Assembly: GCA_947474755.1 (NCBI GenBank)
Contig: CANJJE010000003.1
Location: 124,001 to 188,000, forward strand
From: Burkholderiales bacterium
GTDB lineage: Bacteria > Pseudomonadota > Gammaproteobacteria > Burkholderiales > Burkholderiaceae_C
Direction of reading: 5' to 3'
Length of the DNA: 64,000 nt
The translations under genes were made by a program, and so were the position numbers. Under the pieces are notes generated by a model, which saw only the letters and a list, made by a program, of their open reading frames with translations, made no database searches and had not been told where the DNA came from. Shown here one piece after another: positions 1 through 64,000 of the stretch; positions within the stretch are counted from its first letter, which is position 1; each line of letters opens with the position of its first letter.

Positions 1-1
1 G

Positions 2-574
2 CAGGACTGGCCGCAAGCCGAATACAACATTGAGGGTAACCCTCTGCACAACCTGATGGACGTGATCCGCGAGGTGAAGCGCCGCGGTCTGCCGCTGCAT
101 CAGTGCACCTTCGTCCCCGATGCGATGGACCAGGCGACGTCCGACCACGGCTGGCAGTTTCCGCAGGACGCTGCCGTGCTCGCACCGCTGATTGCCGAGG
201 CACAGTCGCTCGGAGTGCGGGTCAGCTTGTTCATGGACCCTCTGCCACGAGCGATGCGAGCGGTGCGTGTGCTCGGTGCGCAGCGCGTCGAGCTATACAC
301 CGAAAGCTATGCAAGGGTGCACGGAACGAGCGATCAGGCCACGATCCTGGCTGGCTTCACTGCCACAGCCAAGGCGGCGCAGATCGAAGACCTGCAACTG
401 AATGCGGGCCATGATCTGAATCGCGACAACCTGACCGACTTCCTGCGTGCCGTGCCCGGCGTGCAGGAGGTGTCGATTGGCCATGCGTTGATCGCCGATG
501 CGCTGGAACTGGGCTTGACCGAGACCGTTCGCGATTACCTGCGATGTATCCATCGGGCGAATGCAGCCGCATGA
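2..574 (+). CDS. pdxJ: Pyridoxine 5'-phosphate synthase PdxJ (5' end cut by window)
   Basis: PdxJ condenses 1-deoxyxylulose 5-phosphate with 3-amino-1-hydroxyacetone phosphate to give pyridoxine 5'-phosphate, the last ring-forming step of DXP-dependent vitamin B6 synthesis in the cytoplasm. The frame is open from base 2, and about 190 C-terminal residues are present. They include the family stretches [14 protein letters not shown] and the C-terminal [13 protein letters not shown] that forms part of the phosphate-binding site of the TIM barrel. The ORF track starts at an internal Met (base 56); the true start lies upstream of the window. The stop overlaps the acpS start (ATGA). A pdxJ-acpS pair is common in proteobacteria, so the two are probably one transcript with nagZ. 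Confidence 0.96.
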
Positions 575-966
575 TCTACGGCGTCGGCACCGACCTCTGT
601 GACCTGCGGCGCATGGGCGCGACACTGGTGCGGCGCGGTGAGCGCTTTGCGGAAAAGGTGTTGGGCCCGCAGGAGTTGCAGGTGTTCCGCGCCCGACGCG
701 CCCGGGTCGAGGCGCGCGGCATCAGCTACCTGGGCACGCGTTTCTCGGCGAAGGAATCCTTTTCCAAGGCGATCGGTCTCGGTCTGCGATTGCCAATGAC
801 CTGGCGAGCCTGCGAAATCCTGAACCTGCCCAGCGGGCAGCCTCACATCGTCCTGCACGGGGAACTGGCTGCATGGTTCGAAGCGCGTGGGCTCAGGGCC
901 CATGTCAGCATCACCGATGAAACCGATTACGCGACCAGCTTCGTGGTCGTCGAGACTCAGACATGA
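571..966 (+). CDS. acpS: Holo-[acyl-carrier-protein] synthase AcpS
   Basis: AcpS transfers the 4'-phosphopantetheine arm of CoA to a serine of apo-ACP, activating fatty acid synthesis. The 131-residue protein has the usual length. It carries the N-terminal GVGTDL motif, whose Asp binds Mg2+, and the central [10 protein letters not shown] motif, whose Glu is the second metal ligand. The ATG at 571 is chosen over the longer frame at 544 because it overlaps the pdxJ stop in an ATGA junction and places GVGTD near residue 3, as in homologues. The stop overlaps the nagZ start in the same way, so pdxJ-acpS-nagZ looks translationally coupled. Confidence 0.95.
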
Positions 967-2078
967 AGAAGACCCGTTCTGCCAAGGCCACCGACCGCGC
1001 GACAACTGTGACTGGGCAGCCAGTTGCCCATGCCCCGGTCGTGCTCGACATCGAAGGCTTGCGGCTGAATGCCGACGATCGCCGACGCCTGCGCCATCCG
1101 CTGACGGGTGGCTTGATCCTGTTTGCGCGCAACTGGCAGGACCGCCAGCAACTCACCGAACTGACCGCCGAGATCAAGTCTGTCCGCCCTGATGTGCTGA
1201 TCTGCGTGGACCACGAAGGCGGCCGCGTGCAGCGCTTTCGCACTGACGGGTTCACACACCTGCCACCGATGCGGCTGCTCGGCGAGCAGTGGATGCGCGA
1301 GCCGCTGGGCGCCACCGATGCCGCCACCGCCAGCGGCTTCGTGCTGGGGGCGGAGCTGCGCGCCTGCGGCGTCGACCTCAGCTTCACGCCGGTGCTCGAC
1401 CTCGACTACGGGTGCAGCGCGGTGATCGGTGACCGGGCGTTCCACCGCGATCCGCGCGTGGTGACGCTGCTGGCCAAGAGTCTGATGCAGGGCCTGCTGC
1501 AGGCGGGCATGGCACATTGCGGCAAGCATTTCCCCGGCCACGGCCATGTGAAGGCTGACAGCCACACCGAGATTCCGATCGACAAGCGAACGCTCAAGGC
1601 CATCCTCGCCGATGACGCACGGCCTTACGAGTGGCTGAGCACCAGTCTGGCCAGCGTGATGCCGGCGCACGTTGTCTATCCAAAGATCGATGCGAACCCG
1701 GCCGGCTTCTCGCCGCGCTGGTTGAAGGAGATCCTGCGACAGCAGCTCGGCTTCACCGGTGCTGTGTTCAGCGATGACCTGAGCATGGCTGGCGCGCGAC
1801 GCATCGCGGGCGTCGAGGTCAGCTACACCGACGCGGCCGAGGTGGCACTGAACGCCGGCTGTGACCTGGTGCTGCTGTGCAACCAGTCAGTCGATGGCGG
1901 TGCCGCGGTCGACGCCTTGCTCGATGGCCTGCTGGCCTCGCAGGCCCAGGGCCACTGGCAGGCCGACGAGGACAGCGAGCAGCGCCGGCTGGCGCTGCTA
2001 CCTCAGACCGCTCCGCGGACCTGGGACCAGTTGATGCACGATCCGGTATACCAGCGAGCGCTGGAACGCTTGCCTTGA
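963..2078 (+). CDS. nagZ: Beta-N-acetylhexosaminidase NagZ (glycoside hydrolase family 3)
   Basis: NagZ removes N-acetylglucosamine from 1,6-anhydro-muropeptides in the cytoplasm during peptidoglycan recycling. Its products feed the same recycling route as Mpl, encoded later in this window. The 371-residue protein has the family signature KHFPGHG followed by DSH (the flexible loop carrying the general acid/base His) and FSDDLSM, where the Asp is the nucleophile. A Lys-rich N-terminal leader of about 25 residues precedes the barrel and may mean the annotated start is slightly long. The start codon overlaps the acpS stop. It is followed by a perfect 10-bp hairpin shared with rne. Confidence 0.95.
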
Positions 2079-2100
2079 TGCTCTCCTGGCCTGAATGAGA

Positions 2101-2128
2101 AACGGCGCACCTCTCGGTGCGCCGTTTT
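2101..2128. terminator. Bidirectional intrinsic terminator between nagZ and rne
   Basis: AACGGCGCAC, a six-base loop and GTGCGCCGTT form a perfect 10-bp stem. A short T run follows on the plus strand, and the A's at the 5' side give a T run on the minus strand. It sits in the 66-bp gap between the convergent stops of nagZ and rne, so it can serve both. Confidence 0.85.
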
Positions 2129-2144
2129 CACATCGACCGCAAGA

Positions 2145-5100
2145 TCAGGCCGTCGGGGGTGTGTCGTCCTGCACTTCGAACGGCAACTTCACCTGCGACA
2201 GATCGCGGCGTGTTTCGACCAGCACCAGCGGACCATCGTCGACTGCAGCGGCCGGCTTCGGTACCCGTGCGGCATGCACCGGCTTCGCTTCGCTGGCCAT
2301 TGCCTCCTGCGCCGCGCGGATCTTCTCGGCATCGGAATTGACCCACTGCAGACCGGCACTTTCAGCCACCGCTTGCAGGGCGTCGGTTTCAAGCACGAAC
2401 GAAGCGGCGAGTGGCGCCGGCGCAGCAACGGCGGCTGACGTGGCGTTGACCAAAGCTGGTGCGGGTGCAGGTTCCTGCGCGGCATAGGACGGGGTCGCCA
2501 GCGACACGACGGGTTCCGGTACGGCCTCGGCAAGTACTGGATTGGCCGCGGGTTCCAACCCGGTCACGGGTGCAGGCGCTGCGGATTCGTCGTAGGACGC
2601 AGCCACCGGTGCGGCCTCAGTCACCCCGTTCAACGGCGCTTCGTCCACGCCGCCCACCACCGATTCAGCCGCGGTGGCGCCGCCGTCAATGTCACCTTCA
2701 GCGCGGGGTGCCTCGCGTTCACCGCGGTCGCGGCGGTTACGCCCACCTCGGCCTCGGCGACGGCCCTCACGCTGCACGCTGTCGGGCGCGTCGCCGACAG
2801 TGGCCGACACCGTATCGTCGCCTTCGACCAGATCCGCATCGGTGCGCTCGATCGTCGTGGCGTCCGGCTCGGCACCGATCTCACTATTGACTTGCTCTGC
2901 ACGCATCGGATCGCGATCGCGGCCACCGCGGCCACCGCGACGACGACGGCGTCCGCCCTCTCGAGCCTCGGAGCCCTCGGCCGCTTCGGCACCCGGCGCA
3001 GCGAAGTCGGATGGCGATTCGACGAAGGCTGCAGCGGCCAGTGGCAATTCGTTGGACGCCACATCGTTGCCGGTCGGCATGGCGCGCACATCACGCTCCT
3101 GCCGCTCTGCGCGGCCGCCGCGTCCACCACGACGCCCGCTGTCGCGGCCCTCCGCGGATGAGTCGCCACGTACTTCCGCGCGGGAATCACTTCGTTCCAG
3201 CCGCTCGCCACGACCTTCGGCGCGCGGGGCACGGGCTTCGCGTGGGGCGTCGGCTCCTGCCGCATCGTCAGGGCGCTCGCCTCGACCACCGCGTCCGCCA
3301 CGGCCCTCACCCCGGCCTTCCGGACTGCGACCTTCGCCCCCCCGCTCGCCGCGGCGCCCGCCCCGGCCACCACGGCCGTTCCGATCGGATCGCTCACCGC
3401 GGTCCTCGGGCACTGCGCTCGGTGACGCAGTGGTGGACGCCGTCGGTTTCAGCTCAGGAGTCGGCGTGCTGCCGCCGAACAGGCGCGATATCCAGCCGAA
3501 GAAGCCGCCACCTGCCGCAGGCGCTGCGGCCGCGCGGGGTGCTGCCACGGACGCGGCCTTGACGATGGGAGCAACCGAAGCCGGGGCAGGCTTCGGAATG
3601 GCCGCTGGCGCGGGCGTCTCGGGCAACAAGCCCTTGATCACCGGCTCCTGCTTCGCGGTGGTTTTCTCGCGCCGGGTGACGCCTGTTTCCTCGCTCGCCT
3701 CTTCGATCATCGTGTAGCTGGCTTGCAGATTTTCCAGGCGAGGGTCGTCGTGTCGCAGGCGCTCGAGCCGGTAGTTCGGCGTGTCGAGGTTCTTGTTCGG
3801 TACCAGCAGCACGGTCACGCGCTGCTTCAGCTCGATCTTGGTGATCTCGGTGCGTTTCTCGTTGAGCAGGAAGCTGGTGACTTCGACCGGCACCTGCACA
3901 TGCACGGCGGCGGTGTTTTCCTTCATCGACTCTTCCTGCACCATGCGCAGGATCTGCAGCGCGCTCGATTCGGTGTCACGGATATGGCCGGTTCCGTTGC
4001 AGCGCGGGCAGGTAATGTGGCTGCCTTCGCTGAGTGCCGGGCGCAGGCGCTGACGGCTCAATTCGAGCAGGCCGAACTTGCTGATGGTGCTGAACTGCAC
4101 GCGGGCGCGATCCGGACGCAGCGCTTCGCGCAGCCGGGTCTCGACTTCACGCCGGTTCTTCGACTCTTCCATGTCGATGAAATCGACGACGATCAGGCCG
4201 CCGAGGTCGCGAAGCCGCATCTGGCGCGCGATCTCGTCGGCCGCTTCCAGGTTGGTACGGGTCGCGGTTTCCTCGATGTCGCTGCCGCGCGTCGAGCGCG
4301 CCGAGTTGACGTCCACCGATACCAGCGCCTCGGTGTGATCGATGACGATCGCGCCGCCCGAAGGCAGGTTCACCGTGCGCGAGAAGGCAGTCTCGATCTG
4401 GTGCTCGATCTGGAACCGCGAGAACAGCGGCGCGTCATCGCGGTAGCGCTTGACCTTGGATGCCGTCTCCGGCATCACGTGGGTCATGAACTGCATCGCC
4501 TGTTCATAGATGTCGTCGGTGTCGATCAGGATTTCGCCGACATCAGCCGTGAAATAGTCGCGGATGGCGCGAATGACCAGCGACGATTCCTGATAGATCA
4601 GGAATGCACCCTTGCCCGCCTTGGCAGCTCCGTCGATGGCGGCCCACAGCTTGAGCATGTAGTTCAGGTCCCACTGCAGCTCTGGCGCGCTGCGGCCGAT
4701 GCCGGCGGTGCGGGCGATCAGGCTCATGCCCTTGGGGTACTCGAGCTGGTCGAGGTTTTCCTTCAGCTCCTCGCGGTCTTCGCCCTCGATGCGGCGCGAC
4801 ACACCACCGCCGCGTGGGTTGTTCGGCATCAGCACGAGGTATCGGCCCGCCAGGCTGACCATCGTGGTCAGCGCAGCTCCCTTGTTACCGCGCTCTTCCT
4901 TTTCGACCTGTACCAGCAGCTGATCGCCTTCGCGGATCGCGTCCTGGATGCGGGCGGTGCGCAGGTCGACGCCTTCGCGGAAGTAGTTGCGCGAGATTTC
5001 CTTGAACGGCAGGAAGCCGTGGCGGTCTTCGCCGTAGTCGACGAAACACGCCTCGAGCGAAGGCTCGACCCGGGTGACAACTGCCTTGTAGATGTTGCCC

Positions 5101-5213
5101 TTGCGCTGCTCGCGCCCTTCGATCTCGGTTTCAAAGTCCAGCAATTTCTGGCCATCGACAATGGCCAGGCGACGCTCTTCGGGCTGCGTCGCATTGATCA
5201 GCATGCGTTTCAT
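2145..5213 (-). CDS. rne: Ribonuclease E
   Basis: RNase E is the endoribonuclease that starts decay of most mRNAs and matures rRNA, tRNA and RNase P RNA at the inner membrane. The catalytic half is intact. It has an S1 RNA-binding domain at about 39-120, DNase I-like metal ligands D301 (VDVNS) and D344 (VVDFID), and the Zn-link CPRC at 402-405 that joins dimers. From about residue 530 the protein is low-complexity: Pro/Ala linkers, then a long Arg/Gly/Glu-rich stretch typical of the RNA-binding, degradosome scaffold half. The length of 1022 residues fits proteobacterial RNase E. An AGGAG lies 6 bases before the ATG. It is divergent from rluC, as in many proteobacteria. Confidence 0.97.
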
Positions 5214-5880
5214 GGGTGCTCCTGTGCCGCCGGCCCGCAGGTCGGCGCTTCAATCAACATGCCGACACCGAACCTCGGTGCCGACTCATCGATGCACGAG
5301 AAATCTCAGAGAGCCCGACAGGAATCGCCCTGGACTGCGATCGACCACAAGGGTCGCCGGCGCAGCGTTGGCGCTTGCGTGTCAGTGCTTACTGCGGAGC
5401 CTGAGGCTGACCGCCGGGCTGTACGCCATAGGGCGCGAGCGCGTGGGTCAGCAGGGCCGGTCGCCCAACCACTGCCCGGTCTCGCCGCAGGGCCTCCGAT
5501 CCGCAGCCCGGTACCGGGGCCATCGCAGAACGGCGCATCTTGCGCGAGGAAGGGTTGTAGGAAGTCGACATCCGCAGGGTCACTGGACGCGGGCCACAGC
5601 CCGGACTCAGCCGACCTGGGGGGTCGGCGTACACCGGTCTGCAACCTGAAAACCTTGGTTTCTTCCGAAGCATCGCTTCGGGGGCTCGTTCTTCGTTTTC
5701 TCTGCCGCAACCCATCTGGACTGCCCGGTCACTCGGGGACGGGGCCCGTCGCACTTGGAGTGCGTTGCATCACTGGATGGCCGGAACTCGTGTCCCGACC
5801 GCCACGGCGCGCTGGAAGTGCGCGGGTAAACTCAAGAAAATCAAACACTTACAACGCGATCGTGGTTCAAAACATTATAG
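5214..5880 (-). other. Long putative rne 5' leader with several hairpins
   Basis: About 650 bases between rne and rluC hold no credible gene. Reading in the rne direction there is a TATAAT hexamer at 5879-5874 but no good -35 element. Then come a CCGAAGC/GCTTCGG stem (5665-5681), a GCCGACC/GGTCGGC stem (5610-5628) and a CACCGA/TCGGTG stem (5266-5280) close to the start codon. RNase E autoregulates through a long structured 5' UTR in enterobacteria (Rfam rne5) and pseudomonads. By analogy this is proposed to be such a leader. The promoter position is inference. Confidence 0.5.
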
Positions 5881-5918
5881 GGGCCAAAAACGGGCGCGGG
5901 GCTGCTTCTGGCGGTCCG

Positions 5919-6914
5919 GTGTCGGTGGCTCCAACGGTGTCGCGGGTGCAGGTCGATGAGGGATCGGAAGGTCAGCGACTCGACAATTTCCTGATCAAGC
6001 TGCTCAAGGGAGTGCCCAAGACCCATGTCTATCGGGTGATTCGCTCGGGCGAGGTACGAGTCAACAGGGGACGCGCGGCTGCCGACACCCGCTTGATGCT
6101 CGGCGATGAGGTGCGGGTACCTCCGGTGCGTACCTCGGAGCATGCGGCAGACAGCAGCGATGAAGCCACCGTTCCAGCGCGCGAGTTCCCGATCGTGTTT
6201 GAAGACGAACACCTGATCGCCGTCGACAAGCCTGCTGGCGTGGCGGTACACGGCGGCAGCGGGGTCAGCTTCGGCGTGATCGAGCAATTGCGCCGCGCGC
6301 GGCCCGAGGCCAAGTTCCTCGAATTGGTTCACCGCCTGGACAAGGAAACCTCAGGCCTGCTGCTGATCGCCAAGAAGCGCTCGGCCTTGCTGGCGCTGCA
6401 GGAACAGTTTCGCCAGCGCGAAACCGGCAAGACGTACGCCGCGTTGGTGCTGGGCATATGGCCGGCGTCGAAGAAAGTCATCGACGTGGCGCTGCACAAG
6501 TTCCTGTCGCCCGGGGGCGAGCGACGCGTCCGGGCGGTCGATGCGGACGATGCCGATGGTCGCCGTTCGATCACGCTGGTCAAGGTTGTGCAGGCCTACG
6601 CCTCCCACACGCTGCTCGATGTGACGATCAAGACCGGCCGCACCCATCAGATCCGGGTCCACCTGCTGCACGAGGGCCATCCCATCGTTGGCGACGACAA
6701 GTATGGCGACTTCGACGCCAACCGGGCGCTGTCCCGTGGCGCGGCCGTCCCCCGTTTGCGCTTCGGAAGGATGTTCCTGCATGCGCGTCGCTTGAAGTTC
6801 CGGCACCCTGCGAGTGGCGAGGTCATCGAACTGCAGTCGCCACTGCCCCCAGAATGCGTCGCTTTGCTGCAAGCACTGACACCTCGGCTGATGTCCGGGA
6901 CACCCACACCATGA
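5919..6914 (+). CDS. rluC: 23S rRNA pseudouridine(955/2504/2580) synthase RluC
   Basis: RluC isomerises three uridines of 23S rRNA to pseudouridine. An N-terminal S4-like domain (GQRLDNFLIK, then SGEVRVN) is followed by the RluA-family catalytic core. That core has the HRLDKETSGLLL motif containing the essential Asp, and the TGRTHQIRVHL motif. The frame in the ORF track is open far upstream, but that part is antisense to rne. The start is uncertain: GTG codons at 5862, 5919, 5925 and 5937 are possible and none has a strong ribosome site. 5919 gives 331 residues, closest to the E. coli length of 319. The stop overlaps the next ATG (ATGA). Confidence 0.92.
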   Translation: MSVAPTVSRVQVDEGSEGQRLDNFLIKLLKGVPKTHVYRVIRSGEVRVNRGRAAADTRLMLGDEVRVPPVRTSEHAADSSDEATVPAREFPIVFEDEHLIAVDKPAGVAVHGGSGVSFGVIEQLRRARPEAKFLELVHRLDKETSGLLLIAKKRSALLALQEQFRQRETGKTYAALVLGIWPASKKVIDVALHKFLSPGGERRVRAVDADDADGRRSITLVKVVQAYASHTLLDVTIKTGRTHQIRVHLLHEGHPIVGDDKYGDFDANRALSRGAAVPRLRFGRMFLHARRLKFRHPASGEVIELQSPLPPECVALLQALTPRLMSGTPTP

Positions 6915-7573
6915 ACCGCCCGCGCAGTTTTGACTTGATCGTTTTCGACTGGGACGGCACGCTGTATGACTCCACTGCGTTCATTGCCCGCTGCATCCAG
7001 GCCTCGTGCGCCGATCTGGCTCTGCCGGTGCCCAGTCTGCAGGACGCCAGCTATGTGATCGGCATGGGCTTGAGCGAAGCGTTGCAGCACGCTGCACCTG
7101 GCCTGGCACCCAATCGCTACCCCGAGTTGAGCGCGCGCTACAAGCACCATTACATGGCCCGGCAGAACGACTTGAACCTGTTCGAGGGCACGCTGCCGAT
7201 GCTGCAGGCGCTGAGGCAGCGTCAGCACAGTCTGGCCATTGCCACCGGCAAGACGCGGCGCGGGCTGGACGATGTATTGCACACAGAGCAGCTGAAAGAT
7301 CTGTTCGACGCCACTCGTACCGCCGACGAAACCCGCTCGAAGCCGCATCCCCAGATGCTGCAGGAACTGATGGCCGAAGTCGGTATCGCGCCCGAACGCA
7401 CACTGATGATCGGCGACACCACCCATGACCTGCAGATGGCGAGGCACGCAGGTGTGGCGAGTGTCGGCGTCAGTTATGGTGCGCACGAGCCGGCGTCGTT
7501 CGCGGCATTCACACCCTTGCACATCGCCCACTCGGTGGCTGAGCTCGACACCTGGCTGGCGCACTCGGCCTGA
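6911..7573 (+). CDS. HAD-superfamily phosphatase, phosphoglycolate phosphatase-like
   Basis: This is a 220-residue subclass IA HAD hydrolase. Motif I is FDWDGTLYDS, which supplies the nucleophile and acid/base Asp. Motif II lies around AIATGKTRR, motif III is the Lys in SKPHPQM, and motif IV is GDTTHDLQMA with the Mg2+-binding acids. A helical cap sits between motifs I and II. The family includes Gph and PpaX; the substrate cannot be told from sequence. The ATG overlaps the rluC stop and the next gene follows within 20 bases, suggesting one operon. Burkholderiales often keep this gene next to rluC. Confidence 0.88.
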   Translation: MNRPRSFDLIVFDWDGTLYDSTAFIARCIQASCADLALPVPSLQDASYVIGMGLSEALQHAAPGLAPNRYPELSARYKHHYMARQNDLNLFEGTLPMLQALRQRQHSLAIATGKTRRGLDDVLHTEQLKDLFDATRTADETRSKPHPQMLQELMAEVGIAPERTLMIGDTTHDLQMARHAGVASVGVSYGAHEPASFAAFTPLHIAHSVAELDTWLAHSA

Positions 7574-7593
7574 ATCTCATCTGCCCGAACAGC

Positions 7594-8031
7594 ATGCCCG
7601 ACATCGAACCGGCCGCCGTGCCCGTGCCCTTGTGTGCTTCCGATGCGCTGGTGGAGCGTGGTGATGCCCTCGTGTTCGAGGTGCAGCAGTGGCGCCGGAA
7701 GGTCAGTGCGTTCGTGATGCGCTTCGAGGACCGGGTGGTCGCCTACCTCAACCGCTGCGCTCACGTGCCCGCCGAGATGGACTGGCAGGAAGGCAAGTTC
7801 CTCGACGGTGAGCGCAAGCTGATCATCTGCTCGATCCATGGCGCCACCTACGACCCGCTCAGCGGGCGCTGTACAGGCGGCCCCTGCGTCGGTGGGCAGC
7901 TCACCGCCCTGCGCGTCGAGGAACGCGGCGCGCAGGTGTATTGGTATCCTTCCGCCGCCATCAAGCCAGTGCCGATTCCCACCCTTCGTGACGCACACGT
8001 TGCTGGTGTGCGCAACGAAAGCCCCCCATGA
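7594..8031 (+). CDS. Rieske [2Fe-2S] domain protein
   Basis: A 145-residue soluble protein that is essentially one Rieske domain. The cluster ligands are visible as C-x-H (RCAHVP) and, 40 residues later, C-x2-H (CSIHGA), followed by the GPC turn typical of this fold. There is no transmembrane segment and no oxygenase catalytic domain, so it is more like a free ferredoxin-type Rieske protein than a ring-hydroxylating enzyme. The electron partner is unknown. It lies between the HAD phosphatase and sppA, and its TGA overlaps the sppA ATG. The function within this operon is not established. Confidence 0.85.
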   Translation: MPDIEPAAVPVPLCASDALVERGDALVFEVQQWRRKVSAFVMRFEDRVVAYLNRCAHVPAEMDWQEGKFLDGERKLIICSIHGATYDPLSGRCTGGPCVGGQLTALRVEERGAQVYWYPSAAIKPVPIPTLRDAHVAGVRNESPP

Positions 8032-9008
8032 GTTCCGACGACGACGTGTCTGCCTCGCGCGCTTCGACTGCGGGCCCACCCTCCCGCAGCGGTTGGGACA
8101 ACGCAGCAGAGCAACTCCTGCACCTGTACCTGCAGGACCGGCGCAGTGAACGCCGCTGGCGCATGTTCTTGAGGTTGCTGTGGCTGGCGCTTTTTGCCGG
8201 GCTGGCGTGGACCCTTCTGAGCGACCGCCTGCAAGCAAGCACGCCCATCGGCCCGCATACCGCCCTGGTGGAAGTGCGCGGAGAGATCGCGGCCGACACC
8301 GAGGCCAGCGCCGAACTGCTGGTCTCGGCCTTGAAGAACGCCTTCGAGGACGACGGTTCGCGGGCGGTGGTTCTGCGAATCAATTCGCCCGGTGGCAGCC
8401 CGGTGCAGGCCGGTATCGTCTATGACGAGATCAAGCGCCTGAAGGCCCTGCACAACAAGAAGGTCTATGCGGTGGTCGAGGAAATGTGTGCCTCCGGCGC
8501 CTACTACATCGCCGCTGCGGCCGATGACATCTACACCGACAAGGCCAGTGTCGTCGGCTCGATCGGCGTGCTGATGGACAGCTTCGGCTTCACCGGCGTG
8601 ATGGAAAGATACGGTATCGAGCGGCGGCTGCTCACCGCCGGCGCCAATAAAGGCATCGGCGACCCGTTCTCGCCACTGACCGACCAGCAGCGCGCCTACC
8701 TCCAGGCCACGCTGGATCAGATTCACCAGCAGTTCATCGCGGTGGTCAAGGAAGGCCGTGGCGATCGGCTGAAGGAAACACCGGATACCTTCTCAGGCCT
8801 GTTCTGGAATGGCGAGGAAGCCATCAAGCTGGGCCTGGCCGACCACCTCGGCAACCTGGACTATGTGGCGCGCGAGGTGGTGCATGCCGAAGACATCATC
8901 GACTACACGCCGAAAGAAAATGTGGTCGAGCGACTGGCCAAGCGTTTCGGTGCATCGATCGGCGCCGGAGCGATCCACGCGATGAACAGCATCGGACGCA
9001 TTCGCTGA
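8028..9008 (+). CDS. sppA: Signal peptide peptidase SppA, S49 family
   Basis: A membrane-anchored serine protease that degrades cleaved signal peptides in the inner membrane. A charged N-terminus of about 55 residues is followed by one transmembrane helix (LLWLALFAGLAWTLL) and one S49 protease domain. The Ser/Lys dyad is readable: S156 in CASGAYY and K208 in GANKGIGDPF. The 52-residue spacing equals that of Bacillus SppA (S147/K199). At 326 residues it is the short, single-domain form rather than the duplicated E. coli enzyme. The start overlaps the Rieske gene stop in an ATGA junction. Confidence 0.93.
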   Translation: MSSDDDVSASRASTAGPPSRSGWDNAAEQLLHLYLQDRRSERRWRMFLRLLWLALFAGLAWTLLSDRLQASTPIGPHTALVEVRGEIAADTEASAELLVSALKNAFEDDGSRAVVLRINSPGGSPVQAGIVYDEIKRLKALHNKKVYAVVEEMCASGAYYIAAAADDIYTDKASVVGSIGVLMDSFGFTGVMERYGIERRLLTAGANKGIGDPFSPLTDQQRAYLQATLDQIHQQFIAVVKEGRGDRLKETPDTFSGLFWNGEEAIKLGLADHLGNLDYVAREVVHAEDIIDYTPKENVVERLAKRFGASIGAGAIHAMNSIGRIR

Positions 9009-9040
9009 ACTTCGGCACTTTCTTGTTTCTCGCTTCATTG

Positions 9041-9880
9041 ATGTCTGATCGACTGGCGGTACTGCCGCAATACCTGCTGCCCAAACAGGCGATGACACGC
9101 CTTGCCGGCCTCATCGCCAGCGCCGAGGGCGGTGCCTGGACGACGTGGCTGATCAACTGGTTCGTCGCCCGCTACGGTGTGAACATGGCCGAGGCGGCCG
9201 AGCCCGACATTGCGCGCTATGCGAGCTTCAATGCGTTCTTCACCCGTGCGCTGAAACCAGGTGCCCGCCCGCTGGCCGACGCGCCGTGGGTGTGTCCGGT
9301 CGATGGCGCCATCAGTCAGATCGGGCCGCTCGACGGCGAGCGTCTGGTGCAGGCCAAGGGACATCGCTACACGGCAACTGCGCTGGTGGGTGGTGATGCA
9401 GCGCTTGCATGTGAATTCCACGGCGGCCACTTCGCGACGCTATACCTGAGCCCGCGCGACTACCACCGCATCCATATGCCCGCGGCCGGGCGCCTGCGTC
9501 GCATGATCCATGTGCCCGGTGAGTTGTTCTCGGTCAACCCGACCACGGCGCGCGGTGTCCCCGGTTTGTTCGCGCGCAATGAGCGCGTGGTGTGTGTCTT
9601 CGATGGTGAGCACGCACCGTTCGTGATGGTGCTGGTCGGCGCGACCATCGTCGGCAGCATGGCCACCACCTGGCACGGCGTCGTCAACCCGCCGCGACCG
9701 GGTCACTTGCGCGAATGGACTTACGCGCCAGGCGATGTCAGCCTGTCTCGCGGCCAGGAGATGGGTCGCTTCCTGCTCGGCTCGACCGTGGTGATGCTGT
9801 TTCCGCCAGGACCGTTGTCGTTCAACCCCGGCTGGGCACCAGGTGGCTCGATTTGCATGGGCGAGGCGATGTCTTTCTGA
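9041..9880 (+). CDS. psd: Phosphatidylserine decarboxylase proenzyme
   Basis: Psd converts phosphatidylserine to phosphatidylethanolamine at the inner membrane. The 279-residue proenzyme carries the LGST self-cleavage motif. Cleavage before S248 would give a beta chain and a small alpha chain with a pyruvoyl cofactor (E. coli cleaves before S254). The RDYHRIHMP block containing the charge-relay His is also present. The ORF track starts at a TTG (9023); the ATG at 9041 is preferred because homologues begin close to the SDRLAVLPQYLLPK segment. It is the last gene of the rluC-psd run and faces plsC. Confidence 0.95.
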   Translation: MSDRLAVLPQYLLPKQAMTRLAGLIASAEGGAWTTWLINWFVARYGVNMAEAAEPDIARYASFNAFFTRALKPGARPLADAPWVCPVDGAISQIGPLDGERLVQAKGHRYTATALVGGDAALACEFHGGHFATLYLSPRDYHRIHMPAAGRLRRMIHVPGELFSVNPTTARGVPGLFARNERVVCVFDGEHAPFVMVLVGATIVGSMATTWHGVVNPPRPGHLREWTYAPGDVSLSRGQEMGRFLLGSTVVMLFPPGPLSFNPGWAPGGSICMGEAMSF

Positions 9881-9934
9881 CATTCGCGCTCAGCGCGGGA
9901 GCGTTGCGCGCCGGGTCACGGTGTTGCGCCCATG

Positions 9935-10687
9935 TCACCCCAAGCCCTCGTCGGCACCGTGCTCAAGCTTTGTGGCGATGTCAGCGCGCAAACGTTCAGC
10001 CAGTGCGCGGCGTTCGAAGCCCTGAGGGGACAGCCCTGGCAGCACCACCACATGGGCCGTGAGGTCGCGGGCCGACACCACCGCCCAAAGGGACTGCATC
10101 AGCGTCATGTCACCGATGTAGGCCGCTGCGGCGCTGACCGGCTCTCGCGCATCGGCAAAACGCAATGCGATCGCTTGAACCGGCACCGAGGTGGCAATGG
10201 CTGCCTGCAGCAGGTTCGCATGAAAGGGCAGCACGCCTCGGCCGTCGCTCGTGGTGCCTTCGGGAAACATCGCGATCTGGTCGCCGGCCCGCAGTGCTTC
10301 AGCCACCAGGTGCACCACCCGCAGCGCATCGCTGCGCCGCTTGCGCTCGATGAACAGCGTGCCGCCACAGGCCACCAGCCAGCCGATCACCGGCCAGCTG
10401 CGCACATCGGACTTCGACACGAAGCGCATCGGCCGCACCGACATCATCACCAGGATGTCGATCCACGAGACATGGTTGGCGACGAACAATGTCGCACCCT
10501 CGTTCGGTGTACCGGAGCGACGCACCTCGATACCCAGCACCGTCAGCGTGCGGCGGCACCAGCGCTCGACATGCGCCATCCGGGCAGCCGCATCGCTGAA
10601 CGGAAAGATCAGCGCACAGATCAGCACCGCGCGCACGATGTGCAGTCCGCAGTGCAGCAGCCGGATCACAGGCCTGAGGCGGCCCAC
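9935..10687 (-). CDS. plsC: 1-acyl-sn-glycerol-3-phosphate acyltransferase (PlsC family)
   Basis: Acylates lysophosphatidic acid at sn-2 to give phosphatidic acid at the membrane. The family motifs are present: NHVSWID (H-x4-D catalytic pair), the GGTLFIERKRRSD block and FPEGTT. A hydrophobic N-terminal helix (AVLICALIFPF) anchors it. The ORF track extends into pyrC' to 10975. The start taken here is GTG at 10687, two bases after the pyrC' stop, giving 250 residues; GTG at 10669 is an alternative. It ends the algH-ruvX-pyrRBC' run, so phospholipid synthesis is cotranscribed with pyrimidine genes. Confidence 0.88.
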   Translation of the reverse strand: MGRLRPVIRLLHCGLHIVRAVLICALIFPFSDAAARMAHVERWCRRTLTVLGIEVRRSGTPNEGATLFVANHVSWIDILVMMSVRPMRFVSKSDVRSWPVIGWLVACGGTLFIERKRRSDALRVVHLVAEALRAGDQIAMFPEGTTSDGRGVLPFHANLLQAAIATSVPVQAIALRFADAREPVSAAAAYIGDMTLMQSLWAVVSARDLTAHVVVLPGLSPQGFERRALAERLRADIATKLEHGADEGLG

Positions 10688-10689
10688 GC

Positions 10690-11985
10690 TCAAAGCGCTT
10701 CGTAGGCGACGTGGCCCGAGACCAGCGTCCACCTGACGCGGCCCGGAAGTTCGTGCCCCAGGAACGGCGAGTGCTTGCCCTGGCTCTTGAGTGCCTGGGG
10801 CGTCACCTGCCAATACGCCGCCGGATCGAACAAACAGATGTCGGCCACTCCGCCCTCGACCAACTGGCCGGCGCTCGACGCCAGCGAGCCCAGCGCGTCG
10901 CCCAGCATTCGCACCGGCGCGATGGTGATGGTGGACAGGGTGCGCCCGAGGTCGTGGCCCGACTGCTCGCCCCATTTCAGCGCCAGCCCGAGCAGCAATT
11001 CCAGCCCGGTGGCGCCCGGCTCGGCTTCGGCGAACGGCAGCGTCTTCGCGTCCTCGTCGACCGGCGTGTGGTCGCTGACCAGCGCGTCGATGGTCCCGTC
11101 GGCCAGCGCGGCCCGCAGTGCGTCGCGGTCGCGCACCTGCCGCAGGGGGGGCGTCAGCCGCATCGCGGCATTGAAGTAGCCGATGTCGATGTCAGTCAGG
11201 TGCAGGTGGTTGATGCTGACGTCGCAGGTGATCGGCAGGCCTTCAGCCTTCGCGCGCCTCACCAGTTCGACGCCCGCCGCGCTGCTGAGGCGGCAGATGT
11301 GCACCCGCGCGCCGGTATCGCGCACCAGTTCGAACAACGTGTTCAGTGCGATCGTCTCGGCGATCACTGGCACACCGGTCAGACCCATTCGCGTGGCCAG
11401 CGCACCCTTGGCGGCAACACCGTTGCCGAGGTAGCCGTCCTGCGCGCGCAGCCAGGTGGTGTAGCCGAAGGTCGATGCGTACTGCAGCGCGCGGTGCAGG
11501 ACCAGCGTGTCCTTCAACGCCACTTCGGCATGCGAAAAGCCGACGCAACCGGCCTCCGTCAGCTCGGCCATCTCCGTCAGCACTTCGCCCGCCAGGCCGC
11601 GGGTCAGCGCGCCCAGCGGGTACAGGTGCGACTGGTTCAGGTTGCGCGCCCGGAACTTCAACATCTCGACCAGACCCGGCTCGTCGAGCGGCGGGTCGGT
11701 GTCGGGCAGGCAGACCAGACTGGTCACGCCGCCGGCGACCGCCGCAGCCATTTCCGACTCGAGCATGCCCTCGTGCTCATGGCCAGGCTCGCGCAGTCGC
11801 ACCGCCAGATCAACCAGGCCGGGTGCCACGACGAGGCCGGTGGCATCGATGGTCCGGCTGGGCTTGAAGTCAGCGCTGACTTGGCCGATGGTGACGATGC
11901 GGCCAGCTGCGATGGCGACATCGGCCCGCTCGTCGCGGCCGGAGGCAGGGTCGATCACGCGACCGTTCTGAATCAGGATCTTCAT
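10690..11985 (-). CDS. pyrC': Dihydroorotase-like protein PyrC' (probably non-catalytic ATCase partner)
   Basis: A 431-residue protein of the class I dihydroorotase/amidohydrolase fold, encoded directly behind pyrB with an ATGA overlap. The metal site is damaged. The usual D-x-H-x-H-LREPG reads [10 protein letters not shown], so both His ligands of the first motif are replaced. The late SDHAPH-type motif reads SDHTPV. In Pseudomonas such a pyrC' is catalytically dead but required to assemble the dodecameric aspartate transcarbamoylase. The same structural role is inferred here. The active enzyme is the separate pyrC at 56937-57980. Confidence 0.9.
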
Positions 11986-12944
11986 GCGGAATTCCCAGCG
12001 ATGGTCGACATCACCGCCATCCGCACCGCGATGCCGAAAGTCACCTGCGGCAGGATCACGCTCTGCGCGCCATCGGCCACCCTGGAGTCGATCTCGACGC
12101 CCCGGTTGATCGGGCCCGGATGCATCACGATGGCATCGGGTTTGGCCAGCGCCAGCTTCTCCTGCGTCAGCCCGTAGTTCTTGAAGAACTCGCCCGCACT
12201 CGGCAGCAGCGCGCCGCTCATGCGCTCGTTCTGCAGCCGCAGCATGATGATCACATCGGCACCGCGGATGCCTTCGGCCATGTCGTGGCACACGCGCACA
12301 CCCATCTCGCGGAGGTCGCCGGGCACCAGCGTCTTCGGCCCCACCGCGCGCACCTCCGGCACACCGAGGGTGGTCAGCGCATGGATGTCGGAACGCGCCA
12401 CCCGCGAGTGGACGATGTCGCCGACGATGGCCACCGTCAGGTTGGTGAAGTCCTTCTTGAAGTGGCGGATCGTGTACATGTCGAGCAGCCCCTGCGTCGG
12501 GTGCGCGTGGCGACCGTCACCGGCGTTGACCACATGGACATGTGGCGCACAGTGCTGCGCTATCAGGTACGGCGCGCCGCTCTCGCTGTGGCGCACGACG
12601 AACATGTCGGCATGCATCGCGGACAGGTTGGCGATGGTGTCGAGCAGGCTCTCGCCCTTGGCGGCACTGGAGCGTGCGATGTCCAGGTTGATCACATCGG
12701 CACTGAGCCGCTTGGCCGCAATCTCGAAGGTGGTGCGGGTACGGGTGCTGTTCTCGAAGAACAGGTTGAACACGCTCTTGCCGCGCAGCAGCGGCACCTT
12801 CTTGACCTCGCGGTCATTGACACTCAGGAAGGTGCCGGCGGTGTCGAGGATCTGATGGATCAGCGCACGCGGCAGTCCTTCGATGGACAGCAGGTGGATC
12901 AGCTCGCCGTGCTTGTTGAGTTGCGGGTTGTGTCTGAAATTCAA
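11982..12944 (-). CDS. pyrB: Aspartate carbamoyltransferase catalytic chain
   Basis: PyrB makes carbamoyl-aspartate from carbamoyl phosphate and aspartate, the committed step of pyrimidine synthesis. The 320-residue chain has the carbamoyl-phosphate motif [12 protein letters not shown] and the C-terminal [10 protein letters not shown]. The start is a TTG at 12944 that overlaps the pyrR stop (TTGA) and has GGGAG about 9 bases upstream. No pyrI regulatory chain is present; the adjacent pyrC' predicts the Pseudomonas-type PyrB-PyrC' holoenzyme. Its position between pyrR and pyrC' matches that arrangement. Confidence 0.96.
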
Positions 12945-13447
12945 ACCGTGCGCTCCCGGATGTCGAAGCTGAAGCGGCCCGCGTCATCGCGCACCAGTGA
13001 CAGCCGCTGGTGAGCCGGCAGCGTGATGCGGGCGGCCGAGTAGGCTGCGGCGACCGGCAGCTCGCGCCCTCCGCGATCGACCAGTACGGCCAGCAATACA
13101 CTCGCAGGCCGGCCGAAATCGAACAGTTCGTTGACGACAGCGCGGATCGTGCGGCCAGTGAACAGCACGTCATCGACCAGCAGGATGTGGCGACCTTCGA
13201 TCTCGAATGGCAGCCGCGTATGGTCTGCGCCGGCGGTCATGCCACGCGAGCTGAAATCGTCGCGATGCAGCGCGCTGGAGATCACGCCGTGCTCGCCTTC
13301 CAGCCCGAGATCGCGCTGCAGCCGCTCGGCCAGCCAGGCGCCGCCCGACCAGATACCGACCAGCACGGTTTTGGGCCGCAGCAGGCTGCGCACGCCGCTG
13401 AGCAGGTCGCTGTAGAGCGCTTCGGCGTCGAGGTGCAGCGAACTCAT
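12941..13447 (-). CDS. pyrR: PyrR, pyrimidine operon regulator / uracil phosphoribosyltransferase homologue
   Basis: A 168-residue type I phosphoribosyltransferase. The PRPP-binding loop [13 protein letters not shown] is intact and an upstream [13 protein letters not shown] segment matches the family. In Bacillus, PyrR binds pyr mRNA and controls attenuation; in proteobacteria its role is less clear. No pyr attenuator was recognised here, since the gene is packed against ruvX. The ATG at 13447 is preferred to the longer frame start at 13489, because the extra 14 residues would overlap ruvX and are atypical for the family. It overlaps pyrB at its 3' end. Confidence 0.9.
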
Positions 13448-13460
13448 GAATGGACTCTCA

Positions 13461-13901
13461 TCAAGACAGGCTGCGAAGGTACTGCTCAAGGATCAGCGCC
13501 GCCGATGCGGCATCGAGGTCACGGGCGCCATCCGCCTTCGCTTCGGTGGTCGTGTACCGCTCATCGACCTCGTGCACATCGAGGCGCAGCCGACCATGCA
13601 ACTGGTGGGCGAAGCGCCGCGCGCGCAGTGTGTTCTCATGCTCGGCGCCATCGGGATGAAACGGCACACCGACGACCAGCGCATCGGGCCGCCATTCATC
13701 GACCAGCCGGGCGATGGCGGCGAAGCGCGCGTCACCGGTGGCAGCGACCGTGCACAACGGCTGAGCCGTGCCAGTCAGCGTGTTGCCGCTGGCGACACCG
13801 ACCCGCTTCAGACCGAAGTCGAATGCCAGGTAAGTGCGAAGGCGATGCGCGCTGACGACGGCAGCGGGCGAGGGCTGCGAATTCGGGCCGAACTCAGGCA
13901 T
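13461..13901 (-). CDS. ruvX: Putative pre-16S rRNA nuclease / Holliday junction resolvase-like RuvX (YqgF)
   Basis: A 146-residue RNase H-like protein of the YqgF family, involved in 5' maturation of 16S rRNA. The family motifs are clear: FDFGLKRVGVA with the first catalytic Asp, GVPFHPDG, and DERYTTTEA with the second acid. The ORF track frame runs to 14057, but that upstream part is antisense-free overlap with algH. ATG codons at 13901 and 13910 both lie inside the last codons of algH. 13901 is used; the difference is three residues. The algH-ruvX pairing is widely conserved in proteobacteria. Confidence 0.92.
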   Translation of the reverse strand: MPEFGPNSQPSPAAVVSAHRLRTYLAFDFGLKRVGVASGNTLTGTAQPLCTVAATGDARFAAIARLVDEWRPDALVVGVPFHPDGAEHENTLRARRFAHQLHGRLRLDVHEVDERYTTTEAKADGARDLDAASAALILEQYLRSLS

Positions 13902-14472
13902 GCCCGGCATCTGAGCTGAGCATGGCGGGGTCGATACCCAGCAACGACAGTGCCTTGTCGTAACGCTGCTCGACCGGCGTGTTGAAGATGATCTCGGGCT
14001 GCGCCTCGACGTTGATCCAGCTGTTGCGGCCCATCTCTTCTTCGAGTTGCCCCGCACCCCAGCCGCTGTAGCCCAGCGTCACCAGGATCTTCGTCGGTCC
14101 GGTGCCGCTGGACAGCGCCTCGAGCACATCCTTGCTGGTCGTCATTTCCAGGCCACCGGGAATGCGAAGCGATGAGTTGAATCGGCTGGCGTGCTCATCG
14201 ATCTGCTCATGAAGCACGAACCCGCGTTCGGTCTGTACCGGCCCGCCGTAGTAGACCGGCGATTCGGCAAGATCGACACGATCGAGCGACAACTCAACCT
14301 TCTCGAACAGGTTCTTCAGCTTGATGTCGATCGGCTTGTTGATGACCAGGCCCAGTGCGCCCTTGTCGGTGTGCTCGCACAGGTAGATCACCGCCCCCGC
14401 GAAGGTGTCGCCGCCGATGCCCGGCATGGCGATCAGGAACTGGTTGGTGAGGTTGATGCCGCCGGAACTCAT
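13894..14472 (-). CDS. algH: UPF0301 / AlgH family protein (YqgE)
   Basis: A conserved 192-residue cytoplasmic protein. The family hallmarks are FLIAMPGIGGDTFAGAVIYLCEH near the N-terminus (read as two halves, IAMPG and YLCEH), GLVINKP, YYGGPV and the late GYSGWGAGQLEEE. In Pseudomonas it was named as an alginate regulator, but biochemical function is not established. It is the first gene of the algH-ruvX-pyrR-pyrB-pyrC'-plsC run and is divergent from phr with only 33 bases between starts, so both promoters must be compact or overlap coding sequence. Confidence 0.93.
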   Translation of the reverse strand: MSSGGINLTNQFLIAMPGIGGDTFAGAVIYLCEHTDKGALGLVINKPIDIKLKNLFEKVELSLDRVDLAESPVYYGGPVQTERGFVLHEQIDEHASRFNSSLRIPGGLEMTTSKDVLEALSSGTGPTKILVTLGYSGWGAGQLEEEMGRNSWINVEAQPEIIFNTPVEQRYDKALSLLGIDPAMLSSDAGHA

Positions 14473-14505
14473 CGCTGCATTTTATTCCTGCGGCACACTC
14501 CTGCG

Positions 14506-15999
14506 ATGCATCCTTTGATCGACGCGGCCCTCGTCTGGTTTCGGCGCGACCTGCGAGTCGATGACCACGCGGCACTGCACCATGCGCTGCGAACCGCTCG
14601 CCATGTCTGGTGCGTCTTCGTGCTCGACCGCGAGATCCTCGATCCGCTGCCACGCGCCGACCGCCGGGTGGAGTTCATATCGGACAGCCTAGCCGAGCTG
14701 CAATCGCAGCTGGCCGCACTCGGTGCGGCGCATGGCGTGGCCGGTACGGGGCTGATCGTGCGCCACGGCTGGGCACGCGATGACATCCCGACACTGGCCC
14801 AGCAACTGCGCGTCCAGGCGGTGTACGCCAGCCACGACGACGAACCCGCAGCGCTGGCACGCGACGCCCAGGTACGCGGTCGGCTGGCCGACATCGGCAT
14901 CGCCCTGCACACCAGCAAGGATCACGTGGTGTTCGAACGCAGCGAGGTGATGACCGGGGCCGGCACACCTTACGGCGTGTTCACGCCCTACAAGAATGCC
15001 TGGCTGAAGCGGTTGACTCCGGAACACATGGTGCCCTGGGAGATCGAGGCTCATGCCGCGCACCTGGCCCGCGTGCCTGAGGGTCTGGTCGCGGATCCGC
15101 CTTCACTCTCCCAATTCGGGTTCGAGCCCACCAACCTGCCATCACTGCGAATGGGCCGCGGCGCCCACGGCGCACAGGCGTCGTTCACCGACTTCCTGAC
15201 GCGCATCGACGCCTACGAAGACACCCGCAATTTCCCGGCGGTCAAGGGCCCGAGCTACCTCTCGGTGCACCTGCGCTTCGGCACGATCTCGGTCCGCCAA
15301 CTGGCGCGTGAGGCCTGGCAGCGCTGGCAGGCGGGTTCTCGCGGAGCAGAAGTCTGGCTGTCGGAATTGATCTGGCGCGACTTCTATCACCAGGTGATGC
15401 ACCACCATCCGCATGTCGTCAGCCACGCCTTCAAGCCAGCCTACGACCACATCAAGTGGGAACACGGCAAGCACGCCGAGGCGCTGTTTGCCGCCTGGTG
15501 CGAAGGCCGCACCGGTTACCCGCTGGTCGATGCAGCGATGGCGCAGATCAACCAGACCGGCTACATGCACAACCGGCTGCGCATGGTGGTGGCAAGCTTC
15601 CTGGTGAAGGACCTCGGCATCGACTGGCGCTGGGGCGAGCGCTACTTCGCCGAAAAGCTCAATGACTTCGACCTCGCCGCCAACAACGGCGGCTGGCAGT
15701 GGGCCAGTTCCAGTGGTTGCGATGCGCAACCTTATTTCCGTATCTTCAATCCGGTCAGCCAGAGCGAGAAGTTCGATCCCGCCGGCAAGTTCATCCGCCG
15801 CTACCTGCCGCAGATGGCCGCGCTGCCGGATGCGGCACTGCATGCGCCGTGGCTGGCTCGCCCGATCGATCTGGCGGCCGCCGGGCTGGTGCTGGGTCGC
15901 GACTACCCCCAGCCGCTGGTGCAACACGACGAGGCAAGGCTGAAGACGCTGGCACGCTATGCGGTGGTCAAGTCGGAGCGCTCGGGCGCGGCTCGCTAG
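14506..15999 (+). CDS. phr: Deoxyribodipyrimidine photo-lyase
   Basis: A light-driven repair enzyme that splits cyclobutane pyrimidine dimers using FADH2 and an antenna chromophore. An N-terminal Rossmann domain opens with VWFRRDLRVDDHAAL. The C-terminal FAD domain contains the class I blocks NNGGWQWASSSGCD and RIFNPVSQSEKFDP. At 497 residues it has family length. The ORF track extends upstream to 14191 across algH; the ATG at 14506 is chosen because it places the FRRDLR motif near residue 11. Its last 32 bases overlap the 3' end of the convergent GGDEF gene. Confidence 0.95.
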   Translation: MHPLIDAALVWFRRDLRVDDHAALHHALRTARHVWCVFVLDREILDPLPRADRRVEFISDSLAELQSQLAALGAAHGVAGTGLIVRHGWARDDIPTLAQQLRVQAVYASHDDEPAALARDAQVRGRLADIGIALHTSKDHVVFERSEVMTGAGTPYGVFTPYKNAWLKRLTPEHMVPWEIEAHAAHLARVPEGLVADPPSLSQFGFEPTNLPSLRMGRGAHGAQASFTDFLTRIDAYEDTRNFPAVKGPSYLSVHLRFGTISVRQLAREAWQRWQAGSRGAEVWLSELIWRDFYHQVMHHHPHVVSHAFKPAYDHIKWEHGKHAEALFAAWCEGRTGYPLVDAAMAQINQTGYMHNRLRMVVASFLVKDLGIDWRWGERYFAEKLNDFDLAANNGGWQWASSSGCDAQPYFRIFNPVSQSEKFDPAGKFIRRYLPQMAALPDAALHAPWLARPIDLAAAGLVLGRDYPQPLVQHDEARLKTLARYAVVKSERSGAAR

Positions 16000-17026
16000 G
16001 AGAGTTCGACGGCCCGACCCTGGCGTCGTGGTCGACCAGGATTCCGCTGGCCAGCAATTCGGCATGGCTGCACACCTGATTGCGGCCGCTTGCTTTCGCG
16101 TGATAGACCGCCTTGTCGGCACGCTCGAACGCACTGCTGGGGGTGTCGCCCGGCCGTACTGCGGTAAAGCCGACACTCACGGTGACCGTGCCGACCTGCG
16201 GGAACTGGAACAGCTCGGTATTGCTGCGAAAGCGCTCAAAGACATGCGTGGCGTCGTCCTCGCCATGGCAACGCATCAACACCAGGAACTCATCACCTCC
16301 AAAGCGGTAGAGCCGGTCATGGATGCGAAAACTGCGACCCATCAGCCGCGAAAGCAACAACAACACCTCATCACCGATCAGATGGCCGAAACGGTCATTG
16401 ACACGCTTGAAATCATCGATGTCGATGACGCCGATCCAGTAGCCACTAGAGCTGCCGCCAACGCGTCTGTCGTCGCTCATGTGCTCGGGCGGCAGTTCCA
16501 GATCGGCCGTCGCCTTCATGAAACTCTCATCGAAGGTCTTTCGATTGAGCAGCCCGGTCAGCGCATCACGCTCGGAATAGTGCAGCAGGCATTCGAAATT
16601 TCGATAGATGCGCAGAAGGCCCTGCACCGTACGCTGGACGTTTTCGTCGGGGTCCGCAAGCGTCTCGATCTCGATCACGCCGACCACCGCGCCCCCGCCG
16701 TACAGCGGAAAACAGGTGATATGCGGCGGACCAGGCACCAGCACCATGCGCTGCTCGCTGAAAGCCAGACATCGCGCATCGGTGGCGACCAGCTTGGGAA
16801 GGCTGTGAAGTTCGCTCCACGGCTCGTCGAATGTCGCGGCCGCACTGCCGGCGCTCAGGCGAGCGCGAGTCAGCCAATGGCGATCATCGCCCTCGCCGAC
16901 GCAACGCTGGATGGTCACCGAGTGTGGCTGCAGCAAGTCTCTCAGCGCACTGGCCAGAGCCACATCAAGTTGCTCACGGTCGCAGCAACTGGTGAGCTCG
17001 GCGATCCGGTTGACGACTTCGATCAT
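15968..17026 (-). CDS. Diguanylate cyclase with N-terminal GAF-like sensor
   Basis: A 352-residue soluble protein. Residues ~1-150 look GAF-like (inference from length and the GVIEIETLADP segment). From about 160 there is a full GGDEF domain: DALTGLLNRKTFD, then RFGGDEF with an intact active site. An RIHD sits exactly five residues upstream of GGDEF, matching the inhibitory RxxD I-site. It is therefore predicted to make c-di-GMP from GTP and to be product-inhibited. It begins 40 bases after chpA on the same strand, suggesting cotranscription with the Pil-Chp genes. Its stop lies 32 bases inside the convergent phr gene. Confidence 0.93.
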   Translation of the reverse strand: MIEVVNRIAELTSCCDREQLDVALASALRDLLQPHSVTIQRCVGEGDDRHWLTRARLSAGSAAATFDEPWSELHSLPKLVATDARCLAFSEQRMVLVPGPPHITCFPLYGGGAVVGVIEIETLADPDENVQRTVQGLLRIYRNFECLLHYSERDALTGLLNRKTFDESFMKATADLELPPEHMSDDRRVGGSSSGYWIGVIDIDDFKRVNDRFGHLIGDEVLLLLSRLMGRSFRIHDRLYRFGGDEFLVLMRCHGEDDATHVFERFRSNTELFQFPQVGTVTVSVGFTAVRPGDTPSSAFERADKAVYHAKASGRNQVCSHAELLASGILVDHDARVGPSNSPSEPRPSAPT

Positions 17027-17066
17027 GGCATCGGCAGCGCCCCGTTTGAGCGGGCCGGTGGGATGC

Positions 17067-20000
17067 TCATGCCATCACCTGCCCCGCCGTACAACGAGCG
17101 ATCAGCGCCAGCAGCTCTTCTTCCGCATACGGTTTTCCAAGGTAGTGTTCGACACCCAGCTCCACGGCATAGTCACGGTGCTTCTGCGCGATGCGCGAGG
17201 TGATCATGATCACAGGCAAGTCGTGCAGCCGAGCATCAGCGCGCAAGTTGCGCACCAGGTCGAAACCGTCCATGCGCGGCATTTCGATATCGCTGAGCAC
17301 GATGGCTGGCTTCTCGTTCGCCAGCCGCTCGAGCGCGTCGAGTCCGTCCTTGGCCAGCACCACCCGATAGCCTTCTCGCAGCAGCATGCGCTCGGTCACC
17401 CGGCGCACCGTCAGCGAATCATCGACCACCAGCACCAGAGGCGCGAGCGGCACGGCCGGGCTGCGGTCATCGACCGCTTCGGCTACACCGGACGCGAGCG
17501 TTTGCAGAGCGGCCAGCGTGGCCGTGCGGGCGGCAGCGCCATACAGCGTGGCGAGCGCCACCGGGTTGTAGATCAATGCGACCTTGCCCGATGCCTGCAA
17601 GGTCATGCCCGCCAAACCGGGCATGCGTGAGAGCTGCGGCCCGAGGTTCTTGACGACCACTTCCTGATTGCCAACCACGTCATCCACGTGAACCACGATG
17701 CGTTGCGACGCGCTGCGCACCACCAGCAACTGACTGCTGCGCTGCTGCGGGGCGGCACTGCTGGCACTGGTCTGCAACAAGGCGCCGAGCCAGTAGAACG
17801 GCAGGGCTTCGCCATCGACGACACAGGTGCCGCTCTGGTAGGCCTGTCGTACCTCGACGGCCGGCATGCGACGCACCGCAGCGACCAGCGTCGAGGGAAC
17901 CCCAACGATCAACTCGCCGAAGCGCACCATCACCACCTGGGTGACGGCAGTGGTCAACGGCAGCACCAGCTTGAAGCCGGTGCCCTGCCCCAGCGAGGTC
18001 GAGGTTTCGATACGCCCGCCGATGGCCTGCACCTCGGAGCGCACCACGTCCATGCCGACACCCCGGCCCGACAGCTCGGTCACCTTGTCGGCGGTCGAGA
18101 ATCCCGGGGTGAAGATCAGGTTGGCGAGTTGGTCGTCGGAAATGGGCGCATCGGCTGCGATCAGCCCGTTCGCCAGTGCCTTGTTGCGGATGCGGCTCAA
18201 GTCCAGCCCGGCACCGTCGTCACGCACCTCGACACCGACCTCGTTGCCTTCCTGGGTGACCGAAACGACGATCGCACCGGTGGCGTCCTTGCCCCCTGCG
18301 GTGCGCAGGGTCGGCAACTCGATGCCATGGGTGACGCTGTTGCGCAGCAGGTGTTCGAAGGCACTGGTCATGCGGTCGAGCACGCCACGGTCGATTTCAA
18401 TCGAGCCGCCGACGATGTCGAGGCGAACTTGTTTGCCGGTTTCCTTGGCCGCCTGCCGAACCACGCGGTAAAGCCGGTCCGACAGACCTTCGAACTCGAC
18501 CATCCGGGTGCGAAGAAGGTCGTCTTGCAACTCACGCGTCAGCCGCGCTTGAGCGGCCAGATCGTCCTCGGCGCTTTGCAGGGTCTGTTGCAAGGTTCGC
18601 TGCACTGTGGCCACGTCATTGACCGACTCGGCCATCATCCGCGTCAGCTCCTGGAAGCGGGTGAAACGGTCGAACTCGAGCGGGTCGAATGCCGCAGCTG
18701 CCACCTTGGCTGCTTCCATCCGCGAACTGATCTGCGTTTCCGCCTGCAGCTCGATGTCGCGTAACTGTCCCCGCAGGCGCTCCAGGTTCTCGGTCAGATC
18801 CGACAACGACTCCTTGAGTTGATCAACGTCGCTGGCGATGCGAGAGCGGGTGATACTGACCTCGCCGGCCTGGTTGACCAGGCGATCAAGCAACGACGCA
18901 CGGACGCGCACGGCCGAGCTTGCGTTCGACGCGACAGCCGCGCGCGGCAACTCTGGCGCTTCGACAACATCGAAGCGCGACCAGTCGATGGCATCGGTGT
19001 CGGCGTCTGCAGGCAGCGCCGGTACCAGGCGGGGCACGTCGCCTGCGCGCACAGTTGGCACAGGCGGTGCCTCGAGCAGCGCTGCTATGACGGCCGTGGG
19101 CGGCGGTGGCGCAGTCGCCGAGACGCACTCCTCGACAGGGACGGACACGGCGGCAGGCGCTTCGCTCACGGCATCGGGAGCGGCCTGGGGTCCGGCTGCC
19201 GCCGCCGTCTGCACGGCCTCGAAGGCCTCCCGCAAGGCGTCGCAGCGACCCAGCAGCGGTTCGATTTCATGCGCCGGTGTGAGGGCATCTGTCGCCAGCG
19301 CGATCAGGTTCTCGATGCGACTTTCCAGTCGGTGCACCAACTCGCCCAGGCGCATCGCACCGGCCAGGCGGGCACCGCCTTTCAGGGTATGAAGCGTGCG
19401 CATCGCACCGGCCGGGGCCTGCAGATCCTCCGGATGGCGCACCCACTCCTGCAAGCGACTGGCCAGTTGGCCAAGCAATTCCTCGGCCTCTTCCTCGAAG
19501 ATCGGGAAAAGCTCGCCGTCGATCGCATCGCTGACATCGATGTCTTCCTCGTCGTCGAAATGCTGCGATGCGCTGCCTGGCGCGATACGAAGCCGATCGA
19601 GGTCGAGGTCAGCCACCGGGAGATCCGACAGAGGCTTCAGTGCAGCGAACCCGAGCGGATCGAGCCGCTGCAGCTCGGTGTCGGTCACCGGCGAAAAGTC
19701 GGTGACTTGCGCGTCCGTGCGCGCCTGGGCAATGGCTGGCTCCAACGGCGGCGCCCCGGCCGGCGACTCTTCAACGGGTGACTCGTCAGCAGCGGCAGAC
19801 TGCCTGGCCGCCGACGTGTCGACCAACTCGAAATTCAGGTCGATGGCCGCCTCGAGCGGCACGGCGTCGCTGTCGGCCAAAGCCTCGGCATCGAGTTCCG
19901 CCGTGGCGGTTTCCAGACGCCTGGCCGAGCTCAGCTCATGTTCGGCCAGGCGAGCCAGCAAGCGCTCGGAGGGCTGCCTCAGGAAGCCTGCGGCAAACTG

Positions 20001-23000
20001 GTGCAGCAGATTCCGAATCTCGTCGGCTGCCTGGGTGAACAAGGCCGCTTCCTCGGTCGTGCCCGTGCCGATCGCCGCACTTCGCGCCAAGGCGTGTTCC
20101 AGCGTGCGCGCCAGATCCGAAAGGTCGGCAAAGCCGACGGTGGCCGAACTACCTGCCAGCGAATGCGCGAGCGCGACCGCACTGTCGCTGACCGGCAGCT
20201 CCAGTTCCATCGCCCATTCAGCCAATTCGGTGCACAGGCGACGCGACAGCTCGTCGGCTTCGTTGAGATAGATGTTGAAGAGCGGAATACCGATGCGCAG
20301 CGAACCGATGACCTTGGTCTCGTCATCATCTGCAGCGATCGACAGCACAGGCGCCATGTCGGCCTGGGCTTGTGGCTCAGGCGAAGGTTCGGGCGGTGGC
20401 TGGGTCATCACCACGACCGCGTCGTCGCCGAATTCGAGGTCGAAGTCCGTTTGCGGACCGGCGTCGATCTGCGGCAGGAGGTCATCGTCCAGCGCCGGGG
20501 TGTTGCGCTCCAGACTCAGCAACTCGAAGTCCGGTGACAGGGCGTCGCCAACGTCGTCGGCAGCCAGCGGGTCGATTGGCAGCTCGGGCAAAGGCGAGCG
20601 GCCGATCGAAGCCTGCGGCAGCGGCAGCGTCGCCTGGGGGTCGAACGGCTCGAACATCGCGCTGGCATCGCCGGACTCGAGGTCCAGCATCACGAAACCG
20701 GTGTCGGCACCCTGATGCAAACGCTCTGCTCGTGCCGATGGCTTCGCAGCAGCGGCGTCGAGTTCTGCAGCACCACTCCACGCTGGCGACGCTTCGATGG
20801 CGGACACGTCGAGGTCAAGGTCGAACTCCATGGACGACCCGTCGGCCCTCGCAGGTTCGACTCCCGCCAGAACGTCGCTTGTCGGCAGCGCAGGCAGGAC
20901 GGCGGTGTCGTCCATGCCGGGCGCCGGCCCTGAAGGAACGCCGTCCGAGCGCTGCGTGACCTGCGCCATTGGCGCTGCGCCGTACGCCACCGGCCTGCCG
21001 GCAGCGATGTCATCGATCCAGCCGGCGAATTGCTCGAGTGCCTCGATGGTGTGGCGCAGCAGCGGCTCATCAGCGCCGCGCTGTTCGGACAGGCAGGTGT
21101 TGCAGAGCTGCTCGCAGGCCCAGGCGGCATCGCCGAAATCGGGCAAGCCGACCATGCGGGCGCTGCCCTTCAAGGTGTGAAACGCCCGGCGCAGGGTCGT
21201 CAGTCGGTGGAGGTCATCTGGCGAGTTGGCCAGGCCTGCACAGGCGCCTCGTGCGGTGTCAATCACCTCCCGGGCCTCTTCGAGAAACACCTGGCGCATC
21301 TCGTCGTCGTCGGCTGCACCGTCGGCAGCGACCTCGCGTGCCGCCGTGCCGGACGGCCCGAGGCTGGTCAGCTCCGACGACGAATGCACAAAGTCGGCGA
21401 GTGCCTCTGACAGTTGGTCGCGCGCGGCCCTGACGGCATCGGCATCCCCCGCAGCGTCGAGCGCTTTGCGCGCCTTGTTGACAGTGGCGGCCAGCGCTGT
21501 CTGATCGGCGGCGGTCGCCTCTTGAGACAGGCGATCCAAGTCGCGCGCGACGGCGTCCGTCGACACGTCGTCACGCGCTGCGTTGAAGGCCAGCATCTGG
21601 GCCTGTTCGATCAGCCGCGGCTGTGCTGCCACCGGCGCCGGCTCACAAGGCACAACCGACTTGTGGTCGCTGCGGCCCATGACTGGCGACAGTGTGCCGG
21701 CCTCGGCGTCGTAGGCGAACAGCGACTTGGCCAGTGCAGGCTGTACGCTGAGCATGTCGATCAGGAAGCCGAGAGCACCGAGATTGCCGGCCAGACGGTC
21801 AAAGACGCCGGCCTGGCCGACGCGCGACAGATCGACTTCGGTCGAGCTGAGACCATCGACTTCATCGCGCATGCGCAATAGCGCGCTTGCCGCGTGATCC
21901 ATGCCCAGCACAGACAACACGCCGCGCATCGCCGACAGGTGGTTCGGTACCGGGATCAGCACCGTGGGATCCGTCGGGTTGCGAAAGAACTGGTCGATCA
22001 GCTTCTCAGCGTCCGACAACGTCGTGCGCAACTCCTGAACCACGCTGCCCATGGTCTGCCGATCCGACATCCGCCGGTACAGCTCTTCCATCCAGCCTTC
22101 GAGCGGTTGCGGCACGGCGCCCTGCCGAACGCTGCCCATGCGCTGCGCCAGACGCTGAATGCGGGCAGCCAGCTCGGGCTGATCGAATTCGGCATCTTCG
22201 AGGCATGCCTCGACGTACAGAAGACTGGTGGCGGCTTCCATCGCCAGCGCTGCGGAGGGCGGCGCGGCCGTTTGCTGGGTCAGCGTTGCCGCTGCGCGCA
22301 ATTCCTCGGCGAGGGCATCGCCGGACGGGAACAAGCGCTTCAGCGACTCGCCAGCAAGAGCGAACTGCTCGGCCAGACCATTGATGCGATGCAACTCGCC
22401 GCCGGCGACGCCGGACCACGATTCTTTCGCTGCGGCCACCCGTTTGCCGGCCTGGGCGATCAGCGCCGGATCGAAGCGCCCCAGTGCGCTGCTGTGGTAG
22501 TCGCCGGCCCGTTGATGCACCAGGTCATAGGCCTGGCGCACCGCGGCCAGACGTGGTGCCTTGCGGCCGTCGCCCGGAGAATCGGCCTGGGCACAGAAGA
22601 ACAGCAGGTCACGGGCCAAGGGTTCGGATATCTCGCTGCCACCGCGCTCGAGGATGCGCAGCTGCGCCAGCAGCCTAGACACGACACGCTTGCTGAACAG
22701 GTCGAGCGACAGCAGGCCCGTAGCCTGCGCTTCGAACATCGCCGCCGCCAGCTTCCACAAGGTGGCGGCTTCCAGCCTGTCGGCCCCGGCACCCAAGCCA
22801 GCGAAGATGTGGCTCATGCGCTGGGCAGCGCCCGGGGTCGGGGCACGCATGATCGACAGCATCCGCCCCTCGATCGCCGAGCGGGTACCGGCATCCGGCT
22901 GGCAGGCGACCGCGCGATCGTCAGGCGGCAGCGGCAGCCATTGCCAATCGTGGAACCACAGGTCGGCCGGGTGAATGCGGTCGGCGCCGGCGATCTCCTG

Positions 23001-23429
23001 CACGGCGCGGTACTGGGGGAACAACGCCAGGGACGACACGTTCTTGCCGGCCAGCAAGCGGGCCATGTAATCCATCAACGCGAAGCACGCCGCCTCGATG
23101 GCAGAGACTGCGCGGGCATCGATCGATCGCGGCTTGGCAATGAAGCGCTGGACACAGGCTTCGCAGCCGCGCAGCAGGCTGGCCCCGGCCGGCAGGTCCA
23201 CAAGCTCCAGCGCGCCAATGCTCTGGTGCAGATGCTGACGGGCACTGTTCAGGACAGCGGGTTCGACCGCATCCACGTCGGAGTCGGAGGTGGATTCAGA
23301 CTCTTTCAGATGGCGTCGCAGCGACTTCAGCGCCAATTCGAGGGAGCGCCTGAGCTCATCGTGGACCCAGGACAGGGCACTCAGATCGCTCAGACCGTCC
23401 GCCGATTCAGGATTGCGCAAGCTGTCCAT
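17067..23429 (-). CDS. chpA: ChpA/PilL-type hybrid chemosensory histidine kinase
   Basis: A 2120-residue CheA-like kinase of the type IV pilus Chp pathway. The first ~650 residues are helical with no canonical phospho-His. Three Hpt sites follow: H751 (HTLKGSA), H1089 (HSLAGSS) and H1347 (HTLKGGA), separated by acidic, low-complexity linkers. Then come a dimerisation region, the HATPase domain (N-box HLLRNSVTHGIE at ~1695, later G-box SGRGVGMD), a CheW domain (~1860-1990) and a C-terminal receiver with VLVVDDS and phospho-acceptor D about 2046 (SDIEMP). Pseudomonas ChpA has more phosphotransfer sites, so this is a reduced version. It follows pilJ by 46 bases. Confidence 0.95.
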   Translation of the reverse strand: MDSLRNPESADGLSDLSALSWVHDELRRSLELALKSLRRHLKESESTSDSDVDAVEPAVLNSARQHLHQSIGALELVDLPAGASLLRGCEACVQRFIAKPRSIDARAVSAIEAACFALMDYMARLLAGKNVSSLALFPQYRAVQEIAGADRIHPADLWFHDWQWLPLPPDDRAVACQPDAGTRSAIEGRMLSIMRAPTPGAAQRMSHIFAGLGAGADRLEAATLWKLAAAMFEAQATGLLSLDLFSKRVVSRLLAQLRILERGGSEISEPLARDLLFFCAQADSPGDGRKAPRLAAVRQAYDLVHQRAGDYHSSALGRFDPALIAQAGKRVAAAKESWSGVAGGELHRINGLAEQFALAGESLKRLFPSGDALAEELRAAATLTQQTAAPPSAALAMEAATSLLYVEACLEDAEFDQPELAARIQRLAQRMGSVRQGAVPQPLEGWMEELYRRMSDRQTMGSVVQELRTTLSDAEKLIDQFFRNPTDPTVLIPVPNHLSAMRGVLSVLGMDHAASALLRMRDEVDGLSSTEVDLSRVGQAGVFDRLAGNLGALGFLIDMLSVQPALAKSLFAYDAEAGTLSPVMGRSDHKSVVPCEPAPVAAQPRLIEQAQMLAFNAARDDVSTDAVARDLDRLSQEATAADQTALAATVNKARKALDAAGDADAVRAARDQLSEALADFVHSSSELTSLGPSGTAAREVAADGAADDDEMRQVFLEEAREVIDTARGACAGLANSPDDLHRLTTLRRAFHTLKGSARMVGLPDFGDAAWACEQLCNTCLSEQRGADEPLLRHTIEALEQFAGWIDDIAAGRPVAYGAAPMAQVTQRSDGVPSGPAPGMDDTAVLPALPTSDVLAGVEPARADGSSMEFDLDLDVSAIEASPAWSGAAELDAAAAKPSARAERLHQGADTGFVMLDLESGDASAMFEPFDPQATLPLPQASIGRSPLPELPIDPLAADDVGDALSPDFELLSLERNTPALDDDLLPQIDAGPQTDFDLEFGDDAVVVMTQPPPEPSPEPQAQADMAPVLSIAADDDETKVIGSLRIGIPLFNIYLNEADELSRRLCTELAEWAMELELPVSDSAVALAHSLAGSSATVGFADLSDLARTLEHALARSAAIGTGTTEEAALFTQAADEIRNLLHQFAAGFLRQPSERLLARLAEHELSSARRLETATAELDAEALADSDAVPLEAAIDLNFELVDTSAARQSAAADESPVEESPAGAPPLEPAIAQARTDAQVTDFSPVTDTELQRLDPLGFAALKPLSDLPVADLDLDRLRIAPGSASQHFDDEEDIDVSDAIDGELFPIFEEEAEELLGQLASRLQEWVRHPEDLQAPAGAMRTLHTLKGGARLAGAMRLGELVHRLESRIENLIALATDALTPAHEIEPLLGRCDALREAFEAVQTAAAAGPQAAPDAVSEAPAAVSVPVEECVSATAPPPPTAVIAALLEAPPVPTVRAGDVPRLVPALPADADTDAIDWSRFDVVEAPELPRAAVASNASSAVRVRASLLDRLVNQAGEVSITRSRIASDVDQLKESLSDLTENLERLRGQLRDIELQAETQISSRMEAAKVAAAAFDPLEFDRFTRFQELTRMMAESVNDVATVQRTLQQTLQSAEDDLAAQARLTRELQDDLLRTRMVEFEGLSDRLYRVVRQAAKETGKQVRLDIVGGSIEIDRGVLDRMTSAFEHLLRNSVTHGIELPTLRTAGGKDATGAIVVSVTQEGNEVGVEVRDDGAGLDLSRIRNKALANGLIAADAPISDDQLANLIFTPGFSTADKVTELSGRGVGMDVVRSEVQAIGGRIETSTSLGQGTGFKLVLPLTTAVTQVVMVRFGELIVGVPSTLVAAVRRMPAVEVRQAYQSGTCVVDGEALPFYWLGALLQTSASSAAPQQRSSQLLVVRSASQRIVVHVDDVVGNQEVVVKNLGPQLSRMPGLAGMTLQASGKVALIYNPVALATLYGAAARTATLAALQTLASGVAEAVDDRSPAVPLAPLVLVVDDSLTVRRVTERMLLREGYRVVLAKDGLDALERLANEKPAIVLSDIEMPRMDGFDLVRNLRADARLHDLPVIMITSRIAQKHRDYAVELGVEHYLGKPYAEEELLALIARCTAGQVMA

Positions 23430-23475
23430 GCAATGCCTTGATTCTGATCATTCAGCGCAGCGGTGTTCGAGGCAG

Positions 23476-25065
23476 TCAGACGATCTTGAACCGCGCCACC
23501 GAGCGCTTCAGTTCATCGGCGGTGTGCGACAGCTCACGCACCATCTGAGCAGTCGAGCGCGTGCCCTCGCCGGTCTGTTCAGTGACCGCAAAAATGTGCT
23601 GGATGTTGGCGGCCACGACATTGGCCGACTGCGCTTCGCCGAGCGCACGGCTAGAGATGTCGGTGATCAGGTCGGACAGCTCGCGCGAGACCCGGTCGAT
23701 GTCGCCCAGCGCATTGCCTGCCGCATCGGTCAGCCGGGTGCCTTCGACCACGCCCTGCGTCGAGCGCTCCATGGCGGCCACGGCGTCCAGTGTGTCGGTC
23801 TGAATGGCCTTGACCAATGCGGCAATCTGCCGTGTCGCATCGGCAGAGCGCTCCGCGAGTCTCTGCACTTCCTCTGCAACGACCGAAAAACCGCGCCCCG
23901 CCTCGCCAGCCGACGCCGCCTGGATGGCGGCGTTCAACGCCAGTACATTGGTCTGCTCCGTGATGTCGGAGATCAGTTCGGTGATCTCGCCGATCTCCTG
24001 CGACGACTCGCCGAGCCGCTTGATGCGCTTCGAGGTTTCCTGGATCTGGTCGCGGATGGTGTTCATGCCGCCGATGGTGTCCTGCACCGCTTTCAGGCCC
24101 GATTCGGTGGCCGTCAGGGACTGCCGCGCCACGGCTGCCGTCTGCTGCGCCTGAGCCGAGACTTCGTTGATGCGCCCGGCCATCTGAAGCACCGACTCAC
24201 CGGTGTCGCGAATTTCGCGCAGCTGTTCGCTGGACGCAGCCATCAGCTCGGTCGATGTGGCATCGACCAGCTGGGTGGTCTCGGTCACACGGCTCGCCGT
24301 GCCCTGCACCTGGGCGACCAGCGTTCGCAGCTCTTCCACGGTGTAGTTGACCGAGTCGGCGATCGCGCCGGTGATGTCCTCAGTCACGGTGGCCTGCTGG
24401 GTCAGATCGCCTTCCGCGACGCTTTGCAGTTCGTTCATCAGCCGCAGGATGGCCGCCTGGTTGGCATCGTTGACGCGCTTGGCCTCGCCTTGCAGGCGTT
24501 CGGCATCGATGCGTTGCTGCTCCATCTGCTGGTCACGTTGCGCCTGCTCGACGGCAAACAGCTTGCGCTGCCCGAAGGCACCGGCGAATATCAACAGCGC
24601 CGCGATCAGCAACAGGCCGACGACACCTTGCTGCGACAGCGAGACCTCCACCGGCACGAACGGCAGCAGCACGACCGCCAGCACCCCGAGCATGCCGATC
24701 CAGATCAATGCTGTCAGCCATTTCTGCTGCTGCTCGAACGGTCGTGTGGCGACCAGCGGGACGCCGGCGGCGCTGCTGACCGCGGCAGCGGGTGCCAGTG
24801 GCGAGCGGGATTCGGCGAAATCTGCCAGGCCCGAGGGCGCGGACTCGGAAATGATGGACGGGTCGAAATCGCGCACACCTCGACCGCCAACACCTTCGAG
24901 TACCACGGTACGTTCCATGTCCATGTCGATCTCCAGTGGCGACCGCTTGTCAGTCATGTCATTGCCCTCCATCGACGCGGGGGCCTGGGCGTCGGCGAAG
25001 CGGGTATCGGGCTCGTCGCTGTCACGCCCGGCCTGTGGTTTCTTCAGTTTGTCGAGGAACGCCAT
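23476..25065 (-). CDS. pilJ: PilJ-type methyl-accepting chemotaxis protein without a periplasmic sensor domain
   Basis: A 529-residue chemoreceptor. A ~110-residue cytoplasmic N-terminus is followed by two adjacent hydrophobic helices (~116-137 and ~146-165) with only about 10 residues between them, then a HAMP-like segment (~EGDLTQ) and a signalling domain whose hairpin tip contains [18 protein letters not shown]. Known PilJ proteins have a large periplasmic PilJ_N region between the helices; it is absent here. The ATG at 25065 is chosen: it opens MAFLDKLKK, the usual start of betaproteobacterial PilJ. The ORF track runs into non-coding sequence upstream. It sits between pilI and chpA. Confidence 0.92.
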
Positions 25066-25186
25066 GGAACCCTCGCTAAGTGATTGTGGTGACACGTGGG
25101 GCGCCGGACCCACTGATATCGATGCCTTCTTGCCATCAGTTCGTCGGATACGTCGTACCGCCGAGGCGAAACACGGATTGGCGTCT

Positions 25187-25711
25187 TCATCGAACGATCT
25201 TGAGGAATGCAGGGTGCTTGACCAGGCGGGCGAGACTGATTTCCTGCCACGACCGACCATCGGCATCGATCCAGCGAGGGCCCACGAACGATGGTGTCGG
25301 CGACATCTGCGACGCCCCCTGATCGAGCGATAACTGGCCTTCGCCGCGCAGCCCGGCCAGCCGATCAACCAGCAGCGCCGCATTGACATCGAGCGAAGCG
25401 TTGAAGCCCACCAGCATCGCATGATCGTGGCACTCGGCCGAGGATGCGACGCCCAGGAAACTGGCCAGGTCGATCACGCCGTTCAATTGACCGCGCAGGT
25501 TCGCCACGCCCAGAAACCAGGGCTGCGCGTGAGAAACGCCCGCGATGGGAGACATGGGGAAGATTTCACCGGCCTCCTGCAGCGAAAACAGAAGACCTCG
25601 TCCGCCACACTCGACTGCCAACCAGGCCCTGCCAGGCACCGTCGAACGCGCCTCCTGCAATCGCTGCGCCAAACGATTTTGAAGAGCGCGCAGTGCTTCC
25701 TTGTCGGCCAT
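25187..25711 (-). CDS. pilI: PilI, CheW-like adaptor
   Basis: A 174-residue protein made almost entirely of a CheW domain, recognisable from [20 protein letters not shown], read in two parts (GVANLRG and VIDLASFL), and the later LLVDRLAGL. CheW-type adaptors couple receptor and kinase, so this should link PilJ to ChpA. It lies between pilH and pilJ. A 121-base gap without an obvious gene separates its stop from the pilJ start, so pilJ could have its own promoter, though none was identified. Confidence 0.92.
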
Positions 25712-25801
25712 GGATGGGGGTGATAGTGGATCGCGGCGAGGTTTCAGGCGGGCGGAAGCCCTGTTGCCGCTTGATCAAAAAGCCGAGTCACGTCACCACA
25801 C

Positions 25802-26167
25802 TCAGCCGAAGGCACGAATCTTCGCCGTCAACTCCTCTGCGTTCACTGGCTTGACGATGTAATCGCGTGCACCTTGGCGAATACCCCAGACCTTGTCGGT
25901 TTGCTGGTTCTTGCTGGTGCACATGATGACTGGCACCTGGGAGAAGCGCGGATCACGGGTGATCGAGCGGGTCAGTTGAAAACCGTTCTGACCCGGCATC
26001 ACGACATCCATCAGGATCAAGTCTGGCGTCTGCTCTTCCAGGCGGCGCATCGCTTCTTCGCCGTTTTCGGCAGTTCGCACCGCATAACCCTGCTTCTTCA
26101 GCAGGTCCGACACGAAATAGAGCTCCGTTTTCGAATCGTCGACCAACAGAATGTTCTTGATTGCCAT
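25802..26167 (-). CDS. pilH: PilH response regulator
   Basis: A stand-alone CheY-like receiver of 121 residues. It has the acidic pair in LLVDDSK, the phospho-acceptor Asp in LILMDVVMPG, the switch Thr/Ser region IMCTSKN and the conserved Lys in IVKPVN. In the Pil-Chp system PilH is the receiver that controls pilus retraction. The ATG at 26167 is preferred over the ORF-track start because GAGGACAAGAA sits just upstream as a ribosome site and MAIKNILLVDDS is the typical opening. The pilG stop is about 80 bases upstream. Confidence 0.94.
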   Translation of the reverse strand: MAIKNILLVDDSKTELYFVSDLLKKQGYAVRTAENGEEAMRRLEEQTPDLILMDVVMPGQNGFQLTRSITRDPRFSQVPVIMCTSKNQQTDKVWGIRQGARDYIVKPVNAEELTAKIRAFG

Positions 26168-26248
26168 TTCTTGTCCTCGAGAGTCGATTTCAGTGTCCAG
26201 CCTCGCCAGGAAGCAATCCGTGCGCCGCGGCAACAATGACAAGGCGCG

Positions 26249-26680
26249 TCAGTTCGTCGATACCACCGCATCTTCCTTCAGATGCAAGCGCACCGCGTCG
26301 AGCAACTGGTCCTTGGTGAAAGGCTTGGTCAGATAGTCCTGGGAGCCGACCATGCGGCCACGCGCCTTGTCGAACAGGCCGTCCTTGGACGACAACATGA
26401 TCACCGGCAAGTGGGCATAACGGATGTTGCGCTTGATGATGGCGCAGGTCTGGTAGCCGTCGAGCCGCGGCATCAGGATGTCGCAGAAAACCAGCGCTGG
26501 AGCGTGATCATTCACCTTCGACAGCGCGTCGAAGCCGTCTTCGGCCAGATAGACCTCGTACCCACCCTGCTTGAGAAATATCTCCGCGCTGCGGCGGATG
26601 GTATTGCTGTCGTCGATGACCAGCACCCTGGTCCTGGGCGCAAGCGCTCCGATGTCACTGTCCACTGACATGCTCCTCAT
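26249..26680 (-). CDS. pilG: PilG response regulator
   Basis: A CheY-like single-domain receiver of 143 residues: VLVIDDSNTIRRSAE, phospho-acceptor Asp in VFCDILMPRLDGYQT, MLSSKDGLFDKARGR (the PilG-specific signature) and LTKPF. In Pseudomonas, PilG promotes pilus extension and feeds into cAMP signalling. Two in-frame ATGs, 26680 and 26671, are possible; a GAGGAG lies between them but is too close to the second to decide. It is preceded by the rubredoxin gene and followed by pilH. Confidence 0.93.
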   Translation of the reverse strand: MRSMSVDSDIGALAPRTRVLVIDDSNTIRRSAEIFLKQGGYEVYLAEDGFDALSKVNDHAPALVFCDILMPRLDGYQTCAIIKRNIRYAHLPVIMLSSKDGLFDKARGRMVGSQDYLTKPFTKDQLLDAVRLHLKEDAVVSTN

Positions 26681-26716
26681 CAGGGCACGCCCGTGCCCCG
26701 CCTGTCGGGTTATCGG

Positions 26717-26890
26717 TCAGATCTGCACCATCTCAAAGTCTTCTTTTCGCGCGCCGCATTCGGGGCAGGTCCAGTTCATCGGCACATCGTCCCAGCGGGT
26801 ACCGGGCGCAATACCGTGCTCCAGGTCGCCCGAGGCCTCATCGTAGATCCAGCCGCAAATCAGGCACATCCAGGTTCGAGGGTCGGTCAC
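26717..26890 (-). CDS. rubA: Rubredoxin
   Basis: A 57-residue protein read from a GTG at 26890; it is missing from the ORF track because of its size and start codon. Both iron-binding CxxC pairs are present, CLICGW near residue 9 and CPECGA near residue 42, with the aromatic core residues of rubredoxin between them (WIYDEASG, WDDVP). It is a one-iron electron carrier. It stands 36 bases upstream of pilG on the same strand and divergent from thiD. The rubredoxin-pilG link recurs in Burkholderiales, but no functional tie to twitching motility is known. Confidence 0.93.
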   Translation of the reverse strand: MTDPRTWMCLICGWIYDEASGDLEHGIAPGTRWDDVPMNWTCPECGARKEDFEMVQI

Positions 26891-27053
26891 AGCGGCTTTG
26901 GACGGGTCATTACAATGAGGGTCATTCTACGGGCGCTGTATTTGCGGCGCGTTGGCCTGGAACTGGCGTTGTTCTGCGACGCCATCCTCTGGTCCTCGTC
27001 ATTGGTCACAGCCCTGCGGGCGCGACTTCCTACCCTCATCCGAGTCTTCCGCC

Positions 27054-27992
27054 ATGACCGCACAATCCCAGGCGACAGCCGACCCCACCGATGAGGTTCA
27101 GGAGGCGCCGTCGCCGGCCTGCGTGATGAGCTTCAATGCTACGGACGCCACGGGCGCGGGGGGCGTCAGCGGTGACGTCGCCACCATCGCCGCCATGGGC
27201 GCGCACGCGCTGCCGGTCATCACTTCGATCCTGTTGCGCGACACAGCGGAGGTGTTCGATCACCACGCGATCGACCCGGACGTGGTCGCCGAACAGGCGC
27301 GAAACGTGCTCGAGGACATCACGATCGCTGCCTTGAAGGTCGGTTTCCTTGGCTCGGCCGAGGCCGTCGGCGCTGTGGCAGAAATCCTGTCGGACTACCC
27401 GGACGTGCCTTTGGTCGCCTACATGCCGAACCTGTCATGGCTGGAAGAAGATCAGCAACAGGCCTACCTCGATGCATTTCGCGAACTGGTGCTGCCGCAG
27501 ACCGAGGTGCTGGTCGGCAGCCACCAGACACTGACCGACTTCCTGCTGCCCGACTGGGACGGCGAACGCCCGACCTCACCGCGTGAACTGGCGGTGGCGG
27601 CAGCCGAACACGGAACCCGCTTCGTGCTGGTCACCAGTGTGCTGGTCACCAGTGGCAAAAGCGCCGACCAGCACCTCGACAATGTCCTGGCGTCTGCTCA
27701 GGGTGCTCTGACCGGCGAGAAGTTCGAGCGCTTCGACGCCAGCTTCATCGCGGCGGGGGACACGCTGTCGGCCGCCCTCGCCGCACTGCTGGCCTCGGGC
27801 AGCGAATTGCACACGGCCGTCGGCGAATCGCTGGCCTTCCTGGACCAGGCGCTCGATGCGGGATTTCGCCCCGGCATGGGCAATGTGGTGCCGGATCGCT
27901 TCTTCTGGGCGCTGGCCCCGGGAGAGGAAGAGGACGCAGCCGATCGCGACACCCCGGCACCCGACGCCCCGGGTTCCCGGCACATCCACTGA
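27054..27992 (+). CDS. thiD: Hydroxymethylpyrimidine/phosphomethylpyrimidine kinase-like protein
   Basis: A 312-residue ribokinase-fold protein that matches the betaproteobacterial ThiD branch, which phosphorylates HMP and HMP-P for thiamine synthesis. The N-terminal glycine motif reads [15 protein letters not shown] instead of the classical GSDSGGGAGIQAD. The anion-hole region reads [14 protein letters not shown] with the catalytic Asp kept. KVGFLGSAE corresponds to the ThiD substrate loop. A 15-bp tandem duplication gives [10 protein letters not shown] at about residue 191-200. The start is the ATG at 27054. It is divergent from the rubredoxin gene and followed by hemL after 55 bases. Whether it is a full ThiD is inferred from family membership. 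Confidence 0.85.
27624..27653 (+). repeat. 15-bp perfect tandem duplication inside thiD
   Basis: GTGCTGGTCACCAGT occurs twice in direct succession and adds an in-frame VLVTS repeat in a loop region of the kinase. Close homologues as I remember them carry a single copy, so this looks like a recent slippage event; that comparison needs an alignment. Confidence 0.85.
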
Positions 27993-28047
27993 CCCATTCA
28001 CCGACGAACCGGCTCGAAACGCCGCTGTCCGCATCTCACCGATCGCC

Positions 28048-29340
28048 ATGACTTTCACCAACGCACAGCTTTTCGAGCGCGCCCAGCGCGTCATTCCCGG
28101 CGGCGTCAATTCGCCGGTACGCGCCTTCCGCGCCGTCGGCGGCACGCCGCGCTTCATCGCGCGTGCGCAAGGCCCCTACATCTACGATGTCGAGGGCACG
28201 CGCTACATCGACTACATCGGCTCCTGGGGCCCGATGATCCTCGGCCACGGCCACCCGGCCGTGCTTGAAGCCGTGCAGAAGGCGGCGCTGGACGGTTTCT
28301 CGTTTGGCGCGCCGACCGAGCGCGAGATCGAGCTGGCCGAGGAGATCCTGAAACTGGTGCCCAGCATGGACCAGGTGCGGCTCGTCAGCTCGGGCACCGA
28401 GGCGGCAATGAGCGCATTGCGACTGGCGCGAGGCGCCACCGGCCGCAACAAGATCGTCAAGTTCGAGGGCTGCTACCACGGCCACGCCGATGCGCTGCTG
28501 GTCAAGGCGGGCTCGGGCCTCGCCACCTTCGGCAATCCGACCAGCGCTGGCGTGCCGGAAGACGTCGTCAAGCACACCGTCGTGCTCGAGTACAACAACG
28601 TCGAGCAGCTTGAAGAAGCGTTCAGCCTCCATGCGGCCGATATGGCCTGCGTGATGATCGAACCGATCTGCGGCAACATGAATTTCGTGCGCGCCAGCGT
28701 GCCTTTCATGAGTCGGCTGCGCGAGTTGTGCACCAGGCACGGTGTGCTGCTGGTGTTCGACGAGGTGATGACGGGCTTTCGCGTCGCGCTCGGTGGGGCC
28801 CAAAGCCTTTATGCCAAGCTGATTCCCGGCTTCGCGCCCGATGTCAGCGTGTTCGGCAAGGTGATCGGTGGCGGAATGCCCCTGGCAGCATTTGGCGGGC
28901 GGCGCGCCGTGATGGAGCAATTGGCACCGTTGGGTCCGGTCTACCAGGCCGGTACCTTGTCGGGCAACCCGGTGGCCACGGCCTGTGGTCTGGCCACGCT
29001 GCGCGAAATCCAGAAGCCAGGCTTCCATGAAGCGCTTGCCATCAGTACCCGGCAACTGGTCGACGGGCTGGCGGCTGCAGGGAAGGCGGCCGGCGTGCCC
29101 ATGGTCACCGACAGCGAAGGCGGCATGTTCGGCTTCTTCTTCGCATCAGAACTTCCGCAGAACTATCCGGCGGTGCTGGCCACGGACAAGGCGCGCTTCA
29201 ATCATTTCTTCCACGCGATGCTTGATCGCGGGGTCTATCTGGCGCCAGCGCTGTACGAGGCAGGATTCGTGAGCGCAGCGCACCGGCCCGAAGACATCGA
29301 CGCCACCATCGCCGCGGCGGCACAAGCCTTGCTGTCCTGA
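28048..29340 (+). CDS. hemL: Glutamate-1-semialdehyde 2,1-aminomutase
   Basis: A PLP enzyme that moves the amino group of glutamate-1-semialdehyde to form 5-aminolevulinate, the first committed tetrapyrrole precursor in the C5 pathway. The 430-residue protein opens with the family signature [11 protein letters not shown], has the [19 protein letters not shown]-phosphate block, and carries the Schiff-base Lys at about K271 ([10 protein letters not shown]). The ATG at 28048 is chosen; the ORF-track start lies inside thiD. It probably forms a transcript with thiD and mpl. Confidence 0.97.
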
Positions 29341-29415
29341 CCTCGCCGACAACAGCCTTCTGACGGCGCACTGCGCCAGCGGCATCGGCATCGGCACTCT
29401 GAACCTCGCGACTCC

Positions 29416-30810
29416 ATGCACATCCACATCCTGGGCATCTGCGGCACCTTCATGGGTGGCCTTGCGGCCCTGGCGCGAGAGACCGGACATCGGGTGACCG
29501 GCTGCGACAGTGGGGTCTACCCACCCATGAGCGATCAATTGCGCGCGCTCGGCATCGAGTTGATCGAGGGCTATGGGGCCGACCAGCTGGCGCTGCGCCC
29601 CGATGTGTTCGTGGTCGGCAATGTGGTGACGCGGGGCAACCCGTTGATGGAAGCAGTGCTCGATGCTGGTGCGCCCTACACCAGCGGCCCGCAGTGGCTG
29701 GCCGAGCAGGTGCTGCAAGGCCGCCATGTGCTGGCGGTGGCCGGCACGCACGGCAAGACGACCACCACCGCGATGCTCGCCTGGATTCTGGAAGAAGCCG
29801 GACTCGCGCCTGGCTTCCTGGTCGGCGGCGTGCCGCTCAATTTTGGTGTGTCCGCCCGATTGGGAGCGACAAGCCCGAGCGCGCCGTTTGTCATCGAGGC
29901 CGACGAGTACGACACCGCCTTCTTCGACAAACGCAGCAAGTTCGTCCATTACCGGGCGCGTACCGCGGTGCTGAACAACCTGGAGTTCGACCACGCCGAC
30001 ATCTTCGAAAACCTGGCGGCCATCGAGCGGCAGTTCCACCACCTGGTGCGCACCGTGCCATCGCGAGGGCGCCTGGTGGTCAATGCACGCGACGAGGCCC
30101 TGCAGCGCGTGCTCGGCGTCGGCTGCTGGAGCGAGGTGGTGCGTTTCGGAGCACGCAAGGAAACGCCTGGAGAGTGGCGAGCCCGCGGTGAGCCGCACGC
30201 CTTTGATGTGTTGCGCGGCAGCATGCGGCTGGCGCGCGTCGAGTGGGCGCTGGCGGGCGAGCACAACCAGCTGAACGCGCTGGCGGCGCTGGCCGCGGCC
30301 GATCACCTCGGTGTCGGGGCGGAAGTGGCGGCCCGGGCTCTGGCAAGCTTCCAGAATGTGCGCCGTCGGCTGGAGTTGCGTGGCAGCGTGGCCGGTATCA
30401 GCGTCTACGACGATTTCGCTCACCACCCGACCGCCATGCGCACCACCATCAACGGTCTGCGTCGCCAGATCGATGCACGGTGGAACCCGGCGACACAAGC
30501 CAGGCCGCGCATCCTCGCAGTGTTCGAGCCACGATCGAACACGATGAAGCAGGGCACGATGAAGGCGCAGCTGCCCTGGGCTCTGGAAGAGGCCGACCTG
30601 TCCTTTTGCCACAGTGGCGGCCTCGACTGGGACGCTGCGCAGGCCTTGGCACCGCTGGGCAAGCTGGCGTCGGTCAGCGACAGCATCGACGCGCTGGTCG
30701 CGCGCGTGATCGCGGCAGCGCAGCCGGGCGACCATGTGCTGTGCATGAGCAATGGCGGCTTCGGTGGCGTGCACGAGCTTCTGCTCAAGGCGCTCGGATC
30801 CAGAGGCTGA
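29416..30810 (+). CDS. mpl: UDP-N-acetylmuramate:L-alanyl-gamma-D-glutamyl-meso-diaminopimelate ligase
   Basis: Mpl reattaches recycled tripeptide (L-Ala-gamma-D-Glu-mesoDAP) to UDP-MurNAc, bypassing MurC/D/E. The 464-residue Mur ligase has the N-terminal UDP-binding HILGICGTFMGG, the ATP loop [13 protein letters not shown], the EADEYDTAFFDKRSKF block that distinguishes Mpl from MurC, and the DDFAHHP motif. With nagZ at the left end of the window it gives two steps of muropeptide recycling. It follows hemL by 75 bases and is convergent with the small ORF downstream of lpxC. Confidence 0.95.
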   Translation: MHIHILGICGTFMGGLAALARETGHRVTGCDSGVYPPMSDQLRALGIELIEGYGADQLALRPDVFVVGNVVTRGNPLMEAVLDAGAPYTSGPQWLAEQVLQGRHVLAVAGTHGKTTTTAMLAWILEEAGLAPGFLVGGVPLNFGVSARLGATSPSAPFVIEADEYDTAFFDKRSKFVHYRARTAVLNNLEFDHADIFENLAAIERQFHHLVRTVPSRGRLVVNARDEALQRVLGVGCWSEVVRFGARKETPGEWRARGEPHAFDVLRGSMRLARVEWALAGEHNQLNALAALAAADHLGVGAEVAARALASFQNVRRRLELRGSVAGISVYDDFAHHPTAMRTTINGLRRQIDARWNPATQARPRILAVFEPRSNTMKQGTMKAQLPWALEEADLSFCHSGGLDWDAAQALAPLGKLASVSDSIDALVARVIAAAQPGDHVLCMSNGGFGGVHELLLKALGSRG

Positions 30811-30882
30811 TCTTCGCCGTGACCCTTCAGGGTGCCGGGGTCACCGATTCCCCGGGCCTGGAAAGACACCCCTGCCGATCGA

Positions 30883-31089
30883 TCACCAGTTGATCAGGAT
30901 CTCCACCACGGTACCCCACATCCAGACGTTGAACCAGAAAAGCACTGCTGCCAACGCATAAGTTCGGAACAGTCGGGCACGTTTGAGCCAGAGATCAGTA
31001 CCGGTACCGATGAAGAGGCCATACGACAGCAGGCTGACAGCACACGCCAACGCGGCGATCGAGCCCATCAGCCAGGCAAATACCAGCAT
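30883..31089 (-). CDS. Small two-helix membrane protein, unknown function
   Basis: A 68-residue ORF with two predicted transmembrane helices (MLVFAWLMGSIAALACAVSL and YALAAVLFWFNVWMWGTVVE), joined by a basic cytoplasmic-type loop (WLKRARLFR). It starts 54 bases after lpxC on the same strand, so it could be the last gene of the dcw transcript. No family is recognised. Support is the intact hydrophobic pattern and the absence of any competing ORF. A GTGACCC/GGGTCAC inverted repeat at 30819-30844 lies between its stop and the mpl stop and might act as a terminator, but it has no T tract. Confidence 0.6.
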   Translation of the reverse strand: MLVFAWLMGSIAALACAVSLLSYGLFIGTGTDLWLKRARLFRTYALAAVLFWFNVWMWGTVVEILINW

Positions 31090-31143
31090 GTCGTCAGACC
31101 TTCATCTCGCGTCAGCGTGGCGCAGTGCTGACAAACAGCTAGC

Positions 31144-32082
31144 TCACCATGCAGGCGCCAATTCAGCCAGGCCGGCGGGCGCTTTCGATTCATCGGCGAA
31201 GGTGACGATCTCGAACGCGTCCGGATCATCGAGCACCGCACGCACCAGCTTGCTGTTGAGCGCATGGCCCGACTTGAACGCGCTGTAAGCCCCTATCAGC
31301 GGGTGCCCGAAGACGTACAGATCACCGATCGCGTCGAGGATCTTGTGCTTGACGAACTCATCGCCATAGCGCAGACCGCCGCTGTTGAGCACCTTGTAAT
31401 CATCGACGACGACCACGTTGTCGAGGCTGCCCCCCAAGCCCAGGCCACGAGAACGCATCAGTTCCACGTCCTTGGTGAAGCCGAAGGTGCGAGCTCGCGC
31501 GATCTCGCGCTTGTACTGGCCCGAGCCCATGTCGAACACCACGTGCTGGCCAGTCTGGTTGACGGCCGGGTGATCGAAGGAGATCTCGAAAGTCAGCCGG
31601 TAGCCGTCGAAGGGTTCCAGCCGCGCCCACTTCAGGCTGACGCCCTCTCCTTCACGCACTTCCACCGCCTTTCGCAGGCGCAGAAAGCGCTTCGGTGCGT
31701 CCTGCAACTCGATACCAGCGCTTTGCAGCAGAAACACGAACGATGCCGCAGAGCCATCGAGGATGGGCACCTCTTCGGCCGTGATGTCGACGATCAGGTT
31801 GTCGATGCCCAGACCCGCGCACGCAGAGAGCAAGTGCTCGACGGTGTTGACCTTGGGCGCGCCAGGGTCGCCGCCGGGTGAGAGCGCGGTGGCCATGCGG
31901 GTGTCACACACCGACTGGGGGCGAACCGGAATGTCCACCGGTTGAGGCAGATCGACGCGCCTGAACACGACCCCCGTGTCGGGCGGGGCAGGTCGCAAGG
32001 TCATTTCGACCCGCTGCCCGCCGTGCACACCGACGCCGACCGCGCGGGTCAGGGATTGCAGGGTGCGTTGGGCCAGCATCAT
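31144..32082 (-). CDS. lpxC: UDP-3-O-acyl-N-acetylglucosamine deacetylase LpxC
   Basis: A zinc deacetylase that catalyses the committed step of lipid A synthesis. The 312-residue protein shows the ligands and catalytic residues of the family: TVEHLLSA (first His), [13 protein letters not shown] (second His and Asp ligands) and SGHALNS (catalytic His). The two adjacent ATGs (32082, 32079) cannot be separated; the second has a nearby GGA. It follows ftsZ, as in most proteobacterial dcw clusters, after a 120-base spacer with a strong GC-rich hairpin. Confidence 0.97.
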
Positions 32083-32132
32083 TCCATTCTAGAGAGGGCA
32101 ACCCCAACGCCGCGGTGTCATCAAGCCACGCC

Positions 32133-32152
32133 AAAGCCCGGGCGACCCGGGC
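32133..32152 (-). terminator. GC-rich hairpin between ftsZ and lpxC, possible attenuator
   Basis: GCCCGGG-CGA-CCCGGGC forms a perfect 7-bp stem followed, in the direction of transcription, by TTTGG. The T run is too short for a convincing full terminator, so partial termination between ftsZ and lpxC is the most that can be suggested. Confidence 0.4.
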
Positions 32153-32202
32153 CGAAGGCGGCGCCCCTTGGGCAGGAGCGCCAGCGACTGGGGGGCCACT
32201 AG

Positions 32203-33414
32203 TCAGTCGGCCTGCTTGCGCAGGAACGCGGGAATCTCGATCTCGTCCATGCCATTGCTGGCCAGCGCATCTACCTTGGCGGCTGCAGTCCGGGTGCGCC
32301 AGACGCTGGGGGTGTTCATCCCGCCGTAGTCGGGGCCGGCTGTGGTGCCCATCGCGCCCATCGGGTGGCCGACCGCGTTGCTCAGAAGCGGCAGATCGTC
32401 CGTGCCGGTGCGGCGCAGCGGCGCGCTGTGCACCACGCTGATCGGAGCCTGCTGGCGGCGTGCCGGGCTCAGGCCGGTCGCGATCACCGTCACCCGCAAC
32501 TGGTCGCCCAGGCTTTCGTCGTAGACGGTGCCGAAGATCACGTGCGCATCGTCGGCCGCATAGCGGCGGATGGTATTCATCGCGTTCTTGCTTTCCGAGA
32601 GCTTCAAGGTGCTGCGGTTGGCAGCGATCAGCACCAGCACGCCCTTGGCACCCGACAGGTCGATGCCCTCGAGCAGCGGGCAGGCCACGGCCGCATCGGC
32701 CGCCTTGGTCGCGCGGTCGGGGCCGCCGGCCTGGGCCGTACCCATCATCGCCTTGCCCGGCTCGCTCATCACCGTCTTCACATCCTCGAAGTCGACGTTG
32801 ACCATGCCGTGCATGTGGATGATGTCGCTGATGCCGCCGACCGCGTTCTTCAGCACGTCGTTGGCCTCGGAGAAAGCCTGGTCCTGCGTGACGTCATCGC
32901 CCAGCACCTCGAGCAGCTTCTCGTTGAGCACGACGATCAGCGAGTCGACGTTTGCCTCCAGTTCCGACAGGCCGACATCGGCGGTCTTCATCCGGCGACC
33001 GCCCTCGAAGTCGAAGGGCTTGGTCACCACACCGACGGTCAGGATGCCCATTTCCTTCGCAATGCGTGCGATCACCGGCGCGGCGCCAGTGCCGGTGCCG
33101 CCACCCATGCCGGCGGTGATGAACAACATGTTCGAGCCGACGATGGCCGAACGGATGCGCTCTTCTGCCTCCAGGGCCGCGGCCTTGCCGACATCAGGCT
33201 TGGCGCCGGCGCCGAGACCGCTGCTGCCGAGCTGGATCAGCTGGTGCGCACCGGATCGGTTGAGCGCCTGCGCATCGGTGTTGGCGCAGACGAATTCCAC
33301 GCCTTGCACGCCCTGCGTGATCATGTGCTCGACGGCGTTGCCGCCGCCGCCGCCAACGCCGATCACCTTGATCTGCGTGCCGAGGTCAAATTCTTCGATC
33401 ATTTCGATGGCCAT
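32203..33414 (-). CDS. ftsZ: Cell division protein FtsZ
   Basis: A tubulin-like GTPase that forms the cytokinetic ring at midcell. The 403-residue protein has GVGGGGGNAV, the tubulin signature GGGTGTGAAPVIA, the T7 loop NVDFEDVKTVM, and a conserved C-terminal peptide EIPAFLRKQAD that binds FtsA/ZipA. The ORF track begins at a TTG (33426), but the ATG at 33414 has GGAG six bases upstream and gives the usual MAIEMIEEF opening. The 198-base gap to ftsA is unusually roomy for this cluster and may hold a ftsZ promoter; none is clear-cut. Confidence 0.98.
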   Translation of the reverse strand: MAIEMIEEFDLGTQIKVIGVGGGGGNAVEHMITQGVQGVEFVCANTDAQALNRSGAHQLIQLGSSGLGAGAKPDVGKAAALEAEERIRSAIVGSNMLFITAGMGGGTGTGAAPVIARIAKEMGILTVGVVTKPFDFEGGRRMKTADVGLSELEANVDSLIVVLNEKLLEVLGDDVTQDQAFSEANDVLKNAVGGISDIIHMHGMVNVDFEDVKTVMSEPGKAMMGTAQAGGPDRATKAADAAVACPLLEGIDLSGAKGVLVLIAANRSTLKLSESKNAMNTIRRYAADDAHVIFGTVYDESLGDQLRVTVIATGLSPARRQQAPISVVHSAPLRRTGTDDLPLLSNAVGHPMGAMGTTAGPDYGGMNTPSVWRTRTAAAKVDALASNGMDEIEIPAFLRKQAD

Positions 33415-33612
33415 GTTGTTCTCCAAAGTAAGCAGTTGCCGTTGAGGGGTTCGGTGTTTCAGGTCTAGCCAGGTCTTCGTTGTTCGCTGCGGTGATCCGG
33501 GCCGAAGCCGTCGTCCGCAGTCTTTGCATCCGGGGAACCGGGGGGCGCGCGCGAATGCATGCGGGGCCCCGCGCGGATGTTGTGGTCGAGACTCAGGTTC
33601 ATGGTCGCTGCC

Positions 33613-34842
33613 TCAGAAGTTGCCGAGGAACCAGTCGCGGGCACGGCCCAGGACCGTCTTCACCGAACCGGCCTGCTGCGCCGCGCGCTGGCCGCGGGAG
33701 CGGGCCAACCGGCCTTCTTCGAGCAGGCCCATCACGGTAGCCGAGCGGGTGTTGGCCATCATGTCCTGCAACGCGCCGTGGTACAGCGGAATGCCCTTGC
33801 GAACCGGCTTCAGGAAGATGTCCTCGCCGAGCTCGACCATGCCCGGCATCACCGCCGCCCCGCCGCAGATCACGATGCCCGAGGACAGAAGCTCCTCGTA
33901 GCCGGACTCGCGAATCACCTGATGGACCAGCGAATAGATCTCCTCGATGCGCGGCTCGATCACCCCGGCCAGCGCCTGCCGGCTCAACATGCGTGGCGGG
34001 CGGTCACCGAGGCCCGGCACCTCGAGCTGGTCGCTCGGGTCGGCCAGCAATTGCTTGGCCACCCCATATTCGATCTTGATCTCTTCCGCGTCCTTGGTTG
34101 GCGTGCGCAGCGCCATCGCGATGTCGCTGGTGATGAGGTCGCCAGCGATCGGTATCACGGCGGTGTGGCGAATCGCGCCGCCAGTGAAGATCGCGACATC
34201 GGTGGTGCCCGCGCCGATGTCGACCAGCGCCACGCCCAGGTCCTTCTCGTCCTCGGTCAGCACCGCATGGCTGCTGGCGCTGGGGTTGAGGACCAGCATG
34301 TCGACCTCGAGGCCGCAGCGGCGCACGCACTTGATGATGTTCTCGGCTGCACTCTGAGCGCCAGTGACGATGTGCACCTTGACTTCGAGCCGACCGCCAC
34401 TCATCCCGATCGGTTCTTTCACCTCGTGACCGTCGATGACGAATTCCTGAGGCTCGACCAGCAGCAGCCGCTGGTCGTTGGGGATGTTGATCGCCTTCGC
34501 GGTCTCGACCACCCGCGCCACATCCACAGGCGTCACTTCCTTGTCGCGCACGATCACCATGCCGGTGCTGTTCTGGCCGCGGATGTGACTGCCGGTGATG
34601 CCGGTGTAGACGCGGGTGATCTTGCAGTCGGCCATCATCTCGGCCTCCTTCAGCGCCTGCTGGATGCTCTGCACCGTGGCGTCGATGTTCACGACCACGC
34701 CGCGCTTGAGCCCATGCGCCGGTGCGCTGCCGAGTCCGGCCACGCGCAACTCGCCATCGGGCAGCATCTCGGCCACGACCACCATCACCTTGGCAGTGCC
34801 GATGTCGAGCCCGACCACCAGATCTTTCAGTTCCTTGGCCAT
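33613..34842 (-). CDS. ftsA: Cell division protein FtsA
   Basis: An actin-like ATPase that tethers FtsZ to the membrane and recruits later division proteins. The 409-residue protein opens with VVGLDIGTAKV (phosphate-1 loop), has the SHUKU-type 1C insertion (around ITGSHIRGQNSTG), VDIGAGTTDVAIF (phosphate-2) and GIVICGGAAVMPG (adenosine motif). The far C-terminus (RDWFLGNF) fits the amphipathic membrane-targeting helix. GAGAGGAACGG precedes the ATG. It lies 13 bases from ftsQ. Confidence 0.97.
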   Translation of the reverse strand: MAKELKDLVVGLDIGTAKVMVVVAEMLPDGELRVAGLGSAPAHGLKRGVVVNIDATVQSIQQALKEAEMMADCKITRVYTGITGSHIRGQNSTGMVIVRDKEVTPVDVARVVETAKAINIPNDQRLLLVEPQEFVIDGHEVKEPIGMSGGRLEVKVHIVTGAQSAAENIIKCVRRCGLEVDMLVLNPSASSHAVLTEDEKDLGVALVDIGAGTTDVAIFTGGAIRHTAVIPIAGDLITSDIAMALRTPTKDAEEIKIEYGVAKQLLADPSDQLEVPGLGDRPPRMLSRQALAGVIEPRIEEIYSLVHQVIRESGYEELLSSGIVICGGAAVMPGMVELGEDIFLKPVRKGIPLYHGALQDMMANTRSATVMGLLEEGRLARSRGQRAAQQAGSVKTVLGRARDWFLGNF

Positions 34843-34855
34843 CCGTTCCTCTCGC

Positions 34856-35692
34856 TCAATTCCTGTTCACAGCGCCCGGGGCGACCACCGTCGTGATGCC
34901 CTGCAGGCGCAGCGCATAGCCATCGCGATGCCTCAGGTCGGCATAGAGCACCGGGGCCTGAAACAGCTGGGTCATCTGTGTCACCGTAGCGACGAAGCGA
35001 TCGGCGCGCGCCAGCACCTCGTCATCGCTGCCCCGGCCGAGCTCGACCTTCGCGCCGGTGTCGAGCTCGACCGCCCAGGAAGCCCGCCTCGACAGCCTCA
35101 GCGTGTCGATGTGGCTGCCCTGCCGGGCGAACACGGTCTGCAGGCGCCTCAGCATCGACAGCATCGCGGCCGAACTGTCCTCAGGTCCCTGGAGCGTGGG
35201 CAGGCTGTCGCCTTCGACGTCACCGACATTGGCCTCGAACACCTCCCCTTGGGCGTTGACCAGCCGCTCGGTCGTGCCGTTGCCATCCGCCTCGCGCCAG
35301 AGCGCAACGGGTCGGTGCTCTTCGATCCGCACCGCCAGGCGGTTGGGCCACACCCGCTGCACCACCGCATGGCGTACCCACGGCACCGTCTCGAACGCGC
35401 GGCGCGCGGCCTGCAGGTCGATGGTGAAGAAGTTGCCACGCAGCTGAGGCACCGCGTTGACACGGATCGTTGCCACGCTGTTGCGCGTCAGATCGCCTTC
35501 GATGTGTATCGAGCGCAGCGCGAACACCGGCTGGCGGGTCAGCAGATGCAGCGACAGTCCGACGAACACCAGCGCCGCCAGCACATAAAGACCATTCGCC
35601 GTGAGCCGCATCCACCGCACATCGGCAGGCAGCGCGTCGCGCGCTGGGCGACTGGCGCTCCGCGGCGGGATGATGGTGGTGGTGGTGGCCAT
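34856..35692 (-). CDS. ftsQ: Cell division protein FtsQ
   Basis: A bitopic divisome protein linking FtsA/FtsZ to FtsB/FtsL. A ~45-residue cytoplasmic tail is followed by one transmembrane helix (GLYVLAALVFVGLSLHLL), a POTRA domain (FALRSIHIEGDLTRNS) and the FtsQ beta domain (VPWVRHAVVQRVWPNRL). The ATG at 35692 is preferred to the longer ORF-track start because it lies 13 bases after the ddlB stop. The first codons contain an (ACC)n run, so the N-terminus is a poly-Thr stretch that could be slippage-prone. Confidence 0.95.
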   Translation of the reverse strand: MATTTTIIPPRSASRPARDALPADVRWMRLTANGLYVLAALVFVGLSLHLLTRQPVFALRSIHIEGDLTRNSVATIRVNAVPQLRGNFFTIDLQAARRAFETVPWVRHAVVQRVWPNRLAVRIEEHRPVALWREADGNGTTERLVNAQGEVFEANVGDVEGDSLPTLQGPEDSSAAMLSMLRRLQTVFARQGSHIDTLRLSRRASWAVELDTGAKVELGRGSDDEVLARADRFVATVTQMTQLFQAPVLYADLRHRDGYALRLQGITTVVAPGAVNRN

Positions 35693-35705
35693 GGCGAGTC
35701 GGGCG

Positions 35706-36698
35706 TCAGGCAGCCGAAGGGGATGGGGTTCCTGCCACCGCGGGCTGCGCATCGAGGCGGGCCTGGCTGGCGATCAGCAGACACAGCTGCGCGTAGTCGA
35801 TGCCCATCGCGCGCGCTGACATCGGCACCAGCGAATGCGTCGTCATGCCGGGAGAGGTGTTCATCTCCAGCAGGAAGGGTTTGCGATCACGCGCGCGGAT
35901 CATCAGGTCGGCGCGACCCCAGCCGCGGCAGCCCAGGGTTCGGTAGGCGGCCAGCACGATGCGCTGTATGTCCTGCTCCTGCGACTCGGGCAAGCCGCTC
36001 GGCACCTGGTACTTCACTTCGTCGGTGAAGTACTTGTTCTGATAGTCGTACGCGCCCTCGGGCGCGACGATCTTCACCACCGGCAGCGCGCGCGCGCCAG
36101 GGCCCTCACCCAGCACCGGGCAGGTGACTTCCTCACCCTCGATGAACTCCTCGCACAGCACGTCCTGGTCGTACCGTGCGGCAAGCTCCACCGCGGCTCG
36201 CATCTGGTCGGCGGTCTGCACCTTGGTGATACCGATCGACGAGCCCTCGCGGGGCGGTTTGACGATCAGCGGAAGACCCAGCTGATCGGGCACGGCCTGC
36301 ACCTGTTCAACCGTGTGCTCGCCTGGCGGGAGCCAGACATGGCGAGGCGTTGGCAGGCCTTCTGCCAGCCAGATGCGCTTCGTCATCACCTTGTCCATCG
36401 CCACCGCCGAGGCCAGGACGCCGGATCCGGTGTACGGGACCCCCAGCAGTTCGAGGGCACCCTGCACCGTGCCGTCCTCGCCGTGGCGGCCGTGAAGCGA
36501 GATGAAGCAGCGCTCGATGCCAAGTCGCTTCAACTCGGACAGGTCGCGCTCGGCCGGATCGAAGGCCTGCGCATCGACGCCCAGTGACTGCAGAGCAGCC
36601 AGCACGCCTCTTCCGGACATCAGAGAGATGTCGCGCTCGGCAGAGCTGCCGCCCAGCAGCACGGCGACTTTACCCAGGGCCTTCGCTGCGCCACTCAT
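35706..36698 (-). CDS. ddlB: D-alanine--D-alanine ligase
   Basis: An ATP-grasp enzyme that forms the D-Ala-D-Ala dipeptide for the peptidoglycan stem. The 330-residue protein has [44 protein letters not shown] (ATP-grasp loop) and the C-terminal [18 protein letters not shown] with the Mg2+ ligands. The start overlaps the murC stop in an ATGA junction. A long Ala/Pro-rich tail follows the last helix. Confidence 0.97.
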
Positions 36699-38146
36699 CG
36701 TTCAGCCTCCGCCATCGCGCTGCCAACAGCATCGGCCCTGCGCTTCAACTCCAGCACCTGTCCAGGTACCTGGCCGATCGAACCGGCGCCCATGGAGACC
36801 AGCACATCGCCGGCACGGGCGTGGTCGATGATGGTCTGCGCAAGCATCGCGATGTCGTCGACGAAGACCGGATCGACCTTGCCCGCGACTCGCAGCGCGC
36901 GCGCCAGTGCACGGCCGTCGGCAGCGACGATGGGCGCCTCGCCCGCGGCATAGACCTCGGTGAGCAGCACGGCGTCGGCGCTGCCGATCACCCTGACGAA
37001 ATCCTCGAAGCAATCGCGGGTGCGGGTGTAGCGGTGCGGCTGAAACGCCAGCACCAGTCGGCGGCCCGGGAACGCACCGCGTGCCGCGGCCAGCGTGGCG
37101 GCCATCTCGACCGGGTGGTGACCGTAGTCGTCAATCAGCGTGAAGCTGCCAGTCGTGCCATCCGCAGCGGTCACCGGCACCTCGCCGTAGCGCTGGAAGC
37201 GACGATCGACGCCGCGGAACTCGGCCAATCCTCGCACCATCGCCGCGTCGGGCAGTTCCAGCTCGGTGGCCACGGCAATCGCGGCCAGCGCATTCAGCAC
37301 GTTGTGGTCGCCAGGCAGGTTCAGCGTGACCTCGAGATCGGGCATCGCCGTACCGTTGCGCCGCTGCACCGTGAAGTGCATGCGCCCTGCCCGTGCCTGG
37401 ACATCCACCGCGCGCACCATGGCATCGATGCCGAAGCCGTAGGTGACCACCGGCCGCGAAAGCATCGGCATGATCGAGCGCACGCCAGGGTCGTCGCAGC
37501 AGACGATGGCCGCGCCGTAGAAAGGCATGCGGTGGACGAACTCCACGAACGCATGCTTGAGCCGACCCAGGTCATGCCCGTAGGTGTCCATGTGATCGGC
37601 ATCGATGTTGGTCACCACCGCCATCACCGGCAACAGGTTCAGGAAGGACGCATCGGACTCGTCGGCCTCGACGACGATGTGGTCGCCCGAACCCAGGCGC
37701 GAATTCGCGCCGGCTGCATTCAGGCGTCCGCCAATCACGAAGGTCGGATCGAGGCCGGCCTCGGCCAGCACGCTGGTCACCAGGCTGGTGGTGGTGGTCT
37801 TGCCGTGGGTGCCGGCGATTGCGATGCCCTTCCTCAGCCTCATCAATTCCGCCAGCATGACCGCACGCGGCACCACAGGCACCCGTCTCGCGCGGGCAGC
37901 CATCACTTCGGGGTTGTCGGCCTTCACTGCCGTCGAGGTGACCACCGCTTCCGCGCCTTCGATGTTCGACGCGTCATGTCCGACCGAGACCCGGATGCCG
38001 AGGCTGGCCAGCCGCCGCGAGGTGGCGCTGTCGCTGGTGTCCGACCCCGACACGCCATACCCGAGGTTGTGCAGGATCTCGGCGATGCCGCTCATGCCAG
38101 CGCCGCCGACCCCGACGAAGTGGATGTGCTTGACGGCGTGCTTCAT
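36695..38146 (-). CDS. murC: UDP-N-acetylmuramate--L-alanine ligase
   Basis: Adds L-Ala to UDP-MurNAc, the first Mur-ligase step. The 483-residue protein begins [20 protein letters not shown] (start at 38146), has the ATP loop [35 protein letters not shown] and [10 protein letters not shown]. The ORF-track start at 38200 lies in a GC-rich intergenic hairpin region and is rejected. It is separated from murG by 85 bases, one of the few real gaps in the cluster. Confidence 0.97.
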
Positions 38147-38159
38147 GCCGTCCTCCCGC

Positions 38160-38220
38160 CCGGCCGCCCCAAGGGACAGCGGCGCTCCCCTGGGGGGCAA
38201 TGCGGTCGCGAAGCGACATG
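38160..38220. repeat. GC-rich dyad intergenic sequence between murG and murC
   Basis: CGCCCCAAGGG and CCCTGGGGGGC followed by GGTCGCGAAGCGAC resemble the spacer after ftsZ (32160-32197) and, less fully, the one between gltK and gltL (58797-58840). Blocks of this kind recur between genes in Burkholderiales as I recall; here the similarity was judged by eye. Confidence 0.45.
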
Positions 38221-38231
38221 CGTGCGGGCAG

Positions 38232-39317
38232 TCATGTCAACACCAGCCCTTCCAGTTCATCGGCGACGCGCGATGCGGCTTTCGGCCGGGCCAGAGCGCG
38301 CGCCTTTGTCGCCATCGCCAGCAGCGACTCGCGGGTCAGACCGGCCAGCATGTCTGCCAGATGCCGCGGCGTCAGCTCGCCTTGAGGCACTTGCAGCGCT
38401 GCGCCATGCGAGGCCATCCACTGCGCGTTGTCGCGCTGGTGCGAGGTGGTGCTGACCACCAGCGGCACCAGCACGCTTGCAACCCCGGCGGCGCACAGTT
38501 CGCTGACGGTGATTGCGCCCGCGCGGCAGACGATCACGTCGCACTCGGCCAGCCGCTGCGCCATGTTGTCTATGAAGGGCAGCACCTCGGCCTGCACCGA
38601 GGCCTGCGTGTAGTCGGCCTGCACCGTCGCCGCGTGCGCCGCGCCGGTCTGGTGGATGACCTGTGGCCGCTGCGGGTCTGCCATCAGCGCCAGCGCCTGA
38701 GGCACGCAACGGTTCAGCACCGAGGCCCCGAGGCTGCCGCCGACGACCAGCAGCCGCAACGGACCGCTGCGACCCGCGAAACGTGTCGAGGGTGCGGGCA
38801 GCGCCTCGATCTCGGCACGCACCGGGTTGCCGGTGACGACACCGCGTCGCGTGTCGCGTGCAGCCGGGCCGTCGAAACCAAAGGCAACGCGATCAGCGAA
38901 CGGCAGCAGGGATCGGTTGCTCACCAGCAGCGCAGCGTCGGCATTCACCAGCATCAGTGGCCGGCGAAGCACGGCGGCCATCAACCCCGCCGGGAAGCAC
39001 AGGTAGCCTCCCATGCCGAGCACGGCGTGCGCACGGCGCCGACGAATGATGGCCGCGCAGGTCCAGAAAGCGGCCAGCAATCGAAAACCACCCGCCAAGG
39101 TGTGCAGCCAGCCCTTGCCACGCACGCCGGTGAAGGCCACGGTGTCGAGCGCAATGTCATGCGGTGGCACCAGCCTGTTTTCCATGCCGGTGGTAGTGCC
39201 CAGCCAGCTGACGGTCCAGCCACGCCGCTGCATCTCCTGCGCCACCGCGAGGCCGGGCATGACGTGACCACCGGTGCCGGCGGCGACGACAAGCAGGTGT
39301 TTGCTCTGCTGGGTCAT
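38232..39317 (-). CDS. murG: UDP-GlcNAc:lipid I N-acetylglucosamine transferase MurG
   Basis: A peripheral inner-membrane glycosyltransferase (GT28, GT-B fold) that turns lipid I into lipid II. The 361-residue protein has the N-terminal glycine loop [17 protein letters not shown] and the second-domain [12 protein letters not shown], with the UDP-GlcNAc site [15 protein letters not shown]. The ATG at 39317 is near the edge of the large palindrome that separates it from ftsW. In most relatives ftsW and murG are adjacent, so this gene may depend on read-through of that structure or on its own promoter. Confidence 0.97.
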
Positions 39318-39333
39318 GCATGACCCCTTTGCG

Positions 39334-39744
39334 TTTGTTGCCTTGCGAGGCAGGGTCGCCGTGCGTTGCAGCCCGCCGGGTCTCGGCCCGGCACCCGAGT
39401 AACTTTGGCTTCGCCGAAACCCGTTTTCATTTGCGGGCCCAAATGAAAGTCACCAAAGCAAAGGGCCTGAACACCAGCCCATTTGGCTGTCACGCTTCGG
39501 CTACAAGAGAACGGCAGTGGCTCTGGCACAAGAACTCCCACCGAGGACCTGACTTGCTGGTTGTTCTTGTGGCAGAGCCGTTGAAGGCAACCTTTAGCCG
39601 AAGCGAACCGGCCAAATGGCTGGTGTTCGGGCCCTCTTTTTGGGTTACTTTTTTCTGGGCCAGCAGAAAAAAGTGACTCGCCTGCCGGGGCGAACACCCG
39701 GCGCGGTATCACCCGACGGCGCGGTGCAACGCAAGGCAGCAAAG
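39334..39744. repeat. ~410-bp imperfect palindromic element between ftsW and murG
   Basis: The whole 430-bp gap is one inverted repeat. The outer arms start TTTGTTGCCTTGCG and end CGCAAGGCAGCAAA. They share CGCCGGGT, CGAGTAACTTT/AAGTGACTCG and a GGGCC-GAACACCAGCC-ATTTGGC block in inverted orientation. The inner stem (39494-39535 with 39563-39604) pairs GCTTCGGCTA with TAGCCGAAGC and CACAAGAAC with GTTCTTGTG around a 27-base loop. Each arm also contains its own hairpin (TTTCATTTG/CAAATGAAA and ACTTTTTTCTG/CAGAAAAAAGT). The two ORFs called here are shadows of the repeat. It resembles the dispersed AAGTAACTTT-type palindromes of Burkholderiales. Confidence 0.88.
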
Positions 39745-39747
39745 CCT

Positions 39748-41022
39748 TCATGCCCGCCCCCCCCGCATCAACTGCCGATTCTCGATATCAACCCGCGCCA
39801 CGATGGCCAAGGCAATCATGTTCATCAGGATCGCCGAGCCACCGTAGCTCATCAACGGCAAGGTCAGCCCCTTGGTCGGCAGCACGCCCAGGTTGACGCC
39901 CATGTTGATGAAGGCCTGGCCGCCCATCCACAGCCCGATGCCCTGCGCATACAGGCCGGCGTAGACACGATCGAGCGCGATCGCCTGGCGGCCGATGTAG
40001 AACAGTCGGCGCGACAGCCAGAAGAAGGCAAAGATGACGCAGGCGACGCCGACCAGACCGAGTTCCTCACCGATCACGGCGAGCAGGAAATCGGTGTGGG
40101 CCTCGGGCAGATAGTGCAGCTTCTCGACGCTGGATCCCAGACCCTGGCCGAAGATCTCGCCTCGCCCGAAGGCGATCAGCGAATGGGACAGCTGGTAGGC
40201 CTTGCCCAGCGTGTACTTCTCGTCCCAGGGGTTCAGGTAGGCGAAGATGCGCTCGCGCCGCCAATCGCTCAGCGTGATCATCAGCACGAAGGCGCCGATC
40301 AGCACGGCGGTGATCAGCAGGAACATCCGGCCATTGACACCGCCGAGGAACAGGATGCCCATCGCGATCGTCGCGATGACCAGGAAGGCGCCCATGTCTG
40401 GCTCGGCAAGCAGCAGCAGACCGACAACCGCCACCGCGAAGGCCATGGGCAGCACCGCTTGCCAGAAGTTTTCGCGCGCATCCATCTTGCGGACCATGTA
40501 GCCAGCGGCATACATCGCCATTGCCAGCTTGGCGAGTTCGGACGGCTGGAAGGTCATGAAACCCAACGGCAACCAGCGGCGTGCGCCCTTGACGCCATGG
40601 CCGCTGATGGCCGGCACCAGCACCAGCACCAGAAGAAACAGCGCGGCGACGAAGATCCACGGCGCGGCCGCTTCCCAGACACTGACCGGCACCTGCACGA
40701 CGATCAGTGCCGCCACGCAGGCGATGCACAGCGACAGCACATGGCGGGACAGGAAGTACGTCGGTGTGTAGAAGGAGAAGCGCGGGTTGTCCGACATCGC
40801 GATCGACGCGCTGTAGACCATCACGACGCCCAGGGCCAGCAGCCCCACCACCACGCACAGGAGCGCCTGATCGAAGCCGAGCATGCGCGTCGGACTGCCC
40901 GATTTCACGTTGATCCAGTCGCGCACCGGGACCGCCACGCGATCAGGGGCGCCGCCAGGCCATGAACCCATCACGCGCGCCTTCAGCGCATCGATGCGCA
41001 GGGCCTGCATCAAGCCGCTCAC
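39748..41022 (-). CDS. ftsW: Lipid II polymerase FtsW (SEDS family)
   Basis: A septal peptidoglycan glycosyltransferase working with FtsI. A ~50-residue cytoplasmic N-terminus precedes about ten transmembrane helices. SEDS hallmarks include [34 protein letters not shown] and [16 protein letters not shown]. The start is taken as GTG 41022, which has GGAGGG seven bases upstream; ATG 41010 is the alternative, and the ORF-track start inside murD is rejected. The stop abuts the palindromic element. Confidence 0.95.
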
Positions 41023-41080
41023 AGGACAACCCTCCACTGTGCGCGCTGCGCAATGAACGCCTGGAAGCCGCCCGGCGCGC

Positions 41081-42652
41081 TCATGCCACCACCCCCGCAT
41101 CGGCTGCGATCGCACGTACGGTGTCGACAAAGACGTCGGCGCGGTGGACGTAGTTGTCGAACATGTCGAGACTGGCGCAGGCCGGGCTCAGCAGCACCGC
41201 GTCGCCCGGCAGGGCCTGGGAGAACGACCAGCGCGTCGCTGCTTCGAGCGTGGCGTGGCGCTGCAGCGTCAGCGGGTCGATCGATGCGAGCGCCGCTTCG
41301 ATCAGCGCCGCATCGCGGCCCAGCGTCGCCACCGCACGGGCATGACGACGCACAGGCTCGGTCAGCGGCGAGAAGTCCTGCCCCTTGCCGTCACCGCCCA
41401 GGATCACGACCAGCTTCGACGGCGCTCGATCAGCGCCCAGGCCCTCGAGCGCCGCGACAGTCGCGCCGACATTGGTGCCCTTGCTGTCGTCGTAGGCATC
41501 GATGCCATCGATGGTGGCAACGTGGGCGACCCGATGCGGCTCGCCAGCGTAGTCGCGCAGACCGTGCAGCATCGGCGCCAGTGGGCAGCCGATCGCGGTG
41601 GCCAGCGCCAGCGAGGCCAGCGCATTGGCTGCGTTATGGCGCCCGCGCACGCGCAAGGCGTCGGCCGGCATCAGCCGCTGGATGTGCAGTTCTTCAGGCA
41701 CTATCTCGACCCCGGCACGCACACGCTTGCGCGGGAAACTGTCATCGGCTTCGAGCGCCCGGACCAGCCAGGCGACTCCGTTCTCGGTGATGAACCCGTA
41801 GTCGCCCGGGTGCTGTGGCGCGTCGAGCCCGAAGCGCACGAGGGCACGCTCTGCGACTGCGGATGCCCGGCCTTTCGCATTGCTGCTGGCAGCGGTTGCC
41901 TGCGCTTGCACGGCCTGCGCCAGCGCTTCGACGCGAGCATCGTCGCGGTTGACGATCATCACCGCATCACGGCCCCAGATGCGTGCCTTGGCGGCCGCGT
42001 AGTTCGCCATCGAGCCGTGCCAGTCGAGGTGGTCCTCGGTGATGTTCAGCACCGCTGCCGCATCCGGTTCGAATCCGCGGACGCCATCGAGCTGGAAGCT
42101 GCTGAGCTCGAGTACCCAGACCTGCGGCAAGGCCTCGGGCTCGCCGTCGAGCGCATCGGCCAGCGTCTGCAGCATCGTCGGGCCGATGTTGCCGGCGACT
42201 GCGACATGCTTGCCAGCACGCTCGAGCAGCAGCGCCGTCATCGCGGTGGTCGTGGTCTTGCCATTGGTGCCTGTGATGGCCAGCACCTGCGGCGCATAAG
42301 CGGACTCGGCTTTCAGATCGGCCAGCGCGCGGGCGAACAGATCGAGCTCGCCTTGCACCACGATGCCTTGCTCGATGGCGGAGCAAAGCGGTGCGGCGAT
42401 GCGCGCGTCGGTCGGCGACAGGCCCGGGCTTTTCAACACCAGTTGCACGCCATCGAATGCGGCCGGGTTCAACTCACCCTTCATCAGCAGCGCCTGCGGC
42501 ACCTGCGCGGCCAGTGTCTCGGCCTGCGGCGGCGACTCGCGCGAATCCCAGACACGCACCACCGCGCCGCAGCGCGCGCTCCACCGCGCCATCGCGAGGC
42601 CGGAGTCACCCAGGCCCAGGACCAGCACCGTGAGACCGTGGAGATGCTTCAT
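41081..42652 (-). CDS. murD: UDP-N-acetylmuramoylalanine--D-glutamate ligase
   Basis: Adds D-Glu to UDP-MurNAc-L-Ala. The 523-residue protein is a little longer than the family norm (~440-500) because of insertions in the middle domain, where Ala-rich segments appear. It retains [14 protein letters not shown], the ATP loop [35 protein letters not shown] and [11 protein letters not shown]. It is followed 58 bases later by ftsW and preceded by mraY with 13 bases between. Confidence 0.96.
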
Positions 42653-42665
42653 CGCCGTGTCTCGC

Positions 42666-43844
42666 TCAACGCAGCTTCAGGCTGGCCAGCCCGACCAGGC
42701 ACAACAGCATCGTGATGATCCAGAAGCGCACGACGACCTGCGTTTCCTTCCAGCCCGACTTCTCGAAGTGGTGGTGCAGCGGCGCCATCTTGAGCACGCG
42801 CTGACCGGTGCCATAGCGCATGCGGGTGTACTTGAACCAGCTCACCTGCAGCATCACCGACAGTGCCTCGACGACGAACACGCCACCCATGATGCCGAGC
42901 ACGATCTCCTGGCGCGTGATGACCGCGATGGTGCCCAGCGCACCGCCCAGCGACAACGCGCCTACATCGCCCATGAACACCTGAGCAGGGTGGGTGTTGA
43001 ACCACAGAAAGGCCAGACCGGCGCCGGCTGTTGCGGCGCAGAACACCAGCAGTTCGCCACTGCCCGGGATGTGCGGGAACAGCAGGTACTTGCTGAAGTA
43101 GGCGTTGCCGGTGACGTAGGCGAACACGCCAAGTGCCGACGCCACCATCACCACCGGCATGATCGCCAGACCATCGAGACCGTCGGTGAGGTTCACCGCA
43201 TTGCTGGCGCCGACGATGACGAACCAGGTCAGCGCGATGAATCCGTAGACGCCCAGCGGATAGCTGATGGTCTTGAAGAAGGGCACGATCAGGTCGGCTG
43301 CAGGTGGCAGGTCATTCGAGAAGCCGCTTTGCACCCAGCGCAGGAACAGCTCGAAGACGCGCAGGTTCGAGGTCTCGCTGACGCTGAATGCCAGGTAGAA
43401 CGCCGCCACCAGCCCGATCAGGGCCTGCCAGAAGAACTTGTCGCGCGAGCGCATGCCCTCCGGGTTCTTGTCGACCACCTTGCGCCAGTCGTCGGCCCAG
43501 CCGATCGCGCCAAAGCCCAGTGTCACCAGCAGAACGATCCACACGAAGCGGTTCGACCAGTCGAACCACAGCAGCGTGGACACGGTGATGCCGATCAGGA
43601 TCAGCACGCCGCCCATCGTCGGCGTGCCCGACTTGGCGATGTGCTGCTCGACGCCGTACTCGCGGATCGGCTGGCCGATCTTCAATGCGGTCAGGCGGCG
43701 AATGACCCAGGGGCCGAACGCCAGGCCGATCAGCAGCGCCGTCATCGCGGCCATCACCGCTCGGAAGGTGATGTACTGGAACACGCGGAAGTAGCCGAAT
43801 TCCGGCGACAGCGCCTGCAGCCAGCTCGCAAGGCTAAGCAGCAT
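42666..43844 (-). CDS. mraY: Phospho-N-acetylmuramoyl-pentapeptide transferase MraY
   Basis: An integral membrane enzyme that transfers phospho-MurNAc-pentapeptide to undecaprenyl phosphate, forming lipid I. The 392-residue protein has about ten transmembrane helices, the paired Asp motif in [34 protein letters not shown] and the cytoplasmic [11 protein letters not shown] loop. Its start overlaps the end of murF by 11 bases, a coupling seen in many dcw clusters. Confidence 0.97.
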
Positions 43845-45243
43845 GGGCGGCCCCGGTCGGTGCGGCAGGCGCCGCAGAAGGCACCGGCTTCAGCGCGGCA
43901 ACCACACGCTCCATCTTCATGAAGCGCGAACCCTTGACCAGCACCGAAGCGGCTGCTGGCGCCTCGGGCAGCGCACTCAGCAAAGCCTCGGCCGATTCGA
44001 AATGACGTGCCGCAGCACCGTAGGCGGCGGCCGCGTGTGCGCACAAAGGTCCGGCGGTCCACAGCGACTCGATGCCAGCGCGTTGCGCAAAGGCGCCGAC
44101 CTCCAGATGAAACGCAGCGCCCTGATCCCCGACCTCGCCCATGTCGCCGAGCACCAGCCAGCGCGGCGCGGGCAGACCGGCCAGCACCTCGATCGCTGCG
44201 CGCACCGAGTCGGGGTTGGCGTTGTAGCTGTCATCGACCACGGTGACGCGCTGCCCCCCGCGCTCGAAGCTGCTGGCCTGCGAACGGCCCTTGACGGCGG
44301 TAAAGGCTTCGAGACCGCGCACGATCGCCGCCAGCGGGCAGCCGGCGGCCAGTGCGCAGGCGGTGGCCGCCAGCGCGTTCTTGACGTTGTGCTGACCAGC
44401 GATGTGCAACACCAGGGTCGCGTCACCGAGCGGTGTGTGCAGTGCGAGCGTCCAGTGGTCGCCTGACCACCGGGCCCGACCGGTGACATCGGCTGCATCC
44501 TCGGCGCCCAGTGCAAAGGTGATCACGCGGCGCGTGTCAGCCAGGGCGCGCCACAGCAGGGTGTGGACGTCGTCGGCCGGGAACACCGCCACACCGTCGG
44601 CCGCCAGCGCCGCGATCACGCTGCCGTTCTCGCGCGCCACCGCCTCGACGCTGGCCATGAATTCCTGGTGCTCGCGCTGGGCGTTGTTGACCAGCGCAAC
44701 GGTCGGTGCGGCCATGGCGGCCAGCTGCGCGATCTCGCCCGGGTGGTTCATGCCGAGCTCGACGACAGCCACTCGATGCTGCCCGTTGCGCAGGCGAAGC
44801 AAGGTCAGCGGCACGCCGATGTCGTTGTTGAAATTGCCCTCGGTCGAAAGCGCGCCGTCGCCCTGGCAGGCACGCAGGATGGCGGCGATCATCTGGGTCA
44901 CCGTGGTCTTGCCGTTGCTGCCGGTGACGGCGATCAGCGGCAGATCGATACCGCGCCGCCAGCCGGCGGCCAGGGTGCCGAGCGCGGTGCGCGTGTCTGC
45001 CACCTCCAGACCCGGCAAGGCCGCCTCGGCAAGACCACGCTCTGCCAGCGCCGCGACCGCGCCCGAGGCCTTGGCCTGCGCCAGGAAGTCATGTGCATCG
45101 AAGCGCTCGCCGCGCAGCGCGACGAACAGGTCGCCCGGGCGCAGGCTTCGGGTATCGCTGTGGACGCGAAGCACAGCGGTGGCGCCGTCACCGACCAGGC
45201 GCGAGCCCGGCAGCAAGGTGTGCGCCTGCGCCAGCGTCATCAT
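43834..45243 (-). CDS. murF: UDP-N-acetylmuramoyl-tripeptide--D-alanyl-D-alanine ligase
   Basis: Adds the D-Ala-D-Ala dipeptide made by DdlB to the UDP-MurNAc-tripeptide. The 469-residue protein has [20 protein letters not shown], the ATP loop [23 protein letters not shown] and [12 protein letters not shown]. Two successive ATGs form the start; the upstream one (45243) overlaps the murE stop. The C-terminus is Ala/Pro-rich and overlaps mraY. Confidence 0.96.
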
Positions 45244-46778
45244 GCAAGGGCTCCGGAGCCTGCCCGCGCCTGCAGGGCCGCGCGGGCCTCGACGAGATCG
45301 TCGAACGGGTGTCGGACGCCAGCGATTTCCTGGTAATCCTCGTGGCCCTTGCCAGCGATCAGCACCACATCGTTCGGCTGAGCCTGTCTCACCGCATGGG
45401 CGATTGCCGCGTGACGGTCTTCGATGACCAGGGGAGCGGGCTGCTCGGCCATGCCGGCGACGATGGCGGCAATGATCGCGCCAGGCACCTCATCGCGCGG
45501 GTTGTCGCTGGTGACGAGTACCTGCTGCGCGCAGCGTTGAGCGATCGCCCCCATCAGCGGCCGCTTGCCTGCGTCGCGGTTGCCGCCGCAGCCGAACACG
45601 CACCACAGCGCGCCGCCGCGTCCTGCGGCCAGCGGCTGCAGCGCACGCAAGGCCTTTTCCAGCGCATCCGGCGTGTGGGCGTAATCCACCAGCACTTCGG
45701 GCAGAGCGGTTGCGCCCGTCACACCGGGCTGCACGCGCTGCATGCGGCCCGGCGCCGAGGTCAGCAAGGCGCAGGCACGCGCCGCATGGGCCAGCGTGAC
45801 GCCCAGTGCTCGCAGGGTCGCGACCACCGCCAGCAGGTTCGACACGTTGTAGTCGCCGATCAGCCCACTGCGCAGAGACACTGTCGGCGAACCTGGCTCG
45901 ACCAGTTCGAACGCGAGGCCATCGTCGAGATAGCGGACGTCGCGGGCACACAGCCGTGCCGACGCGATCGGCGTCGCCGCGTACGTCCAGAGGTCGATCG
46001 GGCTGCCGTCCAGCATGTCTTGCAGCTGCACGCCCTGCGGGTCGTCGACGTTGAGGACTGCAGCGCGCAGCCCGGGCCAGTCGAACAGCCCGGCCTTGGC
46101 CCGCCAGTAGTCGTCCATCGAGCCGTGGAAGTCGAGGTGGTCCTGCGTGAAATTCGTGAACACCGCCACCTCGATGTGCGTGCCCGACAGCCGCTCTTCG
46201 ACCAGGCCGATCGACGAGGCTTCGATCGCGCAGGCGGCGAAGCCCTCGTCGGCAAAACGCTTGAAGGCGCGCTGCAGCGTCACCGGATCCGGCGTGGTCA
46301 GTCCGGTGGACACCAGTGCGGCGGGCGCTGCGTCGCCAGGGTCAGGCACCGCGCCCACACCGAGGGTGCCGACGATGCCGCAGCGCCGACCCAGCGCCGA
46401 CAAGGCCTGCGCCGTCCACCAGGCGGTCGAGGTCTTGCCGTTGGTGCCGGTGATCGCGATCACCGACAGCCGCGCGCTGGGCACGCCGAAGAAGGCACTG
46501 GCCAGAGGGCCGGCGTTGGCCTTCAGGCCGTCCATCGCGGCGACGCGAAGGTCATCAAGACCCAGCATTTCAGCGCCTTCGGCCTCGATCACGCAGGCCG
46601 CTGCACCGGTTTCCAGTGCCGGGCGCACATGCTGACGAGCATCGTGCACCATACCGGGCCAGGCAATGAAGGCATCTCCAGGCGTGAGCCTGCGGCTGTC
46701 GGTCACCAGGCCGCGCGCGCCTTGCCGCACCAGCCAGGACAACGCTGCGGGGACCGAGCCGAGTTGCTGCAACGCCAT
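45240..46778 (-). CDS. murE: UDP-N-acetylmuramoyl-L-alanyl-D-glutamate--2,6-diaminopimelate ligase
   Basis: Adds the third stem residue. The DNPRDE motif (TSDNPRDE) is diagnostic for meso-diaminopimelate, matching the presence of mpl. Other motifs are DSRRLTPGDAFIAWPG, the ATP loop [29 protein letters not shown] and VDYAHTPDALEKAL. The 512-residue length is normal. Start and ftsI stop share one base (TGATG), and the stop overlaps murF. Confidence 0.97.
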   Translation of the reverse strand: MALQQLGSVPAALSWLVRQGARGLVTDSRRLTPGDAFIAWPGMVHDARQHVRPALETGAAACVIEAEGAEMLGLDDLRVAAMDGLKANAGPLASAFFGVPSARLSVIAITGTNGKTSTAWWTAQALSALGRRCGIVGTLGVGAVPDPGDAAPAALVSTGLTTPDPVTLQRAFKRFADEGFAACAIEASSIGLVEERLSGTHIEVAVFTNFTQDHLDFHGSMDDYWRAKAGLFDWPGLRAAVLNVDDPQGVQLQDMLDGSPIDLWTYAATPIASARLCARDVRYLDDGLAFELVEPGSPTVSLRSGLIGDYNVSNLLAVVATLRALGVTLAHAARACALLTSAPGRMQRVQPGVTGATALPEVLVDYAHTPDALEKALRALQPLAAGRGGALWCVFGCGGNRDAGKRPLMGAIAQRCAQQVLVTSDNPRDEVPGAIIAAIVAGMAEQPAPLVIEDRHAAIAHAVRQAQPNDVVLIAGKGHEDYQEIAGVRHPFDDLVEARAALQARAGSGALA

Positions 46779-48580
46779 CAGAAGCTCTCGTCCTCGGACG
46801 GCACATTGCGCGCGACGATCTGCGTCTTCACGTCGAGATCAGCAGGCACACCGAGCATGCGCAGGGTGTGCTGCACCACGTCGCTGAACACCGGCGCGGC
46901 CACCTCGCCGCCGTACCACTTGCCAGCGGTCGGCTCATCGACCATCACCGCGACGATGATGCGCGGATCCTTGATCGGCGAGAGGCCGACGAACCACGAG
47001 CGGTACTTCGTCGTGTCGTAGCTCTTGCCCTCGTGTTTGTAGGCTGTGCCCGACTTGCCTCCGACCGAGTAGCCAGGCGTCTGCGCCTTCGGTGCGGTAC
47101 CGCCGGGTCCTGTGACCATACTCAGCATCTGCCGCATCGTCTGGGCGGTCTGGGCGGAGATCACGCGCACGCCGGCAACCCTGGTGGCGCCCTCGGGGTT
47201 GTCGCTCTTCATCAACGTGACCGGGATGAACTCGCCGTCGTGCGCAAACACGGTGTAGGCATGCGCGATCTGGAAGAGCGACGCCGACAGGCCGTAGCCA
47301 TAGCTCATGGTGGCGCGCGTGATCTCGTCGAGTTGCTTCTGCGACTTCAGGCGCCCTCCGACCACCCCCGGAAATCCGATCTGCGGCTTCTGCCCGAACC
47401 CGACGCTGGCGTACAGCTCCCACATCTCGCGCGGCTGGAACATCAAGCCCATCCGGATCGCACCGATGTTGCTGGACTTCTGGATTACCTCGGACACCGT
47501 CATGTCGCCGTGCGGGTGGGTGTCGCGCACGATGAAGGGCCCCAGCGACATATGGCCCGGCGCTGTCTGAATCACGGTGTCAGGCTTCACGCGGCCGGTT
47601 TCCAGAGCCCACGCGGCGATCAGAGGCTTGACGGTCGAGCCGGGCTCGAAGGTATCGGTCAGCGCCCGGTTGCGCAGCTGGTTGCCGCTGAGGTTGCGGC
47701 GATCCGACGGCGCATAGCTCGGGTAGTTGGCCAGCGCCAGCACCTCGCCGGACTGCGCATCGAGCACCACCACGCTGCCTGCCTTGGCCTTGTTCTCGAC
47801 CACCGAATCTCGCAGCCGCCGGTAGGCGAAGTACTGCAGCTTCGAGTCGATCGACAACTGGATATCGCGGCCATCGACCGGCGCCACGCCGTCGCCGATG
47901 TCTTCAACGACGCGACCAATGCGGTCCTTGATGACGCGCCGGCTTCCATTGCGCCCCACGAGGTCCTTCTGGAACGCGAGCTCGATGCCCTCCTGCCCGC
48001 GGTCTTCGATGTTGGTGAAGCCGACCACGTGCGCGGCCGCCTCGCCTTCCGGGTACTGGCGCCGGAATTCGCGCACCTGGTGTACCCCTGGCAGGCCGAG
48101 GGCCAGCACGTCCTTGGCCAGCGCATCATCGACCTGTCGGCGCAGCCAGACAAAATTCGTACTGTCGCCGAGCCGGTCCTCCAGCTGTGCGGGCGTCATG
48201 CCGAGCAGGCGGGCCAGGCGGGCGCGCTCGGATGGGTCGGCCTTGAGGTCTTTCGGGATCGCCCACAGCGACGGGGCCGGCACGCTGGCCGCCATCAACT
48301 GACCATTGCGGTCGAGGATACGTCCGCGGCTGGCCGACAGGTCCAGCGTGCGGGCGTAGCGGATCTCGCCTTGCTTGAGATAGAAATCCGTGCCGATCGC
48401 CTGCACATAGATCGCTCGGCCCAGCAGCACCAGAAAACCCAGCCCGACCAGCGCCACGAGCAGCTTGGAGCGCGAGGCGGGCGTACGAGAGGCCAGCAGC
48501 GGGCTGCTGGCGTAGTTCAGGCCGCGCGCACTGGCTGCCGGCCGGGCCGTGGAACGCCCTGGACGTCGGTCGCTGCTCAT
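46778..48580 (-). CDS. ftsI: Peptidoglycan D,D-transpeptidase FtsI (PBP3)
   Basis: The septum-specific class B penicillin-binding protein. A ~40-residue cytoplasmic tail, one transmembrane helix (LLVALVGLGFLVLLGRAIYV), a pedestal domain beginning SRGRILDRNG, and a transpeptidase domain are present. The catalytic triad of motifs is intact: S-x-x-K in EPGSTVKPL (Ser about 314), S-x-N in KSSNIGA and KSGT in VGGKSGTAYK. At 600 residues it matches E. coli FtsI (588). Start overlaps the ftsL stop (ATGA). Confidence 0.97.
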   Translation of the reverse strand: MSSDRRPGRSTARPAASARGLNYASSPLLASRTPASRSKLLVALVGLGFLVLLGRAIYVQAIGTDFYLKQGEIRYARTLDLSASRGRILDRNGQLMAASVPAPSLWAIPKDLKADPSERARLARLLGMTPAQLEDRLGDSTNFVWLRRQVDDALAKDVLALGLPGVHQVREFRRQYPEGEAAAHVVGFTNIEDRGQEGIELAFQKDLVGRNGSRRVIKDRIGRVVEDIGDGVAPVDGRDIQLSIDSKLQYFAYRRLRDSVVENKAKAGSVVVLDAQSGEVLALANYPSYAPSDRRNLSGNQLRNRALTDTFEPGSTVKPLIAAWALETGRVKPDTVIQTAPGHMSLGPFIVRDTHPHGDMTVSEVIQKSSNIGAIRMGLMFQPREMWELYASVGFGQKPQIGFPGVVGGRLKSQKQLDEITRATMSYGYGLSASLFQIAHAYTVFAHDGEFIPVTLMKSDNPEGATRVAGVRVISAQTAQTMRQMLSMVTGPGGTAPKAQTPGYSVGGKSGTAYKHEGKSYDTTKYRSWFVGLSPIKDPRIIVAVMVDEPTAGKWYGGEVAAPVFSDVVQHTLRMLGVPADLDVKTQIVARNVPSEDESF

Positions 48581-48870
48581 GGCCGTCCTTGCGACGCAGT
48601 GGGCGACGGCGACACGACAACCTGCTTCATGATGGCCGTGGTGGCCGGCACCATGTGCAGCTTTTCGCGCGCTGTCTTGTCGATGCGGGCTGGCGTGGCC
48701 TGGGCCTGATGCTCGGCCTGCAGACGGCCGTATTCGGTTTCGAGCTGACGCTGTTCGGTGCGCGCGCGGTCGAGTGCGGCATACAGGCGCCGTTCGTCGT
48801 ACGACACCTGAACCAGGTAAACGCTGCTGGCCATCAAGGCCAGGAGAAGGATCGGGTTCAGGCGAGTCAT
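48577..48870 (-). CDS. ftsL: Cell division protein FtsL
   Basis: A 97-residue bitopic protein: short cytoplasmic tail, one transmembrane helix ([18 protein letters not shown]) and a leucine-zipper-like coiled coil ([19 protein letters not shown]) ending in the conserved AREKLHMV patch. It forms the FtsQLB complex that gates septal synthesis. Sequence is poorly conserved in the family, so identification rests on topology, length and position between rsmH and ftsI, with ATGA overlaps on both sides. Confidence 0.95.
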
Positions 48871-49874
48871 CGTCTGGCCCCCGCTGGTGCCGTCAATGCC
48901 GCTCGCACATCGGTACGCTCGGCCACCCGCATCACTGCTGACCTGGCGCGCGGGTTCGCGCGCAGCTCGGTCTCTCCGGGCTTGACCCGACCCAGCGCAC
49001 GCAAACGCATCGGCACATCCGGCGCGAATGGCGCGCGCCGATCGAACACCGCCTTGCTTTCGCGCGCAATGAAGGTCTTGACGATGCGGTCTTCCAGCGA
49101 GTGAAAGCTGATGACCACCAGACGTCCACCCGGCACCAGCAGTTCGAGGGCCGCGTTCAGGCCTTGTTCGAGCTCCTCAAGCTCGGCGTTGACAAGAATC
49201 CGAAGCGCCTGAAATGTGCGCGTTGCAGGGTTCTGGCCCGGCTCGCGGGTTTTGACCGCACCAGCCACGACTTCGGAAAGTTCCCGCGTGGTTCGAACTG
49301 GGCTCCCGCTTTCGCGCCGAGCAACAAGCGCCTTTGCAACCTGTACAGCAAACCGTTCTTCCCCATAGTCGCGAATCACCTCTGCAATGTGGCGCTCGTC
49401 GGCGCGGGCCAGAAAGTCCGCGGCGCTTTCGCCCCGGGTCGTGTCCATCCGCATGTCCAGCGGTCCGTCGAAGCGAAAGCTGAAACCGCGCTCGGGCGTA
49501 TCGATCTGCGGCGACGACACGCCCAGATCCAGAAGCAGGCCGTCGATTCGCGTGACACCCGCCGCGGCCAGGGTCGGCACGAGCTGGCCGAAGCTGGTGT
49601 GGTGGATCGAGAAGCGCGGGTCGGCCAGTTGCGGATCGATGGCAGCCGCGGCGACGGCTTGCGGGTCGCGGTCGATGGCGATCACGCGAGCCCGAGCCCC
49701 GAGGCGCTGCAGCAAGGCCCGGGTATGGCCGCCACGCCCGAAGGTGCCGTCGACGTAGGTGCCGTTCAGCACGCCATCGGCCTCGCCGGACACGTCTCCC
49801 AGCAAGGCATCGACGGCCTCGTCCAGCAAGACGGTGGTGTGCGCAGTGGCAGGCACGGGAGCGGTCATCGACAC
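48867..49874 (-). CDS. rsmH: 16S rRNA (cytosine(1402)-N4)-methyltransferase RsmH (MraW)
   Basis: Methylates N4 of C1402 in the ribosomal P site using SAM. The 335-residue protein begins with the family [13 protein letters not shown], has the SAM loop [16 protein letters not shown], the [11 protein letters not shown] block, [17 protein letters not shown] and [10 protein letters not shown]. It is the second gene of the dcw cluster, five bases from mraZ. Start at 49874 or 49868 (second Met) cannot be resolved. Confidence 0.97.
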
Positions 49875-49879
49875 GCCGT

Positions 49880-50308
49880 TCAGAAGGTGAAGCCCTTGAG
49901 CGAGTCAGGCATCTCGCCCTGGACCACCTCGGCCTCATGGGCAGCATGTTGCGCCGCATCCCACAGCTCCAGGTGGCTGCCCATGCCGATCAGCATCACA
50001 TCGCGGTCCAGGCCGGCGGATTTGCGCAACTCCGGCGCAATCAACACACGCGACGACGCGTCGATCTCGACATCCATCGCGTTGCCGAGGAACACCCGCT
50101 TCCAGCGCACAGCCTCCATCGGCAGGGCATTGATCCGATCGCGGAAGGCTTCCCAGGTCACGCGGGGGAACACCATCAGCGGACCGTCGGGGTGCTTGGT
50201 GATGGTGAGCTGCGTCAGCCCCATCTCCCGCAACAGGGTCAGGTGGCGTGCAGGCATGGTCAACCGGCCCTTGGTATCCAAGGTCAGCGACGCAGGTCCC
50301 TGAAACAC
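49880..50308 (-). CDS. mraZ: Transcriptional regulator MraZ
   Basis: A 142-residue protein with two AbrB-like swapped-hairpin repeats, each with the DxxGR motif: [12 protein letters not shown] near the N-terminus and [14 protein letters not shown] in the second half. MraZ represses its own dcw promoter in E. coli. The ORF-track start at 50350 lies on the -10 element, so the GTG at 50308 is chosen; it yields the typical [15 protein letters not shown] opening. GTG 50320 is an alternative. No strong ribosome site is visible. First gene of the cluster. Confidence 0.95.
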
Positions 50309-50309
50309 C

Positions 50310-50349
50310 AGATTTGCCACAAAAACCCAGAAAAATGCACCAAGTTCCA
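50310..50349 (-). promoter_or_regulatory. Candidate MraZ operator, 10-bp-phased TGG repeats
   Basis: Between the -10 element and the mraZ GTG, TGG/TGC triplets recur at 10-base spacing (TGGaacttgg, TGCatttttc, TGGgtttttg, TGGcaaatct). E. coli MraZ binds TGGGN repeats with five-base spacers at the equivalent place. The match is partial, so binding is inferred. Confidence 0.55.
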
Positions 50350-50378
50350 CTGTAGCGCATCGGATCCGCCTGGGTCAA
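50349..50378 (-). promoter_or_regulatory. Sigma-70-type promoter of the dcw cluster
   Basis: TTGACC (5/6 of the -35 consensus, 50378-50373) and TACAGT (4/6 of the -10, 50354-50349) are separated by 18 bases. The predicted start lies about 35 bases before the mraZ GTG. The AT-rich stretch just upstream could act as an UP element. Confidence 0.65.
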
Positions 50379-50538
50379 CGCGGATACAAAATAAATCCAA
50401 TCAAATCAACGACTTAGCAGATGTTTCAAAACCTGGAAACGAAAATTCCTTCAAAAACAACCAGTTGAAGGCGCCTTTGAAAGTGATGCGTGAGAAATCA
50501 CGCTCGGCGGCCTTCGCAGCGGCGGCGAAGGCACCGAA

Positions 50539-51120
50539 TCAGCGCGGTGATACGCCGATCAGCCACAGGTGCAGCACACCGAGGAAGGCTGCATATAAAC
50601 CCAGTCCTGCCACGATCGCGATCGCATCGTTGAAGCGGCCAGATGGGGCTGTGGTGGCACGGCCCGCGGCCGGCGCGGCCGGGCGCCGCTTGAGCGAAAT
50701 GCGGTCGACAACCGCCCAGGCGAGGAAAGAGCCGAACAGCAGCGTCGAGGCCAGTGTGCCGTTGGAGAGCAGATGCGCCAGCGCCCACAGCTTGACCGCG
50801 ACGAGCATCGGGTGCTTGGTGAGCGCAGAGATACGGCCAGGGAGCTTCGAGGCGAGCAGCAGCGGAAACACCGGCAGCATCAGCGTCCAGGCCACGTGGC
50901 GCAGGAATGCGGGCGGTTCATAGAGCACGACCGGGGCGGCACGGGCCACGCCGTAGCCGTGCACGATCAGCGCGAAGCCGACCAGCGACAGCAATGCGTA
51001 GCCGCCCTTCCAAACCGCCTCGCCGCGAGCGAGCACCTGGGCATTGCGCCAGGCCGGCGCAACGATCGAGGTGGCGTGCACGCCGAGAAAGATCAACAAA
51101 CCGGCCACCAGCATCGACAT
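50539..51120 (-). CDS. NnrU family membrane protein
   Basis: A 193-residue integral membrane protein with about five to six hydrophobic helices and the NnrU-family landmarks FLGVHATSIVAP near the start and LTKHPMLVAVKLWALAHLLSNG in the middle (read as KHPML and AHLLSNG). NnrU is linked to nitric oxide and denitrification metabolism in Rhodobacter, but relatives are widespread where no denitrification genes are nearby, as here. AGGAG precedes the ATG. The function in this genome is unknown. It precedes mraZ by 188 non-coding bases. Confidence 0.85.
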   Translation of the reverse strand: MSMLVAGLLIFLGVHATSIVAPAWRNAQVLARGEAVWKGGYALLSLVGFALIVHGYGVARAAPVVLYEPPAFLRHVAWTLMLPVFPLLLASKLPGRISALTKHPMLVAVKLWALAHLLSNGTLASTLLFGSFLAWAVVDRISLKRRPAAPAAGRATTAPSGRFNDAIAIVAGLGLYAAFLGVLHLWLIGVSPR

Positions 51121-51159
51121 CGCTTGCTCCTGCGCAAAAGGGCGCAGTGTAGAAGCGCA

Positions 51160-51420
51160 CCAGGACCCAGCGTGTGGCCCAGACCGGTGATGGCCCTGGC
51201 GATCGCCCAGTCGGGCGGGTCGTCAAGGATGTCGCACACGAAACCCTGGTCGATCTTCAGCTGGCCGATCGGGAACTGGTGCAGGTCGTGGAGGCTGGAA
51301 TAGCCGGCGCCGAGATGCTCGGACATCATCTCCTGCAGCTGGGTCGGAAGACTCGGGCCGTGCGGCTGGATGACCGCCAGATTGACCGAGACGGGGATGC
51401 TGCCTTCGCACCAGCGCTCC
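51160..51420 (-). pseudogene. Remnant of an EAL-domain c-di-GMP phosphodiesterase
   Basis: One reading frame gives RWCEGSIPVSVNLAV, then a jump to GAGYSSLHDLHQFPIGQLKI and FVCDILDDPP...AIARAITGLGHTLG. These are the VSVNLS, FGTGYSSL, LKID-F and AI-LAHSLG blocks of EAL domains in the correct order. The segment with ELEITES and the DDFG metal-binding residues is missing, as are the N-terminal EAL motif and everything after HTLG. No start codon or full-length product is possible. The 78-residue ORF in the track is the tail of this remnant. Confidence 0.75.
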
Positions 51421-51456
51421 TACCCCCGTGAAACGCCCGGCGAGGGGAGTTCACGC

Positions 51457-52467
51457 TCAGTTCGATTCCTTGATGATGCGACCATTCAGCGCCTGGACCG
51501 GCCGCGCATTCATCGGGTAGAACCGCGCGAAGATGTCGAGCTGCTCGGGCGAGATGTGCACCGGCGTCTTCATCACCATCCACAGCACGCCCTCGCTGCA
51601 CGGTGGCGTGGTCAATGAACCCATGTAGGTGTAGTAGCGACGGTCGCTCGGCAGCAGTTCGGTCGGGTCGAGCTTCGCCTTGGCGGAAACCTCGTCGCCC
51701 TTTTCCAGCGGCAGGTTGTTCCATACCGCCTGCACCACCGGCTGCGCGCTGCCGCGCTCGAGCAGCACGGCGACCATCGCGAGCTTGCCGTCGGCACTCT
51801 TGTGGAGCAGGTGAACCACCATGTCGAATGGCTTGCCGTCGATGCGTTCCTCGGACGGTCGGTGAAAGTGGAACTGCACCAGCTCGAAGTGCTTGCCCAG
51901 TACCTCGATCTTGTTGCCTGGCGCCACGTTGACCTGCACCGTGTGACCGTTGTCGACGACACGAAAACCGCTGGGCCGGTAGTCGAACTGCACCGCGTCG
52001 AGTTCGACCTTGATGCCGTCGGTGATATCGATCGGGCTTTGCCGCTTTCCGTTGGCACAGGTGGCGTTTTCGGGTGCCAACCGGGCCCAGGCGGCGGGGC
52101 CATGCTCGCCCTCGTAGGCCCAGCGAGATGGGCCCGATGCCGCAGGCTCCGCGACTCGCCTGGCGCCGCCAGACACCGCCGTCGGGGCCAACCGGCCTGC
52201 CGGCGACGACCCCCGCTTCTCCGGCCTGCCCTCGGCAGTGGCCGCTGACGCACTACCGTCGGGCGAGCTCACCTTCAAGACACCCGGCGGGGCGCTGGGC
52301 GACTCCGGCACGGCACCGAGCTTGGCCGCGAGACGCTCGCGGATCGCCTCCATCGGGTCGGTCGCATTCGAGGAGCCTGCCCGCGCCGCGGGAGACCCGG
52401 TGACGCAGGCGGCCACCACGCTCAGGTGCAAGGCGAGGAGGGCAAGGCGTTGACCGAACAGCGACAC
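51457..52467 (-). CDS. cah: Exported alpha-type carbonic anhydrase
   Basis: Hydrates CO2 to bicarbonate in the periplasm. A signal peptide (LALLALHLSVVAAC) ends in VAAC, which fits a lipoprotein box, though cleavage after ARA is also possible. About 110 residues of Ala/Pro/Gly-rich linker precede the enzyme domain, which starts near WAYEGEHGP. Zinc ligands are visible as QFHFHRPSEE (two His) and MVVHLLHK (third His), with NGHTVQV and the late TTPPCSEGV. The start is GTG 52467. The 336-residue total is longer than typical bacterial alpha-CAs (~245) because of the linker. Confidence 0.93.
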   Translation of the reverse strand: MSLFGQRLALLALHLSVVAACVTGSPAARAGSSNATDPMEAIRERLAAKLGAVPESPSAPPGVLKVSSPDGSASAATAEGRPEKRGSSPAGRLAPTAVSGGARRVAEPAASGPSRWAYEGEHGPAAWARLAPENATCANGKRQSPIDITDGIKVELDAVQFDYRPSGFRVVDNGHTVQVNVAPGNKIEVLGKHFELVQFHFHRPSEERIDGKPFDMVVHLLHKSADGKLAMVAVLLERGSAQPVVQAVWNNLPLEKGDEVSAKAKLDPTELLPSDRRYYTYMGSLTTPPCSEGVLWMVMKTPVHISPEQLDIFARFYPMNARPVQALNGRIIKESN

Positions 52468-52549
52468 GGCGAGGACTCCAGCGACAAAGCCAGGGGGATT
52501 CCAGTCGATATCGGTATCAGCCCTGGCACCTTGAGCTGACCGGCGCCTT

Positions 52550-53755
52550 TCAAGTCAGCCGAGGCTCGACCCAGCGCCAGGCGGCAAGACCAACGCCCAT
52601 CAACATCACCGCCCCGATGGCAAGCGCCACGGTCGAATGCATGAGCCATGGCGCCATCAAGCCCGCCACCAGTCCGCTGGAGACGCTGCCGATGCAAGCC
52701 TGCAACGACGAGGCCATGCCGCGCCGATCGGGGGCCTGATCAAGCACCATCAGCGTGACCACCGGCACCATCAGTGCCCAGCCGAAGCAGTAGAGGCCAA
52801 TCGGCCACATCGCCCACCAGGAGTTGGCGTCAAAGGCCAGATTCAGTGCGAGATTCAACAGCGAGACCACCGCCATGATCGCGAACCCCAGGTTGACCTG
52901 CTGCTTCGCCGGCATGCGGCCCGCCAGGCGCCCCGACAGGAACGCGCCACCCATGATGCCGGCGATGGTGATCAGGAAGAGCACGAAAAAGTGCTGTGGC
53001 GGCAGGCCCAGGTGCTCCCCGAGGAACACCGGCGCAGACAACACGTAGAGGAACATGCCGTTGAAGGGCACGCCAGCGGCGAGCGCCAGCGCCAGGAAGC
53101 GCATGCTGCAGCCGAGCTCGGCATAGCCGCGGAACAGGTGTCGAAGATTCAATGGCTGGCGCTGGGTCGCATGCAGCGATTCCGGCAACAGCCTGAAGTT
53201 GGCGATCCACAGCGCCGCACCGATGGCGCTCAGGAACCAGAAGATCGCCTGCCAGCCGATGTGCACGAACAGCAGCCCGCCGACCAAGGGCGCGATGGCG
53301 GGCGCGATGCCGAAATAGATCGTCACCTGCGACATCACCCGCTGCGCATCGGCTGGCGGGAACATGTCGCGGATCACCGCGCGCGACACCACGATGCCGG
53401 CGCCTGCCGCCATGCCCTGCAGCGCACGGAAGGACACCAGCGGACCGATGTGCGTCGACAACGCGCAACCGACCGACGCCAGCGTGAACACCGCCACACC
53501 CCACAGCACCACCGGCCGGCGCCCCAGGCTGTCCGACAGCGCTCCGTGGAACAGGTTCATCACAGCGAAGCCGAACAGGTAGGCCGACAACGTCTGCTGC
53601 ATCTGCACCGGCGTGGCGCCGATGGAATCCGCGATGCCGCTGAACGCCGGCAGATAGGTGTCGATCGAGAACGGACCGACCATGCCCAGGCAGGCGAGCA
53701 GAGCCGCCAGCGCCCAGCGCGGCCGGCGCCAGAGCGTGGAAGCGTCAGGGTTCAT
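52550..53755 (-). CDS. Bcr/CflA-type MFS drug efflux transporter
   Basis: A 401-residue major facilitator with 12 predicted helices. The Bcr/CflA (DHA1) signature is visible in FSIDTYLPAF (helix 1), GALSDSLGRRPVVLWG (loop 2-3 motif A, as DSLGRRPV) and RALQGMAAGAGIVVSRAVIRD (helix 4-5, motif B region). Family members export sulfonamides, bicyclomycin or chloramphenicol by proton antiport; the substrate here is not predictable. The gene starts just downstream of the rnpB 3' end and is convergent with nothing, so it may rely on read-through or its own promoter. Confidence 0.9.
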   Translation of the reverse strand: MNPDASTLWRRPRWALAALLACLGMVGPFSIDTYLPAFSGIADSIGATPVQMQQTLSAYLFGFAVMNLFHGALSDSLGRRPVVLWGVAVFTLASVGCALSTHIGPLVSFRALQGMAAGAGIVVSRAVIRDMFPPADAQRVMSQVTIYFGIAPAIAPLVGGLLFVHIGWQAIFWFLSAIGAALWIANFRLLPESLHATQRQPLNLRHLFRGYAELGCSMRFLALALAAGVPFNGMFLYVLSAPVFLGEHLGLPPQHFFVLFLITIAGIMGGAFLSGRLAGRMPAKQQVNLGFAIMAVVSLLNLALNLAFDANSWWAMWPIGLYCFGWALMVPVVTLMVLDQAPDRRGMASSLQACIGSVSSGLVAGLMAPWLMHSTVALAIGAVMLMGVGLAAWRWVEPRLT

Positions 53756-53805
53756 CGGATCCGTTCGGTCTGCGCAGACGCCGTGCGGGCGCCTGCGGAA
53801 AATTA

Positions 53806-54255
53806 GTGTGAAGCGAGCCGATAGGCCGGATTCTGTGCAGCCGAACGGACTTGCGTCCGCCCGGCCGTGACCGCCATTCCTCTGGGCCGTGCATCACTGC
53901 ACGGCTCGATGCCACCTACCCGCCAGCTCCGCGGAGCCACATCAACGCTGGCCTATTTGGTGTTGCTGCGCGCAGAGATTGCTCGTTTCACCCGAAGCGG
54001 GGCGATGCCCCGCTTCGGGTGGCTGCCAGCTTCGGGCTTGCGCCCGACCCGGTGCGGCATGCCGCACCGGGCACCAGCTTGCGCCGGCGACTGACAGAAC
54101 ACCCAGTTTGGGAACCCCGTCTCGACTCGTCTCTGTAGCTCTGATCCTCACCTCGCGGTGGACAGCCGTTAGCTGCTGCGCTGCCCTGTGCAGTCCGGAC
54201 CTTCCTCCAGTGCGCCCTTTCGGGACGATGCACCAGCGGCGGTCTGGCTTGCTTC
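53806..54255 (-). ncRNA. rnpB: RNase P RNA (M1 RNA), class A
   Basis: The catalytic RNA that trims tRNA 5' leaders. Conserved pieces in the right order on the minus strand are GAAGCAAGCCAGACCGCCGC at the 5' end, GAGGAAGGTCCGGACT (CR-I), ACAGAGACGAG, CACCAAATAGGCCAGCG (tRNA-CCA side), GGCGGGTAGG, AGAGGAATGGCGGTCACGG and CAGAATCCGGCCTATCGGC at the 3' end. At about 450 bases it is longer than E. coli M1 (377) because of extended hairpins at 53985-54090. Exact ends are inferred by analogy. A hairpin at 53773-53797 lies beyond the 3' end but lacks a T tract. Confidence 0.94.
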
Positions 54256-54263
54256 ACGCCTGG

Positions 54264-54269
54264 ATTATC
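54264..54269 (-). promoter_or_regulatory. Probable -10 element of rnpB
   Basis: GATAAT (5/6) lies eight bases before the predicted first base of rnpB, the correct spacing. No good -35 hexamer is seen in the GC-rich sequence upstream, which overlaps the end of htpX. Confidence 0.5.
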
Positions 54270-54293
54270 TCAGGGGCCCGGCGGCCCCGCAGT

Positions 54294-55169
54294 TCAGGGG
54301 GCCTCGCGCAGACGGGCAATGCGTTCTTCCATGGGCGGGTGCGACGAGAACAGCGCCATCAGGCCACTGGGGCGCGAACTGATGCCCATCGCGGCCAGCG
54401 CCTTGGGCATCTCGCCAGGATCGAGTCCGCCAAGCCGCGCGAGCGCACTGATCATCGGCTGCTTGCGGCCGAGCAACTGCGCCGCGCCGGCGTCGGCGCG
54501 GAATTCCCGCTGACGCGAGAACCAGGCGACGATGATCGCGGCGAGAACGCCGAGCAGCAGGTCCATTACCACCGTGGTGACGTAGTAGCCGACGCCAGGG
54601 CGTTCGCTGTTGTTGCGCAGGATGATGCGGTCGACCACATAGCCGATCACGCGCGACAGGAACACGACGAAGGTGTTCATCACGCCCTGGATCAGCGTCA
54701 TGGTCACCATGTCGCCGTTGGCGATGTGGGCGACTTCATGGCCGATCACCGCGTCGACTTCCTCGCGCGTCATCGATTGCACCAGGCCCGTCGACACGGC
54801 CACCAGCGCCGAATTCTTGAACGCACCAGTGGCGAAGGCGTTGGGGGCGCCCTCGTAGATCGCGACTTCCGGCATCGTGATGCCGGCCTTCTCGGCGCAA
54901 CGCGCGACGCTTGCGACCAGCCAGCGGTGGGTGGGATCGGTGGAGTCGTTGATGACCCGGGCGCCAGTGGTCCACTTGGCCACGGGCTTGCTGATCAGCA
55001 GCGAAATGATCGCGCCACCGAAGCCCATCACCAGCGAGAAGCCCAGCAAGGCGCCGAGGTCGAGCCCATTGGCACTCATGAAGCCATTCAGGCCGAGCAG
55101 GTTCACGGTGATGCCCAGCACCACCATCACGGCAACGTTGGTCAACAGGAACAGGGCAATGCGTTTCAT
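54294..55169 (-). CDS. htpX: Membrane zinc metalloprotease HtpX
   Basis: An M48-family inner-membrane protease that degrades misfolded membrane proteins with FtsH. The 291-residue protein has two N-terminal helices ([17 protein letters not shown] and [15 protein letters not shown]), the [10 protein letters not shown] zinc motif (HExxH), two further central helices and the C-terminal [20 protein letters not shown] precedes the ATG. It is followed by rnpB on the same strand. Confidence 0.96.
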
Positions 55170-55200
55170 GATGTCCTTTGAAAACGACGGAACGGAAGAG

Positions 55201-55953
55201 TTATGCGGCCGGCGCAGCGCTTTTCAAGGTCCATGCCGGTGGGCGAAACACCGCTGCATCCTCGTAGAAGCCGATTTCCTCGTTGGAGTTCCACCAACCG
55301 GGCACGCCGAGTACCGGCAAGGGCAGCCAGGGCTTGCTCGCCAGTGATTCGGGCGTCAGCCGCCCGACCAACCAGGCTGCTGGATCAGCCACCTCCAGCG
55401 GCACCACCCAGACGTGCGCGGTGATCCCCTTGCGCGGCTGCCGCAGCTTGTCGAGCAGTGCATGGCCGAACAGCCGCAGTCTGGCGTCTTGCCACAGCGG
55501 GCGATGGGCGCTGAACAGCCGCCTCCATTCGCGCTGCTCCAGTGCATCGACCAGCGGCGCAGGCGCTTGCAGCCAGGCCGCGTTCTCGTCGAACAAGGTC
55601 AAGGCATCCCGGACCGCACCACGCGCCGCGCCGACGCCCACCCGCTCGATCTGTTCGACCTGCAGTGCATTCAGGTGCGCCTTCAGACCGGGATACACCT
55701 GCCACACCAGCGCGTTGAACAGGTCGTGGGCATTGCGACGGGTTGGCACACGGCCGGTACGGGCAATGAAGGTTTCGTAAGGCTCATCGGCTGGCAGCGC
55801 GGACTGATCGACGAAGCGCGGCAGCAGATCGCCCGGTCGATTCAAGGCCTCGACCAGCGGCACATCTGCCGCGATAGCCTGGGTGACGGGCTCGCCGATG
55901 GCACGGTACGGCGCGAGCCATGGTGCACACCAATCGATTGCCGGGCCGTCCAC
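55201..55953 (-). CDS. DUF3025 family protein, unknown function
   Basis: A 250-residue protein without signal peptide or membrane helices. Landmarks that match the DUF3025 family are [11 protein letters not shown] near the start, [26 protein letters not shown] (as FIARTG and [11 protein letters not shown]) and a C-terminal [10 protein letters not shown]. The start is GTG 55953. Biochemical function is not known; the conserved His/Asp in NAHD suggests an enzyme but this is a guess. It is 13 bases downstream of the NYN-domain gene, so the two are probably cotranscribed, with htpX 31 bases further on. Confidence 0.82.
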
Positions 55954-55966
55954 CGGTGGCTTGACC

Positions 55967-56923
55967 TCAGCCGAGGGCGTCAGCGCTGCCGCCGAGAAAA
56001 CGCACCGATTCCGGCTTGTCCGCCGGCAGCAACGCGAAATGCGCTTCCAGCTTCTTGAAGAAGGAGGTGGTCTTGCCGCTCTTGGTCAGGAGGCCACGCT
56101 CGCGCAGCGCCACCGCCACACCGTTCAGGCGCACCGGAGTGCCGCCCCGCAGGTCGGGGCAGGCCTGAAGCACCTCGTCGACGGCTGCGGGCAAGGACGG
56201 AGGAATCACTGGTGCAGCGGGTGGCACCTTCGCAGCAGGTCGACGTCGTGACTTCGCGGCGCGGACCGGGGTAGCGATGGCTGCGGCAGCTGGCTCCTCC
56301 ACCAGACTGGTGGCAACCACAGCGGGCACCGGCAGCGGCGCAGGAATGGCAACCCGCGATCGAGGCGCACGCCCACGCGCAGGTGCCGGTGTCTCGGCGG
56401 CGACCGCTGGCACGGCCAGTGGCGGCGCGACGATGGGCTCACGGCGTCCGGCAGGTCGGCCCGGCGCCCGGACAGGAGGTCGCGCCTTGGCCGGCCCGAC
56501 CACCTCGAAGCTGTCGTAGACGCGCTCGTAGTCGCGCTCGATGTCGCGACCGGACTTGCCCTGCTGGCCGTAGCCGGTGACGCGGCAGCCCAGCTCGCGC
56601 AGCCGCACGATCAGCGGTGAGTAGTCCATGTCGGACGACACGATCACCACCTCGTCGACCGGCTGGCGCAGCATCAGCTCGACGGCGTCGATCGCCATCG
56701 CAATGTCGGTGGCATTCGGTCCGGCGAAAGTGCTGGGCAGGAAGCGGATCGCATGGTCACGGCAGATCTCGGCGAATTCGACCGCCTTCTGCACGCTGCC
56801 ATAAGCGCGGCGATGCTGCAGGCGATCCCCGGTGAGTTGCAGCCGGTGCAGGATCTGCCGCAGCACGTCGACGGAAACATTGTCGGCATCGATCAGCAGC
56901 GCGATGCGGTGGTGGGTGTCCAT
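55967..56923 (-). CDS. NYN-domain (PIN-like) nuclease family protein with C-terminal winged-helix-like domain
   Basis: Residues 1-145 form a NYN/LabA-type PIN-like domain: ALLIDADNV (first metal Asp), ATDIAMAIDAVELM, VVIVSSDMDYSPLIVRLRE (third and fourth acids, as SSDMDYSPL) and a GYGQ turn. A ~95-residue Pro/Ala/Arg linker follows, then a C-terminal ~70-residue module (VRLNGVAVALRERGLL, KTTSFFKKLEAHF) that resembles an OST-HTH/LOTUS RNA-binding fold; the latter is inference. The likely role is RNA cleavage or RNA metabolism. GGAG precedes the ATG. The pyrC stop is 13 bases away. Confidence 0.83.
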   Translation of the reverse strand: MDTHHRIALLIDADNVSVDVLRQILHRLQLTGDRLQHRRAYGSVQKAVEFAEICRDHAIRFLPSTFAGPNATDIAMAIDAVELMLRQPVDEVVIVSSDMDYSPLIVRLRELGCRVTGYGQQGKSGRDIERDYERVYDSFEVVGPAKARPPVRAPGRPAGRREPIVAPPLAVPAVAAETPAPARGRAPRSRVAIPAPLPVPAVVATSLVEEPAAAAIATPVRAAKSRRRPAAKVPPAAPVIPPSLPAAVDEVLQACPDLRGGTPVRLNGVAVALRERGLLTKSGKTTSFFKKLEAHFALLPADKPESVRFLGGSADALG

Positions 56924-56936
56924 GGAGGCTCCGGAT

Positions 56937-57980
56937 TCAGGCGATCAAGCGCCAGGAGAGGGTTTCGCCGGCGCGCAGGGGCTTCAGCCGCCCCTCGCCG
57001 AACGGCAGCGATTCAGGCAGCGTCCAGGTTTCGCGGCGCAGCGTGATCGTGCCGGTGTTGCAAGGCAGACCGTAGAACGCCGGCCCATGAACACTGGCAA
57101 AGGCTTCCAGCTTGTCGAGCGCGCCCGCGGCCTCGAAGACCTCGGCATAGAGCTCGATCGCCGTCAGCGCGGTGTAGCAACCAGCGCAACCGCAGGCCTG
57201 TTCCTTCAGGTGCGCCGCATGCGGCGCGCTGTCGGTGCCGAGGAAGAATCGGTCGCTGCCCGAGGTGGCGGCCGCAATCAGCGCCTGGCGGTGCACCTCG
57301 CGCTTGAGCACGGGCAGGCAGTAGTAGTGCGGCCGCACGCCGCCAGTGAACAGGGCATTGCGGTTGTAGAGCAGGTGGTGCGCGGTCAGCGTCGCAGCGG
57401 TGTGCGCACCCGCAGTGGCCACGTACTGCGCGGCCTCGCGGGTGGTGATGTGCTCGAAGACGATCTTCAGCTCGGGGAAATCACGCCGCAGCGGGATCAG
57501 CTGGGTGTCGATGAACACCGCCTCGCGGTCGAACAGGTCGATGTGGGCATCGGTCACCTCGCCGTGGACCAGCAAGGGCATGCCCGCGCGCTGCATGGCC
57601 TCGAGCGTCGGGTAGGTCAGGCGCAGATCGGTCACGCCCGCATCGCTGTTGGTGGTGGCGCCAGCCGGGTACAGCTTGACCGCGACGATGCCCGCCTCCT
57701 TCGCCCGCACGATCTCGTCGGCGGGCAGGCGGTCGGTCAGGTACAGCGTCATCAGCGGCTCGAACGTGAGGCCTTCGGGCAGTGCCGCGCGAATGCGCTC
57801 GGCATAGGCCAGCGCCTGTGCGGTGGTGGTCACCGGCGGCTTGAGGTTGGGCATCACGATCGCGCGGGCAAACTGCCGCGCGGTATCGGGCAGCACCGCG
57901 GCCAGCGCCGCGCCGTCGCGCAGGTGCAGATGCCAGTCGTCGGGGCGCCGCAGGGTCAGTGTCGATGTCAACGAAGTCAT
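56937..57980 (-). CDS. pyrC: Dihydroorotase (class II, catalytic)
   Basis: Cyclises carbamoyl-aspartate to dihydroorotate. The 347-residue protein matches E. coli PyrC in length (348) and keeps every metal residue: WHLHLRDG (H-x-H), the carboxylated Lys in AVKLYPAG, H in LLVHGEV, H in FEHITT and the Asp in GTDSAPH. It supplies the activity that pyrC' at 10690-11985 lacks. The ATG at 57980 is used; ATG 57995 is an alternative. It lies far from pyrB, as is usual in this lineage. Confidence 0.95.
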
Positions 57981-58043
57981 GGGGCGATTTTGCATCGCGC
58001 ACCGCACGGCCCCGATCCGTGCGCCGACGCCCGACGCCACAGA

Positions 58044-58778
58044 TCAGTGCTGCAGGATCTTCGAGAGGAATTCCTTGGCGCGTGGCGAGCGCTGCTCGGG
58101 TTGCCCGAAGAAGGCTTCCCGGGTGCAGTCCTCGATGATCCTGCCGGCGTCCATGAAGATCACGCGGTGGCTGACCTTTCGCGCGAAGCCCATTTCGTGG
58201 GTGACGACCATCATCGTCATGCCCTCGTGGGCGAGTTGCACCATCACGTCGAGGACCTCGCCGACCATCTCCGGATCAAGCGCCGAAGTGGGTTCGTCGA
58301 ACAGCATGACGATCGGGTCCATGCTGAGCGCGCGGGCAATCGCCACCCGCTGCTGCTGCCCGCCGGAGAGCTGTCCGGGAAACTTGTCCTTGTGCACCAT
58401 CAACCCGACGCGGTCGAGCATCTTCAGGCCGCGCGCCTTGGCGTCGTCCGGGCTGCGCTTGAGCACGCGGATCTGCGCGAGCGTCAGGTTCTCGGTCACG
58501 GTCAGGTGCGGGAACAGCTCGAAGTGCTGGAACACCATGCCCACACGCGCGCGCAGCTTCGGGAGGTTGGTCTTCGGGTCGGCAATGCTGATGCCATCCA
58601 CCACGATGTCACCCTTCTGGAACGGCTCCAGCGCATTCACCGTCTTGATCAGCGTGCTCTTGCCCGAACCTGACGGGCCGCAGACCACCACGACCTCGCC
58701 CTTCCGGATCGAGGTGGAGCAATCGGTCAGCACCTGAAAGCTGCCGTACCACTTGGAGACGTTCTGAATGTCGATCAC
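58044..58778 (-). CDS. gltL: Glutamate/aspartate ABC importer, ATP-binding subunit
   Basis: A 244-residue polar amino acid ABC ATPase: Walker [11 protein letters not shown]-loop [12 protein letters not shown], signature LSGGQQQR, Walker [13 protein letters not shown] and switch His in VVTHEMGFA. The start is GTG 58778, supported by AGGAG six bases upstream; the longer frame in the track runs through gltK. With gltI, gltJ and gltK it forms a GltIJKL-type importer. It is the last gene of the operon. Confidence 0.94.
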
Positions 58779-58796
58779 TGTGAACTCCTGCGCAAC

Positions 58797-58840
58797 AGCC
58801 CCCTCGGGGGCGGACGCGGTACCCCGCGGCCAGGGGCCGA
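58797..58840. repeat. GC-rich inverted repeat between gltK and gltL
   Basis: GCCCCC-TC-GGGGGC with a following CGCGGTACCCCGCG dyad fills the 65-base spacer. It looks like the other GC-rich spacer sequences in the window and could stabilise or stop the transcript ahead of gltL. Confidence 0.45.
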
Positions 58841-58843
58841 CGG

Positions 58844-59509
58844 TTATCGGATGATGGCGATCTTGTTCTGCAAGCGGCGCACGGCCATCGACAGGCTGAA
58901 GCAGATCACGAAATACACGAGCGCGGCGACGAGGTAGGTCTCGATCGGGCGATTGAAGTTCTTGCCTGCAATCTCGAACCCCTTGAGCAGGTCGTAGGCG
59001 CCGATCGCGTAGACCAGCGAGGTGTCCTGGAACAGGATGATGGTCTGTGTCATCAGCACCGGCAGCATGTTGCGAAAGGCCTGCGGCAGCACCACCAGCT
59101 GCATCGTCTGCGCATAGCTCATGCCCACCGCATAGCCTGCTTGCACCTGACCCTTGGGCACCGACTGGATGCCGGCACGCATGATTTCCGAGTAGTACGC
59201 CGCCTCGAACACGGTGAAGGTGATGATGGCGCTGAGCTCGGCGCCCATCGGTCGGCCGATCAGCAGCGGGATCAGCAGGAAAAACCACAGGATCACCATC
59301 ACCAGCGGGATCGAACGCAGCACGGTGACATACGCCGCCGCCGGCAGCACCAGCCAGGGCTTGCCCGACAGCCGCATCAGCGCGAGCACCGTGCCGAGTG
59401 CGATGCCGCCCACCATCGCAATGGCCGTCAGCTGGAGCGAGAAGTACAGCCCATTCAGGATGAAGCTGGAAACAACGCTCGCGTCGAGAAAACCGAAGTC
59501 GAGGTTCAT
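58844..59509 (-). CDS. gltK: Glutamate/aspartate ABC importer, permease subunit
   Basis: A 221-residue inner-membrane permease of the HisM/GltK class with about five helices. It has the N-terminal [17 protein letters not shown] (hydrophobic), the [13 protein letters not shown] stretch and the cytoplasmic EAA loop [20 protein letters not shown] (as [10 protein letters not shown]) that docks onto GltL. Its start overlaps the gltJ stop. It pairs with GltJ to make the heterodimeric channel. Confidence 0.92.
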
Positions 59510-60252
59510 CGCGCGCCGCCGATCATGCCGGGCACCTGCACGCGGCGCTCGATGAGCAGGGCGACCCGGTTGATGAGGAAGGCCGACAGGAAATACAAGG
59601 CCGTCACCGCCAGGTAGATTTCGATGTTTCGCGACGTTTCCTCACCGGCCTGTCGCGCAAACATCGTCAACTCGGCGATGCTGATCGCGAACGCCACCGA
59701 CGAGTTCTTCACGATGTTCATCGACTCGCTGGTGAGCGGAGGAATGACGATGCGAAACGCCATGGGCAGCAGCACGAAGCGGTAGGTCTGCGGCAGCGTC
59801 AGACCCATCGCCAGACCGGCATGACGCTGACCCTTGGGGAGCGACTGGATACCGGCCTTGACCTGCTCGGCAACCCGCGCCGAGGTGAAGAACCCGAGCG
59901 CGAACACCATCAGCACGAAGCTCGACACCTGCTTGAGCGACGGGATCAGTTCCGGGATCACGTAGTACCAGAGGAAGACCTGCACCAGCAGCGGGATATT
60001 GCGAAACAGCTCGGTCCACGCATTGCCGATGAACCTCAGGCCCTTGCTGGGCGCCGTGCGCAGCACCCCCATCAGCGCACCGATGGTCAGCGCCACGACC
60101 AGCGCCAGCAGCGACACCGACAGCGTCCAGCCCCAGGCCGACAACAGCCAATCGAGGTAGGTGATGTCGCCCTGGGAGCCGAAACACCCCGGCTGAACCT
60201 GACCCTCGATGGTGTCCTTGCAGAAGACCTGCCAATCCCAATCGCTCGCCAA
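59506..60252 (-). CDS. gltJ: Glutamate/aspartate ABC importer, permease subunit
   Basis: A 248-residue permease of the same family with an extended N-terminal region typical of GltJ ([10 protein letters not shown], then [17 protein letters not shown]). The EAA loop reads [19 protein letters not shown] ([10 protein letters not shown]). The start is TTG 60252 with GGGAG seven bases upstream; homologues also begin just before the WDW motif. It follows gltI after 55 bases. Confidence 0.91.
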
Positions 60253-60307
60253 GGTGGGCTCCCTGTGTCCTGGTGGTCAGCAGCGCGTCGTCAGCGAAGG
60301 GGGAGGG

Positions 60308-61198
60308 CTACTTCCTGGCGTAGTCCTCCATCGGCTTGTCGTTCGGCGTGGCCCAGGCGGCCCTGGTGGCCTCGGACAGGGGCAGACCGACCCGGGTGTT
60401 GGTCGGCGGGATCGGCTGCAGGAACCACTTGTCGTAGAGCTTCGCCAGTTCGCCGGACTTCATCATGTCGATGATCGTGGCGTCGACGACCTTCTTGAAT
60501 TGCGGATCCTCCCTGCGGATCACGAGGGCGATCGGTTCGACCGACAGCACTTCGCCGACGATCCTGAATTCGGCCGGTTTCTTGGCCTTGGAGATCAAGC
60601 CGGCCAGGATCTGCCCATCCATCACGAAGGCGTCGGCACGGCCGCTCTCCATCAGCAGGAAGCTGTCGGCGTGGTCCTTGCCATAGACCTCGTCGAAACT
60701 CATGCCGCTCGCGCGCTCGTTCTTGCGCAGGGTCTGCACCGAAGTCGTGCCGGTGGTGGTGGCGACCTTCCTGCCATTGAGCTGGGCAATGCCGGTGATG
60801 CCGGAATTGACCTTGGTCGCGATGCGCACCTCCTCGACGTAGGTGGTGACCGCGAAGCTCACGTCGCGCTGCCGGGCGATGTTGTTGGTGGTGGAGCCGC
60901 ACTCGATATCGACGGTGCCGTTCTGCACCAGCGGAATGCGGTTCTGCGACGTGACTGGCTGGTAGCGGGTGACCAGCGCGGTCAGGCCGAGCTGCTTCTG
61001 CACGGCCTTGATCACGCGCTCGCAGATCTCGACGTGGTAGCCGACGTACTTGCCGTCGCCGAGCGGGTAGCTCAGCGCACCCGACGACTCGCGCACACCC
61101 ATCGTCACCGCCCCCGCGTCCTTGATCTTTGTCAGGGTATCGGCCTGCGCCGCACTCCAGACCAGACATGCGGCCACGGCGATCAAGGTCTTGTTCAT
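60308..61198 (-). CDS. gltI: Glutamate/aspartate periplasmic binding protein
   Basis: The solute receptor of the importer. A Sec signal peptide (MNKTLIAVAACLVWSAAQA) precedes a type II periplasmic binding fold of the SBP_bac_3 family, with GVRESSGALSYPLGDG, GYHVEICERV, DIECGSTTNN and the hinge-binding TTGTTSVQTLRKNE. The 296-residue protein fits GltI/DEBP. AAGGAG lies just before the ATG. First gene of the operon, so the promoter should be in the 31 bases before it or within the end of the upstream ABC exporter gene. Confidence 0.94.
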   Translation of the reverse strand: MNKTLIAVAACLVWSAAQADTLTKIKDAGAVTMGVRESSGALSYPLGDGKYVGYHVEICERVIKAVQKQLGLTALVTRYQPVTSQNRIPLVQNGTVDIECGSTTNNIARQRDVSFAVTTYVEEVRIATKVNSGITGIAQLNGRKVATTTGTTSVQTLRKNERASGMSFDEVYGKDHADSFLLMESGRADAFVMDGQILAGLISKAKKPAEFRIVGEVLSVEPIALVIRREDPQFKKVVDATIIDMMKSGELAKLYDKWFLQPIPPTNTRVGLPLSEATRAAWATPNDKPMEDYARK

Positions 61199-61229
61199 CA
61201 GAAGCTCCTTTGTGGATCAGGGCACTCGG

Positions 61230-63110
61230 TCACTCGAGCAAGGTCTGCACGTTGCGTTCCATGGCTTGCGCCGGATCGGGCGAGCCCTGCGGGCCCTCGC
61301 TGTGACTTTGCTGCAGCCGCCACATCTCGGCATAGCGCGCGTTCAATGCCAGCAGTTCGGCGTGCGAGCCGCGCTCCAGGATGCGGCCGTGCTCCATCAC
61401 CAGGATCTGGTGCGCATCGACCACGGTCGACAGACGGTGCGCGATGACCAGCGTCGTCTTGTTGCGCGCCACACCCTGCAATTCAGCCTGGATGGCCCGC
61501 TCGTTGGCTGAATCGAGTGCCGAGGTCGCCTCGTCGAAGATCAATATCGGTGGGTCTTTCAGCAGCGTGCGGGCGATGGCGACGCGCTGCTTCTCGCCGC
61601 CCGACAGCTTCAGCCCCCGCTCGCCGACCATCGTGTCATAGCCCTTCGGCGTCGAGGCGATGAAGGCGTGGATGTGCGCCGCCTGCGCTGCCGCCTCGAC
61701 CTCGTTGCGCGCAGCCGTGGTGCGACCGTAGGCAATGTTGTATTCGATGGTGTCGTTGAAGAGCACCGTGTCCTGCGGCACGATGCCGATTGCCTGACGC
61801 AGGCTGTGCTGCGTCAGGCTGCGGATGTCCTGTCCGGCGATCTCGATGCGGCCGGCCGACACGTCGTAGAAGCGGAACATCAGCCGCGCAAGCGTGCTCT
61901 TGCCCGAGCCCGAAGGGCCGACCACTGCCACCGTCTTGCCGGCCGGGATGTCGAAGCTGATGTCGTGCAGGATGGTGCGGTCGAGGTCGTAGCCGAAGCG
62001 CACATTGCGAAAGCGCACCTCGGCACCGCCAGGATCGATGGCCAAGGGCTTCGCACCCGGCGCGTCGGCCACCTCGCGGTGCTGGCCGAGCAGCGAGAAC
62101 ATCTTCTCCATGTCGATGATCGACTGCTTGATCTCGCGGTAGATGACGCCCAGGAAGTTCAGGGGGATGTAGAGCTGGATCATCAGCGCGTTGACCAGCA
62201 CCAGGTCGCCCAGCGTCAGCGTGCCGGCGACCACGCCCTCGGTGGCACGCCACACCAGCAGCGTGACGGCGACCGCGATGATCAGGCTCTGGCCCAGGTT
62301 CAGCACCGACAGCGAGGTCTGCGACTTGATCGAAACTCGTTCCAGGCGCTGCAGGTTGTCGTCGTAGCGCGCCTGCTCGAACTTCTCGTTGCTGAAGTAC
62401 TTGACCGTCTCGTAGTTGATCAGCGCGTCGACCGCCTTGGTGCTGGCCTTCGAGTCCTGCTCGTTCATCGCGCGACGGAAGGTGGTGCGCCATTCGGTCA
62501 CCGTGACGGTGAAGACGATGTAGAGCAGCAGCGCGCCGAAGGTGATGGCAGCGAACCAGACGTCGAACTTCGCCGACAACAGGCTGATGACCAGCGTGAT
62601 CTCGACCAGCGTCGGCACGATGTTGTAGATCAGGTAGTTGAGCAGCGACTGGATCGAGCGCGCGCCACGGTCGATGTCGCGCGACACGCCGCCGGTCTGC
62701 CGCTCCAGGTGGAAGCGCAGGCTGAGCGACAGCAGGTGATCGAAGGTCTCCAGGCCGATGCGGCGGGCGATGCGCGCGGCCACCGGATAGAACAGGAATT
62801 CGCGCAGCTCGGTGAACAGCGTGATCGACAGTCGCAGCGCACCGTAGCCAATCAGCAATGCCACCGGCACCACCAGCACGGCCTGTGGGTCGCCGGGCTT
62901 CAGCGCCAAGGCATCGACCAGACTCTTGAGCAGCAGCGGCACGCCGACGTTGGCGACCTTGGCCGCGATCAGGCAGGCCAGTGCCAGCGCCACCCGGTAG
63001 CGCCACTGCCAGACGTAGGGCAGCAGCTTCTTCAGCGTGGACCAGTCGGAGCGCGGGGCGCCGGTGGCGACATCCGCAGGCGCGGGTGGGGTCAGCGTGG
63101 CAGGGCGCAT
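61230..63110 (-). CDS. ABC transporter of the Atm1/HMT family (fused permease and ATPase)
   Basis: A 626-residue half-transporter exporting glutathione- or metal-linked compounds in its family. Residues ~30-335 hold six transmembrane helices including the family segments RIARRIGLETFDHLLSLSLRFH (read as FDHLLSLSLRFH) and NYETVKYFSNE. The ATPase domain (~360-600) has Walker [11 protein letters not shown] (~400), Q-loop GIVPQDTVLFND, signature LSGGEKQR (~503), Walker B LIFDEATSALD and the switch His in AHRLST. Proteins of this kind resemble mitochondrial Atm1 and the NaAtm1 exporter; the natural substrate is not set by sequence. Divergent from the thioesterase gene. Confidence 0.93.
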   Translation of the reverse strand: MRPATLTPPAPADVATGAPRSDWSTLKKLLPYVWQWRYRVALALACLIAAKVANVGVPLLLKSLVDALALKPGDPQAVLVVPVALLIGYGALRLSITLFTELREFLFYPVAARIARRIGLETFDHLLSLSLRFHLERQTGGVSRDIDRGARSIQSLLNYLIYNIVPTLVEITLVISLLSAKFDVWFAAITFGALLLYIVFTVTVTEWRTTFRRAMNEQDSKASTKAVDALINYETVKYFSNEKFEQARYDDNLQRLERVSIKSQTSLSVLNLGQSLIIAVAVTLLVWRATEGVVAGTLTLGDLVLVNALMIQLYIPLNFLGVIYREIKQSIIDMEKMFSLLGQHREVADAPGAKPLAIDPGGAEVRFRNVRFGYDLDRTILHDISFDIPAGKTVAVVGPSGSGKSTLARLMFRFYDVSAGRIEIAGQDIRSLTQHSLRQAIGIVPQDTVLFNDTIEYNIAYGRTTAARNEVEAAAQAAHIHAFIASTPKGYDTMVGERGLKLSGGEKQRVAIARTLLKDPPILIFDEATSALDSANERAIQAELQGVARNKTTLVIAHRLSTVVDAHQILVMEHGRILERGSHAELLALNARYAEMWRLQQSHSEGPQGSPDPAQAMERNVQTLLE

Positions 63111-63177
63111 GAGTCAGACGAAAGAAAGGACCGCATGGAAGAATGGACCGCAGACACACCAACACAGGTCACGCAAT

Positions 63178-63639
63178 ATGCCCCAGAACACGGCCACCCC
63201 CGAGGCTGACAGCAATCGGGGTTCTGGCGAGGACCCATCGCAACTCGGCACGCCTGTCGAACTGCCGCCCGATTCGAGCCTGGTGATGCGTGTGATACCG
63301 ATGCCGGCCGATACCAACATGAGCGGCAGCGTGTTCGGCGGCTGGATCATGGCTCAGGTCGACATCGCCGGTTCGGTGCTGCCGGCGCGCGTCTCGCGCG
63401 GACGGGTGACCACGGTGGCGGTGAACCGCTTCATCTTCAAGCAGCCGGTCAGCGTCGGAGACCTGCTGAGCTTCTATGCCCGCGTCGAGCGCATCGGCAC
63501 CACCTCGATCACGGTGCATGTCGAGGTCTACGCCGAACGCAACCCGGCAAAGCCGCAGGTCGTCAAGGTCACCGATGCCAGCCTGACCTATGTGGCGATC
63601 GACCAGGACGGCAAGCCGCGCCCGGTGCCGAAGAGCTGA
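63178..63639 (+). CDS. Acyl-CoA thioesterase, YciA-like hotdog fold
   Basis: A 153-residue hotdog-fold enzyme that hydrolyses acyl-CoA. After a variable ~35-residue N-terminus come the family motifs MPADTNMSGSVFGGWIMAQVD (as NMSGSVFGGWI, with the catalytic Asp in AQVDIAG) and VNRFIFKQPV. Homologues such as YciA act on short and medium chains. The ATG at 63178 is chosen; the ORF-track frame extends upstream into the divergent exporter gene. A GACGCAC-C-GTGCGTC inverted repeat (63652-63666) downstream may be a weak terminator. Confidence 0.9.
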   Translation: MPQNTATPEADSNRGSGEDPSQLGTPVELPPDSSLVMRVIPMPADTNMSGSVFGGWIMAQVDIAGSVLPARVSRGRVTTVAVNRFIFKQPVSVGDLLSFYARVERIGTTSITVHVEVYAERNPAKPQVVKVTDASLTYVAIDQDGKPRPVPKS

Positions 63640-63832
63640 TCTGGTGCACCCGACGCACCGTGCGTCAAAGCCGTGCGAACCCGCACCAACGCGGCTTCGT
63701 CGTTCCCGCAACATCTAAGCCATTCGACGTATATCGCCCCTCCGCCTCGTCCTCCTACCCTCGATTGGTCAGGTACTCGCAAGGGTTGCCTGCCTTGACC
63801 AATCCAATCAATTTCAATCAAAGGGGTACGAG

Positions 63833-64000
63833 ATGCGTAGAGAGCAAAGCGCGAAGAAGCTGGCGCTGGCCGCAGCCGTGGCTGCATGTTCATTGAATGC
63901 ACACGCCGGCGCCACCGTCAGTTTCGGTGAAGACAAGTCGATCAGCGTGGGCTTCGGTCTGCGCTTCAGCGGCAGTGCCGTCGAGGATGCGGCAACGAAC
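63833..64000 (+). CDS. Exported protein, probably outer-membrane beta-barrel (3' end cut by window)
   Basis: The first 56 codons of a gene that runs off the window. AAAGGGG lies upstream of the ATG as a ribosome site. A Sec signal peptide (KKLALAAAVAACSLNAHA) is followed by a sequence alternating polar and hydrophobic residues (ATVSFGEDKSISVGFGLRFS), as in the first strands of porin-like barrels. The family cannot be fixed from this fragment. It is absent from the ORF track because it lacks a stop. Confidence 0.7.
   Translation, partial: MRREQSAKKLALAAAVAACSLNAHAGATVSFGEDKSISVGFGLRFSGSAVEDAATN

Follow-up and report, generated by a model that had tools for sequence, protein, structure and literature searches.

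Between ftsW and murG, in a bacterial contig of the Burkholderiales, 430 nt separate the ftsW stop from the murG start, and this gap is filled by nested inverted repeats. The question is what such a structure is, how it came to lie within an essential operon, and whether it matters for the expression of murG. Within the window, i.e., the whole stretch of 64,000 nucleotides that was analysed, the repeat search returned inverted pairs at 39,425-39,490 and 39,607-39,672 (66 nt, 73%), 39,479-39,545 and 39,553-39,619 (67 nt, 72%), 39,358-39,378 and 39,717-39,737 (86%), and 39,334-39,352 and 39,725-39,743 (84%), together with a separate hairpin formed by 39,644-39,657 and 39,664-39,677 (93%). The element they compose is the sole long palindrome of the window, the next longest being 34 and 24 nt. 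Its predicted RNA fold amounts to -231.5 kcal/mol on the minus strand, which is the sense strand of ftsW-murG (z -9.2), and to -247.8 kcal/mol on the plus strand (z -15.1), with 0 shuffles equalling either value, while the DNA fold of the element has a z-score of -9.3. The sequence-only reading of this locus had described a nested palindrome of about 410 bp, and the inverted pairs, along with fold z-scores far beyond chance, confirm it; the large hairpin which that reading expected from RNA of either strand is likewise supported by the predicted folds. Since elements occupy the same junction in 11 other independently assembled genomes, the palindrome is not an assembly artefact.

Table 1. Positions in the window of the element, its modules and the two flanking genes
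Feature	Position	Strand	Basis
murG	38,232-39,317	-	gene call; homologues at 62-92% identity
whole palindromic element, murG-ftsW junction	39,334-39,743		inverted repeats, fold z-scores, homologues at other sites
outer arm, murG side, site-specific module	39,334-39,372		inverted repeats; flank comparison
GC-rich REP-like hairpin, end type b (GCCGGGTCTCGGCCCGGC)	39,373-39,399		sequence; 46-copy alignment
A/T-rich hairpin TAACTTT...(CATTTG-CGGGCC-CAAATG)...AAAGTCAC, here with additional GGCTTCGCC hairpin	39,400-39,453		sequence; alignment
A-rich tract and GGCC block (CAAAGCAAAGGGCC)	39,454-39,467		sequence; alignment
long inner stem, first arm (GAACACCAGCCCATTTGG...GGCTCTGGCACAAGAAC)	39,468-39,533		inverted repeats; conserved pairing
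centre, ~60 nt shorter than in most copies	39,534-39,562		alignment columns 317-377
long inner stem, second arm	39,563-39,629		inverted repeats; conserved pairing
T-rich tract, mirror of the A-rich tract	39,630-39,643		sequence; alignment
A/T-rich hairpin GTTACTTTTTTCTG-GGCCAG-CAGAAAAAAGTGAC	39,644-39,677		inverted repeats; hairpin pattern scan
GC-rich REP-like hairpin, end type a (GCCGGGGCGAACACCCGGC)	39,680-39,706		46-copy alignment
outer arm, ftsW side	39,707-39,743		inverted repeats
ftsW	39,748-41,130	-	gene call; homologous loci

The element is assembled from modules. Its consensus was derived from 47 aligned copies, 46 of which form alignment A1, and runs from the outside inwards through a GC-rich REP-like hairpin, an A/T-rich GTNACTTT...AAAGTNAC hairpin, an A-rich tract with GGCC and a long stem (CACCAGCCATTTG.../...CAAATGGCTGGTG) to a centre of about 90 nt, after which the mirror image follows. 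The part common to all copies corresponds to about 39,373-39,706, the outer ~30 nt on each side being site-specific or variable modules, and both the window copy and its counterpart in genome G004 have lost about 60 nt of the centre. The GC-rich REP-like hairpin exists in two types, a and b, told apart by their loops; as the two ends are found in all combinations (ba 22, aa 9, ab 8, bb 5), modules have been shuffled relative to the core. The stems of the A/T-rich hairpin are interchangeable too (CATTTG, CTTCTG or TTTCTG), and among the 46 copies these variants change on both sides together, which reflects the swapping of whole stem types and not many independent events. The pairs of the long stem are retained in nearly all of the 46 copies. 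Members of the family have a GC content of ~60% and a size of 400-650 bp, and the ~400-bp copies, that of the window included, contain no recognisable gene.

The genome to which the window belongs (3.06 Mb, 28 contigs) yielded 33 BLAST pieces of the element. It holds seven internal copies (the window copy and six more, the others on contigs C2, C4, C5 and C6) and partial copies at contig ends of C4, C11, C18 and C21, so that the copy number, full or partial, is about 10. The location of the partial copies at contig ends implies that the assembly broke at some of them, and several contigs of this genome and its relatives start in an element, a warning that in MAGs of these bacteria a contig can end within such a sequence. 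The family is present in all 15 genomes of the genus (this one and 14 others), and outside it only G020 has several matches, with one each in G015 and G017. The signature GTNACTTT(8-24)AAAGTNAC occurs 3-17 times per genus genome and 4 times in G020; the remaining relatives have 0-2 per genome, equal to the 0-2 that the reversed control pattern gives there. G020 has almost identical end modules, with one stretch of 44 nt matching the window copy exactly, and a different core, CTCCAGACATT/AATGTCTGGAG being read there in place of CACCAGCCATT/AATGGCTGGTG with complementarity retained. The sequence-only reading had suggested a mobile palindromic element of a dispersed type, and had proposed BLASTN against this genome and other Burkholderiales for copies and empty sites. 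Both were found, membership in a dispersed palindromic family with the GTAACTTT/AAAGTTAC motif is borne out by them, and since mobility was to be judged by whether other copies exist, it stands. No account of the family was met in the open literature (as distinct from subscription papers), searched for the motif and for REP work in these genera, and the family is apparently undescribed so far.

Copies have been located at about 13 distinct junctions, several of them common to many species. By gene names that come from sequence recognition and not from a family search, these include purH-ruvC, fliK-fliL, uppP-lolC, the convergent mdoG/potF, polA, kdpC-kdpD, and a nodT-like gene with a phosphoglycerate-mutase-like gene. 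Most copies directly follow a stop codon, the genes of the pair being codirectional or convergent, with one divergent case (L182). The ftsW-murG junction is occupied in 12 of the 15 genus genomes, with a gap of 403-655 nt where the contig holds both genes. The empty junction measures 5 nt in G003 (TGAGC) and 8 nt in G005, as in many outgroups, where it spans only 2-11 nt, and consists of a bare ATGA overlap in two species. In G012 the 88 nt between the genes contain a single CGCCGGGG...CCCGGCG hairpin scar; a deletion between the CCCGGCGG direct repeats present in both end hairpins would account for it. The three species without the element are scattered among occupied ones on a lolC+murG tree, where three changes suffice. 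The pattern is best read as an ancestral insertion followed by three losses, the alternative being several gains. With 12 of 15 species occupied and the others so read, the element appears to be old at ftsW-murG (genus level), and not a fresh insertion into an essential operon. Elsewhere, purH-ruvC was seen occupied in 8 genomes and empty in 5 (G007 and the clade of G002, G005, G009 and G011), and the partial nested forms at mdoG-potF (148 bp in G014, 220 bp in G001) look like internal deletions. CATGA stands on both sides of the ftsW-murG insertion and empty junctions have ATGA once; slippage between the CATGA repeats would restore the empty state. This repeat holds the ftsW stop and the murG start, so that selection could keep it, and the flanks at other sites are too diverged for a target duplication to be read.

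The similarity between copies carries two signals. In the main clade, copies at the same site are closer to each other than copies at different sites (0.845 versus 0.806; 0 of 2000 permutations), and between clades this same-site advantage is gone (0.763 versus 0.764). On the other hand, copies within one genome reach a similarity of up to 0.883 in G002 and 0.827 in G010, three G002 copies from three sites form one clade with 100/100 support, and the copy tree also groups copies from different sites within one genome or lineage. Same-site similarity within the clade and similarity within genomes thus indicate both inheritance at each site and copying from one site to another, the latter by gene conversion and/or fresh insertion; saturation may contribute to the disappearance of the signal between clades.

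Palindromes also adjoin murG in other Burkholderiales. They lie directly upstream of the gene in L077 (655 nt, MFE -523) and L081 (443 nt, z -6.1), and in an Aquabacterium MAG (L070:1-735) a palindrome of at least 672 nt, with an RNA fold of -548 kcal/mol (z -29.8), adjoins murG upstream, the contig ending inside it and ftsW being presumed there. All three have the same structural plan and largely unrelated sequence, and the occupation of one place by such palindromes in three other lineages marks ftsW-murG as a hot spot. A scan of 67 outgroup loci comprising several dcw genes found palindromes in 7, five of them just upstream of murG. It might be speculated that a widespread, unnamed Burkholderiales superfamily of giant mosaic palindromes exists, with a conserved plan (REP-like hairpin, A/T-rich hairpin, A-rich tract) and interchangeable cores; its spread would depend on template switching or an unknown enzyme instead of RAYT, and it would home on certain junctions such as ftsW-murG. 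We put this idea forward tentatively. Other kinds of sequence were met at these loci as well. Duplications of the ftsW 3' end (an NRxLMRGGRA-like tail, stop and murG ribosome-binding site) fill the ftsW-murG gap in L053, L054, L067, L087 and L103; an 80-nt inverted repeat (85%) of the ACAGAGGCACAGAGG type lies between the two genes in a Roseateles MAG (L109:2907-2986); and a Rhizobacter MAG has, downstream of murG, a GTAG REP-type palindrome of ~90 nt whose ends are GTAGGGTGGGC (L047:4102-4192).

The explanation that best accommodates these observations, to which we assign a probability of roughly 0.8, is that the ftsW-murG gap contains a single member of a mosaic family of palindromic repeats, dispersed and non-coding, with ancestral entry, copying in trans together with gene conversion, and loss by slippage. 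The element would have entered ftsW-murG in or before the ancestor of the genus, and copying between sites would have relied on a trans-acting transposition activity, now rare or lost, in addition to gene conversion; no transposase or autonomous version of the element was found in the genus genomes and loci examined. Loss may have occurred when replication slipped at short direct repeats, skipping the palindrome. Transcription from ftsW into murG would yield a very large RNA hairpin, and the host tolerates the element, probably because murG has its own ribosome-binding site, which lies after it. Fine-tuning of murG would be possible but secondary. As for tolerance of palindromes in general, absence of SbcD was considered as a genus-specific permissive factor and rejected: only 1 of 41 genomes has an SbcD of the E. 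coli type above the cut-off, and this tolerance is accordingly not special to the genus.

A different proposal would see in the hairpin a cis-regulatory RNA or an attenuator, serving murG or the dcw operon and conserved by selection, which reduces murG in comparison with ftsW either through polarity or as a site for RNase III/E. The element's presence in most species, its strong fold with pairing conserved across copies, the GGTCA..ATGACC stem into which, in most occupied genomes of clades A and B, the region of the murG start could fold, and terminator-like matches above chance (4 observed versus 1.0) are all in line with it. However, the same element resides in unrelated junctions, convergent pairs among them, it is absent in three species, many outgroups have a few nucleotides at the junction, and no Rfam family reached its gathering threshold (best matches 19.8 versus 69 and 17.2 versus 42 bits), so we consider this origin highly improbable. 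A known Rfam RNA is rejected by the same scores, and no sigma-70 promoters were found inside the element. The analogy with NEMIS, whose RNA has been proposed as a target of RNase III (PMC2229807), makes an effect on murG, polar or mediated by RNase, plausible. The window also contains a perfect 16-nt palindrome, GGGTCATGCATGACCC, across the murG start codon and ribosome-binding site (39,311-39,326).

How the element moved has been a matter of further alternatives. REPIN- or BIME-type repeats mobilised by a REP-associated tyrosine transposase (RAYT) would share with it the inverted REP-like GC hairpins at both ends, the intergenic sites behind stop codons and the vertical persistence. Yet RAYT Y1_Tnp exceeds the Pfam cut-off in 0 of 15 genus genomes (two matches are sub-threshold) versus 10 of the 10 further genera sampled from this family, none of the element's modules was found in the RAYT-like loci of sister genera, three of which have a different inverted repeat, and the missing GTAG tag, the size and the low copy number point the same way. 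RAYT is consequently rejected as present-day mobiliser, and this system, mostly refuted for the present although a past RAYT is possible, has little chance of being the right account. The repeats that enclose the three sister loci (L302:779-802, L304:727-750 and L307:1081-1108) are unrelated inverted repeats with a GGGGTC core (e.g., TTAATTGGGGTCAGATTCCAATTA) in a TIRYT-like arrangement. A classical MITE, i.e., a deletion derivative of an IS moved in trans via its terminal inverted repeats, would agree with the lack of coding capacity, the inverted ends, the empty sites, the possible CATGA target duplication and the conservation of end modules around a different core in another genus (G020). 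We find it doubtful: the loci examined contained no IS bearing such ends, and the ends are hairpins of two types in all combinations, unlike fixed IS ends. Collections of plasmids, phages and viral contigs gave no match to the element. Finally, the shared sites could stem from independent insertions at hot spots instead of one ancestral insertion per site, as the vanished same-site advantage between clades and the largely unrelated palindromes found at this position in three further lineages would suggest; within the main clade, copies sharing a site are clearly the closer ones, and we hold this to be possible, if rather unlikely.

If the gap is indeed one copy of a dispersed repeat family, a conserved family of very large genomic palindromes persists genus-wide between genes, essential ones included. 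Because orthologous junctions are found occupied, empty or partly deleted, both spread without RAYT and loss become testable by ordinary genetics, and the same laboratory genetics can address whether a hairpin of ~230 kcal/mol in the ftsW-murG message matters for cell-wall gene dosage.

Set against known repeat systems, with REP and REPIN defined according to PMC2817692, PMC8049555 and PMC3733652, the element resembles REP sequences and BIMEs in being an intergenic mosaic of inverted, GC-rich palindromic units in alternating orientation, mostly behind stop codons. It differs from them in that it has no GTAG-tagged REP and the genus no RAYT over the cut-off (the GTAG or CGTC head is missing, the consensus ends being GCGCCGGG...CCCGGC), in forming one long stem of ~400-650 bp, and in its abundance, since about 10 copies in its own genome and 3-17 hairpins per genus genome fall short of the about 100 or more (>100 for BIMEs/REP) of those families. 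REPINs likewise join two inverted REP-like units into one hairpin and persist vertically for long, but while their spacer is short and highly diverse (PMC8049555), the ~300-bp interior of the element is conserved and itself palindromic, and no RAYT accompanies it. With bacterial MITEs (Correia/NEMIS, ERIC, RUP) it shares terminal inverted repeats, a non-coding body with no transposase inside, empty sites and transcripts that would form long stem-loops. The bacterial MITE families that have been reviewed stay below 200 bp, are rich in A+T and usually have TA at their ends (PMC2229807), whereas the element is ~60% GC, measures 400-650 bp and has no known parent IS. The TIRYT/TIRtron class (PMC3733652) also comprises inverted repeats of moderate copy number outside the GTAG class, although here no tyrosine transposase gene is over the cut-off in the genus and the RAYT-like loci of sister genera carry other repeats. 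The REP/REPIN traits looked for (RAYT, GTAG, high copy number) are thus lacking, and the family is best read as REP/MITE-like large mosaic palindromes that work like a BIME, a REPIN or a large MITE.
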